Source: an uncultured Caulobacteraceae bacterium (GTDB lineage: Bacteria > Pseudomonadota > Alphaproteobacteria > Caulobacterales > Caulobacteraceae). From it: a DNA stretch of 64,000 bases. Positions 1-64,000 of this stretch are shown one piece after another (within the stretch, counting starts at the first letter, position 1; the number at the start of each line of letters is the position of its first letter). Position numbers and translations under genes: made by a program. The notes under the pieces are model-generated. The model saw nothing but the letters and a program-made list of their open reading frames with translations. It ran no database searches and was not told where the DNA came from. The DNA is taken from positions 372,001-436,000 of the forward strand of contig CAKZPF010000003.1 of the NCBI GenBank assembly GCA_937138625.1, in the 5' to 3' direction.

Positions 1-30
1 AACGACACAAGATCGCAACACGACCGTCTT

Positions 31-67
31 GATAAATAAAAAAATGGCATCAGAGTCCCGGTGCCAT
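31..67 (-). terminator. Rho-independent terminator after the Sel1-like gene
   Basis: The hexamers ATGGCA (44-49) and TGCCAT (62-67) form a short stem. Read on the minus strand it is followed by a T-rich run (43 down to about 31). It lies just past the stop codon of the minus-strand Sel1-like gene. The stem is only six pairs with a 12-nt loop, so it is a modest terminator. Confidence 0.5.
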
Positions 68-124
68 CGTAAAAAAACCGCCTGCCACGCCCCCACACAG
101 GGGGCGATTGACGGGATAAACCTC

Positions 125-457
125 TTAGGCCGCGCGGCTGCTGTCGCTGCCGTTGGCGGGCTTTTTATCGGTTTTGTTTTGCTCGAGCCACTCACGAGCG
201 GCCTTTTGGGCGTGGGCGATCTCACCACTGCTCATCAGCTCGGAGATTTCCTTGCGCGTCAGCTTGGCATCTTCGGATCCCATCAGCGCGGCCAGGTTGA
301 ACAGCATATGCGCACAGACATAATCCATAGGCACACCCTGGCCCGTCGAGTATTGCAAGCCGGCTTTATATAGGTCCTCGGGGGTATTGGCCCCTTGGAT
401 CAGCTCTGCTGGAAATTCGACACCCACACCATCATCGTATTTTTTATTCTCGGTCAT
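125..457 (-). CDS. Small Sel1-repeat-like protein
   Basis: This 110-residue acidic protein has no signal peptide. Residues about 28-62 follow the Sel1/TPR-like helical-repeat pattern (LYKAGLQYSTGQGVPMDYV, then AHMLFNLAALMGSEDA), with the typical YxxGxGVPxDYxxAxxxFxxAA spacing. Only one clear repeat is present, followed by a second amphipathic helix and a polar tail. Sel1 repeats serve as protein-protein interaction scaffolds, and nothing here identifies a partner. The gene stands alone, is transcribed away from gatB's end, and is followed by a terminator. The ATG at 457 is the natural start. The family is fairly clear; the role is unknown. Confidence 0.7.
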   Translation of the reverse strand: MTENKKYDDGVGVEFPAELIQGANTPEDLYKAGLQYSTGQGVPMDYVCAHMLFNLAALMGSEDAKLTRKEISELMSSGEIAHAQKAAREWLEQNKTDKKPANGSDSSRAA

Positions 458-818
458 TGTGTATTCCTCGTCTGAATTGGGCGCGGCCGTTCACCGCCAC
501 TCAGGTTTCCTAGACACTTTTGCCCCATCTGCTGAAGAATACGTAAATGAATCAAAATAATTTTTGGGTAATTTTGGTTATTATCAAGTAAATATATTAA
601 GTTAAACCACATTAACCACAATAAATATAAAAATAACAAGCAAGAGGCCATGGTAAATATATATTTATACCAATTAATGTGGATTCATATTTTCATAGTG
701 AGTGAACAAAGGTGGCCATAGACAAAGGTAACAATGGGCAAAGGTAGCCATGGGCAAAGGCGCGCCTGCCCCACAGGACACACGGTCTTTCTCGCTCAAA
801 CAAAACCACCGAGGTGGC
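458..818. other. AT-rich non-coding gap with a 16-bp tandem repeat
   Basis: This 361-bp gap lies between the Sel1-like gene and the end of gatB. From about 530 to 705 it is strikingly AT-rich compared with everything around it, with runs such as taaatatattaa. It ends in the 16-bp tandem repeat listed separately. A 65-codon minus-strand frame crosses it but has no ribosome-binding site or family resemblance. The stretch probably holds the promoter of the Sel1-like gene, but I cannot identify one hexamer pair with confidence. Confidence 0.5.
707..770. repeat. 16-bp direct tandem repeat, three full copies plus a partial
   Basis: Copies begin at 707, 723, 739 and 755, exactly 16 bp apart. The units are caaaggtggccataga, caaaggtaacaatggg and caaaggtagccatggg, then a partial caaaggcgcgcc. 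Most variation falls in the second half of the unit. It lies in non-coding sequence downstream of gatB. Confidence 0.8.
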
Positions 819-2288
819 TTATACACCCAGTTTCTTTTGGATAATGTCGTTCACCGCTTTGGGGTTGGCCTTGCCGCCGGTGGCCTTCATCACCTGGCCC
901 ACGAACCACCCCGCCAGTTGGGGTTTGGCCTTGGCTTGTTCCACCTTATCGGGGTTCGCGGCCATGACCTCGTCAACGGCTTTTTCAATGGCACCGGTGT
1001 CCGTGACCTGTTTCAAACCATGCTTTTCAACAATCTCGGCGGCGGTGTTTTCGCTGGCCCAAAGATGCTCGAAGACCTCTTTGGCGATTTTCGAGGAAAT
1101 GGTGCCATCTTCAATCAAAGCCACCATGCCCGCCAACCGCTCGGCAGAAATGGGGCTGTCGTCGATGTCATGCCCCTCTTTGGCCAGACGCCCCAGCAGG
1201 TCGTTGATGGTCCAGTTGGCGATCAGTTTGGCGTCACGGCCTTTGGCGGCGGCCTCGAAATAATCGGCGCGCGCGCCTTTGGTCACCAGCACACCGGCGT
1301 CATAGGCCGAGAGACCATAATCGGCCATCAGCCGCGCTTTTTTGGCATCCGGCAGCTCGGGCAGAGTTTTGCGGATCTCTTCGATCCAGGCTTGCTCTAG
1401 CTCCAGCGGCAACAGATCGGGGTCGGGGAAATAACGATAATCGTGGGCATCTTCTTTTGATCGCATCGTGCGGGTCTCGCCGCTGGCGACATTGAACAGC
1501 CGGGTTTCCTGGTCGATCTGACCGCCATCTTCCAGGATTTCGATCTGACGCCGGGCCTCATATTCAATGGCTTTGACAATATAGCTCATCGAATTGACGT
1601 TTTTGATCTCGCAGCGTGTGCCCAACGGCCCGCCGGGCTTGCGCACGGAAACGTTCACGTCCGCGCGCATGTTGCCCTTTTCCATATCCCCGTCACAGGT
1701 GCCCAGGTACCGCACAATGGTGCGCAGCTTTTTCACAAAGGCCGCTGCATCCAAGGCCGAGCGCATATCGGGCCTGGAGACGATCTCCATCAAGGCCACG
1801 CCCGAGCGGTTCAGATCCACATAGGTGGCATTCGGGTCCATGTCGTGGATGGATTTGCCAGCGTCTTGTTCGAGGTGCAAACGCTCGATGCCCACTTTGA
1901 AACTGCTGCCGTCCTCGCGCTCAACCTCAATTTCCCCCTCGCCCACGATGGGGTTTTTAAACTGGCTGATCTGATAGCCCTGGGGCAGATCGGGATAAAA
2001 ATAGTTTTTGCGATCAAACGTCGAGCGCGTGTGGATCTGCGCGTTCAGCCCCAGGCCTGTGCGCACCGCTTGTTCGACGCAGAATTTGTTGATGACCGGC
2101 AGCATCCCCGGCATGCCGGCATCAATGAAGCTGACGTTTTCGTTGGGCCCGGCCCCAAAGCCCACAGGCGCGCCGGAAAACAGCTTGGCGTTCGATGCGA
2201 CCTGGGCATGAACCTCGAGGCCGATCACGACCTCCCACTCGCCCGTGTTGCCGGTGATCAGATTGGATTTTTCTGCTGTCGTGTTCAT
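819..2288 (-). CDS. gatB: Aspartyl/glutamyl-tRNA amidotransferase subunit B
   Basis: GatB is the kinase/tRNA-binding subunit of GatCAB. It phosphorylates the side chain of mischarged Glu-tRNA(Gln) or Asp-tRNA(Asn) and directs ammonia from GatA onto it. The protein is full length at 489 residues. The N-terminal cradle domain opens with [13 protein letters not shown], and the family motif around [10 protein letters not shown] is present. The C-terminal YqeY-like tail domain ends in [17 protein letters not shown] chose the ATG at 2288 over an in-frame GTG at 2297 because AAAAAGG lies 8 nt upstream of the ATG. gatA and gatC lie upstream on the same strand, but a repeat-filled gap of about 330 bp separates gatA from gatB. 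Confidence 0.97.
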
Positions 2289-2306
2289 ATCGCGCACCTT
2301 TTTATT

Positions 2307-2341
2307 CCTTCTCCCCTAGGGAGAAGGTTAGGATGAGGGGT
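2307..2341 (+). repeat. REP-like palindromic element, copy 1
   Basis: The core CCTTCTCCCCTAGGGAGAAGG part (2307-2327) is a near-perfect inverted repeat, followed by ttaggatgagggg. The same core-plus-tail layout recurs at 2543-2578, in reverse orientation at 2495-2530, and at 5173-5210. Palindromic intergenic repeats with this look are common in proteobacteria. Confidence 0.75.
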
Positions 2342-2499
2342 TAAACTGTTTTCATATATCCCGCAATGGTTTCCAACACACCCTCAAGATTTTTAAGGAC
2401 ATCCGTATTGCAAAGCCGCAGCCCTGTGTCTCCACTATTTTCCTGGTTACAGCGGAGCGCTCGGGCACGTTGCGTTTTTGCTTTCACCAGCTCATCCCC
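2341..2499 (-). pseudogene. Internally deleted DUF559 (Vsr-like endonuclease) relic
   Basis: Reading the minus strand from about 2499 to the TAA at 2343-2341 gives a short open frame. It contains RARALRCNQ followed almost at once by LRLCNTDVLKNLEGVLETI. The first piece matches the N-terminal start of DUF559 proteins (RARxLRxNQTxAE). The second matches their C-terminal end (LRFWNxDVLxNLEGVLExI). The roughly 70-80 residues of nuclease core expected between them are missing, and a TGA lies directly upstream. DUF559 is related to the Vsr/restriction endonuclease fold. This is a dead remnant lying between REP-like palindromes. The assignment rests on remembered family motifs. Confidence 0.6.
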
Positions 2500-2530
2500 T
2501 CACCCCCCCCCTCTCCCCATGGGAGAGGGC
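2495..2530 (-). repeat. REP-like palindromic element, copy 2 (reverse orientation)
   Basis: The core CCTCTCCCCATGGGAGAGG (about 2511-2529) is an inverted repeat preceded by cccctcacccccc. This is the same arrangement as copies 1 and 3 but on the opposite strand. Confidence 0.75.
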
Positions 2531-2542
2531 TTACCATCAGTT

Positions 2543-2578
2543 CCTTCTCCCTTATGGAGAAGGTTAGGATGAGAGGGT
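2543..2578 (+). repeat. REP-like palindromic element, copy 3
   Basis: ccttctcccttatggagaag followed by gttaggatgagaggg repeats copy 1 almost base for base. It lies 46 bp downstream of the gatA stop, on the gatA-gatB gap. Confidence 0.75.
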
Positions 2579-2624
2579 GGAGAATGAGCGGACCGAGGCA
2601 CGGCACGGGATGAGCGGAACAGTC

Positions 2625-4115
2625 TCACCACCACTTTTCCGGCTTGGCCGCAAAGCCCGCAGCACGTTCCAGCGCCGAGCCCACAGCGAACACCGTTTCT
2701 TCGTCCAAAGCCCGGCCCAAGACCTGCAGCCCCAGCGGCAGACCCTGCGCATCAAGGCCCGCAGGCACCGAAATGCCCGGCAGACCGGCCAGATTGCCCG
2801 TGACGGTGAAAATGTCGTTCAGATACATGGAAATCGGATCCGCCGAGCGCTCGCCCAATTGGAAGGCCGCCGATGGCGTCGAGGGTGTCAGCAGCGCGTC
2901 CACGGACTTGAAAACCTCGTCGAAGTCCTGGGCGATGCGGCGGCGCACCTTCAGGGCCCGCAAGTAGTACGCATCATAATAGCCCGCCGACAGCACATAG
3001 GTGCCGATCATCACCCGGCGTTTGACCTCCTCGCCAAAGCCCTCGGAGCGGGTGTTTTGGTAAACCTCGGCCAGAGTTTTGCCCTCGGCGCGATAGCCAA
3101 AGCGCATGCCATCATAGCGCGCCAGGTTCGATGAGGCTTCGGCCGGCGCGATGATGTAATAACATGGCAAAGCATATTTGGTGTGCGGCAGCGAGACATC
3201 GACAATCTCGGCGCCCGCATCTTTCAGCCAGGCGATGCCTTGGCTCCACAGGGTTTCGATCTCGGCCGGCATCCCATCCATGCGGTATTCTTTGGGGATG
3301 CCGATTTTCATGCCTTTGATGGATTTGCCGCAAGAGGCGGCAAAATTCGGCACCTCGGCGGTCAGGGAGGTGCTGTCTTTCTCGTCGTGCCCGCACATGG
3401 CCTGCAACATCAGGGCGCTGTCCTTCACGGTGCGGGTGATCGGCCCGGCTTGGTCCAGCGACGAGGCAAAGGCCACCATACCAAAGCGCGAACACCGGCC
3501 ATAGGTGGGCTTGATGCCGACAGTGCCGGTAAAGGCCGCGGGCTGGCGAATGGACCCGCCCGTGTCCGAGCCCGTGGCCCCCAGGCACATCAGACCCGCC
3601 ACCGCCGAGGCCGAGCCCCCAGAGGACCCACCCGGCGTGAAGGTGCCGTTCGAGCCCTGCGCCCGCCAGGGGTTGGCCACGGGCCCAAAGGCCGAGGTTT
3701 CATTGGACGAGCCCATGGCGAACTCGTCCATGTTCAGCTTGCCCAACATCACCGCCCCAGCGTCCCACAGGTTTTGGGTCACGGTGCTTTCATAGGGCGG
3801 CACAAACCCCTTCAGAATCTTAGAGCCCGCATTGGTCTCGACGCCTTCGGTGCAAAACAGCTCCTTGATGCCCAGCGGAATGCCCTCCAGCAAACCGGCC
3901 TCGCCCTTGGCCAGGCGCGCGTCCGAGGCCTTGGCCATTTCGCGGGCTTTGTCGGGCGTTTCTGTGGTATAGGCGTTCAGGGCCCGCCCGCCTTCCATGG
4001 CGGTGATATAGGCCTCGGTCAGCTCGGTGGCGGAAATTTTTTTGGCCTTCAGGGCCTCAAGGGCGTCGGCAAGCGTCAAGTCCAACAGATCGGTGGCAAG
4101 GGTGGCGGTATCCAT
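2625..4115 (-). CDS. gatA: Aspartyl/glutamyl-tRNA amidotransferase subunit A
   Basis: GatA is the amidase subunit of GatCAB. It hydrolyses glutamine and supplies ammonia to GatB to complete Gln-tRNA or Asn-tRNA. At 496 residues it has the usual length. The amidase-signature Ser-cisSer-Lys triad is visible: Lys84 in GIKELF, the cis-Ser in GGSSGGS (162-168), and nucleophile Ser188 in [12 protein letters not shown]. The start ATG at 4115 has AGAGG upstream and lies 11 bp after gatC, so the two are co-transcribed. This organism probably makes Gln-tRNA and/or Asn-tRNA by transamidation. Confidence 0.98.
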
Positions 4116-4126
4116 CTGGGCGGCCT

Positions 4127-4414
4127 CTATTCAACAACTTTGGGCACAACAAAAAAGTTGTGATCGGATTTGGGGGCGTTGGCGGTGACGGCTTCGGGTT
4201 TGCCGCCATCGGTGACCACATCCTCGCGCAGGGGTTGGGTCATGGGGATGCAGGTGGTCATGGGCTCGATGCCGTCTACGTCCACCTCGTTCAACTGTTC
4301 GATCCAACCCAAAATACCGTTCAGCTTTTCGGTCATGGGATGGACGTCTTCGTCCTTGATGGCGATATGGGCCAGCTTGGCGACTTTGCGGATTGTGGCG
4401 TCATCTACAGACAT
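4127..4414 (-). CDS. gatC: Aspartyl/glutamyl-tRNA amidotransferase subunit C
   Basis: GatC is the small subunit that wraps around GatA and GatB and holds them together. The protein starts [19 protein letters not shown] and contains [21 protein letters not shown], both typical of the family, and has the usual 95 residues. The open frame extends upstream to 4531, but the ATG at 4414 has AAGGTGAG just before it and matches the family N-terminus. It heads the gatC-gatA unit and is divergent from ruvX. Confidence 0.96.
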
Positions 4415-4545
4415 GGTCAGACTCACCTTCGGTTTTTGTGATCTAGTCAGAAACGCGCTTGGGGGCGGAATGTCAATCCCGATCCCGGACGGATGGCCCG
4501 CGCCCTCCTCTTGACCCTTGCCCACAGACATGAAACAGACGCGCC

Positions 4546-5010
4546 ATGCCTTTGATTGCGCTTTCCGACCTGCCCGCTATGCCCCAAGCCCCGGTCCTGT
4601 TGGGCCTCGATTTGGGCAGCAAAACCATCGGCGTCGCCGCCAGCGACCGCACCCGTGTCATTGCCAGCCCCAAAACCACTTTGAAACGCGGCAAATTCAG
4701 CCAAGACGCCGAGGGCATTTTTAAACTTATGGCTGAATACGAAGCCGGAGGGCTGATCATCGGCTTGCCGCTGCATATGAACGGCGACATGAGCCCCAGG
4801 GCACAATCGGCCCGCAGCTTTGCACTCAATCTGCTGAAGCAACAGGACATGCCCATTTGCTTGTGGGACGAACGCATGACCAGCCTGGCCGCTGATCGGG
4901 CGATGCTAGAGGCTGACCTGAGCCGCAAAAAACGAGCCGAGCACATTGATGCCGTTGCCGCCAGCCTGATCCTGCAAAGCGCGCTGGAGCACCTGCGGGG
5001 GCAAAAATGA
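4546..5010 (+). CDS. ruvX: RuvX/YqgF Holliday junction resolvase-like nuclease
   Basis: YqgF-family proteins have an RNase H-like fold and are implicated in 16S rRNA 5'-end maturation (an older annotation is Holliday junction resolvase). The signature [17 protein letters not shown] lies near residue 20. [13 protein letters not shown] follows in the middle, then [14 protein letters not shown] and a C-terminal [13 protein letters not shown] helix. All three acidic catalytic positions appear to be present. Length is 154 residues, with a short N-terminal extension before the first strand; the ATG at 4585 (MPQAPVLL) is an alternative start. It is divergent from gatC. Confidence 0.93.
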
Positions 5011-5035
5011 TATCTGCCCAAACGATGAACGCCCG

Positions 5036-5107
5036 TTCATGCCTGCGCGCGCAGGAATCCAGGCAATCGCTATCGTATGGATCCCAAATCAAGTTCGGGA
5101 TGAGCGG
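5036..5107. repeat. Imperfect palindromic repeat of the 'ATCCC...GGGAT' intergenic type
   Basis: The stretch contains gcctgcgcgcgcaggaatcc, a GC palindrome, followed by ggatcccaaatcaagttcg and ggatga. Short intergenic repeats of this form (cctgcgcgcagg, then gatcaagtncgggatga) are common in alphaproteobacterial genomes. I see only this one copy in the window. Confidence 0.5.
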
Positions 5108-5172
5108 TAAAAACGTGCGGCATGGCGCCCACACACATTCTCATCCGCTGATAGCCTGGCTTAACGAGAATA

Positions 5173-5210
5173 CCCCTCTCTCCCACAGGGAGAGGGCTGG
5201 GGTGAGGGGT
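5173..5210 (+). repeat. REP-like palindromic element, copy 4
   Basis: cccctctctcccacagggag followed by agggctggggtgaggggt has the same core-plus-tail structure as the three copies around 2.3-2.6 kb. This copy is closer to the cctctccc variant of copy 2. Confidence 0.75.
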
Positions 5211-5338
5211 TACGCCCTTCGAGAGCCGCGTACACCCTCATCCTCCCAGCAGCCTGCGACCATCGGGAGCGGCGCGGGCGACGGCCCGTCGCGCCCCTGC
5301 CGAGGCAGCGAGCCCCGCGCGCTTGCCACGAGCGCGAT

Positions 5339-6250
5339 ATGACCCTGATCCTGAATGCCGTATTGCCCGTGTTTCTGGTCGTGGCCTTGGGCTATGGCCT
5401 GAAACGACTGCGCTTTCTGGGCCCACGCGGTTGGGGTGCGGTGACCAAGCTGGCCTATTATGTGTTTTTTCCCGCCTTTTTGGTGCCCGCCATTTGGGGC
5501 GCGGACTTCCGTGGCCTTGATGCGGGGCCTCTGGCCCTGACGGTGGCCACTGCCGCCGGATTGGCGGGCGCCGTGCTGTTTGTGGCCCGCCCCGTGGTGC
5601 CCCTGTCCGGCCCCAGCTATTCCAGCCTGTTCCAAGGGGTGTTGCGCTGGAACAGTTTTGTGTTCTTGCCCATTGTCGCCAATCTGTATGGCCAACAGGG
5701 CTTGGCGCTGGCAGGCATTGTCATTGCCGCGCTGGTGCCGGTGGTGAACATTTTGTGCGTGCTGGCGCTGTCGAAATATGCCCAAGGGGGTGGCGGATTG
5801 CGGCGGGCCTTGCGCCCTCTGTTGACCAATCCGATTTTGCTGGCGTGCTTTGCGGGCTTGGTGCTGAACGCCGCCCAGGTGCCCCATTGGGGCGTGCTCG
5901 ATAAGGTGATGGACCGTATGGGCGATGCCGCCCTGCCGTTGGGGCTGTTGTTGGCGGGGTCGGGCCTGAACTTCACCGCCCTGCGGGGTCGCCTGCCCAC
6001 CCTGGGAGCAATTTGTGCGCTAAAACTGGGGGTGATGCCCCTGGTAATGCTCGGGCTCGCAAAATTTTACGGCGCCAATGAACTGGCCCAAGCCATTGCG
6101 CTGTTGGTGGGGGCCTCGCCCGGGGCGGCGGCCAGTTATGTGCTGGCGCGACAAATGGGTGGGGACGCGCCCCTGATGGCGGGTGTGGTGGCCGCCACCA
6201 CCAGCCTGAGCCTCATCACCCTGCCCCTGACGATTGCCTGGTTTTTATAA
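5339..6250 (+). CDS. AEC (auxin efflux carrier) family transporter
   Basis: This 303-residue integral inner-membrane protein has about ten hydrophobic segments and the two-half layout of the AEC/bile-acid-type fold. The N-terminus LNAVLPVFLVVALGYGLKRL and the following FFPAFLVPAIW are typical of AEC permeases, as is the GASPGAAASYVLARQMGGD crossover region near residue 260. Characterised bacterial members export or import small carboxylates such as malate, but the substrate cannot be read from sequence. It is followed by pyrB after about 70 bp, which may be a chance neighbour. Confidence 0.85.
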   Translation: MTLILNAVLPVFLVVALGYGLKRLRFLGPRGWGAVTKLAYYVFFPAFLVPAIWGADFRGLDAGPLALTVATAAGLAGAVLFVARPVVPLSGPSYSSLFQGVLRWNSFVFLPIVANLYGQQGLALAGIVIAALVPVVNILCVLALSKYAQGGGGLRRALRPLLTNPILLACFAGLVLNAAQVPHWGVLDKVMDRMGDAALPLGLLLAGSGLNFTALRGRLPTLGAICALKLGVMPLVMLGLAKFYGANELAQAIALLVGASPGAAASYVLARQMGGDAPLMAGVVAATTSLSLITLPLTIAWFL

Positions 6251-6320
6251 GGCAGATTGGTGATCCCACCTGTTCATTTTTTCCTTGGCCCCCCGTGCGA
6301 CTTGGGGTAAACACGGCCCG

Positions 6321-7325
6321 ATGAGCATGACCACCCCGACTTCGACGGAGACCACGTCGGATCCTGCATCCAGCGACCTTGCCCCCCACGCCTTTGCGCG
6401 GCGGCATTTTCTGTCAATTGATCAACTGAACGAGGCCAGCGCGCGAGATCTGATGAACGCGTCGAGCGCCTTTGCCGATGCCATCCGCGCCGAAGATGAC
6501 ATCCCCCACCACCTGGCCAATGCCCGCGTGATGACGGTGTTTTTTGAAAACTCCACGCGCACTTTGGCCTCGTTTGAGATGGCGGTGAAGCGCTTGGGCG
6601 GCGAGGTCATCAGTTTGCCGATTGCGGCCTCCAGCACCAAAAAAGGCGAAAGCCTGGCGGATACCCTGAAAACTTTGGACGCCATGCGCCCCGATATGGT
6701 GGTCATGCGCCATGGCGCACCCGGTGCCGCGGATCTGGCGGCGCGCCTGATGGACGCCAGTGTGATCAACGCCGGGGATGGTGCCCGTGGCCACCCCACC
6801 CAAGCCCTGTTGGATGCGGTCACGCTGCAACGCACCTTTGGTGATGTGGCGGGCCTGCGGGTAACGATTTGCGGTGACATCCGCCACAGCCGCGTGGCGC
6901 GGTCCAATGTGGCCCTGCTGAGCCTGCTGGGTGCCCAAGTGCGTCTGTGTGCGCCTGGGCCCTTGTTGCCCGATGCGGTTCACGACTGGGGTGTGCCTGT
7001 CAGCCATAGCTTTGCCGAGGGGCTGCCCGGATCCGATGTGGTGATGATGCTGCGGGTGCAGACCGAGCGTATGGCCGGCCATTTCGTGCCCAGCGTGCGG
7101 GAGTATCATCGGTTTTTCGGTCTCGATCTGAAAACTCTGATGGAACACGCCCCCGCCGCCAAGGTCATGCACCCCGGTCCCATGAACCGTGGCGTCGAGA
7201 TCACCGGCAGCCTGGCGGATCACCTGACCAAAAGCCTGATCCTCGATCAAGTGGAACTGGGCGTGGCCACACGCATGGCCGTGTTGTCGAAACTGATGGC
7301 CAATCGTGTGGGAGGGGCAGCGTGA
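6321..7325 (+). CDS. pyrB: Aspartate carbamoyltransferase, catalytic chain
   Basis: PyrB condenses carbamoyl phosphate with aspartate in the first committed step of pyrimidine synthesis. The carbamoyl-phosphate-binding motif FFENSTRT is at residues 74-81. GHPTQALLDA follows in the middle, and MHPGPMNRGVEI is in the aspartate-binding domain. Length is 334 residues from the ATG at 6321. The open frame continues upstream to a TTG at 6285, which I rejected because the extra residues are not family-like. The N-terminal 25 residues are Ser/Thr-rich and probably disordered. The stop overlaps the start of the next gene by one base, so the two are translationally coupled. No pyrI lies nearby. Confidence 0.96.
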   Translation: MSMTTPTSTETTSDPASSDLAPHAFARRHFLSIDQLNEASARDLMNASSAFADAIRAEDDIPHHLANARVMTVFFENSTRTLASFEMAVKRLGGEVISLPIAASSTKKGESLADTLKTLDAMRPDMVVMRHGAPGAADLAARLMDASVINAGDGARGHPTQALLDAVTLQRTFGDVAGLRVTICGDIRHSRVARSNVALLSLLGAQVRLCAPGPLLPDAVHDWGVPVSHSFAEGLPGSDVVMMLRVQTERMAGHFVPSVREYHRFFGLDLKTLMEHAPAAKVMHPGPMNRGVEITGSLADHLTKSLILDQVELGVATRMAVLSKLMANRVGGAA

Positions 7326-8641
7326 TGACGACCTCAGCCCTCCAGACCAATAAGCCGCTGGTGATTTATGGCGCGCGCCTGATTGACCCCGCCAGCCAAT
7401 ATGACGGCCCCGGCGCAGTTCTGATAGAAAATCAGCGCATTGTGGGTGTTTCCCAAAGCGCTACATTAAACAGCAAGCCTGATGGGGCCGATGTGTTGGA
7501 CGCCCAGGGTTGTGTGCTGGCCCCGGCCCTGGTGGATTTGCACACCCAGGTTCAGGGGCTGTTGGGCAATGGTCTCGAGACCCCCGCCACCCTGGCCCGC
7601 GCCGCGCTTGCCGGGGGGGTCAGCCACGCTGTGGTGCACCCCAGCGAAAATTGCCCGCTGGACACGCCCGAAGCCATCATGGCCTTTTTGGCCCAAACGC
7701 CGAATGATGGCGCGGTTTTGCTGCCGGCCGGTAACCTCCGTCACCAGGATACCATGGCGGAATATGGCCTGATGCAAGAAGCCGGTGCCGCCCTGCTGAG
7801 TGACGGCGGCCAGGTCAGCCCCAACGCCGCACAGCGTTTGGCCCATTTGCGCTATGCGCAGCAGTTTGGTCTGACCGTGTGTTTGTCGACGCTGCATCCC
7901 GATTTTGATCATCTGGCCACCGCCGGGGCTGTGGCCTCTGGCCTGGGGTTACACGGCACGCCGGCAAGCGTCGAGGCTTTGACATTGGCGCAACAGGTCA
8001 TGCTGGCCCAAGAGGCCCGCTGCCGCCCCTTGATCGGCCCCGTGACCACCCACCAAGCCCTTGAAACCCTGCGCAAGCTAGACCGCGAGGCCATGGCCGT
8101 GACCTGGACGCCGGTGACCCACCTCAGCTTCAATGCCGTGGATATGGGGGATCTAGATCCGCAATATCGCCTGTGCCCGCCCCTGCGCATCGATGACGAC
8201 CGCCGCACCCTGATCGAGGCCACACGCACGGGCCTCGTGCCCATCATCACGTCAAGCCACGCGCCGTGCAGCACAGGTGGCAAGCTCAATCCGTTTTCCC
8301 AGGCCAGCATTGGTGGCGCGATCATCGAAGATCTGTTGCCCGCTGCCCTCAGTCTTTATCACACGGGTGACGTCGAACTCTTGACCTTGTGGCAAGCCCT
8401 AAGCCTGACGCCTGCCCGCGCATTGGGCATTGATACCGGTGAAATCAGCAAGGGCGCGCCGGCCAATTTGGTGCTGGTGGATCTCGATGCCCCCAGCGTG
8501 CGCCGCGCCGAGGCCCTGATGTCGGCGTGCAAAGCCAGTCCCTATGATGGGCGGCGTCTGCAAGGTCGCCTCTTGAAAACTTGGATCAAAGGGCAGATGA
8601 TGTATGACTTTGAGCACGAGCTCGCGGAGGCATCATGCTAA
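7325..8641 (+). CDS. Dihydroorotase-like protein (class I), probably catalytically inactive PyrC'
   Basis: The protein (438 residues) has the amidohydrolase fold of class I dihydroorotase and sits directly after pyrB with TGATG overlap. Active class I enzymes carry a metal-binding DLHxHLR motif; here residues 71-77 read DLHTQVQ, so the second His and the substrate-binding Arg are absent. The active-site Asp of the TDHAPH motif is also gone (TSSHAPC, 309-315), and the Asn of MPNT is replaced (VVHPSEN). In Pseudomonas a non-catalytic PyrC' of this kind is needed to assemble PyrB. I infer the same structural role. A true dihydroorotase should then be encoded elsewhere. Automatic annotation will probably call this gene pyrC. 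Confidence 0.85.
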   Translation: MTTSALQTNKPLVIYGARLIDPASQYDGPGAVLIENQRIVGVSQSATLNSKPDGADVLDAQGCVLAPALVDLHTQVQGLLGNGLETPATLARAALAGGVSHAVVHPSENCPLDTPEAIMAFLAQTPNDGAVLLPAGNLRHQDTMAEYGLMQEAGAALLSDGGQVSPNAAQRLAHLRYAQQFGLTVCLSTLHPDFDHLATAGAVASGLGLHGTPASVEALTLAQQVMLAQEARCRPLIGPVTTHQALETLRKLDREAMAVTWTPVTHLSFNAVDMGDLDPQYRLCPPLRIDDDRRTLIEATRTGLVPIITSSHAPCSTGGKLNPFSQASIGGAIIEDLLPAALSLYHTGDVELLTLWQALSLTPARALGIDTGEISKGAPANLVLVDLDAPSVRRAEALMSACKASPYDGRRLQGRLLKTWIKGQMMYDFEHELAEASC

Positions 8642-9267
8642 CGATGGGGATGATTCAGGTGATGGCCGTCTTGGGCGGTTATCTGTTGGGGGCCATCCCT
8701 TCGGGCTTGATTTTGACCTTTCTGGCCGGGCACGGCGATGTGCGCAAATTTGGCTCGGGCAACATTGGGGCGACCAATGTGCTGCGCACGGGCCGCAAAG
8801 ACATCGCCTTTTTGACTTTGCTGTTGGATATGGGCAAGGGTGCCGCCGCCGTCATCATTTTCCGCGAACTCTACTCGCCTTTGGCGGGCACCATTGCGGG
8901 CTTGTCGGCCTTTTTGGGGCACATTTTCCCCATCTGGCTTGGCTTTCGGGGCGGCAAAGGCGTGGCCACCTTTTTCGGGGTGATGCTGGCCCTGTCGCCC
9001 ATCGCCGGGATTGGGGCCGCCATCACCTGGTTGCTGGTGGCCAAGGTCAGCAAGCTGTCGTCGCTCGCGGCGCTGGTGGCGGCGGGCTTGTCGCCAGTTT
9101 ATGTCAGTCTGATGGGGTTGGGCAAAGGCACAACGATTTTGGTCGCCGCCATGACCCTGCTGATTTTTTATCGGCATGAACAAAACATCCATCGCCTGTG
9201 CACGGGCACCGAGCCCAAAATCGGCGACGGCAAAGATCCCAAACCCGCGGATGAAAATCCGTCATGA
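8635..9267 (+). CDS. plsY: Glycerol-3-phosphate acyltransferase PlsY
   Basis: PlsY transfers the acyl group from acyl phosphate (made by PlsX, encoded at 28-29 kb) to glycerol-3-phosphate at the inner membrane. It is the first step of phospholipid synthesis. The conserved [27 protein letters not shown] and [15 protein letters not shown] loops are all present, with five or so membrane spans in 210 residues. GGAGG lies 5 nt upstream of the ATG at 8635, which overlaps the end of the dihydroorotase-like gene by 7 bp. The C-terminal 25 residues are polar. Confidence 0.96.
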
Positions 9268-10412
9268 CCTCGGCGCACCGGGATTGGTTGCGCCTGTGCC
9301 GGACGGAAAACGTCGGCCCCGTTACCTTTCACCAGTTGCTGCAACGCTTTGGCACGCCCGAGGCGGCGCTTGAGGCCATTCCCCGTTTGGCGGCCCGCGG
9401 TGGACGTATGGCCACGCTGCGCATCCCCACAGGCGCCGACATAGACGCCGAATTGACTGCGGGTGACCGCTGTGGTGCGCGTTTGCTGATCAGCACGGAC
9501 CACGCCTACCCCAAGATGTTGCGCAGCCTGTCGGCCCCACCGCCCGTGGTGTGGATCAAGGGGCATGATCATTTGCTGAACACGCCGGCTGTGGGCATTG
9601 TGGGTTCACGCAATGCCTCGGCGGCAGGGCAAAAATTGGCACGGGACCTGGCCATGGGCCTGGGGGCCGCAGGCAAGGTCGTGGTCTCGGGCCTGGCGCG
9701 GGGCATCGATACGGTGGCCCATGTGGGCAGCCTGAAAACCGGCACCATTGCCGTCTTGGGCGGCGGCATTGATCACATTTACCCTCAGGAAAATGCTGAT
9801 CTTTATCACGAAATCGCCACCACTGGCTGCCTGATCAGCGACAGCCCCGTGGGCCACACCGCCCAGGCCCGTGACTTCCCCCGCCGCAACCGCATCATAG
9901 CGGGGCTGGGTCAGGGCCTGGTGGTGATCGAGGCCGCGCACAAATCCGGCACCCTGATCACGGCCACCCTGGCCGCCGATATGGGCCGCGAGGTCATGGC
10001 CGTGCCGGGCTCCCCCCTTGATCCCCGGGCGCGCGGCACCAACAATTTGCTGCGCCAAGGCGCGACCCTGGTGGAAACCGTTGAGGATATCCTCGAGGCT
10101 TTGGCCCATGCCCAATCCCTGGCCCAACTTCAGGGATCACTGGACCTGGGCGAGCCCGGTACCGATGAATTTTCAGCCCACGGATTGGACACCGCCCCCA
10201 TGGAAACCGAGATCGACGCCCTGCGCCCACGCCTGTTGGCCCAGCTTTCGCCCACACCCATTGGCCGAGATGACTTGGCCCGCAGCCTGGGGGTTTCGGT
10301 GGCCCTGGTGAACGCCACCCTCTTGGAGCTTGAATTGGCTGGCCAAGCCGAAAGTCAGCCCGGTGGTTTGGTGGCTATGGGCTTTGATGCGCGCGCCGAG
10401 ACTGTGGTCTGA
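9264..10412 (+). CDS. dprA: DNA-processing protein DprA
   Basis: DprA binds single-stranded DNA entering during transformation and loads RecA onto it. The Rossmann-like core is complete: VGSRNASAAG, VVSGLARGID, VLGGGIDHIYPQEN and FPRRNRIIAGL, then AAHKSGTLITA. An N-terminal SAM-like helical region occupies residues 1-70, and a C-terminal winged helix (about 310-370) begins SPTPIGRDDLARSLG. The length of 382 residues is normal. The start overlaps plsY by 4 bp (ATGA). dprA is widespread in non-competent bacteria too, so its presence alone does not show natural transformation. Confidence 0.96.
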   Translation: MTSAHRDWLRLCRTENVGPVTFHQLLQRFGTPEAALEAIPRLAARGGRMATLRIPTGADIDAELTAGDRCGARLLISTDHAYPKMLRSLSAPPPVVWIKGHDHLLNTPAVGIVGSRNASAAGQKLARDLAMGLGAAGKVVVSGLARGIDTVAHVGSLKTGTIAVLGGGIDHIYPQENADLYHEIATTGCLISDSPVGHTAQARDFPRRNRIIAGLGQGLVVIEAAHKSGTLITATLAADMGREVMAVPGSPLDPRARGTNNLLRQGATLVETVEDILEALAHAQSLAQLQGSLDLGEPGTDEFSAHGLDTAPMETEIDALRPRLLAQLSPTPIGRDDLARSLGVSVALVNATLLELELAGQAESQPGGLVAMGFDARAETVV

Positions 10413-10431
10413 TCTCTTCTGTTCTCGTCGA

Positions 10432-10668
10432 CTACGCTTCCGAAAGCGCTTGGCCATCGGAGGCCTCTTGCGGCCCCCGTGAGGCCTCCAGCGCCGCATA
10501 ACGCAACAGCACAGCCGACTCCCGCAGGCCCGCTTTGCTGGCCATACACGACAGCTCAAAGGCCAAATCCTCGATGTAAGAGGCGGTAAAATCCTCGTCC
10601 GCATCCAGGGCGCGGGCCTTTTGACGTTTGGGCAAGTCCCCCATGGTCGGTCGATCTGAAGTGGCCAT
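10432..10668 (-). CDS. Conserved small hypothetical protein
   Basis: A 78-residue protein with no signal peptide or membrane segment. The middle, YIEDLAFELSCMASKAGLRE, followed by SAVLLRYAALEA, is an amphipathic helical region; similar short helical proteins occur in other alphaproteobacteria. I do not know a function. The ATG at 10668 (MATSDRPTMGDLPKR) has AAAAGGG just upstream and is preferred over the open-frame start at 10722. It is convergent with dprA and divergent from topA. Confidence 0.6.
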   Translation of the reverse strand: MATSDRPTMGDLPKRQKARALDADEDFTASYIEDLAFELSCMASKAGLRESAVLLRYAALEASRGPQEASDGQALSEA

Positions 10669-10834
10669 TGAAACCCTTTTAGCTAGCCCTTGAATCACAA
10701 CCATGGGTATACATATATTCATACTCTATCGCAATACGGGAAAATGTTCGCGCATTTCCGGACCTGTTTGAAATGCTGGTTGACATTCTGAGGGCACACT
10801 GCTCGTTTGCCTCAAAGCCACTCAGAGAGACCAT

Positions 10835-13381
10835 ATGCCTGTCGTTGTTGTCGAATCCCCCGCCAAAGCCCAAACCATCAATAAATATCTTGGCAAAGGC
10901 TATCAGGTCTTGGCCTCCTATGGTCATGTGCGCGACCTGCCAGCGAAAAACGGTTCCGTGGATCCCGACAACGATTTTGCCATGACCTGGGAAGCCGACC
11001 CCAAGGGCAGCAAACGCATCAAAGCCATTGCCGACGCCTTGAAAGGCCAAGACAAACTGATCCTGGCCACTGACCCCGATCGCGAGGGGGAAGCCATTTC
11101 TTGGCATTTGCTCGAGGCTTTGCGCAAACGCCGCGCTTTGAAAAAAGACACCCCCATCGAGCGTGTGGCCTTCAACGCCATCACCAAAAAGGCGGTGATG
11201 GACGCCATAGCCCAACCCCGCCAGATCGACATGGAGCTGGTGGAAGCCTATTTGGCCCGCCGGGCGCTGGATTATCTGGTGGGCTTTAACCTCAGCCCCG
11301 TTTTGTGGCGCAAACTGCCGGGCTCGCGCTCCGCCGGTCGGGTGCAATCGGTGGCCCTGCGCATCGTCTGCGAGCGGGAATTGGAAATCGAGGCCTTCAA
11401 GGCCCAAGACTATTGGACCGTCACCGCCGATCTGAAATCTGATGAGGCTCAGTTCCAGGCGCGCCTGACCCATTTGCAGGGCAAAAAGCTCGAAAAGTTC
11501 GACCTCAACACCCAAGACCTGGCCGATGAAGCCGCCGAGGCCGTGCGGGTCGCCAACCTGAGCATCGCCAAGGTCGAGAAAAAACCCACACGCCGCAACC
11601 CGCCGCCACCCTTCACCACCTCGACCTTACAGCAAGAGGCCGCACGCAAATTGGGCATGTCACCCAGCCGCACCATGCGCGCCGCGCAAAAACTGTATGA
11701 AGGCGTCGCCATCCGGGGCGAAACCGTCGGCCTGATCACCTATATGCGAACCGATGGCGTGACCGTGGCGCCCGAAGGCTTGGCCCAAGCCCGTGAGGTG
11801 ATTGGCAAGACCTTTGGCGAACGGTATTTGCCGCCCTCGCCCCGTCAGTACAAATCCAAAGCCAAAAACGCCCAAGAGGCCCACGAGGCCATTCGCCCCA
11901 CGCATCTGGATATCAAGCCCGACGATGTGCGCCTCGAGAGCGATATGGCGCGGCTGTATGAGCTGATATGGAAACGGATGATGGCCAGCCAAATGGCCGC
12001 CGCCGAGCTGGAGCGCACCAGTGTCGATATCGTCTCGTCTGATGGGCAATTGACCCTGCGGGCCAGTGGCCAGGTCGTGCGTTTTGATGGCTTTCTGACG
12101 CTTTATGAAGAAGGCCAGGACGACGCCAAAGGCGACGATGACGACAAGCGCTTGCCGCCCGTGTCCGAAGGGTCATCGGCCGATGCCACCACCGTCACGC
12201 CCAACCAACACACCACCGAGCCCCCGCCGCGCTACTCCGAAGCCAGCCTGGTCAAGCGTATGGAAGAGTTGGGCATTGGCCGCCCATCCACCTATGCCTC
12301 GATTTTGTCCGTGTTGCAGGAGCGCGATTACGTGCGCCTTGAAAAAGGCCGTTTGATCCCCGAGGACAAAGGCCGCCTGGTCACAGCATTCCTGAGCAAT
12401 TTTTTCACCCGTTATGTGGAAACCGATTTCACCGCCAAGCTTGAGGATCAATTGGATCTGGTCTCGAACGGTGATCTGGATTGGAAAAAGCTGCTGCAAG
12501 ATTTCTGGCGGGATTTTTCCGGCAACATCGCCGAGGTCAAAGACTTGAAGATCTCAGACGTTCTGGATGTTCTGAACGAAACTCTGGGCCACCATGTCTT
12601 CCCAGCCAATGAAGACGGCACACCCAACCGCGCCTGCCCCACCTGTGATGATGGCACCCTCAGTTTCAAACTGGGCAAGTTTGGCGCCTTTATCGGTTGC
12701 TCCAACTACCCAGAGTGCCGCTACACGCGCCAATTGGCCCAAGGCGAGGCCGAAGCCCAAGCCGTGGCCCAAGACGGCCCATTGGGCCAAGACCCGGAAA
12801 CCGGCGAAGACGTGCACCTGAAAAGTGGTCGCTTTGGTCCCTATGTCGAGTTGGGCGACGGCCAAAAACGCACGGGCCTGCCAAAAGGCTGGAAGCCCGA
12901 AGACATCACACTTGAAAGCGCTTTAAAGCTCCTCAGTCTACCACGCGATGTGGGCGAGGACCCCGAAACCGGCGAGATGATTAAGGCCGGCCTTGGGCGG
13001 TATGGCCCCTATGTGCAACGGGGCAAGACTTATGCCTCGCTCAGCTCGATTGACGAAGCGTTCGAGGTTGGACTGAACCGGGCGGTGGCCTTGATTGCCG
13101 ACAAACTCAGCAAAGGTGGAGGGCGACGCGGGCCGGAACCCTTGAAGGAACTGGGCGAGCACGAAGGCACCGCCATCAAGGTGATGAATGGGCGCTATGG
13201 CCCCTATGTCACGGACGGCAAAACCAACGCCAGCCTGCCCAAGGGCACAGAGGTCGACGAGGTGACCATGGCCCAGGCTCTTGAGCTGATTGCCGCCCGC
13301 GCCAAAGCCCCAAAAGCCAAAAAGGGCACCAAGAAGAAGAAGACTCCTGCGAAAAAGGCTCCTGCTAAAAAGAAAGCTTAG
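10835..13381 (+). CDS. topA: DNA topoisomerase I
   Basis: TopA relaxes negative supercoils by a type IA single-strand passage mechanism. The TOPRIM domain starts at the N-terminus (VVVESPAKAQTINKYLG) with DPDREGEAIS about 75 residues in. The active-site tyrosine is Tyr303 in LITYMRTDG. A single four-Cys zinc ribbon (CPTCDDG ... CSNYPEC, about residues 600-630) is followed by three GRFGPYV/GRYGPYV topoisomerase C-terminal repeats and a very Lys-rich tail. The length of 848 residues is typical of alphaproteobacteria. rnr follows 42 bp downstream. Confidence 0.98.
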   Translation: MPVVVVESPAKAQTINKYLGKGYQVLASYGHVRDLPAKNGSVDPDNDFAMTWEADPKGSKRIKAIADALKGQDKLILATDPDREGEAISWHLLEALRKRRALKKDTPIERVAFNAITKKAVMDAIAQPRQIDMELVEAYLARRALDYLVGFNLSPVLWRKLPGSRSAGRVQSVALRIVCERELEIEAFKAQDYWTVTADLKSDEAQFQARLTHLQGKKLEKFDLNTQDLADEAAEAVRVANLSIAKVEKKPTRRNPPPPFTTSTLQQEAARKLGMSPSRTMRAAQKLYEGVAIRGETVGLITYMRTDGVTVAPEGLAQAREVIGKTFGERYLPPSPRQYKSKAKNAQEAHEAIRPTHLDIKPDDVRLESDMARLYELIWKRMMASQMAAAELERTSVDIVSSDGQLTLRASGQVVRFDGFLTLYEEGQDDAKGDDDDKRLPPVSEGSSADATTVTPNQHTTEPPPRYSEASLVKRMEELGIGRPSTYASILSVLQERDYVRLEKGRLIPEDKGRLVTAFLSNFFTRYVETDFTAKLEDQLDLVSNGDLDWKKLLQDFWRDFSGNIAEVKDLKISDVLDVLNETLGHHVFPANEDGTPNRACPTCDDGTLSFKLGKFGAFIGCSNYPECRYTRQLAQGEAEAQAVAQDGPLGQDPETGEDVHLKSGRFGPYVELGDGQKRTGLPKGWKPEDITLESALKLLSLPRDVGEDPETGEMIKAGLGRYGPYVQRGKTYASLSSIDEAFEVGLNRAVALIADKLSKGGGRRGPEPLKELGEHEGTAIKVMNGRYGPYVTDGKTNASLPKGTEVDEVTMAQALELIAARAKAPKAKKGTKKKKTPAKKAPAKKKA

Positions 13382-13423
13382 TCCGCCCTTGACCCCACCT
13401 CCCAGACCGGTCATGCACAAACC

Positions 13424-15499
13424 ATGAGCCGCAAGCTGAAACAGTCTCGTCAAAAATCGCCCCGCCGCCACAAAGGGAAATCTGCCGGAAAACCCGGTGA
13501 TCTGCCGCCCGTTTTGATGGTGCAGGTGGTGGCCATGGACGATGATGGCCCCGTCGCCGAGTCGATCAAAGACGCCAAAGCGCCCCGCATACGCGTGGCT
13601 GACCCCAAGGCCAAACTGGGTATGGGTCAGCGCGCCCTGGTGCAATTGACCGATGGCGGCAACGCCGAGGCCATGCCCACCGCCAAGATCTTGAAAGTGT
13701 TTGCTGAAAAGGGCGACGAGCTGGTGGGCGTGGTCAGTCGCCAACGCAAGTCGGTTTATGTGACGCCGGCCAACAAATCCGCCCGGCGCGATCTGTTGAT
13801 CCCCAATGCCGCAGCGGATCTAGAAGACGGGGACTTGGTGAAAGTGCGCATGACCAAGACCCGCCACCATGGCCCGGCGGAGGCTGAAATCCTCGAGGTC
13901 ATTGGCCACCAAGACGATGCACGCGCGGCCTCGTTGCTGGCCATGGCCGAACACGAAATCCCCATGGGCTTTGGGCCCGAGGTTGAGGCCGAAGCCGAGG
14001 CCGCCTGCGACACGCCCTTGGATGGCGAGGACCTGACCCACCTGCCCCTGATCACCATCGATCCCCCCGATGCCCGTGACCATGATGATGCGGTGTGGGC
14101 CACCCCAGACCCGGACCCGAAAAACAAAGGCGGGTTGATCATTTGGTCGGCCATTGCCGATGTGGCGCGCTATGTGCGCCCTGGTTCAGCGTTGGATGAC
14201 CGCGCCCAAGACAAAGGTGTCTCGGTCTATTTCCCTGATCGCGTCGAGCCCATGCTGCCCCACAGTTTGTCGTCGGATGTATGCTCGCTGAAGCCGGATG
14301 TGGAACGCGCCTGTTTGGCGGTGAAGCTGGTGTTGGACAAAACCGGCGAGAAGCGGGCCCACAGCTTCCATCGGGGCATCATGCGCTCGCGGGCACGGCT
14401 CAGCTATGCCCAGGCCCAGGCCGCGTTTGATGGCCACCCCGATGACGCCGCCGCGCCCTGGATGGACGAAGTCTTGCGGCCCTTAAAACAGGCCTATGAT
14501 CTGTTGCAGTTGGCGCGTCAGCGACGCTCGCCTTTGGAAATCCACAGCCCCGAGCGCACCATCCACTTTGATGATCAGGGCCATGTCGACCGCATCAGTC
14601 CGCGCCAGCAGTTTGCCGCCCACCGCCTGATCGAAGACATCATGATCTTGTCGAATGTGGCGGCGGCTGAAACGCTTGAACAGCACCACATGTCACTGAT
14701 TTACCGGGTGCACGACATGCCCGGCAACGACAAACTGTTGAACTTGTCCGAAGTTCTGGGGGCCTTTGGTTTGAAATGGAACCACAAGGAACCGCCCACC
14801 ACCAAACGCTTTAACGCGCTGCTGGCGCAAACGAAGGGCACGCCCGAGGCGGAAATCCTGAACGAAGTGATTTTGCGCACCCAGTCCCAGGCGATCTATA
14901 GCTCTGACAACATCGGGCACTATGGCCTGGCTTTGCCTCGCTATGCCCACTTCACCTCGCCCATCCGTCGTTATGCCGATGTGATTGTGCACCGGGGGCT
15001 GATCCGCGCCTTGGGCTTGGGCGACGATGGCCTGACGGATCGCGAAATCAGTCGTCTGGAACAGATCGCCGAGGCCGTCACCGGTGCCGAGCGCCGGGCC
15101 GTCGCCGCCGAGCGCAGCGCCACCGATCGCTATTTGGCCTCCTACCTCAGCAACAAGGTGGGGGCGGAGTTCACCGGCATCTCGGTTGGTGTGACCCGGC
15201 ATGGGCTGTTCATCCGCTTGGATGACATCGGGGCCGATGGGCTGTTGCCGTCGCGCGCGCTGGGGCGACAATTCCAATTTTTTGAAAGCCACCATGCCTT
15301 TGTCAATGCCCAGGGCCAGGCCTATCGGCTGGGAGATCGCCTGGAGGTTCGCCTTGAAGACGCCATGCCCCTGACCGGCGGACTGATCCTAACCCCCCTG
15401 AGTGCCCCCAGCAGTCATGTCGAGCTGAAATCTCGGGACTTCCAACGCCAACGCCGCGATGATCCGGGGCGTGGCTTTCGCCGGAGACGACGTCGATGA
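13424..15499 (+). CDS. rnr: Ribonuclease R, lacking the N-terminal helix-turn-helix domain
   Basis: RNase R is a 3'-5' exoribonuclease of the RNB family that degrades structured RNA. The catalytic DPPDARDHDDA motif is near residue 216, the RNB core runs to about 560, and an S1 domain (FTGISVGVTRHGLFIRL) is followed by an Arg-rich tail. At 691 residues it is short. The N-terminus (MSRKLKQSRQKSPRRHKGK) enters directly into the first cold-shock-like domain (LPPVLMVQVVAMDDDG), so the winged-helix domain usual in RNase R is absent. Only 42 bp separate it from topA, leaving no room for that domain. Confidence 0.95.
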   Translation: MSRKLKQSRQKSPRRHKGKSAGKPGDLPPVLMVQVVAMDDDGPVAESIKDAKAPRIRVADPKAKLGMGQRALVQLTDGGNAEAMPTAKILKVFAEKGDELVGVVSRQRKSVYVTPANKSARRDLLIPNAAADLEDGDLVKVRMTKTRHHGPAEAEILEVIGHQDDARAASLLAMAEHEIPMGFGPEVEAEAEAACDTPLDGEDLTHLPLITIDPPDARDHDDAVWATPDPDPKNKGGLIIWSAIADVARYVRPGSALDDRAQDKGVSVYFPDRVEPMLPHSLSSDVCSLKPDVERACLAVKLVLDKTGEKRAHSFHRGIMRSRARLSYAQAQAAFDGHPDDAAAPWMDEVLRPLKQAYDLLQLARQRRSPLEIHSPERTIHFDDQGHVDRISPRQQFAAHRLIEDIMILSNVAAAETLEQHHMSLIYRVHDMPGNDKLLNLSEVLGAFGLKWNHKEPPTTKRFNALLAQTKGTPEAEILNEVILRTQSQAIYSSDNIGHYGLALPRYAHFTSPIRRYADVIVHRGLIRALGLGDDGLTDREISRLEQIAEAVTGAERRAVAAERSATDRYLASYLSNKVGAEFTGISVGVTRHGLFIRLDDIGADGLLPSRALGRQFQFFESHHAFVNAQGQAYRLGDRLEVRLEDAMPLTGGLILTPLSAPSSHVELKSRDFQRQRRDDPGRGFRRRRRR

Positions 15500-16188
15500 C
15501 GGCGGCACGACAGCCTCGCCGCCCATTGGCCGAGCGCCCCCCAGAGGCACAGAACACCCCCGCGCCGCGGCCCAAACCCGCCGCCAGCCTGATTGTGGTG
15601 CGTGACGATGGCCGCGTGTTGATGGGCAAACGCAGCGATGCCGTGCGCTTTATGCCTGGAAAATTTGTCTTTCCTGGCGGCCGCCCCCACCGTAACGATG
15701 GGCGCATGGCCGCGATGGGCACGGTGGCCGGACACAGTTTATTTGGCGGGGACGCGCATTTGCGTCATCGTTTGGGCATGGCCGCCATTCGGGAAACCTT
15801 TGAAGAAACCGGCCTGCGCCTGGCAGCCCCCGGCACCCCGCCTGTGGTCAAGGGCTGGCGGGCCTTTGCTAAACCCGGTCTGTTGCCGGATCTGGGGGCG
15901 TTGCGGTTTTTTGCGCGCGCCGTCACCCCACCCTGGTTGGGGCACCGCTATGATACCCGGTTTTTTGTTGCCCGCGCCCAGGCCCTTCAACCCGGCACAC
16001 CGGAACCATCCGAAGAATTGACCGAGGTGCATTGGCTCAGCCCCGCCGAGGCTATGGACACAAATTTACCCATCATTACAAGGTTTTTGTTGGAAGAACT
16101 GCCAGATTGGCTGAACAACGACCAAGCCCCGGCCCTGTGCGCACGCGTTGTGGCCGGACAGATGCGCGTTGACCGCGCAAACGGTTGA
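15496..16188 (+). CDS. Nudix hydrolase (NUDT7/19-like)
   Basis: Nudix enzymes hydrolyse a nucleoside diphosphate linked to another group. After a Pro-rich N-terminus of about 28 residues the fold begins ASLIVVRDDGRVLMGKRS. The PGG of the Nudix box (FVFPGGRP, near residue 60) is separated from AAIRETFEETGL (about 96-107) by a long insert. That arrangement is seen in the NUDT7/NUDT19-like CoA- or acyl-CoA-diphosphatase branch. The start overlaps rnr by 4 bp (ATGA), so the two are co-translated. The substrate is inferred only at branch level. Confidence 0.85.
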   Translation: MTAARQPRRPLAERPPEAQNTPAPRPKPAASLIVVRDDGRVLMGKRSDAVRFMPGKFVFPGGRPHRNDGRMAAMGTVAGHSLFGGDAHLRHRLGMAAIRETFEETGLRLAAPGTPPVVKGWRAFAKPGLLPDLGALRFFARAVTPPWLGHRYDTRFFVARAQALQPGTPEPSEELTEVHWLSPAEAMDTNLPIITRFLLEELPDWLNNDQAPALCARVVAGQMRVDRANG

Positions 16189-16203
16189 GGGGTAAGCCCA
16201 GCC

Positions 16204-17397
16204 ATGACCACAACCGCCCCCCCGATCCCAGCCGCTCCGCACCCCCTGAAGGCCCGCACAGTGATGTTTTGCCTATTGGCGGGCTGTTTGGCCGGCACGG
16301 GCTTTGGCCTGAGCATGCCGGTTTTGGCCTTTTCCCTCGAGACCATGGGCGCCTCGGGCACCGTTATTGGCTTGAACGCCACGGTGGGGGCACTGTCGAC
16401 CTTGGTCACGGCCCCCTTGATCCCGCGCCTGATGCAGCGCATGCCCCCGCGACGCATTTTGATGGCCGCCCTGCTGTTCACCGCCGCTTGTTTTCCCCTG
16501 TTCCAGGCCCTGCCCAACATTCCGCTGTGGTTTGTTCTGCGCTTTGTCATGGGCATGGGGCTGACGGTGTTGTTCGTGGCCTCGGAAACCTGGCTGAATC
16601 AAATCGCCACGCCCCGGGATCGCGGGCGCTTGATTGCCTTTTATGCCACGGCGTTGGGCATTGGCTTTGCGCTCGGCGGTGCCCTGCCCAGCCTGGTGGG
16701 TGTCGAAGGCTGGCGGCCCTTTTTGACCGGCAGCGCCATTTTTGCTGTCGCCAGCCTGCCCTTGATGATGCGCGCCCTTGATCCAGAAAAGCCCGATGCC
16801 CATGCCGCCTCATGGGGTGCGATCATGGATCTGATCCGCCAAGCGCCGGTGGTGACCATGGCGGCCTTGTGTTTTGGGGCCGTTGAAATGTCCCTGTTCA
16901 CCTTCTTGCCGCTATATGGCGATGGCGTGGGCTTGGGGCCGCAAGGCGGGGCCTTGTTGTTGTCCGCCGCCGCCATCGGGGCCGTGGGTATGCCCCCCAT
17001 CCTGGGCTGGTTTGCGGACCGAGGGTTTGGGCGGGCGTTGTTGTTTGCGGCGGCCCTGGGCACAGCGATTGGTTTTGCCGGCTGTTTGGTCTTCGCCCAT
17101 ATCCCATGGTTGTTATATGCCTCGGCATTTTTTGGGGGCGGTATGGCACTCAGTATGTACACCTTGGGCCTGACGGATTTGGGCAGCCGCTTCACGGGCT
17201 CGGCGGTGGTGACGGCCAATGCGGTGTTTGTGACGCTTTATGGCCTCGGGTCCCTGGTGGGGCCAGGCGTCAGCGGCGTGATGCGCGATCAAATTGGACT
17301 GGTGGGTGTACCGTTGGCGTTGTGTGGGTTTGGCGGGCTTTATGCCCTGGTGATTTTGGCCCGAGGCCTGCGGCGAAATCCTGTGCAAACCTCTTGA
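16204..17397 (+). CDS. MFS transporter
   Basis: This 397-residue protein has twelve predicted membrane segments in two six-helix halves. GAGGGG precedes the ATG. The SETWLNQ motif in the fifth helix, followed by DRGRLIAFYATALGIGFALG, resembles the ESWLN motif of YcaD-type major facilitators. Members are secondary transporters of small solutes, and the substrate is unknown. It follows the Nudix gene by 15 bp and probably ends the topA-rnr-nudix transcription unit. The rpmG promoter overlaps its stop codon. Confidence 0.85.
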   Translation: MTTTAPPIPAAPHPLKARTVMFCLLAGCLAGTGFGLSMPVLAFSLETMGASGTVIGLNATVGALSTLVTAPLIPRLMQRMPPRRILMAALLFTAACFPLFQALPNIPLWFVLRFVMGMGLTVLFVASETWLNQIATPRDRGRLIAFYATALGIGFALGGALPSLVGVEGWRPFLTGSAIFAVASLPLMMRALDPEKPDAHAASWGAIMDLIRQAPVVTMAALCFGAVEMSLFTFLPLYGDGVGLGPQGGALLLSAAAIGAVGMPPILGWFADRGFGRALLFAAALGTAIGFAGCLVFAHIPWLLYASAFFGGGMALSMYTLGLTDLGSRFTGSAVVTANAVFVTLYGLGSLVGPGVSGVMRDQIGLVGVPLALCGFGGLYALVILARGLRRNPVQTS

Positions 17398-17421
17398 CAA
17401 GGTCAAAAGAAACCGTATGGT
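17394..17421 (+). promoter_or_regulatory. Candidate sigma-70 promoter of rpmG
   Basis: TTGACA (17394-17399) is separated by 16 bp from TATGGT (17416-17421), about 58 bp before the rpmG start. The -35 hexamer is a perfect match and overlaps the TGA of the MFS gene. This would allow rpmG to be expressed independently and strongly, as expected for a ribosomal protein. Confidence 0.55.
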
Positions 17422-17478
17422 GCGCGCTTCTGAAATTTGTACGCGCGCCCGTGATGGCGCACAACCGGGAGCAAACCC

Positions 17479-17646
17479 ATGGCCAAACCCGCCACCATCA
17501 AGATCCGCCTGAACTCAACGGCTGATACCGGGTATTTTTACGTCACCAAGAAAAACCCCCGCAACATCACGGAAAAGCTGCGCCTGAAAAAATATGACCC
17601 CAAAGTGCGCAAGCACGTGGAGTTCGTGGAAGGCAAAATCAAATAA
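17479..17646 (+). CDS. rpmG: 50S ribosomal protein L33
   Basis: bL33 is a small protein near the E site of the large ribosomal subunit. The 55-residue product reads [20 protein letters not shown], then [25 protein letters not shown] and EGKIK. This is the cysteine-free form of L33 that does not bind zinc. A good promoter precedes it and a terminator follows 24 bp after the stop. Confidence 0.97.
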
Positions 17647-17670
17647 GCCTGCCCACATAAGGCTTTCAGG

Positions 17671-17700
17671 AAACCGTCGTGCCCTGGCTCGGCGGTTTTT
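17671..17700 (+). terminator. Rho-independent terminator of rpmG
   Basis: AAACCGTCG (17671-17679) pairs with CGGCGGTTT (17690-17698), with one T-G wobble, around a 10-nt loop, followed by a run of T through 17702. Confidence 0.8.
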
Positions 17701-17800
17701 TTGTGCCCGCCCTTTTTGTTAAAGACGGATCTGCCCCCTTGTGATGGGCCCAGGCCCTCCCCATATCACGCCCATACCCGTATGACATTAGGAGCCCGCC

Positions 17801-19306
17801 ATGGATGCCCAAACCGACGCCCCGCAAACCTCGTGGCATGATCGTGCCGAAACCCTGGCGATTCCCGGCAAGGCCCTGATCGGCGGGCAGTTCGTTAACG
17901 CGGCTTCGGGCGAAAGCTTTGATAACCACAGCCCCATCGATGGCCGCTTTCTGGGCCCTGTGGCCAGTTGCGATGCCGCCGATGTGGACGCCGCAGTGGC
18001 CATCGCGCGCCAAGTGTTCGAACGTGGCGATTGGTCCGGCCAAACCCCAGCCCAACGCAAGGCCGTGATGCTGCGTTTTGCCGATCTGATTGCGCGTCAT
18101 GCCGATGATCTGGCGCTGCTTGAAACCTTGGATATGGGCAAGCCCATCACCGCGGCCCGTGATGGTGACCTGAAGGCCATTGTGGATGGCGTGCGTTGGT
18201 TCGCCGAAAGCATTGACAAACTGTACGATGAAATCGCCCCCACCGGCGCACCAGCACTGGGCTTGGTAACCCACGAGCCCATGGGCGTGATCGCCGGTGT
18301 GGTGCCCTGGAATTATCCACTGATGATGGCGGCCTGGAAATTCGCTCCGGCATTGATCGCCGGCAATTCGGTGATCATGAAACCGGCCGAGCAATCGCCA
18401 CTGTCGATGCTGCGGGTGGCCGAATTGGCCCTTGAGGCCGGTTTGCCCGAAGGCGTCCTACAAGTTCTGCCCGGTTTTGGCGAAACCGTTGGCCAAGCGC
18501 TGGGGCGGCATATGGATGTCGATATGGTCACCTTCACGGGCTCGGGTCCTGTGGGCAAGCTGTTCCTGCGATATGCCGCCGAGAGCAACATGAAGCGGGT
18601 CTCGCTGGAGTGCGGTGGCAAATCGCCGAACATCATTTTTGCCGATGCCCCTGACCTTGATCGCGCGGCTCACGCTGCTGCGGCGGCTATTTTTGCCAAT
18701 TCTGGTCAGGTATGCGTGGCGGGATCGCGGTTGCTGTTGCATACCCGCATCAAAGATGAGGTCCTGGCACGTTTGAAATCCATCGCCGAGGACTGGCAGC
18801 CCACAGACCCCCTCAGCCCCACCGCCAAAATGGGCACCATCGTCAACGCCACCCAGTTTGATCAGGTGATGCGCTATATCGACAAAGGCCAAGCCGAAGG
18901 TGCCCATCTGGTGCTGGGCGGACACAGCGCTGAGCCCGTGGCGGGCGGGACCTATATCGTGCCCACGATCTTTGACGGTGTGGACAACCAGATGACCATC
19001 GCCCGCGAGGAGATCTTTGGCCCCGTGCTGTCGGTGCTGACCTTTGATACCTTCGATCAGGCCATGCAGATCGCCAACGACACCGATTATGGGCTCCAGG
19101 CCAGTGTCTGGACGTCAGACCTGAACACCGCCCACCGCGCCGCCCGAACCCTTCGCGCGGGTACAGTGCTGGTCAATCACAGCGGCGGGGCGGGGTTATT
19201 GATGCCCTTTGGCGGCTACAAACAATCCGGCATAGGGCGCGACAAATCCCTGCATTCCATCCGCAAATATTGCGAGATGAAATCCACCTATATCAATTTG
19301 GCTTAG
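17801..19306 (+). CDS. NAD(P)+-dependent aldehyde dehydrogenase, PuuC-like
   Basis: A 501-residue soluble aldehyde dehydrogenase that oxidises an aldehyde to the acid. The catalytic pair is present: Glu270 in LECGGKSPNIIF and Cys305 in NSGQVCVAGSRL. The cofactor-binding PWNYPLMMAAWKFAPAL and TFTGSGPVGK segments are intact. The overall pattern is closest to the gamma-glutamyl-gamma-aminobutyraldehyde/betaine-aldehyde dehydrogenase group (PuuC). No polyamine-catabolism genes are near, so the substrate is open. TAGGAG lies 8 nt upstream of the start. It stands alone after the rpmG terminator and is convergent with pleD. Confidence 0.88.
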   Translation: MDAQTDAPQTSWHDRAETLAIPGKALIGGQFVNAASGESFDNHSPIDGRFLGPVASCDAADVDAAVAIARQVFERGDWSGQTPAQRKAVMLRFADLIARHADDLALLETLDMGKPITAARDGDLKAIVDGVRWFAESIDKLYDEIAPTGAPALGLVTHEPMGVIAGVVPWNYPLMMAAWKFAPALIAGNSVIMKPAEQSPLSMLRVAELALEAGLPEGVLQVLPGFGETVGQALGRHMDVDMVTFTGSGPVGKLFLRYAAESNMKRVSLECGGKSPNIIFADAPDLDRAAHAAAAAIFANSGQVCVAGSRLLLHTRIKDEVLARLKSIAEDWQPTDPLSPTAKMGTIVNATQFDQVMRYIDKGQAEGAHLVLGGHSAEPVAGGTYIVPTIFDGVDNQMTIAREEIFGPVLSVLTFDTFDQAMQIANDTDYGLQASVWTSDLNTAHRAARTLRAGTVLVNHSGGAGLLMPFGGYKQSGIGRDKSLHSIRKYCEMKSTYINLA

Positions 19307-19321
19307 GTGTTTTCTGCTGAA

Positions 19322-20686
19322 TTACGCCGCTGGCGGCACCACCACGCGGTTGCGGCCTTCGGCCTTGGCGCGATAGAGCGCTTCGTCGGCCCGTTTCAGC
19401 AGGCTTTCCGGCGTATCGCCACGCTGGGTGGTGGCAATACCAATGGAAATGGTGACGTGTAATCGGCCCTGTCCACCACGAATGGGAAAGCTGGTGCCCC
19501 CCACATGCAGGCGAATGCGCTCGGCCACTGAATAGGCAAAGGGCGCTTCGGTTTCTGGCATGATGATCACAAATTCCTCGCCACCCATGCGGCAGGCCAT
19601 GTCCATGGCGCGCACATTGGCCGCGAGACGCAAGGCGAACTCTTGGAGGACCTCATCACCCACGTCGTGGCCATAGGTGTCATTGACCTGTTTGAAGTGA
19701 TCGATATCCAGGATTAAGGCAGAAACCGAAGGGCCACCTTCAGCGGCGCGGCGAACCAAAGGTTTGAGCTGCGTATCCATATAGCGCCGATTGAAAAGCC
19801 CGGTCAGCTGGTCGGTGACGGCTTTCTCAAGGCCCTGATCCAGATTTTGCTTCAGGGCATCGGCATACCGTTTGCGCCGCACCTGGGTGCGGGCACGCAC
19901 CAACAGCTCGGAGGTGTCCACAGGGCGGGCGACAATGTCATTGGCCCCGAGCTCTAGGGCTTTGATCATCCGTTGGCGATCATCGGGATCCACCACCACC
20001 AAGATGGGCACAGCGCGGGATGTGGGATCCGAGCGCAAATTTGCCAGCAAGCGCAAACCATCAAATTCTGAGTTCACCGCATTGATGATCACCAGATCGA
20101 GCGGTCCCTTGGCGGCGGTGCGGGCGGCCTCGGCGTCGGGTTCGATAAATGGACGATGGTCATCACTCAGGTGGCGCAACATATGTTCGGCTTGGCGGGT
20201 GCGGTCATCGACAATCATGATCCGGCCGCCATTGCCCTCGGACCGGGCGCTGACGGTTTCAATCACGCCAATTTTGTGGCCTTCGGCTTCGCGTTGGCGC
20301 AGCTCATCGGTGACCTGCTTTAGGCGGGTCAGGGCCTTGACGCGCGCCATCAAAATGGCCTCGTCAAAGGGCTTGGTGATGAAATCATCGGCCCCTGCAT
20401 CCAGGCCGCGCAAGCGATCTTCGCGACCATCGAGCGCCGTGACCATCACCACAGGGATGTGGCGGGTGGTGCTGTCGGCTTTCAGGCGTTGGCAGACCTC
20501 GAAGCCATCCATGCCCGGCATCATGATGTCCAGCAGGATCACATCCGGCTGCTCACGTTTGGCCATGTCCAGCGCCGCTAGCCCCGAGGTGGCCGAAACC
20601 ACATCATAATACTCGGCGCTCAGCTTGGCATCCAGCAGGCGCACATTGGCTTCGATATCGTCGACAACAAGGATTTTTGCACTCAT
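19322..20686 (-). CDS. pleD: PleD-type response regulator with diguanylate cyclase domain
   Basis: PleD makes cyclic di-GMP when its first receiver is phosphorylated, and in Caulobacter it drives the motile-to-sessile transition. The protein begins with a receiver (ILVVDDIEANVRLLDAKL, DVILLDIMMPGMDGFEV) and an adaptor receiver (IMIVDDRTRQAEHML). A GGDEF domain follows, with active-site GGEEF and an I-site RxxD (RAMD) five residues upstream, so both catalysis and product inhibition look intact. Its 454 residues equal the length of Caulobacter PleD. divK lies upstream on the same strand, as in Caulobacter. Confidence 0.95.
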   Translation of the reverse strand: MSAKILVVDDIEANVRLLDAKLSAEYYDVVSATSGLAALDMAKREQPDVILLDIMMPGMDGFEVCQRLKADSTTRHIPVVMVTALDGREDRLRGLDAGADDFITKPFDEAILMARVKALTRLKQVTDELRQREAEGHKIGVIETVSARSEGNGGRIMIVDDRTRQAEHMLRHLSDDHRPFIEPDAEAARTAAKGPLDLVIINAVNSEFDGLRLLANLRSDPTSRAVPILVVVDPDDRQRMIKALELGANDIVARPVDTSELLVRARTQVRRKRYADALKQNLDQGLEKAVTDQLTGLFNRRYMDTQLKPLVRRAAEGGPSVSALILDIDHFKQVNDTYGHDVGDEVLQEFALRLAANVRAMDMACRMGGEEFVIIMPETEAPFAYSVAERIRLHVGGTSFPIRGGQGRLHVTISIGIATTQRGDTPESLLKRADEALYRAKAEGRNRVVVPPAA

Positions 20687-20779
20687 GCCCGCAGGCTAAC
20701 GGAAAGAGATTGAAAAACCGTTGGGATGATGGACCTAAGATGAATTTTGGTGTGTATTGAAGATGAAGAGCTTTGGTTA

Positions 20780-21145
20780 TCAGCCAATAAACTTGCGCAC
20801 GGTGTCCATAAAGCCGGCGACATTGATGGGCTTGGAGAGATAGGCCTCGCAGCCGCCTTCGCGGATGCGCTGTTCATCACCCTTCATGGCAAAGGCTGTA
20901 ACCGCGATCACCGGAATGTAGCGCAGGTCATCGTCTTCTTTCAGCCATTTGGTGACCTCAAGACCCGAGACCTCTGGCAGCTGTATGTCCATCAGGATCA
21001 AGTCGGGTTTGTGCTCGCGGGCCAAATCAAGCGCCTGCATGCCGTCGCCGGTTTCAATGGTGTCATAGCCAAAGGCATCGAGCAGATCATGAAACAGCTT
21101 CATGTTCAGCTCGTTATCCTCAACTATGAGAACTTTTTTGGCCAT
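20780..21145 (-). CDS. divK: Single-domain response regulator DivK
   Basis: DivK is a stand-alone receiver that relays cell-cycle signals; in Caulobacter it acts with DivJ, PleC and DivL to control CtrA activity. The protein is a bare 121-residue receiver: acidic pocket VEDNE (9-13), phosphoacceptor Asp53 in LILMDIQLP, Thr in [10 protein letters not shown] and Lys in LSKPI. The start [20 protein letters not shown] is almost identical to known DivK proteins. I chose the ATG at 21145; the open frame extends to 21214. pleD follows after about 90 bp. Confidence 0.95.
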
Positions 21146-21263
21146 TCTTCCGTCTACGGTTGCAGCAGGCACACTTCGCCCACGGCCATATGAAAGCGGA
21201 ATATGATGAATCAAGCCTTACGATATTTCAGAATGTTCCGCCGTAAACCTTTGTTTAGACCCA

Positions 21264-21300
21264 TTAATTTTGCGTTTACACCCCTTAACCAGATCTTTAA
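21264..21300 (-). promoter_or_regulatory. Possible CtrA-type boxes upstream of divK
   Basis: TTAA-N7-TTTA (21264-21278) differs by one base from the CtrA consensus TTAA-N7-TTAA. A second pair, TTAA-N8-TTAA (21285-21300), has one extra spacer base. Both lie about 120-155 bp upstream of the divK start, in the AT-rich gap shared with the divergent ROK gene. CtrA control of divK is known in Caulobacter; binding here is inference. Confidence 0.3.
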
Positions 21301-21339
21301 CGCCCCAACGGATTCTGTGTGGAATCAAGGAGAAAGCAT

Positions 21340-22203
21340 ATGCGCATCGGCATAGATTTGGGCGGCACCAAGATCGAAGGCATCGTTTTGAATGATGTCG
21401 GCGAGGTCTTGGTTACACATCGTGTGCCCAGTCCGAGCACTTACGAAGATTGCCGAGATGCCCTCAGATCTTTGTGTGAACACCTTGAAAAACAAACGGG
21501 TTCTCATGATTTGCCAGTGGGTCTGGGCACGCCGGGGGCGATCTCGCCGCGCACAGGGCTGATGAAAAACGCAAATTCCACCCATTTGAACGGGCGGCCC
21601 TTTTTGGCGGACGTGATGGCGGACCTGGCGCCTCGGCCCGTCGTGATGGCCAATGACGCCAATTGCTTTGCCCTGTCCGAGGCCACGGACGGCGCCGCCG
21701 CGGGCCATGGCGTTGTCTTTGGCGTGATCCTGGGCACCGGCGTCGGGGGTGGCGTGGTCATCAACGGCCGTGCGCTGACAGGCCCGCAGGCCATTGCCGG
21801 TGAATGGGGGCATAACCCCCTGCCCTGGTCACAGCCCGACGAACATCCAGGCCCCGCCTGTTGGTGCGGACGGCGTGGGTGCTTAGAGGCTTGGCTCTCA
21901 GGTCCCGCGGTTCAGGCCACCCTCGGCCTCCCGCCTGAGCACTTGGCAGAAACGCCCGAGGCCTTGGCGCGGTATTGTGATCGCCTGGCGCGCGGCTTGG
22001 CGCATGTGGTCAATATCTTGGATCCGGATGTGATCGTTCTGGGCGGCGGTCTGTCGAACATTGACGCCTTGTATGCGCCCACCCAAGTGGCGCTGGCGCG
22101 CTATGTGTTTTCCGACGGGTGCCAAACGCCCATCGTGCGCCACCGTCATGGCGACAGCTCGGGCGTGCGGGGGGCAGCGTGGTTGACGCGCCCTATTCCA
22201 TAG
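21340..22203 (+). CDS. ROK-family sugar kinase
   Basis: ROK kinases phosphorylate hexoses such as fructose, glucose or N-acetylglucosamine with ATP. The phosphate-1 motif IGIDLGGTKIEG opens the protein. ANDANCFALSEA carries the catalytic Asp, followed by VFGVILGTGVGGGVV. The structural zinc site is seen in GPACWCGRRGCLEAW (CxCGxxGCxE). At 287 residues it resembles Mak fructokinase and NagK, but specificity cannot be told apart here. AAGGAGAA lies just upstream of the ATG at 21340, which I prefer to the open-frame start at 21319. The 3' end overlaps the convergent binding-protein gene by 11 bp. Confidence 0.88.
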   Translation: MRIGIDLGGTKIEGIVLNDVGEVLVTHRVPSPSTYEDCRDALRSLCEHLEKQTGSHDLPVGLGTPGAISPRTGLMKNANSTHLNGRPFLADVMADLAPRPVVMANDANCFALSEATDGAAAGHGVVFGVILGTGVGGGVVINGRALTGPQAIAGEWGHNPLPWSQPDEHPGPACWCGRRGCLEAWLSGPAVQATLGLPPEHLAETPEALARYCDRLARGLAHVVNILDPDVIVLGGGLSNIDALYAPTQVALARYVFSDGCQTPIVRHRHGDSSGVRGAAWLTRPIP

Positions 22204-23191
22204 GCGGCGCGTTTTGCAAACCGTCTTTGAACCACAACGCGTTCAGGCCCCGGCGCAGCTTTAGGGCCGATCGGCGGCCCACCGTATCTTCGAACACATC
22301 GCCGTAATCCCCGACCTGTTGGCGGATTTTATCCACCCAATATTCCGACAGGCCCAGGGCCTTGCCCGTGGCGCCGGTTTGCAGGCGAATGGTTTGGCTG
22401 AGGCGCTTGTCACGGTCTTTGTCGTCGCGGTCGAAGCCATTTTCTTCTAGCCACACCATGGCATCCAGGCTGCCTGAGACGACGTTCAACCAGCGAGCAT
22501 CGCCAGCCCGCACCAAGGGGCCGGTGGGAAAACGCCCAAAGCTGGTGGGCAAAATTTCGTGCTGGCCCGCATCCATGGTGGTGCGCACGGCGGCCAAGGT
22601 GGAAATGGGCGCAATGGCGGCGTCACATTGTTCACGTTCATAGTGGTCGCGGACATCCTCGGGGCTATCCAGGCGCGTAACGCGAAAATTCAGGCCTTGG
22701 GCCGCCGCCCGGTGCGCCATCAAGGTGTGCACGGTGTCCAGCACGCACACGCGCGCGCCACTCAGCTCCCCCAAGCTTTGAATCCCCAACACCTTGGGCA
22801 CCATGATGCCAACGCCATCGTGATAACTGATCCCTGCGATCAAGGTGTCGCTGCTGATTTGCCCCAACAGCGTTTGCGGCGCACGGGCGATAACATCCAA
22901 ACGCTCGTCTTGCAGGGCCCGCATCCCGCGCTCTTGGGAGATATCGGAAAACCGCACCCGGTCGGCACGCCCCAGCGCCGCCACCGCAATGGCCCGGCAC
23001 ACAGCAACATCAAAGCCCCGCCACTGCCCCTGACGGTCTTGATAGGCAAAGCCGGGCATGGTCTCGATACCACAGCGCACAAAACCCGCACGACGCACAT
23101 CGCGCAGGGTATCGGCAACAGCCGCCGTCGCCCCGAAACTGACAAGCATCATCAGTCCCAGGGTCAGACCTTTGACCAGAGTCTTTGGCAT
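22193..23191 (-). CDS. Periplasmic amino-acid-binding protein (AapJ-like), solitary
   Basis: The 332-residue protein has a signal peptide (MPKTLVKGLTLGLMMLVSFG, cleavage near AVADT). It has the family-3 solute-binding fold of general L-amino-acid ABC systems: VRCGIETMPGFAYQDRQGQW, then RGFDVAVCRAIAVAALG, and the C-terminal RSALKLRRGLNALWFKDGL. In AapJQMP systems the binding protein is followed by two permeases and an ATPase. None of these is present on either side, where the neighbours are a ROK kinase and a tRNA region. It may serve a transporter encoded elsewhere or act in sensing. Confidence 0.85.
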   Translation of the reverse strand: MPKTLVKGLTLGLMMLVSFGATAAVADTLRDVRRAGFVRCGIETMPGFAYQDRQGQWRGFDVAVCRAIAVAALGRADRVRFSDISQERGMRALQDERLDVIARAPQTLLGQISSDTLIAGISYHDGVGIMVPKVLGIQSLGELSGARVCVLDTVHTLMAHRAAAQGLNFRVTRLDSPEDVRDHYEREQCDAAIAPISTLAAVRTTMDAGQHEILPTSFGRFPTGPLVRAGDARWLNVVSGSLDAMVWLEENGFDRDDKDRDKRLSQTIRLQTGATGKALGLSEYWVDKIRQQVGDYGDVFEDTVGRRSALKLRRGLNALWFKDGLQNAPPME

Positions 23192-23270
23192 GCCCCCAGC
23201 CTAATGACCTGTCCGCGAAATGTCATGGGGCAATTCATACACAGTGCGGGTTTTTTCTGTGGGGGTGCGG

Positions 23271-23296
23271 GGTTCGAATGCGCGCTCGCGATGCGC
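23271..23296 (+). repeat. 26-bp direct repeat, copy A
   Basis: This is ggttcgaatgcgcgctcgcg followed by atgcgc. It matches 23584-23609 at 25 of 26 positions; the mismatch is G versus C near the 3' end. The first bases (ggttcgaat) equal the T-loop core of the neighbouring tRNA-Arg. Confidence 0.8.
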
Positions 23297-23495
23297 AAAG
23301 CCACGCAAACCATTATTGCCCACAAGCAAAGCGCGTGGCGTGCACGACTGTGCATCGCGGCGCAAAGGCATTGCAGAAAAACCAGCTCAATCTAGCGTTA
23401 CAGCCATTAGCGATTTTTCGGTTCGCAATGCCGCATAGACAGGGAACGCGCCCGAATGGAGGCGCGAGTGAATACGAGCTGCCGCGAATGAAATC

Positions 23496-23514
23496 ATGGC
23501 GACCCCGGCAGGAT
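23496..23514. repeat. Partial copy of the tRNA-Arg 3' end
   Basis: These 19 bases are identical to 23628-23646, which covers the 3' CCA, the acceptor strand and part of the T stem of tRNA-Arg(TCT). The copy lies 132 bp from the original on its 3' side. This is the geometry of an attachment-site duplication left by an element inserted at a tRNA 3' end. Confidence 0.75.
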
Positions 23515-23583
23515 GGGCGCAAAGCGCCGTCTCCGCGCGCTGCGCGCGTTCCGGCGCGAACCTCGGTCTTTTTGTTTGTCGCA

Positions 23584-23609
23584 GGTTCGAATGCGCGCTC
23601 GCCATGCGC
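23584..23609 (+). repeat. 26-bp direct repeat, copy B
   Basis: This matches 23271-23296 at 25 of 26 bases, 313 bp away. It is immediately preceded by gtcgca, so that 23578-23592 is an exact inverted copy of the T-arm sequence of tRNA-Arg (23645-23659). Confidence 0.8.
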
Positions 23610-23628
23610 CCCCCCCTCTGGGGGCTTA

Positions 23629-23705
23629 TGGCGACCCCGGCAGGATTCGAACCTGCGACCGTCTGCTTAGAAGGCAGATGCTCTATCCAGCTGAGCTACG
23701 GAGTC
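23629..23705 (-). tRNA. tRNA-Arg (anticodon TCT)
   Basis: Read on the minus strand, the acceptor stem GACTCCG pairs with CGGGGTC with one G-U pair. The D arm is GCTCAGCTGGATAGAGC, and the anticodon stem-loop CTGCCTTCTAAGCAG gives anticodon TCT. The T arm contains GGTTCGAATCC. The 3' CCA is encoded. The gene is 77 nt with CCA. It reads AGA codons. Confidence 0.97.
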
Positions 23706-23873
23706 GTTATGCCATGTGCGGCACCCCAGCCTTAGCAGCCCCAGGGGACGAGGCCAAGCGCCAGCGCGACCATCGCACACGCTACGCCCCAGATCTTAAG
23801 TTGAGGTTGCCATAATCCCGCCGAATTTCAAATTCATATAGAGATTTAACGCCACACTTGGCATCCTGGAGAC

Positions 23874-24443
23874 ATGATTCGCATGAAACCGATACCCAAA
23901 GCCAAAATGACCACAACCAAAACCTTTTTGATCGGTGCCCTTGTGGCCATAATGGCCGCGCCTGCGGCCCATGCCAACATAGATGTCGTTGGCAAATATA
24001 TCCCCAAGGCCCAGGTGGTGGGTGAAGGGCGCATGACCTATTTGTTTTGGGATGTCTATGACGCCAAGCTCTATGCCCCCCAGGGCAAATGGCAAGGCGA
24101 CCGGCCGTTCGCGCTGCGTCTAGATTATTTGCGCAGTTTTGCTGCCAAAGACATCGCCAAACGCACATTGCAGGAAATGCGCAACCAAGGGTTTCGGGAT
24201 GAGGCCGTTCTCGACCGTTGGTATCAGGACATGATCCGGATTTTTCCCGATGTGGACAGCTCGACCAGTTTAATTGGGATCCGTGACCAGCGCGGCCACG
24301 CTGTGTTTTATCAGGGCCATACCCGTCTGGGCGTCATTGATGACCCCCAATTCACGGACCTGTTTTTTGATATCTGGCTGGACACCGACACCACGGCACC
24401 AGATTTACGGCAAAGTCTGTTGGGTGCCGCCTCGACCAGCTAG
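23874..24443 (+). CDS. Exported chalcone-isomerase-like domain protein
   Basis: This 189-residue protein has an N-terminal signal peptide (MTTTKTFLIGALVAIMAAPA, cleavage after AHA). It carries a domain of the chalcone isomerase-like type: GRMTYLFWDVYDAKLYAP, then PFALRLDYLRSFAAKDIAKR, and a C-terminal FFDIWLDTDT. Bacterial members are periplasmic and are not flavonoid enzymes; their role is mostly unknown. Possible starts are 23874 (GGAG 4 nt upstream), 23883 and 23907, all compatible with export. Its stop overlaps the convergent NDUFS4-like gene by 4 bp. Confidence 0.78.
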   Translation: MIRMKPIPKAKMTTTKTFLIGALVAIMAAPAAHANIDVVGKYIPKAQVVGEGRMTYLFWDVYDAKLYAPQGKWQGDRPFALRLDYLRSFAAKDIAKRTLQEMRNQGFRDEAVLDRWYQDMIRIFPDVDSSTSLIGIRDQRGHAVFYQGHTRLGVIDDPQFTDLFFDIWLDTDTTAPDLRQSLLGAASTS

Positions 24444-24745
24444 TGCGTCCAGGGCACTTTTCGCGCTGTGGCAAAGTTATCGGCATAGGCCTTCAGCACC
24501 CGTTTGGGCTCGGGCTTTTCAATCACCTCGTGCGGGATATGGTGCCGGGTGGCATAGGCAATGGCTTCGTCCCGACTTTCAAAGCTGAGGCGCACTTGAC
24601 CCCGCATATCCGTCGAGCCCGTCCACCCCATCAGTGGGTCGAGCTTTTTGGCGGCCTCGGGCTCAAATTCCAAAATCCATTGTTGTGTCTTGGCCCGGCC
24701 CGATTGCATGGCGTTCTTGGCTGGCCGGTAAATGCGCGCAAACAT
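24440..24745 (-). CDS. NADH dehydrogenase accessory subunit, NDUFS4-like (ETC complex I subunit)
   Basis: A 101-residue protein of the NDUFS4/18-kDa subunit family, a complex I accessory subunit shared by alphaproteobacteria and mitochondria. It stabilises the NADH-oxidising module. MFARIYRPAKNAMQSGRAKT followed by WILEFEP, MGWTGSTDMRGQV and FESRDEAIAYATRH are the usual landmarks. GGGGAGAG precedes the ATG at 24745, which follows an in-frame GTG. It is separate from any nuo operon here. Confidence 0.93.
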   Translation of the reverse strand: MFARIYRPAKNAMQSGRAKTQQWILEFEPEAAKKLDPLMGWTGSTDMRGQVRLSFESRDEAIAYATRHHIPHEVIEKPEPKRVLKAYADNFATARKVPWTH

Positions 24746-24827
24746 CACACTCTCCCCATCGTCATTTTTTCCGACTTAGCAAGTGTCGCGCCCCAGGTCC
24801 ATTGGGCAAAAGGCAGCGCGGCCACTT

Positions 24828-25700
24828 TTAAGCGTTCAGATCATGCCCCGCAGCCTGGGCGCGGCTGAGCATGGGGCGATACGGGTCCGCCACCGCACAA
24901 TAAGGGCAGCTCTGGTTTTCGGCGTAACTGGGCTGCGCACGATCCGCTGGTGTCAGGGTATAGCTGCACACGGGGCAGATGCTGGCGGTTTGGCTGGGTT
25001 GCAGGTCGCAATCCACCGCGATGCGATCATCGAACACAAAGCATTCGCCGATCCACTGATTGTCGGCGGCCGAGACCTCTTCGAAATATTTCAAAATGCC
25101 GCCCTTGAGGTGATAGACATGCTGATAGCCCTCGGCCAACAGCCAAGCGGTAAACTTCTCGCAGCGAATGCCGCCGGTGCAAAAGGTGCCGATTTTCCGC
25201 GTGTTATCCTCGCCAATTACCCGACGCACAAAGTCCGGCAGCTCGCGAAAGCTGGCGATGTTCGGGTTCACCGCCCCGCGAAAGGTGCCCAGGTGCACTT
25301 CGTAATCATTGCGGGTGTCGATGATGATGGCGTCCGGGTCCTGCAGCAAGGCGTTCCAGGCTTGGGTATCCAGATACTCGCCCACCACGGTGGGGCATGC
25401 GGGCTCACCCAGGGAAATCGTCTCAGGCTTCAGCTTCACCTTGGCCTTGCCAAAGGGCTGGAAGGCGCATGTGCTGTATTTGACCTCCAGCGGGGCCAAG
25501 GTGATTTGGCCCTCGATCGCGCGCAAGACGGCCTGCACACCACTTTTGGGTCCAGCGATGGTCGCGTTCACCCCCTCGGGCGTCAGTAAAACTGTGCCCT
25601 TCACGCCCTGGGTTTCCATTTCTGCCACCAAAGCCTGTTGCTGTTCTGCGTCTGGGCGCAGCGGGCAAAAATGATAAAATGTCGCCACTTGAATGCTCAT
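24828..25700 (-). CDS. trhO: tRNA uridine 5-hydroxylase TrhO (rhodanese family)
   Basis: TrhO (YceA family) uses oxygen to make 5-hydroxyuridine at U34 of certain tRNAs, the first step to cmo5U/mo5U. The N-terminal acylphosphatase-like domain begins VATFYHFCPL. The rhodanese domain contains IIDTRNDYEV and the catalytic loop FCTGGIRCEK. A C-terminal segment has paired cysteines (CPVC, CPYC) that probably bind zinc. The length is 290 residues from the ATG at 25700. The open frame continues back into the tRNA-Pro gene, which shows the longer start is wrong. Confidence 0.94.
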   Translation of the reverse strand: MSIQVATFYHFCPLRPDAEQQQALVAEMETQGVKGTVLLTPEGVNATIAGPKSGVQAVLRAIEGQITLAPLEVKYSTCAFQPFGKAKVKLKPETISLGEPACPTVVGEYLDTQAWNALLQDPDAIIIDTRNDYEVHLGTFRGAVNPNIASFRELPDFVRRVIGEDNTRKIGTFCTGGIRCEKFTAWLLAEGYQHVYHLKGGILKYFEEVSAADNQWIGECFVFDDRIAVDCDLQPSQTASICPVCSYTLTPADRAQPSYAENQSCPYCAVADPYRPMLSRAQAAGHDLNA

Positions 25701-25759
25701 GAGGCGTCCTTTAGCATGGAAAGTTCGCAAGGCGAAAGTTGCTTTTTGTGATGTGAAAA

Positions 25760-25836
25760 TGGTCGGGATGGCAGGATTCGAACCTACGACCCCTTGTCCC
25801 CCAGACAAGTGCGCTACCAGGCTGCGCTACATCCCG
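25760..25836 (-). tRNA. tRNA-Pro (anticodon GGG)
   Basis: On the minus strand CGGGATG pairs perfectly with CATCCCG. The D arm is GCGCAGCCTGGTAGCGC, and the anticodon stem-loop CTTGTCTGGGGGACAAG gives anticodon GGG. The T arm contains GGTTCGAATCC. The CCA is encoded (tgg at 25760-25762). A duplicated 5' half lies upstream at 25963-26003. Confidence 0.97.
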
Positions 25837-25962
25837 ACACAGCGGGCCTTATGACATAGCCACACCAGGGGAACAAGGGGTTTTATTTTTTGAAAACATC
25901 CCTGGGGTATGAGGACAACCTTGCGCGCATCGCGCGCGTGAGCTGGCCGACGACCGTCGGCG
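25796..25962. repeat. About 167-bp tandem duplication, copy 1 (includes the functional tRNA-Pro 5' half)
   Basis: This unit starts inside tRNA-Pro at its anticodon loop and runs through the tRNA 5' end. It continues through gcgggccttatgacatagcc (25842-25861) and ends near cgaccgtc (25951-25958). Each of these blocks recurs 167-168 bp further on. Confidence 0.85.
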
Positions 25963-26003
25963 GTCCCCCAGACAAGTGCGCTACCAGGCTGCGCTACATC
26001 CCG
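25963..26003 (-). pseudogene. Truncated tRNA-Pro (5' half only)
   Basis: Forty-one bases match the 5' half of tRNA-Pro exactly, from the acceptor 5' strand to the anticodon loop. The T arm and 3' acceptor strand are missing, so it cannot fold into a tRNA. It is part of the tandem duplication. Confidence 0.85.
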
Positions 26004-26126
26004 ACCGAGCGGGCCTTATGACATAGCCCCTAGCGGGGGACAAGGGGGTTTATTTTTTTGGCGATACCTCAAAGGATGGCAGACAATCCTGCGCGCATCG
26101 CGCGCGTGAGCTGGCCGACGACCGTC
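25963..26126. repeat. About 167-bp tandem duplication, copy 2
   Basis: This copy repeats the tRNA 5' half, gcgggccttatgacatagcc (26009-26028), and the block from gcgcgcatcgcgcgcgtgag to ctggccgacgaccgtc (ending 26126). The two ends are nearly identical, while the middle (26029-26088) has diverged from 25862-25920. Confidence 0.85.
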
Positions 26127-26150
26127 TCCAATCTTACGGCACTATACCGT

Positions 26151-26651
26151 TTATGCCCGTTCGCCCTGCACGGCCTTCAGGCGGGCCTGGGCGTCCAGCA
26201 AGGTGTCCAAAACCTTATCCAGGCGTGCCTTGGCCTCGGCGTTGTGGGGGTGTAACGGCACAGCCGCCAAGCCCGGCGTCCCTTGCGGTGCGGCCGCCCC
26301 GGGGGCCGCGTTCGGTGCCGAAGGCTCGTCAGTCTTATCCGCCGCCGATGGGGCCGTGGCCATCACCGCCGGCGCGCCCTCGCCCGCTTGCAGCATCGCC
26401 TTCAGGCCGTGGGTACGGTGCAGCTTTTGCACGCCTTTGATGGTCATGCCGTCATCATGCAGCAGGCGCTTGACGGCCTTGAGAATATCCAGATCCTGGG
26501 GCCGATACAAACGCCGGCCACCAGCCCGTTTCATTGGCCGCACAAAGGAAAACTTGGTCTCCCAAAAGCGCAGCACATGCTGCGGCACGCCAATGATATC
26601 GGCGGCTTCGGAAATGGTGCGATAGGCGTCTGGTGCCTTGTGATCAGACAT
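26151..26651 (-). CDS. MerR-family transcriptional regulator
   Basis: The first 70 residues form a MerR winged helix (YRTISEAADIIGVPQHVLRF, WETKFSFVRPMKRAGGRR, LYRPQDLDILKAVKRLLHDD). The middle is Ala/Pro-rich and probably flexible, and the last 30 residues form a possible coiled coil (AEAKARLDKVLDTLLDAQAR). There are no cysteines, so metal sensing of the MerR/CueR kind is unlikely. It lies 33 bp downstream of ihfA on the same strand, an arrangement common in alphaproteobacteria. Targets are unknown. Confidence 0.92.
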   Translation of the reverse strand: MSDHKAPDAYRTISEAADIIGVPQHVLRFWETKFSFVRPMKRAGGRRLYRPQDLDILKAVKRLLHDDGMTIKGVQKLHRTHGLKAMLQAGEGAPAVMATAPSAADKTDEPSAPNAAPGAAAPQGTPGLAAVPLHPHNAEAKARLDKVLDTLLDAQARLKAVQGERA

Positions 26652-26684
26652 CGTGCGGTCGTCCTGTTGGGGTTATGGCGGCGC

Positions 26685-26984
26685 CTAGGAAAGGGCGCGG
26701 TCCACCTTGTCCTTCATCAATTGCGAAGGCCGGAAGGTCACCACGCGGCGTTCTGTAATGGCAGCGGTTTCCCCGGTTTTGGGGTTGCGGCCCACGCGGG
26801 GTGACTTTTTGCGGGGGGTGAACACACCAAAGCCTGACAACTTCACCACTTCGTCCTTCGCCAAGCTGTCGATGATCAAATCCAAAACGTCTTCCACCAG
26901 GGCGGACGATTCCGTGCGGGTCAGACCCACGGATTTGTGAATGGCTTCGGCGAGGTCTGCGCGTGTGAGTGTTTTTTCAGACAT
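26685..26984 (-). CDS. ihfA: Integration host factor subunit alpha
   Basis: IHF-alpha is half of the DNA-bending heterodimer used in replication, recombination and sigma-54 transcription. Its 99 residues have the HU/IHF fold: [40 protein letters not shown] and [20 protein letters not shown]. The Pro of the beta-arm tip is within the GRNPKTGE segment. The MerR gene follows 33 bp downstream. The beta subunit gene is not in this window. Confidence 0.96.
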
Positions 26985-27090
26985 AGTGGTCCTCGGTCCC
27001 TCGGGTTACTCGGTGTGTATCAGAATCGCGATCATGCACGCGGCTGAATCGGATTTCAATGGGGCTTGGGTGGGAAAATCGTAAAATTTT

Positions 27091-28059
27091 TCAATATGTC
27101 ACAACCCCAGCGCCCCAGGTGAACCCCCCGCCCATGGCTGCCAGCATGATGGTCTGCCCACGACGGATGCGCCCATCCTGAACCGCCACATCAAAAGCCA
27201 AGGGCACAGATGCCGCCGAGGTATTGGCGTGCTGTGCCAATGTCGAGATCACACGCTCTCGATCGAGGCCCGCTTTGTCGGCCACGGCGTCCAAAATGCG
27301 TTGGTTGGCTTGGTGAGGCACCACCCAGTCCATATCCGCCAAGGCCAGACCCGCCTCTTGCGCGGCTTGGCTCATGGCCGTACTCATGTTCGTCACGGCG
27401 TGGCGAAAAACATCACGGCCCGCCATGCGCAAATGGCCCACCCGCTGCCCACGCGCCGGTCCCCCATCCACATACAACAGATCCCGCAAGCGCCCCTCGG
27501 CGTGCAGGTTCAGGGCGTGGATGTGGTCGGTGTCGCTGGCCTCAAGAGCCCAAGCCCCGGCCCCATCGCCAAACAGCACACAGGTGCCCCGGTCGGTCCA
27601 GTCCACAATACGGCTCATGGCCTCGGCGCCCACCAACAGCGCCTTGCGGGCGCGGCCCGCCCGCAGCATGGCATCCACCACCCCAAGGCCATACAGAAAG
27701 CCCGAGCACACCGCCTGTACATCAAAGGCCGGAATGGGCCCGCACCCCAGGCGCGCCTGCACCTGCACCGCCGTGGCGGGAAAGGTATCATCGGGTGTGG
27801 TGGTGGCCACCACAATCAGGTCCACTTCATCAGTGCCCCAGCCCGCCGCCGCCAAAGCCCTTTGGGCCGCAGAAACCGCGAGATCCGAGGTCAACTCGTC
27901 ATCGCCCACCACATGGCGTTGCGCGATGCCCGTTCGGCTGCGGATCCATTCATCCGAGCTTTCAAGCTCGGGCGGCAAATCTGAATTTTTTAAAACCGTC
28001 TGGGGCAAGGCGCTGCCCACCCCGGCAATGCGCACGCCGGATTGCCGCAGATCTGCCAT
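27091..28059 (-). CDS. fabH: 3-oxoacyl-ACP synthase III
   Basis: FabH condenses acetyl-CoA with malonyl-ACP to start fatty-acid synthesis. The catalytic triad is Cys118 (DVQAVCSGFLYG), His in VPHQANQRILD, and Asn in AQHANTSAAS. The length is 322 residues and the last residues GGGFTWGAGVV are typical. An ATG at 28059 overlaps the plsX stop by one base (TGATG); an in-frame GTG at 28062 also exists. With plsX it forms the usual plsX-fabH unit upstream of ihfA-merR. Confidence 0.97.
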   Translation of the reverse strand: MADLRQSGVRIAGVGSALPQTVLKNSDLPPELESSDEWIRSRTGIAQRHVVGDDELTSDLAVSAAQRALAAAGWGTDEVDLIVVATTTPDDTFPATAVQVQARLGCGPIPAFDVQAVCSGFLYGLGVVDAMLRAGRARKALLVGAEAMSRIVDWTDRGTCVLFGDGAGAWALEASDTDHIHALNLHAEGRLRDLLYVDGGPARGQRVGHLRMAGRDVFRHAVTNMSTAMSQAAQEAGLALADMDWVVPHQANQRILDAVADKAGLDRERVISTLAQHANTSAASVPLAFDVAVQDGRIRRGQTIMLAAMGGGFTWGAGVVTY

Positions 28060-29132
28060 CACATCACGCTTTCGGTGGGCAGACCACGAACATCCTCGAG
28101 GCGGTTAAGGTTCTTGGCGATCTCATCGGCAAATTGACTATGAGCCATCTGGTTGGCCACTGTCAGGGCGGCGGCAAAGCCCTTGGCATCCGTGCCGCCA
28201 TGGCTTTTGACCACCACACCGTTCAGGCCCAGAAACACACCGCCATTGACCCGCGAAGGATCAAGCCGTTCTTTGATCCGCTTCAAAACCCCCATCGAGG
28301 CCACCGCCGCCATTTTCGAAGCCACACTTTCCGAATAGGCTTCGCGAACATAATGGGCGATCAGGCGCGCTGCGCCCTCGGCGGTTTTCAGGGCGACATT
28401 GCCGGTAAAGCCATCGGTGACGATCACATCGGTATGGCCCAGGGATATGCCGTCGCCCTCGACAAACCCGCGGAAGTCCATATCCAGGCCGCAATCCCGG
28501 ATCAGTTTGGCCGCCCGTTTGATCTCGTCATGGCCCTTCACGTCTTCGGTGCCGATGTTCAACAGCCCCACGGTCGGTTTGGCTTTGCCGTGAACCGCGC
28601 GGTGAAAGGCCTCGCCCATAATGGCGAATTCCACCAATTGCTCGGCCGAGCATTCTACATTTGCCCCCACATCCAACACGGCGCCCATGCCTTCGGGGCT
28701 GGGCCAGCTGGCGCAAATGGCGGGGCGGTCGATGCCGGGCATGGTGCGCAAGCCCAGTTTCGCAACCGCCATCAAGGCGCCCGTGTTGCCTGCCGAGACC
28801 GCAACCGCGGCCGTTTTTTCTTTCACCGCTTTGATGGCCAGGGCCATCGAGGTTTCGCGGCGGCGAATGGCCTGGGCCGGTTTTTCATCCATGGCCACGG
28901 TTTCAGCGGTGTGATGCACCGTCACGCGATGAGCCTGCGCCTGCAAGCTGGCCATATGGGGTTGGATCTGGGTCTTGTCGCCAAACAGGCTGATGTCCAC
29001 ATCATCGGCGGCCTGATCCAAGAACAGGGCCACACCGGGAATGGTAACCTCGGGTCCCGCATCGCCGCCCATGGCGTCGACGGCGATGTGTAAACGATTT
29101 CGGCTGCTGTTCTGGCCTGGTTGCGTGCTCAT
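28059..29132 (-). CDS. plsX: Phosphate acyltransferase PlsX
   Basis: PlsX converts acyl-ACP to acyl phosphate, the substrate of PlsY (encoded at 8.6-9.3 kb). Recognisable segments are IAVDAMGGDAGPEVTIPGVA, SVSAGNTGALMAVAKLGL, PTVGLLNIGTEDVKGHDEIK and VTDGFTGNVALKTAEGAA. The length is 357 residues. It is translationally coupled to fabH. The CBP3-like gene upstream ends 8 bp before the start. Confidence 0.97.
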   Translation of the reverse strand: MSTQPGQNSSRNRLHIAVDAMGGDAGPEVTIPGVALFLDQAADDVDISLFGDKTQIQPHMASLQAQAHRVTVHHTAETVAMDEKPAQAIRRRETSMALAIKAVKEKTAAVAVSAGNTGALMAVAKLGLRTMPGIDRPAICASWPSPEGMGAVLDVGANVECSAEQLVEFAIMGEAFHRAVHGKAKPTVGLLNIGTEDVKGHDEIKRAAKLIRDCGLDMDFRGFVEGDGISLGHTDVIVTDGFTGNVALKTAEGAARLIAHYVREAYSESVASKMAAVASMGVLKRIKERLDPSRVNGGVFLGLNGVVVKSHGGTDAKGFAAALTVANQMAHSQFADEIAKNLNRLEDVRGLPTESVM

Positions 29133-29140
29133 GGCGCTAT

Positions 29141-29647
29141 TTAGGCAGGGCTTTGCTGATTTGCCAAACCCTTTGCGCCCCGATCCGGCAGGTTTTTCAA
29201 GAAAATTTCCGCCAAATTATAAGCCCCCGGCGCTGGCGTCGTGGACAGCCAAATGTTTTGCGCCAGGGCACGGGCCAAGGCCTCTTTGGGGTCGTCGGAT
29301 TTTACAGCCCCGGCATAATCCTCGAAACGGCTATAGATGGCGGCCACCAGCTTTTTCATGCGCTTGGCAAACCCTTTGTCATTGAACCCTTGTTCGCGCA
29401 GGGTGCCTTCGACCTCATCCACCAGGCGGTCGAACAGGGCCTGGGCCACATCGCGTTCGTCTTGGCTTTGGTGAAGCGTAATAGCCTGCCATACAAAGGC
29501 CACCAACAGATCAAACCGGCCTTCCATGGTGTCGGGCACGCCATCAGTTTCATAAAACGCGGGCGTGCGCGCCGAGGCCACCAGGGCCTGGAACTGCGAC
29601 TCAATATCAGGGCGCGATTTGCGCCGTCCAAAAAAGCTTGCGAACAT
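29141..29647 (-). CDS. Ubiquinol-cytochrome c chaperone (CBP3/UQCC1-like)
   Basis: This 168-residue protein belongs to the CBP3/UQCC1 family, which in mitochondria binds newly made cytochrome b and promotes bc1-complex assembly. FDLLVAFVWQAITLHQ followed by ALFDRLVDEVEGTLREQGFN, then KRMKKLVAAIYSRFEDYAGA, follow the family pattern. The ATG at 29647 is chosen over a GTG at 29671. It precedes plsX by 8 bp. In other alphaproteobacteria this gene also sits next to plsX and a BamE-like gene. Confidence 0.9.
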   Translation of the reverse strand: MFASFFGRRKSRPDIESQFQALVASARTPAFYETDGVPDTMEGRFDLLVAFVWQAITLHQSQDERDVAQALFDRLVDEVEGTLREQGFNDKGFAKRMKKLVAAIYSRFEDYAGAVKSDDPKEALARALAQNIWLSTTPAPGAYNLAEIFLKNLPDRGAKGLANQQSPA

Positions 29648-29763
29648 CGTCAAAGACAGTACCCTGCCCACCTGTCAGGTCAAGCCGAGATCAACCGAAT
29701 CTGTGCTGACCACTATGAATGCTGTCGGGCACATGCGCCCTGACACCGACAAAGGATATGATG

Positions 29764-30216
29764 ATGACCAACCGTGCCGTGCTGATCGCCGCCTTTGCCA
29801 CTGTGGGCCTGTCTTTGGCTGCGGGGGGCTGTTCTTCGGTGAAATCCTATCATGGGTTTTTGACCGATGAGGCCAAACCGTCGGAGGTCGCCGCCGGCAT
29901 GGACACCAAATCCACCGTGCTGAACCGGTTGGGGTCGCCCTCGACCAAAAGCACCTTTGAGCGCGACATCTGGTACTATGTGCACGCCAAGCGCGAGCAG
30001 TTCGCTTATAACAAGGCCGAAACCATCGAACGCGAGGTGACCGAGATCACCTTTGGACCTGATGATCGGGTGGAAAGTGTGCGCACCTATGATCTGAACG
30101 ATGCGCGCTATGTGGACATTGCTGATGGCAAAACCCCCACACTCGGGCGCGAGCTGAATGTGTTCGAGCAAATTTTCGGCAACATCGGTCGGGGCAGCCT
30201 ACCGGTTGATGACTAA
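29764..30216 (+). CDS. bamE: BamE/SmpA-family outer-membrane assembly lipoprotein
   Basis: BamE is a small lipoprotein of the BAM complex that inserts beta-barrel proteins. The N-terminus is hydrophobic and ends in AAGGCSS, a plausible though imperfect lipobox. The core VAAGMDTKSTVLNRLGSPST then FERDIWYYVHAKREQ matches the SmpA/OmlA fold (GMTKxxVxxLLGxP ... WYY). Three ATGs in a row occur at 29758-29766; the last has AAAGGA at the best spacing (7 nt). It is divergent from the CBP3-like gene, a common alphaproteobacterial arrangement. Confidence 0.88.
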   Translation: MTNRAVLIAAFATVGLSLAAGGCSSVKSYHGFLTDEAKPSEVAAGMDTKSTVLNRLGSPSTKSTFERDIWYYVHAKREQFAYNKAETIEREVTEITFGPDDRVESVRTYDLNDARYVDIADGKTPTLGRELNVFEQIFGNIGRGSLPVDD

Positions 30217-30219
30217 GGT

Positions 30220-30741
30220 TTAGTCTTGCTTCTTCTCACCAATGCGCTCGTCCCAGTTTTCATTCAAAACGGGCATATGCACGTAATCTCCATTAATGCC
30301 ATCAGCTTCCGGATTTTCAGCTTTCAACGTGGCAATATGTTGCTCTAACTCCTGAAAATTCTCTTCTGCATTTTCATGGTTGATATAAAAGATATCATTG
30401 TTGGTACTAAAAATGCTTCTATAGATAGATTCGGGCTTCACATACCCACCGCGATAATGCGTTGGGCCTTCCAGTTCTTCGGCGGTAATGACACCATCCC
30501 CATCCAACTGAAAGAAGTGTTCGATTTGCTCAACCAGTTCAGGGTACTGATTGATCGCATCTGCCATGGTTTGGTGGATGCCAGTTTCAACCAGCTGCTC
30601 ACCATAAAACTGGTCTTGGAATTTTTCTGGCAAATTATTATGTACGTAGCCTACAAATTCTTCCACAGTGACCATGCCATCTTTGTTGGCATCAATGGCT
30701 TTGGCAGAGAGATCAAGGTTGGCGATATTTTGAGTACCCAT
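30220..30741 (-). CDS. EF-hand protein of unknown function, paralogue 1
   Basis: A 173-residue acidic protein without signal peptide or membrane segment. A canonical EF-hand loop (DANKDGMVTVEE, 17-28) lies near the N-terminus. A second loop, QLDGDGVITAEE (78-89), has Gln at position 1 and may bind calcium weakly. HYRGG follows at 95-99. The rest is helical and acidic with no family I recognise. The same layout occurs in the neighbour upstream. The start at 30741 (MGTQNIANLD) is preferred over 30774. Base composition is visibly more AT-rich than the flanking genes, suggesting foreign origin. Function unknown. Confidence 0.75.
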   Translation of the reverse strand: MGTQNIANLDLSAKAIDANKDGMVTVEEFVGYVHNNLPEKFQDQFYGEQLVETGIHQTMADAINQYPELVEQIEHFFQLDGDGVITAEELEGPTHYRGGYVKPESIYRSIFSTNNDIFYINHENAEENFQELEQHIATLKAENPEADGINGDYVHMPVLNENWDERIGEKKQD

Positions 30742-30856
30742 AGGAAAATTCCTTATTGCTAATTTTAAAAACACACCTTTGTATCAGTTTGGTTTCTGAA
30801 TATCAAGGCTATGCCCCTGCCAGGCGAAACGGGAAGGTAACTTAGGTCGTGGCAGT

Positions 30857-31576
30857 TTAGTCATTGATGAGTAGGCCCTGGGGATCTGTTTCTGGCAGGC
30901 CATATGGGTATGGCACGCCCATCATCGCGTTCAACATCTGGGCGGGAATGGCATCACCTGTCATTAGGCGCTGATCAATATAATGTGTTGAGAGCTCGAA
31001 CGTGTAGGCCTCGCCCACCGCCGGTGAGACCACCAGCTCATCCTCGATGTGATAGCCATGGGCCTCGCCGGTGTCATCGAGATAAGCCCCCCACCCCGCC
31101 AAGGTCGGCACATCCTGGCCGGGGAAATATTTAGCGTTCAGATGCTGCGACAGATTGGCGTTATAGGCCGCAAAGGCCTTGTCCACAGCGGTTTTGCCAT
31201 TGTCATCTTTTGGGGCCGCTTGGTTGCCGCGATAGGTCATGGCCTGTTGGATTTCGCTGAACACCACATCCATGTCGGATTTCATCTCGCCATCGCTGAG
31301 GGCATTGAATTCGTCAACCGTCAAACGTCCGTCGGCTGTCCCCTTGCCCTCGGATTTCAAATGACGCTCAAGGATTTCCACCACCAGGGGCGCGCCATTA
31401 AAGGCCCGGACAAAGGTCTCTTTCATAGCGCCTGACGTGGCCTTGTGATCTCGGTAGGGTTTGCGGTCATCATCCAGCAGTTTGTCTTCCACAAAGGTAT
31501 GAAAATCTTCGCGGGTGATCTGCCCATCAGCATTCATGTCAAGGGTGCTGGCGGATATATCTGGTGTGATGCTCAT
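30857..31576 (-). CDS. EF-hand protein of unknown function, paralogue 2
   Basis: A 239-residue acidic cytoplasmic-type protein. EF-hand loop 1 is DMNADGQITRED (13-24) and a degenerate loop KGTADGRLTVDE lies at about 78-89. TYRGNQ follows at 114-119, matching the YRG after the second loop of paralogue 1. The C-terminal half (HGYHIEDELVVSPAVGEAYT and onward) has no counterpart in paralogue 1 and no recognisable family. The gap between the two genes is about 115 bp and they could be co-transcribed. A calcium-dependent regulatory or buffering role is possible, but nothing in the sequence names a partner. Confidence 0.75.
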   Translation of the reverse strand: MSITPDISASTLDMNADGQITREDFHTFVEDKLLDDDRKPYRDHKATSGAMKETFVRAFNGAPLVVEILERHLKSEGKGTADGRLTVDEFNALSDGEMKSDMDVVFSEIQQAMTYRGNQAAPKDDNGKTAVDKAFAAYNANLSQHLNAKYFPGQDVPTLAGWGAYLDDTGEAHGYHIEDELVVSPAVGEAYTFELSTHYIDQRLMTGDAIPAQMLNAMMGVPYPYGLPETDPQGLLIND

Positions 31577-31662
31577 AATGTCCTCCGCATTTTCAAACGC
31601 CTGGGTCAGCCCGGCCCACCATATGTAAAATATTTGTAATGACCAGCCTTTAAAAGGTCAAA

Positions 31663-31693
31663 CAAAAACCCCCGCAGCCGAGGCCGCGGGGGT
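31663..31693 (-). terminator. Rho-independent terminator of hppA
   Basis: ACCCCCGC (31668-31675) pairs with GCGGGGGT (31686-31693). Read on the minus strand the hairpin is followed by TTTTTGTTT, 26 bp after the hppA stop codon. Confidence 0.85.
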
Positions 31694-31718
31694 CTGAAGA
31701 TTGTGATCACAGATCAGA

Positions 31719-33857
31719 TTACATGTGTGCCAAAGCAGCCAACAGCAACAAGGCCACAATGTTGGTGATCTTAATCATCGGGTTCACGGCGGGACCGGCA
31801 GTGTCCTTATAGGGGTCACCAACGGTATCACCGGTCACAGCGGCTTTGTGCGCTTCCGAGCCCTTGCCGCCATGATGACCTTCTTCGATCAGTTTCTTGG
31901 CGTTGTCCCAGGCCCCACCACCGGAGGTCATGGAAATGGCCACAAACAGACCGGTCACGATCACACCCATCAACATGGCACCCACCGCCGCAAAGGCGTT
32001 GGCCTTGCCCGCGATGGCGTTGATCGCAAAGAACAGCACGATCGGCGAAAGCACCGGCAACAAGGATGGCACAATCATTTCCCGGATTGCCGCCTTGGTC
32101 AGGATGTCCACAGCACGACCGTAGTCAGGCTTGGTTTTGAACTCCATGATGCCAGGCATTTCTTTGAACTGACGACGAACCTCAACCACAACCGCTTCGG
32201 CGGCGCGGCCCACGGCCATCATCGACATGCCACCGAACAGGAACGGCAACATCCCACCAAAGAACAGACCCACAACCACATAAGGGTTCGAGAGGTCAAA
32301 GGCCAAAGCCCCCATATCCGCAAAGTACGGATAGACCTCGGCGTTTTCAGGGGCCGAGAAGTGCTTCAGGTCTTCGGTATAGGCCCCAAACAGAACCAAG
32401 GCCCCCAAACCAGCTGAACCAATGGCATAGCCCTTGGTCACGGCTTTGGTGGTGTTCCCCACAGCATCCAGCGCATCGGTGGCCACCCGCACATCACCCG
32501 GCATGCCCGCCATTTCGGCGATCCCACCGGCGTTGTCGGTGACCGGACCAAAAGCATCCAGCGCCACAATCATACCAGCAAGGGCCAGCATGGTGGTGGT
32601 GGCGATGGCGATCCCAAACAGACCCGCCAGGTTATAGGTGACGATGATCCCCGCGATGATGGTCAAGGCTGGCAAAGCGGTCGATTCCAATGACACGGCC
32701 AGACCTTGAATCACGTTGGTACCATGACCGGATTCAGACGCCTTTGCCACAGACTTCACGGGGCGGAATTCGGTGCCCGTATAGTACTCGGTGATCCAGA
32801 CGATGGCCGCGGTCACAACCAGACCCACAACCCCACACCAGAACAGAGACAGGCCGGTCATTTCTTTGCCGGTCGAGGTCAAGAGCTGGGTGTCAAACGG
32901 CACGATGTGGCTGACCACAGCGGCCACGCCCAACAGCGACAACACGCCGGTGGCGATCAGACCTTTGTACAAAGCGCCCATGATGGATTGTGACTTGCCC
33001 AAGCGCACAAAGTAGGTGCCCAGGATCGAGGTGATGATGCACACGCCACCAATGGCCAGCGGCAGCAGCATCATTTGACCAACCACGATATCACCCGCAA
33101 AGCGGAAGAAAATCGAAGCCAAAACCATGGTGGCCACGATGGTCACGGCATAGGTTTCAAACAGGTCAGCGGCCATACCGGCGCAGTCACCCACATTGTC
33201 ACCCACGTTATCGGCGATGGTGGCGGCGTTGCGGGGGTCATCCTCGGGGATGCCGGCCTCAACTTTACCCACCATGTCACCGCCAACGTCGGCGCCTTTG
33301 GTGAAGATCCCGCCGCCCAGGCGCGCGAAGATCGAAATCAAGGACGCCCCAAAGCCCAAGGCCACCAAGGCGTCAACCACATCACGGCTCATGGGCGACA
33401 AGCCCATACCCGCTGTCAGCACGGCATAATACCCCGCCACACCCAACAGCGCGAGGCCCGCGACCAGCATACCGGTCACGGCGCCCGAACGGAACGCCAC
33501 CGACAGACCTTTGTCCAGGCCTTCGGATGCGGCTTGGGCGGTGCGCACGTTGGCACGAACCGAGACCAACATACCAATAAAGCCCGCAGCCCCAGACAAA
33601 GCGGCCCCAATCAAAAACCCAAGGGCGGTTTTCCAACCCAATAGGAAAAAGATGGCCACCAGCACCACAACACCCACGATGGCGATGGTGGTGTATTGGC
33701 GTTTCAGATAGGCGTTGGCGCCTTCCTGAATGGCCGCAGCGATTTCTTGCATTTTTTCGTTACCGGCAGACGACGACATCAAAGAGTGGATCTGCACGGC
33801 GCCATACATCAACGAGAGAAGCCCCGCGACGATGACCAACCAGAGTTCATTGCTCAT
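31719..33857 (-). CDS. hppA: H+-translocating pyrophosphatase, K+-independent type
   Basis: HppA couples pyrophosphate hydrolysis to proton pumping across the inner membrane. The 712-residue protein has about 16 membrane segments. It carries the pyrophosphate-binding motif [20 protein letters not shown], then [20 protein letters not shown], and the second acidic motif [16 protein letters not shown]. The [10 protein letters not shown] segment has Lys at the position that, from published mutagenesis, makes the enzyme independent of potassium. The ATG at 33857 has AAGGA 8 nt upstream; the open frame to 33995 is an overextension. A terminator follows. Confidence 0.97.
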
Positions 33858-34161
33858 ATTTTCATTCCTTCGGGGAAGCCCCCTAATCCCAGTCTTAACA
33901 AGAAGGAGGCCACAAACGGGTGCTTCGATGAGTGCAAAAGCGCAGCACAAAACCCCCGCAGACTGCGGCCCATAGTGCGCACGTTCTGCCACCAAGTGTG
34001 ACAGGGATCAACACCTCTTCACCTCTCAGGCGAGTTTTGCTGGCAAATTTTTTGGGAATACGCTTCTTGATCACAGAGGTCCGACAGGTCAATGGGCGCT
34101 TGTGCCACAGGCTATGGCCAAGCCCATATCAGAGATCCGTGTGTCAACATTAGACCGCGGG
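33858..34161. other. Long hppA leader/intergenic region
   Basis: These 304 bp between hppA and the FliL-like gene hold no gene I can support. They presumably contain the hppA promoter. A perfect minus-strand TTGACA lies at 34147-34142, but no -10 hexamer stands at the right distance. No riboswitch fold is recognised. Confidence 0.5.
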
Positions 34162-34626
34162 CTAGCGCACCGCCACCTTTTGGCTGTCGAGGTATTCAGG
34201 CCACATCTTTTCGATCACACCCTTACCATAGACCTTTTCCATGGCGGGAATGATGTCTGATTCGATTTTTGAACGATCAAAGTCTTTCAGATTTTCCGGA
34301 TCGGTCATGTCCACCTTGTGCACAATGCGCACCAAGGCATCGCGGCCATAGTGGGCGTCATCGCGAATTTTCCAGGGGTCCGCCTTGGGGGACAGCTTCA
34401 TGCGAAAGGTCACAAACAGATAATTGACCAAACGTTCGTTGCGGGAAATGGGCATAATGATGGTGGGCAACTCCACCTCGCGGGGGTCTTTTTCTTCAAC
34501 CGCCCCCCCATCAGCTGCCCAAGCCGTTGAGGCAACAGGCAGCCCGCCCATAGCCAACACGCCCCCCAGCGCCAAAGCCAGCAGGCCGTTTTTCGTTCCC
34601 ATGATCATATTCTGTGTGCGTTTCAT
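34162..34626 (-). CDS. Exported protein of unknown function, possibly FliL-like
   Basis: The 154-residue protein has a signal peptide ending STAWA-ADG (about residue 38) after a hydrophobic core LLALALGGVLAMGG. The mature part (VELPTIIMPISRNERLVNYL, then FVTFRMKL, RDALVRIVHKVD, SKIESDIIPAMEKVYG) has a strand-strand-helix-helix order like the FliL domain, but the similarity is weak. It lies 23 bp downstream of the amidase gene on the same strand and is probably co-transcribed, so an envelope role is likely. No flagellar genes are nearby. Confidence 0.6.
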   Translation of the reverse strand: MKRTQNMIMGTKNGLLALALGGVLAMGGLPVASTAWAADGGAVEEKDPREVELPTIIMPISRNERLVNYLFVTFRMKLSPKADPWKIRDDAHYGRDALVRIVHKVDMTDPENLKDFDRSKIESDIIPAMEKVYGKGVIEKMWPEYLDSQKVAVR

Positions 34627-34649
34627 CTCTTGTGTCCCCTCAAAGGGTC

Positions 34650-35882
34650 TTAGTGCAAATTGGCCACGCGGGCTGGGTTGCTTTCGAAATAGTCATCAAT
34701 GCTGCGGGCCACAGCCGCCATCATGTTGGCACGGTTGTTTTTGTCTTTCAGACGCTTCAGGTCCTTTTCACTGGACAAAAAGCCCATCTCCAGCAGCACA
34801 GCCGGCACATCCGGTGCCAGCAATACGACAAAGCCCGCATTGCGGTGCGTGTTGCGCAACAGGGGCGTCACGGGTTTCAGATTTTGGGTCAGGGTCTGGG
34901 CAAAACGCGCCGATTGGTTTTTGGTTTCTCGCTGGGTCAGATCAACCAAAATGCGGGTGACATCTTGGTCGCGCTGGCGCAGCTCCTTGGCATCCAAAAT
35001 CCAATTTTGACCATTGACGATCGAGCGGGCCACACGGCTCGAGGCCTTTTCCGACAGTGTATAAACCGACGCGCCCTCAGCGCCCTTGGGGCCCGAGTCG
35101 GCATGAAGGGAAATAAACAGATCCGCATTGGCCCCACGGGCTTTGCGCACACGATCTTTCAACGGGATGAAAGTGTCATCCGCCCGCGTCATCACCACCT
35201 TGTAGCGGCCGGTGCGCTCCAGTTGGCGCTTCAATACTTTGGCGGCATCCAAATTGACATCTTTTTCATAGACCTGGTCGGATTTGGCCACGGCCCCAGG
35301 GTCTTGGCCACCGTGACCGGCATCGATCACGACCACACGTTTGCCTTGGTGGGGGGGCGCGAACACGGCATTGATGACTTGGCCATTGGATTGTCCGGGC
35401 GCCTGCATGTTGCGCGGTGCCAAATCCACCACAAACCGGTAGTGATCCACGCCCGTGCCCGGCTTCAGCAGAAACGAGCGCCGCACCACAACATCGTCTG
35501 AAAGCTCAAAGAAAAATGTGGCCTGACGTTTGTCTTGATCCGCCTCCCAGGTGGTGACGGCCCCCTGCCCGCGGCCCGTGGTAAACCCCGGCAGCTCGAC
35601 GCCAGAAAACACCAAACGAAAGGCTTTGTCGCCCTCGGCTGGTGCCAAAATCTTGGGCGTGGCCTTGCCTTTCAGATCAATGACGATCCGGGTGTGTTCA
35701 GCCGAGGTACCAAAACGCACCCCCATGGCCTCGGTGGCGGTGGCCAAACCCGCAAACAGCGCGCTAAAACCCGCGCCGAACACCAACAGCATCACGGCGG
35801 CCACAACAATGGCCACCATCGATGGGCGTTTACGGACTTTGGGAAAAGAAGGTGCCCCCGTGGGGGCCTGCGGGTCTGTCAT
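34650..35882 (-). CDS. amiC: N-acetylmuramoyl-L-alanine amidase with AMIN domain (AmiC type)
   Basis: This enzyme cleaves the bond between MurNAc and the stem peptide, typically to separate daughter cells. An N-terminal membrane/signal segment (residues about 22-45) is followed by an AMIN domain (TRIVIDLKGKATPKIL ... FRLVFSGVE). The zinc amidase_3 domain follows, with ligands in VVVIDAGHGGQDPGA, YEKDVN and LFISLHADSG and catalytic Glu in VLLEMGFLS. The 410 residues match the family. EnvC-type activators are not in the window. It is divergent from rne across about 480 bp. Confidence 0.95.
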   Translation of the reverse strand: MTDPQAPTGAPSFPKVRKRPSMVAIVVAAVMLLVFGAGFSALFAGLATATEAMGVRFGTSAEHTRIVIDLKGKATPKILAPAEGDKAFRLVFSGVELPGFTTGRGQGAVTTWEADQDKRQATFFFELSDDVVVRRSFLLKPGTGVDHYRFVVDLAPRNMQAPGQSNGQVINAVFAPPHQGKRVVVIDAGHGGQDPGAVAKSDQVYEKDVNLDAAKVLKRQLERTGRYKVVMTRADDTFIPLKDRVRKARGANADLFISLHADSGPKGAEGASVYTLSEKASSRVARSIVNGQNWILDAKELRQRDQDVTRILVDLTQRETKNQSARFAQTLTQNLKPVTPLLRNTHRNAGFVVLLAPDVPAVLLEMGFLSSEKDLKRLKDKNNRANMMAAVARSIDDYFESNPARVANLH

Positions 35883-36364
35883 GCGGTTCTCGCTGTTTCG
35901 CGATGTGTTGGGTTTTCTTGATGCTCACCCTATCATATCGACGTAGACAAACCGTTAAATGGTTTGTGCTTGAGTGAAATCGCTTTTCTTTTGACAGCAA
36001 GCTGTATAAAGTTAGCAAGCTGGTTTTCCCAGATTCCCGATGACCGCCGGTTTTTTCGAGCAGGCACGGAGATCTGAAACCGACACGGGCATATGCCCAA
36101 ATTTTCCCTGGGCAGATTGCCATTCATGGCTACGCCCACCTGGTCCCAGTCAGAGAATACAGGCTGAGGCCACACCGAACCTCGGTCCGGGCCGGCTGAC
36201 AAACGGCTTTGACCACAACAGGATTATACACCAGATCATGCAGACCATGGCATATCACCGTTCTTCACCCCGTTTCCGCCGTTGTCTCGGCGCCCGGGCC
36301 GAACGCGCTGTGGCCTGCCCAACACGTAACTGGCGGCGCGCGCGCCGCACCGGAGACTATTTCT
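35883..36364. other. amiC-rne divergent intergenic region and rne leader
   Basis: This 482-bp gap separates amiC (minus) and rne (plus) starts. No gene is supported, although a plus-strand frame runs into rne from 36209. RNase E genes commonly have long 5' untranslated leaders that mediate autoregulation, so a long rne leader is plausible here. A TTGACA (35991) and a TATAAA (36005) occur but are only 8 bp apart, too close for one promoter. Confidence 0.5.
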
Positions 36365-38872
36365 ATGTCCAAAACGATGCTGATCGATGCCGGCCACCCG
36401 GAAGAGACCCGTGTGGTCGTTCTCAACAAAGGGACTGTTGAAGATTTTGATTTCGAATCCTCGGCCCGACAACAACTCAGAGGCAATATTTATCTCGCCA
36501 AAGTCACGCGCGTAGAGCCGTCACTGCAGGCGGCCTTTGTGGAGTATGGCGGCAATCGCCATGGCTTTCTGGCCTTTAACGAGATCCACCCCGACTATTA
36601 TCAAATCCCCGTCGCGGACCGTGAGGCCTTGCTGAAGGAAGAAGCCGAAGCCGCCAAGGCTGAAAACGAAGACGATGACGCCCACGCCGGTGAAGACGAG
36701 GACTTCAGCAGTCGGCCCAAGCGCAAGCGCAATCAACACTATAAAATCCAAGAGGTTATCAAGCGCCGCCAGATCATGTTGATCCAGGTCGTCAAGGAAG
36801 AACGCGGCGGCAAAGGGGCGGCGCTGACCACCTATTTGTCCCTGGCGGGCCGCTATTGTGTGCTGATGCCCAACACCGCGCGCGGCGGCGGCATCAGTCG
36901 GAAGATTTCGAACGCCACCGACCGTAAACGCTTGAAAAGCGTGGTCGACAGCCTGGAGGTGCCCGACGGCATGGGGCTGATCATCCGCACAGCCGGCGCG
37001 AAAAAGACCAAGGCCGAGATCAAGCGCGACTATGATTATCTGATGAAAACCTGGTCGGACATTCGGGAAAACACCCTGAAATCCATTGCGCCCGCTTTGA
37101 TTTACGAAGAAGAGACCCTGGTCAAACGTGCCATCCGAGACATGTACGACAAGGATGTCGACAAGATCTTGGTGGATGGGGAGCCGGCCTATCGCGAGTG
37201 CAAGGACTTTGTGAAAACCTTGATGCCCAGCCACGCCAAAAAGGTGCAGCACTATAAAGACAAAGTGCCCCTGTTTACCGAATATGGCGCGGAAAAACAG
37301 CTCAAGGCCATTCACAGCCCTGTGGTGCCCTTGAAGTCTGGCGGCTATTTGGTCATCAACCAAACCGAAGCCCTGGTGGCCATTGATGTCAACTCGGGCA
37401 AGGCCACCAAAGAGCGCAACATCGAAACCACGGCGACCAAAACCAACTTAGAAGCCGCCGAAGAGGCCGCCCGGCAAATGCGCCTGCGGGACCTGGCTGG
37501 CCTGGTGGTCATCGATTTTATCGACATGGATGACAACAAAAACGTCCGCGCCGTCGAAAAACGCCTGAAAGACGCCCTGAAACACGACCGGGCCCGCCTG
37601 CAGGTGGGGCGGATGTCGATGTTCGGCTTGATGGAAATGTCCCGTCAGCGCCGCCGCACGGGCGTGATGGAAAGCTCGACACATGTGTGCGAAAGCTGCC
37701 AAGGATTGGGCCGTGTGCGCACTGTGGAAAGTGCGGCGCTTGAGGCTCTGCGCGCGCTCGAGGCCGAGGCCATGAACGTCGAGGGTGGCAGTGTCACCGT
37801 GGCAGTGCCCGCCGATGTGGCGATTTATATTCTGAATGAAAAGCGCCACTTCCTGAAAGATATTGAAGACAAACACGAGGTTTCTGCCCGCATTGTGGTG
37901 GGGGCCGCCGACCCGCAAACCGACCACGAAATCAGCTCGGACGGCGGCCGCAAGGTCAATGCCGCCGGCGACAAACCCACCTTGCAAGAGGCCCTGCGTG
38001 AAGACGAGGCCAAGAGTGACACTGATGGGGACGGCGAAGGCAGCGGCAAACGCAAACGTCGCCGGCGGCGTCGCAGACGTGGGGGTGGCGGTGATAACGC
38101 CGAGACTCAACAGCAGGATCGCGACGAGCAAAACGATTCGGATGAGTCGCAAGACGAGACCTCAAACTCAGGACCAGAGTCCGAAAGCACACCTGACACC
38201 GACAAAGGCAGCAAACGCCGCCGGGGTGGTCGCCGTCGCAAATCTGATGATCAAGCCCAAGATGGTGACACACAAGGTGGTGACACTGTGGTGACCGCCG
38301 AGGCTGATCCCGAGTTGCAAAAGATCTCGGACGCAGATCCCCTGGCCGCTTTGAATGTGCAACAGGTGCAGTTTGCTACTGCGTCAGCGATGGCAGGGTT
38401 TGGCCCTTCGGATGAAGACGCGGCCTCTGATGAGGACAAACCCAAACGTAAGCGCCCAGCACGCAAGAAAAAAGAGGACGAGACGGCAGCCACCAGTGGT
38501 GACGACCCTACTGACAGCGACACCGAAGACAAACCCGATCAAAACAAACCTAAGCGCGGCCGCCGCAAACGCAGTGCCCCCGAGAACACCGAGGCCGCCT
38601 CACCAGCCGAGGACACTTCCGCCGAAGATAAGCCCAAAGCCAAACGCAAACCCCGGGCGAAAAAGGCTGCAGAACCTGCGAAAGCCGAGACGACGGCCGA
38701 CGTGCCCGCCGATGTGCCCGTGGCCAAAACCGAAGTGGTGGTGGATGCCCCCCCGAAAAACCCAGTGATCGAGGTCGTGGGCGCGCAAACAACCGACCAA
38801 GACACCACCGCAAGCAGCGGCGCCCAGCGCGGCGGCTGGTGGCAAAAGCGCGGCGGTTTGTTCAAGAAATAA
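36365..38872 (+). CDS. rne: Ribonuclease E
   Basis: RNase E makes the rate-limiting endonucleolytic cuts in mRNA decay and rRNA/tRNA maturation and scaffolds the degradosome. The S1 domain starts near residue 38 (NIYLAKVTRVEPSLQAAFVE) and has an acidic/basic insert (residues about 85-125). The catalytic metal site lies in ALVAIDVNSGKATKERN and LVVIDFIDMDDN. The zinc-link is CESCQGLGRV. The C-terminal 300 residues are disordered, with alternating acidic stretches and Arg/Lys clusters (KRKRRRRRRRR, KRRRGGRRRK) that suit RNA binding. The ATG at 36365 has GGAG 9 nt upstream; the open frame from 36209 is an overextension. The protein has 835 residues. Confidence 0.97.
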   Translation: MSKTMLIDAGHPEETRVVVLNKGTVEDFDFESSARQQLRGNIYLAKVTRVEPSLQAAFVEYGGNRHGFLAFNEIHPDYYQIPVADREALLKEEAEAAKAENEDDDAHAGEDEDFSSRPKRKRNQHYKIQEVIKRRQIMLIQVVKEERGGKGAALTTYLSLAGRYCVLMPNTARGGGISRKISNATDRKRLKSVVDSLEVPDGMGLIIRTAGAKKTKAEIKRDYDYLMKTWSDIRENTLKSIAPALIYEEETLVKRAIRDMYDKDVDKILVDGEPAYRECKDFVKTLMPSHAKKVQHYKDKVPLFTEYGAEKQLKAIHSPVVPLKSGGYLVINQTEALVAIDVNSGKATKERNIETTATKTNLEAAEEAARQMRLRDLAGLVVIDFIDMDDNKNVRAVEKRLKDALKHDRARLQVGRMSMFGLMEMSRQRRRTGVMESSTHVCESCQGLGRVRTVESAALEALRALEAEAMNVEGGSVTVAVPADVAIYILNEKRHFLKDIEDKHEVSARIVVGAADPQTDHEISSDGGRKVNAAGDKPTLQEALREDEAKSDTDGDGEGSGKRKRRRRRRRRGGGGDNAETQQQDRDEQNDSDESQDETSNSGPESESTPDTDKGSKRRRGGRRRKSDDQAQDGDTQGGDTVVTAEADPELQKISDADPLAALNVQQVQFATASAMAGFGPSDEDAASDEDKPKRKRPARKKKEDETAATSGDDPTDSDTEDKPDQNKPKRGRRKRSAPENTEAASPAEDTSAEDKPKAKRKPRAKKAAEPAKAETTADVPADVPVAKTEVVVDAPPKNPVIEVVGAQTTDQDTTASSGAQRGGWWQKRGGLFKK

Positions 38873-38902
38873 ACGCGGTTTGACACGAGACCATTGAAAC
38901 AC

Positions 38903-38932
38903 CGGGGATCTGAGCCATCAGATCCCCGTTTT
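38903..38932 (+). terminator. Rho-independent terminator of rne
   Basis: CGGGGATCTGA (38903-38913) and TCAGATCCCCG (38918-38928) form a perfect 11-bp stem with a GCCA loop, followed by TTTTC, 30 bp after the stop codon. Confidence 0.9.
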
Positions 38933-39106
38933 CATTTCCGCGCCAGGACCATAATCATCCCCAAACCGCCTTGTGTTCATCTTGGCCTCAGGCGGCGTTG
39001 TGTATGGTCGGCGACTGAATGTGCTGATGATATCCAATCCCTTTTTGCGGGATCATGAGCATTTTGTAAGCTACACAAGCCAAAAGGATAGCGATACACT
39101 CGGCTT

Positions 39107-40516
39107 ATGGTGTTTATGATGCGTCCAGCCCTGACCTGCTCTTGCCGCCCAGCGTCGGTGATGCCCTCGTGGGCGCGTTTGCTGTGCTGGGTAGTGATGC
39201 TGACGGTGGCCATGGGCCAAACGGCGCTGGCGCAGACCCTGTTGCGCGATACGGAAATTGAAGAAACGCTGGATCGGTATGCCCACCCCATCATTCAAGC
39301 GGCGGGGCTGCCCCCTGAGTCTGTGGAAATCCATCTGATTGGCGACAAGCAGATCAACGCCTTCGTCACCGCCGGGCGCAATATGTATTTCAACACCGGT
39401 TTGATTCTGAAGGCGGAAACCCCCAACGAGCTGAAAGGCGTCATCGCCCACGAAACCGGACACATCGCCGCCGGGCACATTGCGCGATCGGACCAAGGCA
39501 TCAAGGCCGCCATGCAGCCCTTGTTGCTGACCATGGGCCTGGGCGTTTTGGCCGCCGCCGCGGGCCGGCCGGATGCGGCCATTGGGCTGTTGGGCAGTGC
39601 GCAGTATTTTGGCACGCTCAGCTATTTGCGCTATAGCCGCAACCAAGAATCCGCCGCCGACCAAGCGGGCATGCGCTACCTCGAGGCCACAGAGCAATCC
39701 GGCGATGGCTTGGTGGCGTTTTTCGAGCGTTTTCGCTTCCAAGAGGTGATGTCCGAGGCCAAACGCTATCCCTATTTCCGCACCCACCCCTTGTCATCGG
39801 CCCGAATTGCCGCCCTCAGGTCACGGGTCGCCGCTTCGAACATCCAGGCCAAAGCCGACAGCCCCGAGGACGTAATGGCCCTGAAGATGATGCAAGCCAA
39901 AATCGAGGGCTTTTTGAACCCGCCAGGCCAGACCTTTGCCAAATATCGTGACACGGTGGTCACCCTACCCGGTCGTTACGCGCGCGCCATTGCCTTTTAT
40001 CAAAACGCCGAGACCGAAAAGGCCTTGGCGATGATCACCGACCTGATCAACGACCAGCCTTTCAATGCCTACTTTTGGGAGCTGAAAGGCCAAGTTTTGC
40101 TGGAAGCCGGTCGCGCGGACGAGGCCATCGCGGCCCATCAGCGCTCGGTGGATTTGATGCCAGAGGCCCCCTTGCTGCGGATCAATTTGGCCCAGGCCCA
40201 GATCGTCAGTAAAGATCCGCAATGGGAAGATGAAGCCCTGGCCAATTTGCAGCACGCCCTGGCGCGGGAAAAAGACAACAGCTTTGCCTGGTATCAACTG
40301 AGCATTCTGTATGATCGCCAAGACAAAGACGGCGAAGCGCGCCTAGCCTCGGCCGAGTCGCGCTATTATGCCGGCGATTTGAAACAAGCCCTGGTGTTTG
40401 CCATGCGCGCCCGCGAGCATCTGACCCGTGGCACGCCCGAGTGGCGCCGCGCCGCCGATATCGTGCTGGCCTCGGAGCCGACCAAAGGCGATATTCAGGC
40501 CCTGGGCGAGCAATAG
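39107..40516 (+). CDS. M48-family periplasmic metalloprotease with TPR domain (BepA-like)
   Basis: The protein (469 residues) has a long N-region and a hydrophobic signal segment ending near TALAQ (residue 43). The M48 domain has the zinc motif HETGH (115-119), with the third ligand Glu probably in RNQESAADQAGMRY. The C-terminal half is made of TPR-like helices (KALAMITDLINDQPFNAYFW, ADEAIAAHQRSVDLMPEAPL). This is the layout of BepA/YfgC, which degrades or chaperones misassembled outer-membrane proteins such as LptD. dsbA-like follows about 115 bp downstream, and a joint envelope-quality role is inferred. Confidence 0.92.
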   Translation: MVFMMRPALTCSCRPASVMPSWARLLCWVVMLTVAMGQTALAQTLLRDTEIEETLDRYAHPIIQAAGLPPESVEIHLIGDKQINAFVTAGRNMYFNTGLILKAETPNELKGVIAHETGHIAAGHIARSDQGIKAAMQPLLLTMGLGVLAAAAGRPDAAIGLLGSAQYFGTLSYLRYSRNQESAADQAGMRYLEATEQSGDGLVAFFERFRFQEVMSEAKRYPYFRTHPLSSARIAALRSRVAASNIQAKADSPEDVMALKMMQAKIEGFLNPPGQTFAKYRDTVVTLPGRYARAIAFYQNAETEKALAMITDLINDQPFNAYFWELKGQVLLEAGRADEAIAAHQRSVDLMPEAPLLRINLAQAQIVSKDPQWEDEALANLQHALAREKDNSFAWYQLSILYDRQDKDGEARLASAESRYYAGDLKQALVFAMRAREHLTRGTPEWRRAADIVLASEPTKGDIQALGEQ

Positions 40517-40633
40517 CCTCACATGGCATACCCCACACGCTATAACTTTGCCCACCATAAGATGACAAAGAATTCAATCGGCCCGGGCTTTGGAATCAGC
40601 TAGGGATGATTTTTTGAGCTTGGAGAGCAGACC

Positions 40634-41425
40634 ATGAGCACACCATCCCGTTTTCGCCGCCTACGGCCCCTGAACACCCCTGCCAAAAATACGCCAATGA
40701 AAGCCACCCTGGCGGCCCTGGCCCTGAGTGTCAGTGTGGCGGCCTGTTCGCCCGAGTTTCAAAAGGACAAAATGGGTCCCATCATCAAAGACTATTTGAT
40801 GAATAACCCCGAGGTGGTGCGCGACGCCCTGATCAAACTGCAAGAGCAAGAAGAACAAGAAAAATACGCCGCCCTTTCCGAGGCCATTGCCTCGGAATCC
40901 GAAGCCCTATTCAACGACCCCCGCGATTTTGCCGTGGGTCCCAAAGATGCCAAAGTGCAAGTCGTCGAGTTTTATGATTATAAGTGTGGCTATTGCCGCA
41001 CGGCAGCTCCCGAAGTGGCCGCCATGATTGAAAACAACCCGGATGTGCGCTTTGTTTTCAAAGAACTGCCGGTGCTGGGCGGCAAAGGCTCGCCGTCTTA
41101 TACCATGGCTTTGGCGTCCTCGGCCGCCGCGCGCCAGGACGAAGGCTTTTTGGATTTCCACCAAAAGCTGTTTGAAACGCCACCCAATTCAGACGAGCAA
41201 CTGTTCGCGCTGGCCAAAGATGCCGGCCTGGATGTGCAGCGCCTGAAGGCGGACATGAAAGACCCCGCCCATGTCGAACGTTTTGATGCCACCTTCCGGT
41301 TGGCGCAAAAGGTTGGGGCCAGCGGCACGCCCACCTTCATCATTGGCGATCAAATCGTTCCCGGCTGGAGCCCTGAGCGCATTCAGAAGGCCATGGAAGA
41401 GGCCAAAGCCGAGGCAGCCAACTAG
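40634..41425 (+). CDS. DsbA-family thiol:disulfide oxidoreductase, lipoprotein form
   Basis: The protein carries a thioredoxin fold with active site CGYC (118-121) and cis-Pro in GASGTPTFIIGDQ. It is the Com1/ScsC-like branch of DsbA, with an N-terminal helical extension (KDYLMNNPEVVRDALIKLQE) that often mediates oligomerisation. A lipobox VAAC puts the lipidated Cys at residue 38. GGAG 7 nt upstream supports the start at 40634, despite the long 22-residue n-region; an alternative ATG is at 40697. It probably oxidises or isomerises envelope disulfides. A strong terminator follows. Confidence 0.92.
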   Translation: MSTPSRFRRLRPLNTPAKNTPMKATLAALALSVSVAACSPEFQKDKMGPIIKDYLMNNPEVVRDALIKLQEQEEQEKYAALSEAIASESEALFNDPRDFAVGPKDAKVQVVEFYDYKCGYCRTAAPEVAAMIENNPDVRFVFKELPVLGGKGSPSYTMALASSAAARQDEGFLDFHQKLFETPPNSDEQLFALAKDAGLDVQRLKADMKDPAHVERFDATFRLAQKVGASGTPTFIIGDQIVPGWSPERIQKAMEEAKAEAAN

Positions 41426-41446
41426 ATCGCACATCTTCGGACCATC

Positions 41447-41482
41447 AAAAAAGCGCCCCAGGTTTTCTGGGGCGCTTTTTTA
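41447..41482. terminator. Bidirectional terminator between dsbA-like gene and thiG
   Basis: AAAGCGCCCCAG (41450-41461) and CTGGGGCGCTTT (41467-41478) form a perfect 12-bp stem with a GTTTT loop. T-runs flank both sides, so it can serve both convergent genes. Confidence 0.9.
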
Positions 41483-41509
41483 TACCCAAAGCTTCGATTG
41501 TCACCCCGC

Positions 41510-42310
41510 CTAAATCAAGCCCGCCAGAGGGGACGAGGGATCGGCATAGCGCTTTTTGGCCATACGACCGGCCAGATAGGCTTCGCGCCCCGCGATCACA
41601 GCATGTTTCATAGCGCCCGCCATGCGCACGGGGTCCTTGGCCTCGGCGATGGCTGTATTCATCAAAATGGCATCACATCCCAGTTCCATGCCCACCGCCG
41701 CATCGGACGCCGTGCCCACGCCAGCGTCCACCAACACAGGGACCGACATGGCTTCGACGATCAGACGAATGTTCACCGGATTTTGAATGCCCAAGCCCGA
41801 ACCAATGGGCGCACCCAAGGGCATGATGGCCACGGCCCCTGCATCTTCGCATTTTTTGGCGTAGACCGGATCATCGGTGCAATAGACCATGACGTCAAAG
41901 CCTTCTTTGGTCAGCACCTTCAGAGCCTTCAGGGTTTCTTCCATATCGGGGAACAGGGTTTTGGGATCAGACAGAACCTCAAGCTTCACCAGGTCCCAAC
42001 CGCCCGCTTCCCGTGCCAGGCGCAGGGTGCGCAGGGCCTCGTCGCCGGTGAAACACCCGGCCGTATTGGGCAAATAGGTGTAGGCTTTGGGGTCCAGGTA
42101 ATCCACCAATTTGGGCGCGTCCGGGTTGGTCAAATTCACCCGCCGCACCGCCACGGTGATAATTTCAGCGCCCGAGGCCTCGGCCGCCGCCGCGTTCTGG
42201 GCATAGTCCGCATATTTTCCCGTGCCTATGATCAAGCGCGAGGTAAAGGTGCGGCCTGCCACCGTCCAGGTGTCATCCGTTTTGGTTTGGGTTTGGGCGT
42301 CCATGGTCAT
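41510..42310 (-). CDS. thiG: Thiazole synthase ThiG
   Basis: ThiG forms the thiazole phosphate of thiamine from 1-deoxyxylulose-5-phosphate, dehydroglycine and ThiS-thiocarboxylate. The TIM-barrel protein shows [20 protein letters not shown], then the Schiff-base lysine in [29 protein letters not shown] and [16 protein letters not shown] follow. The length is 266 residues. It follows thiS by 30 bp on the same strand. No other thi genes are present in the window and no TPP riboswitch fits in the short space before thiS. Confidence 0.97.
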
Positions 42311-42340
42311 ATCCCTTTGATGTACATATGCGTCTGGTGG

Positions 42341-42565
42341 TTAACCGCCACCAACAAATTCAACCAGCTCGATGCGATCCCCATCGGCAACCTGAGTGTA
42401 TTCCAGTTGGCTGCGGGGCACGATGTTCAGATTATGTTCGACAGCAGCCTTTTGTGGATCCAGTCGATGACGTCGGATGACGTCTGCCAAGCTCAGGCCA
42501 GGCTCAAGGTCGATAGGCTTGCCGTTCAACTGGATGGTGATGGAGGTGCAGGCGGTCTTGGTCAT
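42341..42565 (-). CDS. thiS: Sulfur carrier protein ThiS
   Basis: ThiS is a ubiquitin-like protein whose C-terminal glycine is adenylated by ThiF and converted to a thiocarboxylate that donates sulfur to ThiG. The 74 residues (ITIQLNGKPIDLEPGLSLAD, then AAVEHNLNIVPRSQ and GDRIELVEFVGGG) fit the family. The tail has three Gly rather than the minimal two. The thiS-thiG pair is tightly spaced. Confidence 0.95.
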   Translation of the reverse strand: MTKTACTSITIQLNGKPIDLEPGLSLADVIRRHRLDPQKAAVEHNLNIVPRSQLEYTQVADGDRIELVEFVGGG

Positions 42566-42631
42566 GCCCCTGCATAGCCTGACGAGCCACGACTGACAAT
42601 GGTGTCTGTGGGGGTGTCTGTAAGTCGCCGC

Positions 42632-43102
42632 CTAGGCGGATTTGGCGATAGGTCGGATGGTTGCGTCTGTTGTGCCCTCGTCGCTGTCTTTGGATGCGAC
42701 ACATGCCAAAGTGACCCGCAAGCCCTCACACAGGCTTTTGGGCGTAAAAGGTTTGGCGATGTGTTGATCAGCCCCGGCCTCAAGGGCCGCTTGCACGTGA
42801 TGGGCCATGGCATTGGCGCTCAGCATGGCCAGGGGCGTGTGTCGCCCGGTGCCCTGCTCGGCGGCGCGAATGGCTTGCGTGGCCGTCACACCGTCCATCA
42901 CTGGCATTTGCATATCCATAATGATCAGATCAAACGGCTCGCGGGCATGGGCCTCGACCGCCAGTTGGCCATTTTCCACCATGGTGATGTCGTGCTCATA
43001 GGACTCGAGCACAATTTGCAGCACCTTTTGGTTGGTGGGGTTGTCTTCGGCCACCAAGATTTTCAACTGGGGACGATCATGGGACACGTCATCGTCTGGC
43101 AC
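42632..43102 (-). CDS. Receiver domain, 3' part of a frameshifted hybrid histidine kinase
   Basis: This frame encodes a full receiver domain: KILVAEDNPTNQKVLQIVLE, phosphoacceptor Asp in FDLIIMDMQMPVMDG, and Lys in HIAKPFTPKS. The apparent start is a GTG inside a longer frame. The same frame continues upstream to 43317 and encodes the kinase G-box end (RRYGGTGLGLAITQAL) and GSTFTLVIPLN, which are missing from the kinase frame. The domain is therefore the natural C-terminus of the upstream kinase, separated by a frameshift at 43318-43319. It could only be made alone if the GTG is used, and no strong ribosome-binding site is seen. Confidence 0.85.
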   Translation of the reverse strand: MPDDDVSHDRPQLKILVAEDNPTNQKVLQIVLESYEHDITMVENGQLAVEAHAREPFDLIIMDMQMPVMDGVTATQAIRAAEQGTGRHTPLAMLSANAMAHHVQAALEAGADQHIAKPFTPKSLCEGLRVTLACVASKDSDEGTTDATIRPIAKSA

Positions 43103-43121
43103 GGGCGGTGTCCCCCCCCCT

Positions 43122-44771
43122 CTATGCGGTTGAGAGGAATGACCAAGGTAAAGGTGCTGCCCTTATGCTCTTGGGATTGCACATCAATATGACCGCCCAT
43201 GCGGTCACATAAGGCCTGGGTAATTGCGAGCCCGAGACCCGTGCCGCCGTACCGGCGCGTGATCGAGCCGTCGGCCTGGGTGAAGCGTTGGAACAGATCC
43301 TGGCGGATTTGCTCGCGAACCCAATGCCTGTGTCCTTGACCGCAAAGCGCAGAGCCTCCTGCCCCTTTAAGGTTTCGAGGCTGGCCTCAACGCAAACACA
43401 GCCAGTTTCGGTAAATTTGATGGCATTGGCCAGCAAATTGGCCATCATTTGCCGTAAGCGCACAGGGTCCGTTTCAAATGTGCCGCTCACATTCTCAGCC
43501 ACCGAGGTTTTGACACATAGGCCTTTTTCCTCGGCGCGCGCGCCATAAAGCTCGGTCAAATCTTGAATCAGGTGATGGATCTCGGTGGGTTCGGGCCGCA
43601 ATTCAAACTGTTCGGATTGAATTTTGGACAGGTCCAAAATCTCACTCAACAAGCGCTCTAGCGATCCGCCCGAACGCACAATGATGTCCACCATTTCCCG
43701 CTGACGGTCCGACAAATCTGTTTCCAACAAAGCGTTCGCCATGCTGACCACGCCGTTCATGGGGGTGCGCAGCTCATGGCTCATATTGGCCAAAAACTCA
43801 GACTTAGCCTGGTCGGCGGCCTCGGCCAGCTTTTTGGCCTCGATCAAATGTCGGCGCGTTTCGCGCGCTTCGGTGATGTCCGTAAAGGTGGCCACAACCC
43901 GGCTGGGCTCGGTTTTGACAATATAGTCAAAAATAGGCTCCGCATTGACCAACAGCCAACGGCGCTCGCCCGAGGGCAATTCAATGCCCATGGTGACGTT
44001 GCGCTGTCGCATACCCGTTTTCAGGGCCATGGTGGCGGGGTGCGTGCTGCCAGGAAAATCACGGCCATCTTCATGAATGGCCCGCCACCGCGGATCTGTC
44101 GACGTCAGCCCCCGAAGCTGGTCCCGGCTCAGGCCCAAAATCTGTTCAGCAGCCGGATTGCAAAAGGTAATCTGACCTTTGGCGTTTTGCACGATCACGC
44201 CTTCGGTCATGGCCGTTAAGGTCGAAACCGTTTTGGCCTGTTCCATTGTCAGCTGGCGGTTGGTGTCATCCAGGGTCTGCATGACCGTGCGCGAACGCAA
44301 CTGGTCCGCCGCCAAATCGGCCAGGGCCTGGAGGTTTTTGGCCAGCACAGGGTCAAACGTCCGCGGCGCAAGGTCCACCACCGCCACCGTGCCCACTCGG
44401 GCCCCACAAGCCAGTACAATCGGCGCACCAGCATAAAAGCGCAGATGGGGCGCGCCGGTGACCTGGGGGTTGTCTGCAAACCGCGCGTCTTGGCGGGCAT
44501 CTTCGACCCACAAACTCTCGTCTTGCAAAATGGCATGAGCACAAAAGGCCACGTCGCGTGGTCCTTCAACGTCATCAAAGCCTCGTTTGGCCTTGAACCA
44601 CTGGCGGTCCTCATCGATCATCGAGACCAAGGCCACGGGACAGTTAAACAAGGTTTTGGCCAAATCGACGATGTGTTCGAAGCTATCCTCGGGCAGGGTA
44701 TCCAAGATCCCCGTACACCGCAGAGCCTGCAGACGTTTGTGTTCATTCTCAGGGAGTGGCGCTGCCGGCAT
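43122..44771 (-). CDS. GAF-PAS sensor histidine kinase, 5' part of a frameshifted hybrid kinase
   Basis: From the ATG at 44771 (GAGG upstream) the protein begins with a GAF domain (CPVALVSMIDEDRQWFKAKR, DVAFCAHAIL). A PAS domain (MTEGVIVQNAKGQITFCNPA) and a HisKA domain with the H-box SHELRTPMN (His near residue 330) follow. The ATPase N-box is ANLLANAIKFTETG and the D-box VKDTGIGF. Directly after GIGF the frame loses similarity and ends in an unrelated tail. The rest of the ATPase domain continues in the next frame down to the receiver at 42632. No output regulator is adjacent. The signal sensed is unknown. Confidence 0.85.
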   Translation of the reverse strand: MPAAPLPENEHKRLQALRCTGILDTLPEDSFEHIVDLAKTLFNCPVALVSMIDEDRQWFKAKRGFDDVEGPRDVAFCAHAILQDESLWVEDARQDARFADNPQVTGAPHLRFYAGAPIVLACGARVGTVAVVDLAPRTFDPVLAKNLQALADLAADQLRSRTVMQTLDDTNRQLTMEQAKTVSTLTAMTEGVIVQNAKGQITFCNPAAEQILGLSRDQLRGLTSTDPRWRAIHEDGRDFPGSTHPATMALKTGMRQRNVTMGIELPSGERRWLLVNAEPIFDYIVKTEPSRVVATFTDITEARETRRHLIEAKKLAEAADQAKSEFLANMSHELRTPMNGVVSMANALLETDLSDRQREMVDIIVRSGGSLERLLSEILDLSKIQSEQFELRPEPTEIHHLIQDLTELYGARAEEKGLCVKTSVAENVSGTFETDPVRLRQMMANLLANAIKFTETGCVCVEASLETLKGQEALRFAVKDTGIGFASKSARICSNASPRPTARSRAGTAARVSGSQLPRPYVTAWAVILMCNPKSIRAAPLPWSFLSTA

Positions 44772-44936
44772 GCTTTCAGTCCTCGTGGTAGGTGTATGAA
44801 CTATAAGGGAAATATGTAAACCACGCCTAAAGCCACGCAACTTTTAGGAGGTATACGCTGTCTTGTTCGTCCCCCTCGCCTGTTCTGCTACGAACGTGAC
44901 TTGCCGATTGCCCCAAGCGCCTCTAAACCATGTGGT

Positions 44937-45401
44937 ATGTCGACGGTGTTTGTTTTGAACGGAGCCAACCTGGATCGCTTGGGCACGCGAGAGCCTGAGG
45001 TCTATGGCACCGCAACACTTGGGGATCTCGAGGATCTGTGCCAAGCCCAAGCCAAGGCCTTGGGCCTGCAATTGGTCTTTCGTCAAACCAACAATGAGTT
45101 TGAACTGATCAGCTGGCTGCACCAAGCCGCCGACCAAAAGGCCTTTGTGATTTTGAATGCTGGCGGGTGGACCCATACCTCGGTGGCGGTGCATGATGCG
45201 GCCAAATGCTTGACAAACAAGTGGATCGAGGTGCATCTCAGCCACCCGGACGGGCGCGAGCCCTTTCGACGAACGAATTTTTTGCGCCCCATCGCCACGG
45301 CAAGCGTGACGGGACTGGGCGTTTTGGGCTATGAGTGCGCTTTGAAAGCGGTTGCCAATTGGCAGCAAGCGGACCATAACCCGAACCAGGGTAAGGAGTA
45401 A
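44937..45401 (+). CDS. aroQ: 3-dehydroquinate dehydratase, type II
   Basis: AroQ dehydrates 3-dehydroquinate in the shikimate pathway. The type II signature is clear: VFVLNGANLDRLGTREPEVY, FRQTNNEFELISWLHQA, FVILNAGGWTHTSVAVHDA, and the C-terminal TASVTGLGVLGYECAL. Length is 154 residues from the ATG at 44937. The substrate-loop segment EVHLSHPDGREPFRR is somewhat diverged from the usual EVHxSNxxxREEFRH. accB follows after 4 bp, the standard aroQ-accB-accC order. Confidence 0.95.
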   Translation: MSTVFVLNGANLDRLGTREPEVYGTATLGDLEDLCQAQAKALGLQLVFRQTNNEFELISWLHQAADQKAFVILNAGGWTHTSVAVHDAAKCLTNKWIEVHLSHPDGREPFRRTNFLRPIATASVTGLGVLGYECALKAVANWQQADHNPNQGKE

Positions 45402-45405
45402 TCTG

Positions 45406-45918
45406 ATGGCATCATCTGATGGAAAGTCGCAAACCGCAATTGATCCGCGCCTGGTGCGCAAGCTTGCGGATATTCTGCACGCGACCGAACTGACGGAAAT
45501 CGAGGTCGAACACGGCGAGCTGAAAATCCGGGTGGCCCGCAAAAGTGGCAAGCCCCAGATGGTAATGGCACCGACCACCATGCCCAGTGCCATGCCGACC
45601 CCCATGCCCAGCCTGCCGGAAATGCCCGCGGCCCCCGCCATGCCCGCCGCCGATGTGGGCACGCCCGAAGCCCCCGTGGCCGAGGGTGATGTGGTCAATT
45701 CCCCCATGGTGGGCACCGCCTATTTACAGCCCGAGCCTGGCTCTGACCCGTTTGTGTCCGTGGGCGATCAGGTCAAGGAGGGGCAGACCCTGTTGATCGT
45801 TGAAGCCATGAAAACCATGAACCCCATCCCCGCGCCCAAATCCGGCGTTATCAAAGAGATCATGGTGGGCGACGCCGACCCTGTGGAATTTGGCGCGCCC
45901 TTGATGGTGATTGGCTAA
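45406..45918 (+). CDS. accB: Biotin carboxyl carrier protein of acetyl-CoA carboxylase
   Basis: AccB carries the biotin that shuttles CO2 from AccC to the carboxyltransferase in fatty-acid synthesis. The N-terminal helix (VRKLADILHATELTEIEVE) is followed by a Pro/Ala/Met-rich linker (about 55-90). The biotinyl domain has the acceptor Lys136 in EAMKTMN and ends FGAPLMVIG. AAGGAG lies 8 nt before the ATG at 45406, so the upstream extension of the frame is rejected. It has 170 residues. Confidence 0.97.
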   Translation: MASSDGKSQTAIDPRLVRKLADILHATELTEIEVEHGELKIRVARKSGKPQMVMAPTTMPSAMPTPMPSLPEMPAAPAMPAADVGTPEAPVAEGDVVNSPMVGTAYLQPEPGSDPFVSVGDQVKEGQTLLIVEAMKTMNPIPAPKSGVIKEIMVGDADPVEFGAPLMVIG

Positions 45919-45957
45919 GCCTCCACTTTCTCTGTTCAAACCAAAAGGAACAGTCTG

Positions 45958-47313
45958 ATGTTCAACAAGGTTTTGATTGCCAACCGGGGCGAGATCGCCC
46001 TTCGCATCCATCGCGCCTGCAAGGAAATGGGCATCGCCACCGTGGCCGTACATTCCGAGGCCGATGAAAACGCCATGCACGTCCGCCTGGCTGATGAAAG
46101 CGTCTGTATCGGCCCCGCACCGGCGGCCAAAAGCTATTTGCACATCCCTGCCATCATCGCCGCCGCCGAAGTCACGGGCGCCCAGGCCATTCACCCTGGT
46201 TATGGCTTTTTGTCGGAAAACGCGCGGTTTGCGGAAATCGTTGCGGCGCATGACCTGACCTTTATTGGCCCCACGCCCGAACACATCCGCATCATGGGTG
46301 ACAAAATCACCGCCAAAACCACCGTCAAGGAGGCCGGCATCCCCGTGGTGCCCGGATCAGACGGCGGTATCAATGACATCGACGAAGCCGTGCACGTTGC
46401 CCGTGAAATTGGCTATCCGGTGCTGATCAAGGCTGCCGCCGGTGGTGGTGGGCGCGGCATGAAGGTCGCTCGCGACGAAGACGGCCTGCGCGAAGCCATG
46501 TCGACCGCAAAATCCGAGGCCAAAGCCGCCTTCGGTGATGATGCGGTCTATATGGAAAAATATTTGGGCAAACCCCGCCATATCGAGCTGCAAGTCATCG
46601 CCGATAGCCACGGCAATGTGGTGCATTTGGGCGAACGGGATTGTTCCTTGCAGCGCCGCCACCAAAAGGTGTTCGAGGAAGCCCCCTCGCCGATTTTGGA
46701 CAGTGAGGCCCGCGCCGCCATTGGCCAAACCGTGGTCGAAGCCATTCAGAAAATTGGCTATTTGGGTGCGGGGACCATCGAATTCCTTTATGAGGATGGG
46801 GCCTTTTATTTCATTGAAATGAACACGCGCCTGCAGGTGGAGCACCCCGTCACCGAGATGATCACCGGTGTTGACCTGGTGCGCGAGCAAATTCGCATCG
46901 CCGCGGGTGAAAAGCTCAGCTTCACCCAAGAGGACATCACCTTCAAAGGCCACGCTATCGAGTGCCGCATCAACGCCGAAAACCCGGCCACCTTTGTGCC
47001 CTCGCCTGGTGAAGTCACGGATTATCACGTGCCCGGTGGTTTGGGCGTGCGCATGGACAGTGGTGTTTATGCCGGCTATCGCATCCCACCTTACTACGAC
47101 AGCCTAATCGGCAAGTTGATTGTGCATGGGGATAACCGGCCCGAGTGCTTGATGCGTCTGCGTCGGGCCTTGGGAGAGTTGGTTGTTGGCGGCGTCGAGA
47201 CCACCACGCCGTTGTTCTTGGATCTGTTGAACGAACCAGACATCCAGAGTGGCAATTACACCATCCACTGGCTAGAGCAGTTTCTAAAAGCCAAAGCTGA
47301 GGCCAAAGCCTAG
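45958..47313 (+). CDS. accC: Biotin carboxylase subunit of acetyl-CoA carboxylase
   Basis: AccC carboxylates the biotin of AccB using ATP and bicarbonate. The N-terminal [21 protein letters not shown]-grasp glycine loop [16 protein letters not shown], and active-site [14 protein letters not shown] are all intact in 451 residues. AAAAGGA precedes the start. It follows accB by 39 bp. AccA and AccD are not encoded in the window. Confidence 0.98.
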
Positions 47314-47380
47314 CGGACCTTGCCACGTCATGGCAGCCTTATGACTTTACCCGGCCTGCGGTTCTTCATATCGTGTGCAG

Positions 47381-48031
47381 ATGCGACCCTTTGGCCCTGA
47401 TGAGCTGTTGTCCTGTTATGCCCGTGGGGTGTTTCCCATGGCGGATGATCGCCATGATCCGCGCATATATCTGATCGACCCGGATCGGCGCGGGATTTTG
47501 CCCCTGAATGGTCTGCACATTCCCCGCCGCCTGAAACGCACCCTGCGCCGCGAGCCCTTTCAGGTGCGCGTCAACACTGCCTTTGCCAACGTGATTGCCG
47601 CCTGCGCTGCGCCGAAACCGGGCCGCGACAACACCTGGATCAATGACGGCATCATCAGCCTCTATACCGCGCTACATCACCAAGGCCACGTGCACAGTGT
47701 GGAATGCTGGCAAGATGACCAATTGGTGGGTGGATTATATGGGGTGTCCCTGGGCGCCGCGTTTTTTGGCGAGAGCATGTTTTCTCATGTCACCGATGCC
47801 TCGAAAGTGGCGCTTGCATACCTCGTCTGCCGCTTGAGGTTTGGCGGATATTCCCTTCTGGACACACAATTTTTAACGGATCACCTGGCGCGTTTCGGCA
47901 CACAAGAGATCAGCCGTGCCGACTATCATGACCAGCTTGCGCCGGCCTTGAAACAATCTGCGGATTTCTTTGCAATGCCATCCGGCCTGAGTGGGGATCA
48001 GGTGCTGCAGGCCTTGAGCCACACCGCATAA
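47381..48031 (+). CDS. aat: Leucyl/phenylalanyl-tRNA-protein transferase
   Basis: Aat attaches Leu or Phe to N-terminal Lys/Arg of proteins, marking them for ClpAP through the N-end rule. Landmarks are LLSCYARGVFPMADDRHD, WINDGIISLYTALHHQGHVH, SVECWQDDQLVGGLYGV and SLGAAFFGESMFS, then FGGYSLLDTQFLTDHLARFG. A GTG at 47375 in frame is the alternative start; both lack a strong ribosome-binding site. The 3' end overlaps the convergent DUF2155 gene by 34 bp. It follows accC by 67 bp. Confidence 0.95.
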   Translation: MRPFGPDELLSCYARGVFPMADDRHDPRIYLIDPDRRGILPLNGLHIPRRLKRTLRREPFQVRVNTAFANVIAACAAPKPGRDNTWINDGIISLYTALHHQGHVHSVECWQDDQLVGGLYGVSLGAAFFGESMFSHVTDASKVALAYLVCRLRFGGYSLLDTQFLTDHLARFGTQEISRADYHDQLAPALKQSADFFAMPSGLSGDQVLQALSHTA

Positions 48032-48393
48032 CGTGGGTGCACCAAGGTGTTCAACGACGGCGAAGCGCTGAGCATCCAGCCTGAAAACAGTCGCGGCAGC
48101 TCTTTCTCAGAATTCGCCGAAATGCCCTCGGGCCCATCAATTTCCAAATAGGCCCAATTGCCGCCGGTTTGCGCATCGACACGACAGCCCCGCACCGTGA
48201 TGATCAAAGCCCCAGCCCGCACAGGCGTCGACAAGGGCACATTCACATTGCGGGTTTGGGGTTTCAGGGTATCGACCACCACCAAATCAGCGCGGGACGC
48301 AGCCTGGGCGGTCCCGCCCACCAGCATCGTGGCCAGCAAAATAAGGCCAAAAACAACGGCACAACCGGTCGTCTTAGAACTCACCAAGGGCAT
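47998..48393 (-). CDS. Exported DUF2155 protein
   Basis: A 131-residue protein with a signal peptide (TGCAVVFGLILLATMLVGGT, cleavage near AQAAS). The mature domain VDTLKPQTRNVNVPLSTPVR, then RAGALIITVRGCRV and FSGWMLSASPSLNTLVHPRY, is DUF2155. Members have two conserved cysteines (here GCRV and LKACST) and follow mlaD or NDUFA12 in many alphaproteobacteria; function is unknown. The start at 48393 overlaps the mlaD 3' end by 20 bp. Confidence 0.88.
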   Translation of the reverse strand: MPLVSSKTTGCAVVFGLILLATMLVGGTAQAASRADLVVVDTLKPQTRNVNVPLSTPVRAGALIITVRGCRVDAQTGGNWAYLEIDGPEGISANSEKELPRLFSGWMLSASPSLNTLVHPRYAVWLKACST

Positions 48394-48880
48394 CCATGCT
48401 GTCCCCAGAGGCTGATGATCCGGACCCACCCGAGCTTTTGTCACCACCCTTGGTAAAGGCACTCAGGATGCCCATCAGATCCAGGGCCCCTTGGGTGTAC
48501 TGAAAGCTGTCACCTGGGGCCATCATGTCGTCTTCAGCGCCGGGATCGATGCTGAGATGCACATCCCCCAGCAACCCGCGCGAAGTGATTTTGGCCACAG
48601 AATCCACAGGGATGCGGTGATCCTCGCCGATGCGCATGGCCACGCGGGCCTGATAAGTCACGGGATCAAGCGACAACGAGGCCACACGGCCAACCTTTAC
48701 GCCTGCGATTTGCACATCCGAACCCACACCAATGCCACCGGCTTCGCCGAACTTGGCAATGACCTCATAGCCCTCGCCAGAAGGGCCACGATCCTCGAGA
48801 CCCAAGGCATAGGTCAAAAACGCCCCGGCGGCCAACACCACCAAAAACCCAACGATAACTTCGGCTGTCCGTCCTGACAT
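48374..48880 (-). CDS. mlaD: MlaD-family lipid-transport substrate-binding protein
   Basis: MlaD proteins are anchored in the inner membrane and form the hexameric MCE ring that passes phospholipids between membranes. Residues 8-28 form the single N-terminal anchor (VIVGFLVVLAAGAFLTYALG). The MCE domain follows (KFGEAGGIGVGSDVQIAGVK, VGRVASLSLDP, AKITSRGLLGDVHLSIDPG), and a Gly/Ser-rich tail ends the 168 residues. The ATG at 48880 overlaps the NDUFA12 stop (TAATG). MlaE and MlaF genes are not adjacent. This small form beside NDUFA12 is usual in alphaproteobacteria. Confidence 0.92.
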   Translation of the reverse strand: MSGRTAEVIVGFLVVLAAGAFLTYALGLEDRGPSGEGYEVIAKFGEAGGIGVGSDVQIAGVKVGRVASLSLDPVTYQARVAMRIGEDHRIPVDSVAKITSRGLLGDVHLSIDPGAEDDMMAPGDSFQYTQGALDLMGILSAFTKGGDKSSGGSGSSASGDSMDALGEF

Positions 48881-49278
48881 TATGGCACCCACGCTTGGTA
48901 ATGATCTTGCTGTTTTTGCGCACCGGTGTCGTGCACAATGGCCCCCTTGGGCCGATAGGCCCGGCCACTGCCGGTGAAATTCGGTTGATGATCTGCCTCC
49001 CAGGGCTGGCGCGCCAGGGGCTGTTCCGAGGGGGGCACATCGGTGATGTAATGCATCCAGGCATGCCACTCGGGCGGGATTTTCGATGGCTCGGCATAGC
49101 CTGTGTAGGTCACATAGCGGCGTTTGCGGCCGTCATAGCTATCCTTGGCATCGCGGGCTTCGAAATAGGTGTTGCCAAACTCGTCTTGCCCGACCTTGCG
49201 CCCCCGCCGCATCAGCGTCCAAGAGGTGCCGACGGTCGAGCCGTTCCACCACGTGAAAATTTTACTGAACACACCCAT
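48880..49278 (-). CDS. NADH:ubiquinone oxidoreductase accessory subunit NDUFA12-like
   Basis: The 132 residues match NDUFA12 (B17.2), an accessory subunit at the joint between the arms of complex I, shared by alphaproteobacteria and mitochondria. WWNGSTVGTSWTLMRRGRKV, DEFGNTYFEARD, RRYVTYTGYAEPSKIPPEWH and AWMHYITDVPP are classic landmarks. It heads the NDUFA12-mlaD-DUF2155 unit on the minus strand and is not with the nuo genes, as is usual. Confidence 0.95.
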   Translation of the reverse strand: MGVFSKIFTWWNGSTVGTSWTLMRRGRKVGQDEFGNTYFEARDAKDSYDGRKRRYVTYTGYAEPSKIPPEWHAWMHYITDVPPSEQPLARQPWEADHQPNFTGSGRAYRPKGAIVHDTGAQKQQDHYQAWVP

Positions 49279-49494
49279 ATCGTGCGACTCCGAACTGTTG
49301 ATCGCGGAAATATGGCAGGCGTTGGGTCGCGGGTCTAGACCCCCAGCAGAAAATCAAGGGGAAATCACCGGGAAAAACACAGATTTTCCACCCCGCCGAC
49401 TCAGCGCACGGTGGTGTCAATGACAGATACGAGGGACAGATGTGATCAGTCGGCGAGGCCTATTGCTGATCCAGACCATCAAGGGGCGAATACG

Positions 49495-51948
49495 GTGAGC
49501 ACACGGAGATCGTCAACACGGAACCTATTGGGAAAATTCGAACCAGCAGAGAGCCTTATCGACTTCGAAATCCGCGATCTTGATGACCGCCAACTGCGCA
49601 CACCCGTGACCTTTACCACTGCCATGGCCCTGGCCTGGGCCGAGCTCGCTGACGAGCCGGAGGCTGACCAGATTGATCTCGAGCCGGTTTTTGTCACCCA
49701 AGCCGCCCGCTTCAGTGCCAAAACCAATTTGGGCGCAAAGGTCCGTGACACGACACCTTTGGCAGCCCTGTTCGCCCAAGGCCTTGTTGCCCCCATGCCC
49801 CCTGCGCCCGAGGAACTGAGCGGTGGGGACCGTATGGCCGAAGACCTGTGGCTAGGCGAGCAAGCCGCCATCGCCTTGATGGCCGGATCGCGCCTGATTC
49901 AGCGCCGCCTAGAGGCCATTACAAATGCCATCACCCACTGCGACGGAGATCCAGAAGCCTGTGCCGACCCCAAGAAGAACGAGCGCCTGGCCCGTGAAAT
50001 TCTGATCGCCAAGGCCGCCTGCGTGCCCGAGGCCGCCATTGCGCGCACCCTTAACGAAGCGCGCCAGCTGTCGTCATCGGATGCGCCCTTGCCCGCCATG
50101 CCGTCATTTGACCTCGATTATGGCTCGCCGGGGTATCGGGTGGACGCCGATTTTGGCTGTTTACGCCTGGCCAAGCCCAGCCCCCGGGCCCAGGCCGTCG
50201 CCCACGAGACCGGACGTTTACGTCTGAAACTGAACGGCCAGACCGAAGATTTTGGCAGCGCGCCTCGGTTGGCGGTGAACGTGCGGGCCTTTTGGGATGG
50301 CCAAGGGGTGAACTGGCCCCAAGCCCATGCGGTGCTCGAGGTCGTGGCCCGCGCTCTGACCACGGATGGGGTGGTGGTGCTGGCCGGTTTGCCGCACCTG
50401 ATTTTGGCCCATGGCCTGGTCTATGACAGTGCGCCCGCGCGATCGTTTCTGAAAAGTTTGATCCAGCAGATGTCCAGTACGCTGCCGGAAACGTGCCGAC
50501 TGACGGTTTGGGACGACGGGAATACCGCGTTGCGTCTGGGGCTGTCGCACACGGGTCTTGCGCCCGCGCCCCTGGTCTCGGCGGTGGAAAGTGGCGAGGG
50601 ACAGATCCTGATGAGCCTCAGTCCCGAGACCATCAGCGCCCTGAGGCACCACGGCGCCAGCGACCAAGTGGCCGCCGTCACCGATGCGCTTTTGGGGCAA
50701 CGCGCCCTGCCCCCCGCCCTGCGCGACCGTTTGGCCGCCCTTGGGTTTACCGATCTTGAATTTGCGCAGCTGGAAGCAGCTTTGCCCCAAGTCCACAGTC
50801 TGCAAGATCTGTTGGACAGCAAGACATTGGACGCAGGCTTTCGCGCGGATGTTCTGGACCTGAAACCGGATCAGCCGTTTGACCTAGACACCTTGGGTTT
50901 AGACCTCGTGGCCCTAACTTCCGATCTGTTCGGTCAGGCGTCGGTGCACGGGCTGGATATACCTGATGACCACGACATTCACCAGGTGCTGCGTGCGCCC
51001 GAGGCCTGGTCGCCCGAGGCCCATATCCAGCTTCTGGCCTGTTTGCCCCAGGACAACCGCGACATCATCGCCCTGCCCAACGACATCACACGCCAGGCCT
51101 TTGCGGCGCTTGTGGGTCAGGCACAGGCCCTGAAGCTGCCCAGCGTACATTTGCGCCGCGCCACCAGCCAAATTTCTGACCCCGGTCTGGGGGCTGATTT
51201 GGATCTGATCGAGCCCACGGTGGGCCCGCCTCCGGAACCTGAGGTGATTGAACGCGTGGTGGAAAAGCCCGTTTTCCAAGGCCCCGCCCGCCACAAACTG
51301 CCGGACCGGCGCAAGGGTTATATTCAGAAATCCAGCGTCGGCGGGCACAAGGTCTATTTGCACACCGGCGAATATGATGACGGCGAACTGGGCGAGATTT
51401 TCATTGATATGCACAAGGAAGGGGCGGCTTTTCGGTCGCTGATGAACAACTTCGCCATCGCCATTTCCATCGGCCTGCAGTATGGCGTGCCTCTCGAAGA
51501 ATATGTCGATGCCTTTGTCTTCACCCGCTTTGAGCCCGCAGGCCCTGTGGAAGGCAATGACACCATCAAATCGGCGACCTCGATTTTGGATTATATTTTC
51601 CGTGAGTTGGCGGTTTCTTATCTGGGTCGGGCGGATCTGGCCAATGTCGACCCCGAAGCCCTGAGCGCCGATGGCTTGGGCAAGGGATCCGGTGAAGGCA
51701 AGCCCATTGATCCGACAGCCTTGATCTCCAAGGGGTTCAGCCGGGGTCACGCCGACAATTTGGTGCTGTTGCCATCCGTCAAAGCGGCCTTAGAACAAGC
51801 GAACCTCGAGGGCGGACAGGCCTGTCCGGCGTGTGGGGCCTTTGCCCTGTTGGATGCCGATGGCCACAAAACTTGCGAGGCCTGTGGGGCCAGCACAGAC
51901 GCCGACAAAGACAAAGGCCCAGATCACTCATCGGACCAACGGGCCTGA
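49495..51948 (+). CDS. NrdJ-like protein: diverged core with intact TSCPD and zinc-ribbon C-terminus
   Basis: The last 210 residues match the C-terminus of B12-dependent ribonucleotide reductase NrdJ closely: [20 protein letters not shown] (from residue 605), [39 protein letters not shown] and a CPAC...CEAC zinc ribbon (about 777-800). The 600 residues before it are diverged. Short stretches echo the end of the reductase barrel ([29 protein letters not shown]), but no active-site cysteine motif or glycine-rich nucleotide loop is seen. At 817 residues it is shorter than NrdJ (about 1200). I infer a non-catalytic paralogue. I prefer the GTG at 49495 with AAGGGG 8 nt upstream; an ATG at 49420 is the alternative. 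It may well be annotated as nrdJ. Confidence 0.8.
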
Positions 51949-52027
51949 TGACGATTTGGGGTTAACAGATGGCATTGAATTTGCTGACATTGGGGCAACG
52001 GGAACCCTTAACCACGAGTGTATCAAT

Positions 52028-52510
52028 ATGAAACATCTGATTGCCGCTGTGTCTGTGATGGTTTTGGCCACGCCAGCCATGGCCCAGAACGCTACCCACA
52101 TCGCCAAAGCCCAAGCGGGCAAAAGCTGCGCCGGCTGCAACCTGTTTCAAGCCGAGATGTCCGACACAGACGTCACCGGCAAAAGTTTCGCGGGCTCGCG
52201 TCTGCGCCAAGCAGACTTCAGCTTCGCGATTGCTAACACGGCTAATTTTTCGCGTTCTGACATGCGGGACGTCGAGGGCTATGGGATCCGCGCCACCTCG
52301 GCCAATTTCGCCTATGCCAATTTGACCAATGCTTCGTTTGTTGGGGCCTATTTGCGCGGTGTGAATTTCAAGGGCGCGAACCTGACCGGCGTGAACTTTG
52401 CGGGTGCGGACCTGACCCACGCCCGCGGCCTGACCCAAGACCAACTGGACGCCGCCTGTGGCGATGAGTCAACGGTTTTGCCCAAGGGCCTAAGCCTGAA
52501 AAGCTGCTGA
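52028..52510 (+). CDS. Exported pentapeptide-repeat protein 1
   Basis: A 160-residue protein with a signal peptide MKHLIAAVSVMVLATPAMAQ. The mature part begins KAQAGKSCAGCNLFQAEMSD and runs as pentapeptide repeats of the A(D/N)LxX type (GSRLRQADFSFA, ANFAYANLTNASFVGAYLRG, VNFKGANLTGVNFAGADLTH), which fold as a right-handed square helix. It ends in LTQDQLDAACGDESTVLP, a common capping segment, and carries two Cys pairs. The function of periplasmic members is unknown. It is the first of two tandem related genes. Confidence 0.85.
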   Translation: MKHLIAAVSVMVLATPAMAQNATHIAKAQAGKSCAGCNLFQAEMSDTDVTGKSFAGSRLRQADFSFAIANTANFSRSDMRDVEGYGIRATSANFAYANLTNASFVGAYLRGVNFKGANLTGVNFAGADLTHARGLTQDQLDAACGDESTVLPKGLSLKSC

Positions 52511-52569
52511 GCCCATCCGTTAACAAGTTTTAAGTGGTCAGGGCGCGCCCGGACGCGCAGACTGTGATC

Positions 52570-53367
52570 ATGACAAGGAGTCCTCAAATTTCATGGCTGG
52601 CGATGGCCGGTGCCGCTTGGCTGGTGACCACCGGCTTTGCGCCGACCTTTTTGGCTGATGAGGATCCAGCTCGTCGCGTCTCGTTGGGCGGGGCCTGCAA
52701 GGGCTGTGACCTGACGCGTGGCAATCTGAAGGGTGCCAAATTCAAAACCTGCAACTTCGCCAACGCCAAACTCAGTGGCATGGACCTGCGGGGGGCCAAA
52801 CTGGTGGCCGCCAATTTTGCGGGCGCCGAGATGTCTCGTGCTGATATGACCGAGGTTCAGATCACCGCCGCCAATTTGTCGGATGTGAACATTATGGGCG
52901 CTGCCATGGCCCAAGCCGACATCACCGGCAGCAATTTTTCCGGCAGCAAGGGCACCGGTGCCCGTTTTGAGGGGGCCGATATCACCGGCACCACCTTTGC
53001 CAAGGCCACCCTGTTGGGCAGTCAATTTGCCCAAGCGGATCTGGTGGGCGTGACCTTTCACCAAGCGCAATTGAACGGGGCGGATTTTTCCAATGCCGAC
53101 CTGAAAGGCGTCAGCTTTCACAAGGCGCAGATGTCAGGTGTTAATTTCAGCGACAGCCGGCTTGAGGGCGTCAACTTCTACAAGGCTACCCTTGATGGCG
53201 TGGATTTCGCGGGCTCGGACTGGACCGAGGTCAATCTCTCTGATGCGGATCTGTCGAATGTGCAAAACCTCAGTATGAGCCAGGTTCGCAACGCCTGCGG
53301 CACCCCTGAGACCCGCCTGCCCGCAACCCTGCGGGCGCAAGGCGTGCGGGTCAAGCGCTGCCGGTAA
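52570..53367 (+). CDS. Exported pentapeptide-repeat protein 2
   Basis: A 265-residue protein. A signal peptide (MTRSPQISWLAMAGAAWLVT, cleavage near FLA-DED) precedes GGACKGCDLTRGNLKGAKFK. Some 30 pentapeptide units follow, from about residue 45 to 240 (ANFAGAEMSRADM, ADFSNADLKGVSFHKAQMSG). The C-terminal cap SMSQVRNACGTPETRLP matches that of the neighbour. Both share the GxxCxGCxL start and the LTQDQLDAACG-like end, so they are paralogues of different length. The start is uncertain between 52534 (GTG) and 52570 (ATG); only the latter gives a clean signal peptide. Confidence 0.85.
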   Translation: MTRSPQISWLAMAGAAWLVTTGFAPTFLADEDPARRVSLGGACKGCDLTRGNLKGAKFKTCNFANAKLSGMDLRGAKLVAANFAGAEMSRADMTEVQITAANLSDVNIMGAAMAQADITGSNFSGSKGTGARFEGADITGTTFAKATLLGSQFAQADLVGVTFHQAQLNGADFSNADLKGVSFHKAQMSGVNFSDSRLEGVNFYKATLDGVDFAGSDWTEVNLSDADLSNVQNLSMSQVRNACGTPETRLPATLRAQGVRVKRCR

Positions 53368-53397
53368 ACGGCAAACCCCTAAAAACCAAATGTTTTC

Positions 53398-55224
53398 CTA
53401 GGCTTTGATCGGCTTTTGCACGCGGATATGCAGCTCTTTCAGCTGACGCTCCGAGACCTCGGCCGGGGCCTGCATCATCAAATCCTCGCCCTGCTGGTTC
53501 AGCGGGAAAGCAATGACTTCGCGGATAGCGGTTTGGCCCGCCAACAGCATCACAATGCGGTCGATCCCGGGCGCCAAGCCCCCGTGGGGTGGCGCGCCAT
53601 AACGAAAGGCGTTCAACATACCACCAAACTCGGCCTCGACCTCTGCGGCGGAATAGCCCGCAACCTCAAAGGCCTTCAGCATGGTTTCCGGCTGGTGGTT
53701 CCGAATGGCCCCGGAACAGAGCTCATAACCATTGCAGACAATGTCATACTGATAGGCCATGATTTCCAGCGGATCTTGGGTGTTTAGGGCCTCAATCCCA
53801 CCTTGGGGCATCGAAAACGGATTGTGAGAGAAATCGACTTTCTTGTTGTCTTCATCCCATTCGTACATGGGGAAATCAACAATCCAGCAGAATTCAAAGG
53901 TGCCACCTTCGATCAGCTCCAGCTCGGTGCCGACCTTGGTGCGGGCGGCGGCGGCAAAGGCGGCGAAATCTTTGGGCAAACCCGCGATGAAAAAGGCGGC
54001 GTCACCGGCGGCTAGGCCCAATTGCTGGCGAATGGCCTCTGTGCGTTCGGGCCCAAGGTTTTTGGCGATGGGCCCCTTGCCGGCTTCGTCATCAAACATG
54101 ATGTAGCCAAGACCCGGTTGGCCTTCACCCTGCGCCCAGGAATTCATGCGATCGCAAAAGGCACGGCTGCCGGCCTTGGGCCCCGGAATGGCCCACACCG
54201 CGTGTTTAGGGTTGGCCCCCAGGATGCGATCAAAAATGCCAAAGCCCCCGCCACGGAAATGATCGGACACGTCTTGCATCTTCAGCGGGTTGCGCAAATC
54301 GGGCTTGTCGGTGCCGTACCAGCGCATGGCCTGTTGATAGGTCAGACGGGGGAAGCCTTTGTGCGCAAAGGTCTCGCCGGCATCGTTCTCAAAGCGGCGA
54401 TCTTGATCAATGGCGGTGACGGTGTTGCCGTTGGCGAACTCCTCAAAGACGCCGTGCAGGACAGGTTCGATGGCGGCGAAGACGTCGTCTTGGGTGACGA
54501 AACTCATCTCCATATCCAGCTGATAGAACTCCAGGCTGCGGTCAGCTCGCAAATCTTCGTCGCGGAAGCACGGTGCGATCTGGAAATATTTGTCAAAGCC
54601 TGCCACCATCAACAGCTGTTTGAACTGCTGCGGGGCTTGGGGCAGCGCGTAAAACTGCCCGTCATGCAAACGCGACGGCACCAAGAAATCCCGCGCGCCT
54701 TCGGGGCTCGAGGCCGTCAGGATCGGGGTTTGGAACTCGGTAAAGCCTTGCTCGACCATGCGGCGGCGGATGCTGTTGATCACTTGGGAACGCAGCAAAA
54801 TGTTTTTGTGCAGGGTCTCGCGGCGCAAATCCAGATAGCGGTATTTCAGGCGAATGTCCTCAGCGTAATCGGGCTCGCCAAACACCGGCAAGGGCAACTC
54901 GGCGGCTTCGGACAAGACCTCGACAGCTGTCGCCTGCACCTCGATCTCGCCGGTGGGCAGGTTCGGGTTGACGGTCTCGGCCGAGCGTTCAACCACCTCG
55001 CCGTCCACCCGCACCACACTTTCGACGCGTAAACGCTCAAAGGTGGCGAAGGCCTCCGATTCCGGATCGATGACCAATTGGGTCAGACCGTAATGATCCC
55101 GCAAATCCACAAACAACAGCCCTCCGTGGTCACGTTTGCGGTGCACCCAGCCGGAAAGGCGTGCGGACGAGCCCGCATCGGATTTGCGCAAAGCGCCACA
55201 GGTGTGCGTGCGAAAATTGTGCAT
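53398..55224 (-). CDS. aspS: Aspartyl-tRNA synthetase
   Basis: AspS charges tRNA(Asp), and in organisms with GatCAB (here at 0.8-4.4 kb) often tRNA(Asn) too. The N-terminal OB fold has [20 protein letters not shown]. The class II motifs include [38 protein letters not shown] and the C-terminal [15 protein letters not shown]. The bacterial GAD insert lies in between. The length is 608 residues from the ATG at 55224. The frame extends back to 55335, but [13 protein letters not shown] is the family start. It overlaps nothing and is convergent with the pentapeptide genes. Confidence 0.97.
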
Positions 55225-55321
55225 GGAAGCCCCCGAAGTCATCTGTTTGGTCTCAGAAAAATTGTCCATCCTCGCTGAGCACCACGGCATTGGGGGCTTT
55301 GTCAAGCGTGCAGTTTGCGCT

Positions 55322-55837
55322 ATGCAGTGGGTCATGTCTCAGACCCCTTTGTTTTGGGCCGGTTTCGCGGCCACCGTCATGCTTGGTTTTCCCTTGTCGG
55401 CCTTGGCGGAACCCGCCCCTGCCGAGCTGGATGCGGCTATGCGCCCGGCCAAAATCGCCTCGCCGCCGGATTTGCGCGACAGTCGCCCCCTTGTGCGTCC
55501 TGCCCCCCACAGCGCCGAAGCCGCGCCCGTGGCCACCCGCGTGCCCAAGCCCTATGTGAAACAGGCCGAAGTTTCGAATTTACCGGAAATGGTTATGCTC
55601 TGCCGCTATGACAGCTTGGCCAGTTGGCTGAAGCTGCGCCGCACCCTGGGGGATGTACGCGTGGTGGGCGGCGTGATGTTGCAGGAAATTTCCGCCACCA
55701 CCGCCAAGCTGACGGTCAAACACGCCCCCGGCAAGGATGACCTGGTCATCAAGCTGATGAGCGCCGGGCTGATGGTGCAGACCTATCCCGACGACGCGCC
55801 CGCGGATTTGATGGTGCAGCTCAAGCCCCAAGCTTAA
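55322..55837 (+). CDS. Exported protein with DUF2066-like C-terminal domain
   Basis: The 171-residue protein has a signal peptide ([20 protein letters not shown], cleavage after AEP or ALA). A Pro/Ala-rich linker follows, then an 85-residue domain containing [39 protein letters not shown] and [16 protein letters not shown]. This resembles the C-terminal end of DUF2066 proteins, which lie upstream of hdaA in many alphaproteobacteria. The N-terminal DUF2066 part is missing, so the gene looks shortened. Start is 55322 or 55334. hdaA follows 71 bp later. Confidence 0.65.
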
Positions 55838-55908
55838 CATCGCCAACGCGGGGTGATTGATCGAATTTATAATGTCATGGTGACCCGACACCCAAACATG
55901 AGCCCACA

Positions 55909-56592
55909 ATGAGCCAACAAATGCCCCTGAAATTGCCCAAATCAACGCTTTATCGCGCCGAGGATTACCGCGTGGGCACAGCCAACGCCCAGGCACACGG
56001 GCTGATCACCAGTTGGCCCCACTGGCCCGCCGGACATTTGGCAGTGATCGGCCCCACAGGCAGCGGCAAAACCCATCTGGCCTATATGTTGGCGGATGCC
56101 ACAGGCGGGCATCTGTGCGCGGCGGCCGGATTGCGGCTGGATGACCTGCACGAGGCACAGACGGCTTTGATCCTTGATGATCTGCACCAAGGTGTGGATG
56201 AAGACACGCTGTTTCATGCCCTCAATCGCCCGCAGCCCGTGGTGATGATGTCGGCCGAGCCCTTGGGCGCCTTACCGGTTCAGCTCCCTGATCTGAGATC
56301 CCGATTACAGGCCGCTTATGTGGTCGCGCTTGGCCTGCCTGATGATGATCTGATGACCGCCTTGCTGCACCAAGCCTTTCGCGCCCGACACCACCGGGCG
56401 GATGCGGGGCTGATTGGCTATATGCTGCCGCGAATCGAGCGAGGCTATGCGGCGGTGGATGATTTGGTCGAGGAAATCGTCACGGCCTCTTTGCAGCAAA
56501 ACCGCCCCATCAACCGGGGCCTGGTGCGGGAAATTTTAGAGCCGAATCTGCAGTTTGATGAGACGTCTTTAAGCCCTGATGTGCTAGAGTAG
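55909..56592 (+). CDS. hdaA: DnaA-inactivating AAA+ protein HdaA
   Basis: HdaA with the beta clamp stimulates ATP hydrolysis by DnaA and prevents over-initiation. The 227-residue protein has Walker A GPTGSGKT (48-55) and Walker B ALILDDLH (about 86-93). It has a sensor/arginine-finger region [20 protein letters not shown] and a DnaA-like lid domain. The N-terminal QMPLKLP is a plausible clamp-binding motif (QxxLxLP), which places function with the sliding clamp. ppk follows after 4 bp, the order seen in Caulobacter and relatives. Confidence 0.93.
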
Positions 56593-56596
56593 CCCA

Positions 56597-58756
56597 ATGG
56601 ATACACGCACCTCCGCCCCCGAGACCCCGATCGACCTGAAAAGTCCCGAGCGATTTTTCAACCGCGAGCTGAGCTGGCTGGCCTTTAATACGCGCGTTCT
56701 GGAAGAGTCGGAAAACCCGGACACACCATTGCTGGAGCGCCTGCGGTTTTTGTCGATTTCGGCTTCGAACCTTGATGAATTTTACATGGTGCGTGTGGCG
56801 GGCCTGCGGGCACAGGTGCGCAATGGCGTGGACATCGTCAGCCAAGATGGCCTGACGCCAGCCGAAACCTTTTCCCAGGTCAATGGCGTGGCCAATGACC
56901 TGATGCTGCGGCAAAATCGCGTTTGGGCCGCATTGCGTGAAGAACTGGCCGAAGCCGGTTTAATGGTCGTCGAAGCCGATGATCTGCAAACTCACGAACA
57001 CGACTGGCTGCAAAACGAATATTTCCTGCGCGTTTTGCCCGTGATCACGCCCTTGGCGATTGATCCGGCGCACCCGTTTCCGTTCCTTCCCAATTTGGGG
57101 TTTGCCCTGGCCGTGCGTCTGAAAAATCGCGCCAGTCGGCGTGTGATGAACGCGCTGTTACCCATTCCCAATGGCCTGAAACGTTTTATCACCCTGCCCC
57201 AAGAGGACCCGAACGGCCCCCGGCGCTATATTGCGCTTGAACAAGCCCTTAGCCTGTTTATGGAGCGGTTTTTCCCTGGCCATGATGTTCTGGAGCTTGG
57301 CAGCTTCCGCATTGTGCGCGACAGCGACATTGAAATCGAGGAAGAAGCCGAAGACCTGGTGCGCGAGTTTGAAACCGCCCTGAAGCAACGCCGCCGGGGC
57401 GTGTTGGTGCGCCTGAAGCTCGAAGACAAAATGCCCGAGACCTTGCGGGCCTTTATCATCGAGCATCTGGGCGCCACGCCCGAGGACGTTGTGGTGTCAA
57501 GCGGGCTTTTGGGGCTTAATCACCTCAATCAATTGATCCCCAAAAACCATGGCCATTTGAAATTCCCGCCCTACGAGCCCCGTTTCCCTGAACGCATTCG
57601 CGACCACAATGGCGATTGCTTTTCCGCCATTCGGGAAAAAGACATCTTGGTTCACCACCCCTTTGAAAGTTTTGATGTGGTGGTGCGCTTCCTGCGCCAA
57701 GCGGCCCAAGATCCCCATGTGGTGGCCATCAAACAAACGCTGTATCGCACATCAGAAAATTCGCCCATCATCGCCGCCTTGATTGAGGCCGCCGAGGCGG
57801 GCAAAAACGTCACCGCCCTTGTCGAGCTGAAAGCCCGTTTCGACGAAGAGGCCAATTTGAAATGGGCCCGGGACCTTGAGCGCGCTGGCGCCCAAGTGGT
57901 TTATGGCTTTGTCGAGTACAAAACCCACGCCAAAATCAGCCTGGTGGTTCGGCGCGAAGGGGGGCAACTGGCCACCTATTGCCACTTTGGTACGGGCAAT
58001 TATCATCCCATTACGGCCAAGATTTACACGGATCTCAGCCTGTTTACCGCCGACCCAGCTTATGGCCGCGATGCTGGTCGCATTTTCAACTTCATTACCG
58101 GTTATGCCCGCCCTGAAGCGTTGGAAAAGGTGGCGGTCTCGCCCGTCTCTTTGAAGCCTGTGCTGTTGGATCACGTCAAACAGGAAATTAAACACGCCGA
58201 AGCCGGACGTCCCGCCGCCATCTGGGCCAAGATGAACAGCCTGGTGGACAAGGAAATCATTGACGCGCTTTACAAAGCCTCGAACGCAGGCGTGCAAATT
58301 GATTTGGTGGTGCGGGGCATTTGTTGTTTGCGCCCTGGGCTGCCGGGCTTGTCTGAAAACATTCGGGTCAAAAGCATCGTGGGCCGTTTCCTCGAACATT
58401 CGCGGATTTGTGCCTTTGGCAATGGGGCCGAGCTGCCGTCTGAACAGGCCAAGGTCTATATTTCGTCGGCGGATTGGATGCCGCGCAATCTCGATCGCCG
58501 CATCGAAGCCCTGGTGCCCATCGAAAACCCCACCGTGCATCGCCAAGTGCTGCAACAGATTTTGGCCGCCAACATGATCGACAATGTACAAAGTTGGCAT
58601 CTGATGCCCGATGGGGACTATGTGCGCCATGTGCGCGCCAAGGGTGAAAAGCGCTTCTCCGCCCACCAATACTTTATCAACAACCCGTCGCTGTCGGGCC
58701 GTGGCAGCGAGAAGAAAAATATGCCACCTGTGTTGTCACACAAATCCCGCGCCTAA
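56597..58756 (+). CDS. ppk: Polyphosphate kinase 1
   Basis: PPK1 polymerises the gamma-phosphate of ATP into polyphosphate. The N-terminal domain begins [20 protein letters not shown]. The catalytic domains include [36 protein letters not shown], the autophosphorylated His region [14 protein letters not shown] and [20 protein letters not shown]. The protein has the usual 719 residues. It is flanked by hdaA and ppx, so synthesis and breakdown of polyphosphate are encoded side by side. Confidence 0.98.
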
Positions 58757-58783
58757 TATCCATTTCCAGAGTTTTTTACCGCC

Positions 58784-60274
58784 ATGCCCAAAGCCATCAC
58801 CACCCCCACCGAAGACATTGCCGTCATTGATGTGGGCTCGAACTCGGTGCGGATGGTGGTGTTTCATGTCGAAGGCCGCGCCATCTGGCCTGTGTTCAAC
58901 GAAAAGCTGATGGCGGGTTTGGGTCAGGATCTGTCGAAAACCGGTAAGCTTTCCCCCGATGGCGTCGAACGCGCCATGGCGGTGCTGCGGCGCTTTCGTG
59001 TGCTGCTGGATAGGTATGAACCCACACACATCTATGCCGTGGCCACTGCCGCCGTGCGGGATGCCCGTGACGGCCAAGAGTTTTTGCGCCGCGTCGAGGA
59101 CGAAACCCAAATCCCGTTGCAGGTGATTTCGGGCGGCGAAGAGGCCCGCCTCTCGGCCCTTGGCGTGATTGCCGGTGATCCCGATGCCGATGGCCTGGCT
59201 GCCGATTTGGGTGGGGCCTCGCTGGAACTCATTGAGCTTGCTGATCGCCAACCCCAATCCGGCGTGACCTTGCCGCTGGGGCCGTTTTCTTTGGAGGCCG
59301 AAGGGCTGTCGCAAAAACGCGCCCGCACCATCATTCAACACTATCTCGATGCCTTGCCGCTGCAGTTCCAAGTCAAAACCCTTTATGCCGTTGGCGGCGC
59401 GTGGCGGAACCTGGCCTTGGTGCATATGCACCGCAGCGAATATCCGCTGCACATCGTGCACAATTATCGCCTGCCCGCCGATGAGGTCGAGGATCTGGTG
59501 AAATATGTGCGCCGCGCCCGCCCCGCGACGCTGGAGGCCATACCCAACTTTTCCAAAAAGCGCCTGCCAACCCTGCCTTATGCCGCTGTGCTGCTGGATG
59601 AGTTGATGAAATATCTGGGCGCGGACGAGGTGCAATTGTCAGCCTATGGCCTACGCGAAGGCTTGGTGTTTGATCACCTGGACGCCGAGGTTCAAGCCGC
59701 CGATCCCCTGTTGGCGGGGGCCCAGGCCATGGGGCAACGCACCATTGTTTCCCAAGATCTGGGCGAAGCTTTGCAACGCTGGATCGCACCGGCCTTTGAA
59801 AAACTGCCCCACGTGATGGACCCAGAACGCGAACGTATCGTGCGCGCCGCCGCCTGCCGAATGGCGGATATGGGTGCGCGTTTGCACACGGATCACAGGG
59901 GCAGCCTGGTCTTTGGGCAGGTGTTGCGCGCGCCCTTTGCCGGTGTGTCCCATATGGAACGCGCCTTTATTGCCGCCGCCCTGTTTCACCGTCATGCTTC
60001 ACGCAATGATCCGCCGGAAATGGCGGTGCTGACACATCTCCTGAACCCCGCGCAGATGTCACGGGCCAAGGCGCTTGGGTTTGCAATGCGTTTGGGGTGT
60101 GATGTTTCGGGCCGGGCAGCGGTGTTTTTACAGAATTGCGAGCTGAAATTGCGGCCCCAAGGGCTGTTGTTACAAGCCAGCCCCAAATGGGCCGATATGT
60201 TACTGGGGGACACCACGCAAAAACGCTTGGACCAATTGGGCGAAGTTATGGGCCTGCCGGTACAGATCCTCTGA
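58784..60274 (+). CDS. ppx: Exopolyphosphatase (Ppx/GppA family)
   Basis: Ppx removes terminal phosphates from polyphosphate; GppA-type relatives hydrolyse pppGpp, and the two cannot be told apart here. The actin-like ATPase fold opens IAVIDVGSNSVRMVVF, followed by YAVATAAVRDARDGQEFLRR, ISGGEEARLSALGV and ADLGGASLELIEL. The C-terminal helical HD-like domain (about 310-496) is present. It lies 27 bp after ppk and is convergent with rnd. Confidence 0.95.
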   Translation: MPKAITTPTEDIAVIDVGSNSVRMVVFHVEGRAIWPVFNEKLMAGLGQDLSKTGKLSPDGVERAMAVLRRFRVLLDRYEPTHIYAVATAAVRDARDGQEFLRRVEDETQIPLQVISGGEEARLSALGVIAGDPDADGLAADLGGASLELIELADRQPQSGVTLPLGPFSLEAEGLSQKRARTIIQHYLDALPLQFQVKTLYAVGGAWRNLALVHMHRSEYPLHIVHNYRLPADEVEDLVKYVRRARPATLEAIPNFSKKRLPTLPYAAVLLDELMKYLGADEVQLSAYGLREGLVFDHLDAEVQAADPLLAGAQAMGQRTIVSQDLGEALQRWIAPAFEKLPHVMDPERERIVRAAACRMADMGARLHTDHRGSLVFGQVLRAPFAGVSHMERAFIAAALFHRHASRNDPPEMAVLTHLLNPAQMSRAKALGFAMRLGCDVSGRAAVFLQNCELKLRPQGLLLQASPKWADMLLGDTTQKRLDQLGEVMGLPVQIL

Positions 60275-60315
60275 GGTCACATCCCCACCCAGGTCAATGT
60301 TCGCCAAATGTCCGC

Positions 60316-61464
60316 CTAGGCGTGGGCGCTCAGCTCGACCATCTCAACGGTTTCACCGCGCAGACGGAAAGCAATTTCGCCCGCCAACACCCGCTCGGCA
60401 TCCCGGCCAAAAACCTCGTGACGCCACCCTGTGAAGGTTTGCTCGCCTCGGGCAAACGCTTCAAGGTCGCTGGCGGTGGCGATCAGTTTTGAGGCCACGC
60501 CGATTTCATCAGAGCGAATTTTCAGCAAAACCTTCAACATCTCCAGCTTAGCGGGCGGAATGGGGTCGGGGCGGCCCTTGAACTCCACATCGGGGGCATA
60601 GGCCTCGGGGTCAGCCAAGGCGTCTGCCAAACAGGCCGCCAATTCCGGCCCCCATTTCGATCGACCAAAGCCCTTGGGCACGGCGCGCAAATCGTTCATG
60701 GCTTCTATCGTTTGCACTTTGTTCATGGCCAATTCTTCCAGGGCCTCGTCACGCAAAATCCGGTTGCGGGGCTTGTTGTTGGCCTGGGCCGTGCGTTCCC
60801 GCCACGCCGCCGCCGCTTTCAGGGCCGCCAGATAAGGTGTCGTTTTGCGCCGCAGCCGCAGACGCCGCCAAGCCTGATCCGGGATCATGTCATAAGTGCG
60901 CGGGTTGGTCAGGATCTCAAGATCCTCAGCGATCCATTCCAGACGGTTGCCGTCCTCTAGGCGTTTGCGCAGCTTGGGATAAAGGGCCGCCAGATGAATC
61001 ACATCGTCCAGCGCGTATTTCAGCTGGCTGTCTTTCAACGGCCGTCGCGCCCAATTGGTGAAGCGCGAGGCCTTGTCGATTTTGGCCTTGACCATGGCCT
61101 TGGCCAGGGCCTCATAGGACACCTGCTCGCCAAACCCGGCAGCCATGGCAGCGATCTGGGTATCAAACAGTGGAATGGGCACGGTATCAAACTGCTGCAC
61201 AAAGATTTCAACGTCTTGGCGGGCGGCGTGAAAGACCTTGACGACATTCGGATTGGCCATCAGATCCATAAAGGGGCTCAGGTCGATGCCCTCGGCCAAT
61301 GGGTCGATGATCACGGCCTCGTTGGCGGTGGCAATCTGAATCAGGCAAAGCTCTGACCAATAGGTGCCTTCCCGCATAAACTCGGTGTCCACCGCCACGA
61401 AGGGGGCGTGGGCAAAGCGCGTGCACAGGTCTTGTAAATCAGGGTTTGTGGAAATGATCTTCAT
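60316..61464 (-). CDS. rnd: Ribonuclease D
   Basis: RNase D trims tRNA 3' ends. The DEDD exonuclease motifs are visible: VAVDTEFMREGTYWSELCLI (motif I), VVKVFHAARQDVEIF (II) and KYALDDVIHLAALYPKLRKR (III). One HRDC domain (NKPRNRILRDEALEELAMNK) and a second helical segment follow. Length is 382 residues. It is divergent from purM with a gap of about 46 bp. Confidence 0.96.
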   Translation of the reverse strand: MKIISTNPDLQDLCTRFAHAPFVAVDTEFMREGTYWSELCLIQIATANEAVIIDPLAEGIDLSPFMDLMANPNVVKVFHAARQDVEIFVQQFDTVPIPLFDTQIAAMAAGFGEQVSYEALAKAMVKAKIDKASRFTNWARRPLKDSQLKYALDDVIHLAALYPKLRKRLEDGNRLEWIAEDLEILTNPRTYDMIPDQAWRRLRLRRKTTPYLAALKAAAAWRERTAQANNKPRNRILRDEALEELAMNKVQTIEAMNDLRAVPKGFGRSKWGPELAACLADALADPEAYAPDVEFKGRPDPIPPAKLEMLKVLLKIRSDEIGVASKLIATASDLEAFARGEQTFTGWRHEVFGRDAERVLAGEIAFRLRGETVEMVELSAHA

Positions 61465-61510
61465 GCGCTAGGACATGCGCAGTTTTTGATCAGAAAGTCC
61501 AGAGGCCCTT

Positions 61511-62533
61511 ATGACCGATACGCCCTCCCTGACCTATGCTGATGCTGGCGTCGATATTGATGCGGGCAACGATCTGGTGGACGCCATCAAACCGTTGGCC
61601 AAGGCCACGCGCCGTCCCGGCTCGACGGCAGCCCTCGGCGGGTTTGGCGCGGCCTTTGACCCCAAGGCGGCAGGCCTCGTCGATCCCATTTTTGTCGCCA
61701 CCACGGACGGGGTCGGCACCAAGCTGAAAATTGCCATTGAAACTGGCGTGCATGATCACATCGGCATTGATTTGGTGGCCATGTGTGTCAACGACCTGTT
61801 GGCCCAAGGGGCGCAGCCTTTGATGTTCCTGGATTATTACGCTTGTGGAGCCTTAGACGTGGCCCAGGCCAAAACCATCATCAGCGGCATCGCCAAGGGC
61901 TGTTTGCTGGCGGATTGTGCGCTGGCAGGGGGCGAAACCGCTGAAATGCCGGGGATGTATGCCGAAGGCGACTATGATCTCGCCGGGTTTGCCATTGGCG
62001 CCTATGAACGTGAAGCTGGACTGCCCCAGCATGACAATATGCAACCCGGTGACGTGATCATTGGCCTCGCGTCCGATGGGGTGCATGCCAATGGCTATTC
62101 GTTGTTGCGCAAGGTGGTGGCGCGCTCGGGCCTGAACTGGCACGACCCGGCCCCCTTTGGTGCGGGACAAAGCTTGGCCGAGGCCTGCCTGACCCCCACC
62201 CGCATTTATGTGAAATCCGTGATGAAAGCGGTTCATGCCGGTTTGATCACCGGCGGTGCCCACATCACCGGCGGGGGTTTGGTGGAAAACCCGCCCCGCG
62301 CCCTGCCCGATCATTTGACCGCCAAGTTTGATGATGCGGCCCTGACCTTGCCGCCGATTTTTGAATGGCTGCAGGAGGTTGGCAACATCGAAACCGCCGA
62401 AATGCGCCGCACCTTCAACTGCGGGACGGGTTTTATTGTCATCTGTTCCCCGGATCAGGCCGACAAAACCCTGCACACCCTGCGCGGCCAAGGTGAGCAG
62501 GCCGAGGTCATCGGAGAGCTTGTGGGTGCATGA
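61511..62533 (+). CDS. purM: Phosphoribosylformylglycinamidine cyclo-ligase (AIR synthetase)
   Basis: PurM closes the imidazole ring of aminoimidazole ribotide in purine synthesis. The landmarks are LTYADAGVDIDAGNDLVDAI, VATTDGVGTKLKIAIETGVH, DLVAMCVNDLLAQGAQPLMF, LAGGETAEMPGMYAEGDYDL and GGAHITGGGLVENPPRAL. Length is 340 residues. GAGG lies 7 nt upstream. The stop overlaps the purN start by 4 bp, the common purM-purN pair. Confidence 0.97.
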   Translation: MTDTPSLTYADAGVDIDAGNDLVDAIKPLAKATRRPGSTAALGGFGAAFDPKAAGLVDPIFVATTDGVGTKLKIAIETGVHDHIGIDLVAMCVNDLLAQGAQPLMFLDYYACGALDVAQAKTIISGIAKGCLLADCALAGGETAEMPGMYAEGDYDLAGFAIGAYEREAGLPQHDNMQPGDVIIGLASDGVHANGYSLLRKVVARSGLNWHDPAPFGAGQSLAEACLTPTRIYVKSVMKAVHAGLITGGAHITGGGLVENPPRALPDHLTAKFDDAALTLPPIFEWLQEVGNIETAEMRRTFNCGTGFIVICSPDQADKTLHTLRGQGEQAEVIGELVGA

Positions 62534-63165
62534 CCGGCTCGCCTACCCCACGAAGGTCCACCCTGCTTGCGCCCGTTCCTGTGGGCATTTTGATCTCGGG
62601 GCGCGGTTCGAACATGGAGGCCCTTGTGAGAGCCGCTCAGGCGCCCAACGCCTCCTACAAGGTCGTGTGTGTGATTGCCAATCGTGCCGATGCCAAGGGC
62701 CTGCAATTCGCCGCCGCCCATGACATCCCTGCCGTGGTGGTGAACCACAAGGCCTTCGACAGCCGCGAGCATTTCGAAGCCGAACTGAGCCAAACCCTGA
62801 TGGCCCATGGTGTGCGTGTGGTGGCCTTGGCCGGGTTTATGCGGGTGCTGACCGCTGGGTTTGTGCGCCAGTGGCAGGGGCGGTTGGTGAACATTCACCC
62901 CTCTTTGCTGCCGAAATTCAAAGGCCTGCACACCCATGAACGCGCCCTTGAGGCCGGTGAGCCGGAACATGGCTGCACCGTGCACTGGGTCAGCGAAGGC
63001 GTCGATGAAGGCGAAATCATTGGCCAAGCCCGTGTGCCCATCAAAGCCGGTGACACGCCCGAAACCCTGGCTGCCCGTGTGCTGGCCGAGGAACACACAC
63101 TCTATCCCGCCTGTTTAGACAAGATCTGCACAGCACTCAGAAGCCCGCAAACGCAGTCAACATAA
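62530..63165 (+). CDS. purN: Phosphoribosylglycinamide formyltransferase
   Basis: PurN transfers a formyl group from 10-formyl-THF to GAR. VGILISGRGSNMEALVRAAQ is the phosphate-binding start. The catalytic Asn-His-Asp are in LVNIHPSLLPKFKGLHTHER and HWVSEGVDEGEIIGQARVPI. There are 211 residues, with about 15 extra residues at the N-terminus. It overlaps purM and is followed by a strong terminator. Confidence 0.97.
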   Translation: MTGSPTPRRSTLLAPVPVGILISGRGSNMEALVRAAQAPNASYKVVCVIANRADAKGLQFAAAHDIPAVVVNHKAFDSREHFEAELSQTLMAHGVRVVALAGFMRVLTAGFVRQWQGRLVNIHPSLLPKFKGLHTHERALEAGEPEHGCTVHWVSEGVDEGEIIGQARVPIKAGDTPETLAARVLAEEHTLYPACLDKICTALRSPQTQST

Positions 63166-63194
63166 AAAAGCCCCGGTAACCCGGGGCTTTTGTG
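63164..63194. terminator. Bidirectional terminator between purN and ndk
   Basis: AAAAGCCCCGG (63166-63176) and CCGGGGCTTTT (63181-63191) form a perfect 11-bp stem with a TAAC loop, flanked by A-run and T-run. It serves the convergent purN and ndk genes. Confidence 0.9.
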
Positions 63195-63212
63195 GTCAGA
63201 TTGGCGTTTGCC

Positions 63213-63632
63213 TTAGCCGACGATCTCTTCATCCTTAAAGAAAAAAGCGATTTCGGTTTTGGCGTTCTCTTGACTATCCGAGCCATGAACCGAGTTGGCT
63301 TCGATGCTTTCGGCGCATTCTTTGCGGATGGTGCCGGGGGCGGCATCGGCCGGGTTGGTGGCGCCCATGACTTCGCGGTATTTGGCAACCGCATTGTCAC
63401 CTTCCAAAACTTGCACCACCACGGGGCCCGAGGTCATGAACTGCACCAGGTCACCATAAAAGGGACGCTCTTTGTGCACGGCATAGAATTGCTTGGCTTG
63501 GTCTTCGCTCAGCTGCACGCGCTTTTGGCCCACAATGCGCAAACCGGCGTTTTCGATCATGGCGTTGATCTTGCCGGTGATGTTGCGTTTGGTGGCATCT
63601 GGTTTAATGATGGAAAAGGTGCGTTCGGTCAT
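63213..63632 (-). CDS. ndk: Nucleoside diphosphate kinase
   Basis: Ndk transfers the gamma-phosphate between nucleoside triphosphates and diphosphates through a phosphohistidine. The catalytic His116 lies in NSVHGSDS, and [20 protein letters not shown] opens the protein. The 139-residue length is standard. GGAG precedes the start. It stands alone. Confidence 0.98.
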
Positions 63633-63684
63633 GGATAGAACTCCGTTGAATGAATGATGCCGCGCTTATAGCCAGGGGGAGCCC

Positions 63685-64000
63685 ATGCAACAAGACCTGA
63701 AACTGAACCGACGCGGATTTTTAATGGGCACGACCGCCGCCGCCCTGTTGGGTTGCGGACCAGTGGGCGCCCGCACCCAGCATTATTCCGAGGCCACCGT
63801 GACCCCGCGCCCGCTGTCATCGGCCTTTCCCTTTCGGGTTGGTGTGTGTGTGCAATCCCCGGATCTGTTGGGCACGCCCCATTTTCGTGGTTTGGTCTCC
63901 GAGCATTTCAACCAGGTCAGCACGGGCTATGAGGCCCAAATGACCGAAGTCATGCGCGAAGGCGGCCGCAATGATTACACAGGCGTCGATATCATCGCCA
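63685..64000 (+). CDS. Exported glycoside hydrolase family 10-like protein (5' end only)
   Basis: The gene runs off the window edge; 105 codons are visible. AGGGGGAG precedes the ATG. The N-terminus LNRRGFLMGTTAAALLGCG carries a twin-arginine motif (RRGFL) and a possible lipobox (LLGC), so it may be a Tat-exported lipoprotein. The mature part FRVGVCVQSPDLLGTPHFRG, then LVSEHFNQVSTGYEAQM, resembles the start of GH10 xylanases (VGAAVxxxxL ... EFNxxTxENxMK). Catalytic glutamates would lie beyond the edge, so activity cannot be judged. Confidence 0.6.
   Translation, partial: MQQDLKLNRRGFLMGTTAAALLGCGPVGARTQHYSEATVTPRPLSSAFPFRVGVCVQSPDLLGTPHFRGLVSEHFNQVSTGYEAQMTEVMREGGRNDYTGVDIIA

Follow-up and report, generated by a model that had tools for sequence, protein, structure and literature searches.

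The gene at positions 49,495-51,948 (forward strand) of the window, the whole stretch of 64,000 nucleotides analysed here, encodes a protein of 817 residues (pseudo-NrdJ) which, judged by its sequence, descends from the vitamin-B12-dependent class II ribonucleotide reductase NrdJ and has lost its catalytic activity. The protein is probably kept for a function of its TSCPD (IscU-like) domain that needs neither ribonucleotide reduction nor an electron relay. The survival of this one domain, nearly unchanged on a dead reductase, suggests a separate, undiscovered job for TSCPD; Burnim 2022 (PMC9669993) describe this IscU-like domain in class II reductases and note the lack of any reported role for it. 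If the reading is true, an autonomous TSCPD would stand for a new family of non-catalytic proteins that act in dNTP control or in DNA/RNA biology.

Domain organization of pseudo-NrdJ

The open reading frame starts with GTG (an alternative GTG lies at 49,411) and its stop codon ends at 51,948; the alignable region of its relatives starts near 49,495. The TSCPD profile PF12637 matched residues 615-706 with 39.9 bits, above the Pfam cut-off of 22.8, and a CxxC...CxxC ribbon was seen at the C-terminus, which confirms the tail read in the first-pass annotation. The NCBIfam NrdJ profile NF005736 matched best at residues 583-761 (whole protein E 3.7e-98), but its 329.5 bits fall below the curated cut-off of 1737, against 1980 and 2301 bits for intact NrdJ controls, so that the protein does not score as a class II NrdJ.

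The same annotation had described the preceding ~600 residues as strongly diverged; the divergence stands, but a homologous NrdJ core was found within them. Residues 121-215 align to R. sphaeroides NrdJ (7b9p) in phmmer (E 4.9e-8), and the AlphaFold model of the whole protein (mean pLDDT 69) retrieved the same enzyme in Foldseek (E 2.8e-13, rmsd 10.8). VIA-align gave Z scores of up to 20.9 to many reductase alpha chains over model residues 16-559 (Z 20.9 across 321 residues for 6dqw; Z 20.5 across 345 of 618 for 1xjn). Residues 16-559 (49,540-51,171, forward strand) are predicted to form a shrunken reductase alpha-subunit barrel, in agreement with the degenerate fold that had been anticipated, and residues 1 to ~590 represent an NrdJ core in decay rather than sequence of other origin. 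The barrel is without the NPCSE, PQPHACFIQ and APTGTIGL segments. Two helical parts common to NrdJ are present on the forward strand, an insert at residues 121-196 (49,855-50,082) and a region after the barrel remnant at residues 373-480 (50,611-50,934).

The C-terminal part, also on the forward strand, comprises the hyperconserved TSCPD domain (residues 599-718; 51,289-51,648), a conserved ISKGFxRG...DN motif (residues 744-760; 51,724-51,774) and a zinc-ribbon-like tail (residues 774-800; 51,814-51,894) with four CxxC cysteines kept and two redox-relay cysteines lost. The model of this region is weak (pLDDT 64); its best structural matches lie at noise level (IscU at E 2.9, rank 45), with no confident structural relative of the TSCPD/C-terminal region found, and a profile search of the PDB returned no solved structure of this TSCPD type.

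A likeness to the N-terminal part of YebC/TACO1 was noticed in the helical insert of alphaproteobacterial NrdJ (window 49,855-50,082; L132:3986-4276); in pseudo-NrdJ it is weak. In an intact NrdJ the NCBIfam YebC profile matched with E 2.2e-6, and YebC-type structures were matched with E 0.025-0.09; the term YebC does not occur in either Burnim 2022 paper (PMC9669993, PMC9531940).

Loss of catalytic segments and of the C-terminal relay

Genes were classed as full or motif-less by the N.C[SG]E motif, so the split itself is by construction, whereas the results on tail, synteny, length and identity are not. The motif is present in 8 of the 53 matched genes, all of ~1200 residues or more, and missing in 45; the motif-less proteins have ~770-980 residues as compared to ~1200-1270 for full NrdJ. 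N-x-C-[SG]-E was not found in pseudo-NrdJ, which bears out the earlier remark that the cysteines of its N-terminal part form no NrdJ active site.

The alignment comprised 8 full and 41 motif-less proteins, including G024, which is cut at a contig end; G003, G008 and G031 (cut short) and G011 (broken by a stop) were left out. The NPCSE thiyl-site finger loop is missing in pseudo-NrdJ and in all 41 alignable motif-less relatives, and is kept in the 8 full-length genes. PNSPQWF, PQPHACFIQ, KSGGTTRRAAKM, SNPCSEYMFLDDTACN and APTGTIGLVMDCDTTGIEP are deleted or, in most motif-less rows shown, unrecognisable. The whole PQPHACFIQ segment is deleted in pseudo-NrdJ, and with it the barrel cysteine, whose position has a redox role. 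Leaving aside 599-755 and the four ribbon cysteines, only columns 401, 413, 417 and 486 are invariant among 24 aligned relatives, and no cysteine outside the ribbon is invariant.

The six-cysteine tail C..C-n-C..C..C-n-C is present in 68 of 68 full NrdJs and in none of 72 motif-less proteins, of which 67 keep CxxC-n-CxxC alone and five are cysteine-free there. The sets of 68 full and 73 pseudo rows include G538, and three genomes occur in them twice (L110/G012, L114/G021, L128/G006); the 72 tails are the 73 pseudo rows minus one that is truncated on its 3' side. Loderer 2017 assigns the corresponding positions in the tail of S. nassauensis NrdJ to four predicted zinc ligands and a redox pair. 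By these tail patterns the C-terminal relay is lost selectively; a C-terminal redox cysteine pair is not universal in class II.

The locus and its neighbours

Upstream, at 48,880-49,278 (reverse strand), lies the divergently oriented gene NDUFA12, by which the nrdJ locus can be recognised. Two pentapeptide-repeat genes with conserved synteny follow downstream on the forward strand, at 52,028-52,510 (start inferred from the reading frame) and 52,534-53,367. By Pfam, the window neighbours are a biotin-carrier-like protein, biotin carboxylase, Leu/Phe-tRNA transferase (aat), DUF2155, MlaD, NDUFA12, the two pentapeptide-repeat proteins and a class II tRNA synthetase (read as aspS).

The order accB-accC-aat-DUF2155-mlaD-NDUFA12(-)-gene-pentapeptide genes-aspS(-) was found around motif-less genes of families f1-f4, single members being sometimes undetected; NDUFA12 is present at 31 of 32 motif-less loci, and the one miss lies at a contig end. 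The same order surrounds three of the eight full NrdJs of the order, all in f5; the upstream block was not found at the other five loci, and the pentapeptide genes are present at seven of the eight. In other orders, too, NDUFA12 was seen ahead of the full NrdJ, at 11 of 21 loci, many of which have short flanks. Upstream and downstream order was read solely for the proteins used as queries.

Owing to the common NDUFA12 block, the motif-less gene looks like an nrdJ decayed in place rather than a duplicate, and this gene order indicates that it is at the ancestral locus of a vertically inherited alphaproteobacterial nrdJ. No Rfam match was obtained at 48,800-52,700. The consensus NrdR box was no more frequent than chance and had no match upstream of the pseudo-NrdJ gene.

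The pentapeptide-repeat pair (window 52,028-53,367) follows nrdJ or the motif-less form in most Caulobacterales loci examined, and none was detected beside the other-order loci compared.

Distribution among Caulobacterales and accompanying reductases

The source genome (2.02 Mb, 98.8% complete) falls in family f1 of Caulobacterales. Of 60 genomes of the order surveyed, 45 have the motif-less form, eight a full-length NrdJ, seven neither and none both. The motif-less form occurs in 32/36 genomes of f1, 6/6 of f2, 6/6 of f3 and 1/6 of f4, and the full-length NrdJ in 2/6 of f4 and 6/6 of f5. Across 299 genomes of the order, best matches below 1e-200 were restricted to f4 or f5, among the matches listed. 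G021 (Caulobacter sp.) and G006 (Phenylobacterium sp.) both fall in f1, like the window. In the genus of G021, taken to be Caulobacter throughout, 73 of 75 genomes have a match, three being fragments, and the motif is present at none of the 31 distinct loci read, two of which are truncated on the 5' side.

The motif-less gene of G011 (L020) has a stop in the matched stretch, which points to a possible recent loss or an assembly error.

A second, complete NrdJ had been expected in the source genome; the search for an intact or full-length NrdJ found none there, the NrdJ profile matching only this gene and, weakly, NrdA. The control for this search is weak, as Caulobacter vibrioides matches but so do E. 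coli and others, presumably via NrdA, and it shows only that nothing there exceeded the NrdJ cut-off. Being the sole ribonucleotide reductase of its genome would have spoken against a pseudoenzyme; the gene is not the sole one, since class I NrdA (NF006577, 1036.5 bits against a cut-off of 620) and NrdB are present. NrdB matched in 60/60 genomes (weakly in G043), as did the reductase barrel family.

Short NrdJ_Z-type class II reductases with NPC[SG]E occur in at least 10 of the 60 genomes (L037-L044, L053, L054) and beside the motif-less form in at least 9 of 45; they were apparently acquired separately from the ancestral nrdJ. In those genomes a partnership with a class II enzyme is therefore possible.

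Parallel and contrary cases

TSCPD is found in at least 182 of the 289 genomes of the class survey (E up to 1e-10), and it travels with NrdJ in most genomes examined, among the matches listed. Proteins of 278-289 residues that consist of TSCPD and short ends were found in four small genomes of other families (G330, G419, G527, G561); G419 and G527 are ~1.2 Mb genomes with a locus GC of 27-28%, SAR11-like by inference. NDUFA12 and accC adjoin these ~280-residue proteins in 3/3 loci checked, i.e. the same locus as nrdJ; CxxC is missing in two of the four, and their sequences hold no YebC-like insert. The reverse case is G224 (Caulobacterales; L208:7008-9713), with a 902-residue NrdJ that has the core motifs and the six-cysteine tail without TSCPD; the rest of its genome, a single contig, gave no TSCPD match either. 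The TSCPD-only proteins and the reductase of G224 indicate that the two parts are separable. Lineages that keep TSCPD without the reductase, together with the one reverse case, offer a direct genetic route to the role of TSCPD, dNTP synthesis aside.

A fused partner in the N-terminus (~60-62 residues) of the SAR11-like short proteins (L228:6144-6332) was considered and rejected, as it matched solely G419 and G527 (2 of 289 genomes).

TSCPD is not indispensable and can be lost. It has no match in 7 of 60 Caulobacterales genomes, and among 22 Caulobacterales picked for negative or odd earlier searches it is missing in 21, including 15 of the 16 near-complete ones. G530, G442 and G436 (L232, L233, L234) have motif-less NrdJ-derived reading frames of 1001, 967 and 731 residues, in stretches that also carry NDUFA12, with TSCPD missing or degenerate; the finger loop of G530 reads AGGGD where NPCSE is expected, its surroundings being kept. 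A dead NrdJ can thus persist without TSCPD, and TSCPD is not always the explanation of persistence. G538, of another family, has a 918-residue motif-less form with TSCPD and none of the tested neighbours.

In the TSCPD tree, a single origin of all coreless forms was marginally rejected (AU p 0.045) and a single origin within Caulobacterales was not (AU p 0.81); the domain is short, the tree has long branches, and it does not settle how many losses occurred.

Constraint on TSCPD and proposed function of the retained protein

The contrast between the two parts of the protein is evident from pairwise identities. For 60 random pairs of each kind, drawn from a wider set than the segment values below, TSCPD identity is 0.83 full-full, 0.87 pseudo-pseudo and 0.79 full-pseudo, as compared to 0.67, 0.32 and 0.28 for the N-terminal part. 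By segment (P0001 numbering), identity among motif-less proteins, among full proteins and between the two is 0.85, 0.88 and 0.82 for TSCPD 599-718; 0.73, 0.69 and 0.62 for the SKGF motif; 0.30, 0.75 and 0.26 for barrel 258-372; and 0.41, 0.79 and 0.42 for the ribbon. The dN/dS of TSCPD is 0-0.07 in 16 close pairs (one a duplicate and one with saturated dS), and that of the N-terminal part is 0.06-0.41 in close pairs with measurable dS. By these ratios the reading frame is under purifying selection, and TSCPD, free of any sign of relaxation, is held by the comparisons to the same constraint as in active NrdJs.

The first-pass annotation took the protein for a pseudoenzyme whose C-terminal module is conserved and whose barrel has degenerated, and this part of its proposal is borne out. 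In the explanation favoured here, the reductase would have died in a lineage that draws its dNTP supply from class I NrdAB; the shrunken dead barrel would now carry a TSCPD domain still under active-NrdJ constraint, which could do its job without ribonucleotide reduction or electron relay and whose ligand or partner would be something other than the NrdJ core. More specifically, and only tentatively, the protein may assemble in response to (d)NTPs and so tune the supply or use of dNTPs. This version is favoured because an active class II enzyme requires its C-terminal region to form oligomers with dATP/dGTP: S. nassauensis NrdJ from which residues 715-947 had been removed no longer formed the dATP/dGTP-induced tetramers, according to Loderer 2017, and that region would hold TSCPD and ribbon, given the identity with NrdJb that is stated for it and what NrdJb contains. 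The idea is borrowed from a distant enzyme, and the deleted region held more than TSCPD. The chances are evenly balanced for a wider reading, in which TSCPD is an autonomous module whose conserved function does not depend on ribonucleotide reduction; in active NrdJs this would be a second function, in Caulobacterales the module would be kept on a dead reductase, and in small SAR11-like genomes the gene would have been pared to the module.

The strongest rival, somewhat unlikely but to be taken seriously, holds that TSCPD serves outside nucleotide metabolism, for example by binding nucleic acids or ribosomes; the YebC-like insert would perhaps take part, and the link to NrdJ would be historical. 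It would account for the 62 TSCPD columns that are invariant across six very distant proteins (a second comparison was similar), more than a simple fold would be expected to need, and for the basic RRKGYIQK stretch in TSCPD as well as the weak likeness of the insert to YebC; the association of TSCPD with NrdJ, the noise-level structural matches and the absence of the insert from the ~280-residue proteins argue against it. That the gene is a decaying relic without function is improbable: the fast divergence of the N-terminal part, the interrupted G011 copy and the loss of the gene by some relatives agree with decay, but not TSCPD conservation equal to that in active enzymes, the N-terminal dN/dS values or the near-universal match in the Caulobacter genus.

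It is still less probable that the ribbon passes electrons to class I NrdA, in the way that split NrdJb serves NrdJa. The domain order is that of NrdJb (Burnim 2022 and the available text of Crona 2015), and the zinc cysteines are mostly kept. However, the six-cysteine relay is missing in all 72 motif-less tails and the ribbon itself in five, two of the ~280-residue proteins are without CxxC, and the class I NrdA of the source genome has a C-terminal CLACQ tail of its own. The proposal of the first-pass annotation that pseudo-NrdJ regulates or competes with a separate true NrdJ did not hold, and is very improbable. Pseudoenzymes often regulate active relatives, and an NrdJ_Z-type reductase is at hand in the minority of genomes noted above, but no NrdJ was found in the source genome (~1% of the assembly is missing), dead form and full-length NrdJ never occur together in the 60 genomes, and the synteny speaks for replacement in place. 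That the protein is still a reductase through an unrecognised active site, as its predicted barrel fold might suggest, is hardly credible with the finger loop and other catalytic segments deleted and no invariant cysteine outside the ribbon.

Comparison with known systems

Pseudo-NrdJ is nearest to the alphaproteobacterial full-length NrdJ (NF005736/PRK07562; R. sphaeroides 7B9P), with which it shares locus, domain order, position of TSCPD and ribbon, and predicted barrel fold; it is shorter and differs in the loss of the NPCSE finger loop, the PQPHACFIQ segment and the C-terminal redox pair. Split NrdJb of P. aeruginosa likewise has an IscU-like (TSCPD) domain and a zinc ribbon apart from the catalytic chain; it cooperates with NrdJa, and disulfide exchange is its task there (Crona 2015). 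Pseudo-NrdJ, in contrast, has a dead barrel attached and neither the redox pair nor an NrdJa-type partner; no catalytic NrdJa was found in the source genome (G000), class I NrdA being the only catalytic chain found. The C-terminal CRD of S. nassauensis NrdJd has the four CxxC cysteines in common with it and lies in a region that drives dATP/dGTP-dependent oligomers, but equivalents of the redox pair Cys-933 and Cys-945, as numbered in the accessible part of its description, are missing in pseudo-NrdJ.

Catalytically dead herpesvirus R1 homologues also have a reductase large-subunit fold without activity, but are viral, of class I lineage and without TSCPD. No description of a coreless NrdJ was recognised in the open-licence literature, as far as its accessible text extends.

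CCNA_01966 of the cell-cycle model C. crescentus is treated as a B12-dependent NrdJ in the available text of PMC6538847 and PMC5869019. The survey of the genus suggests that CCNA_01966 may be a motif-less form; if so, no B12-based dNTP making would proceed via that protein, contrary to the annotation used there.
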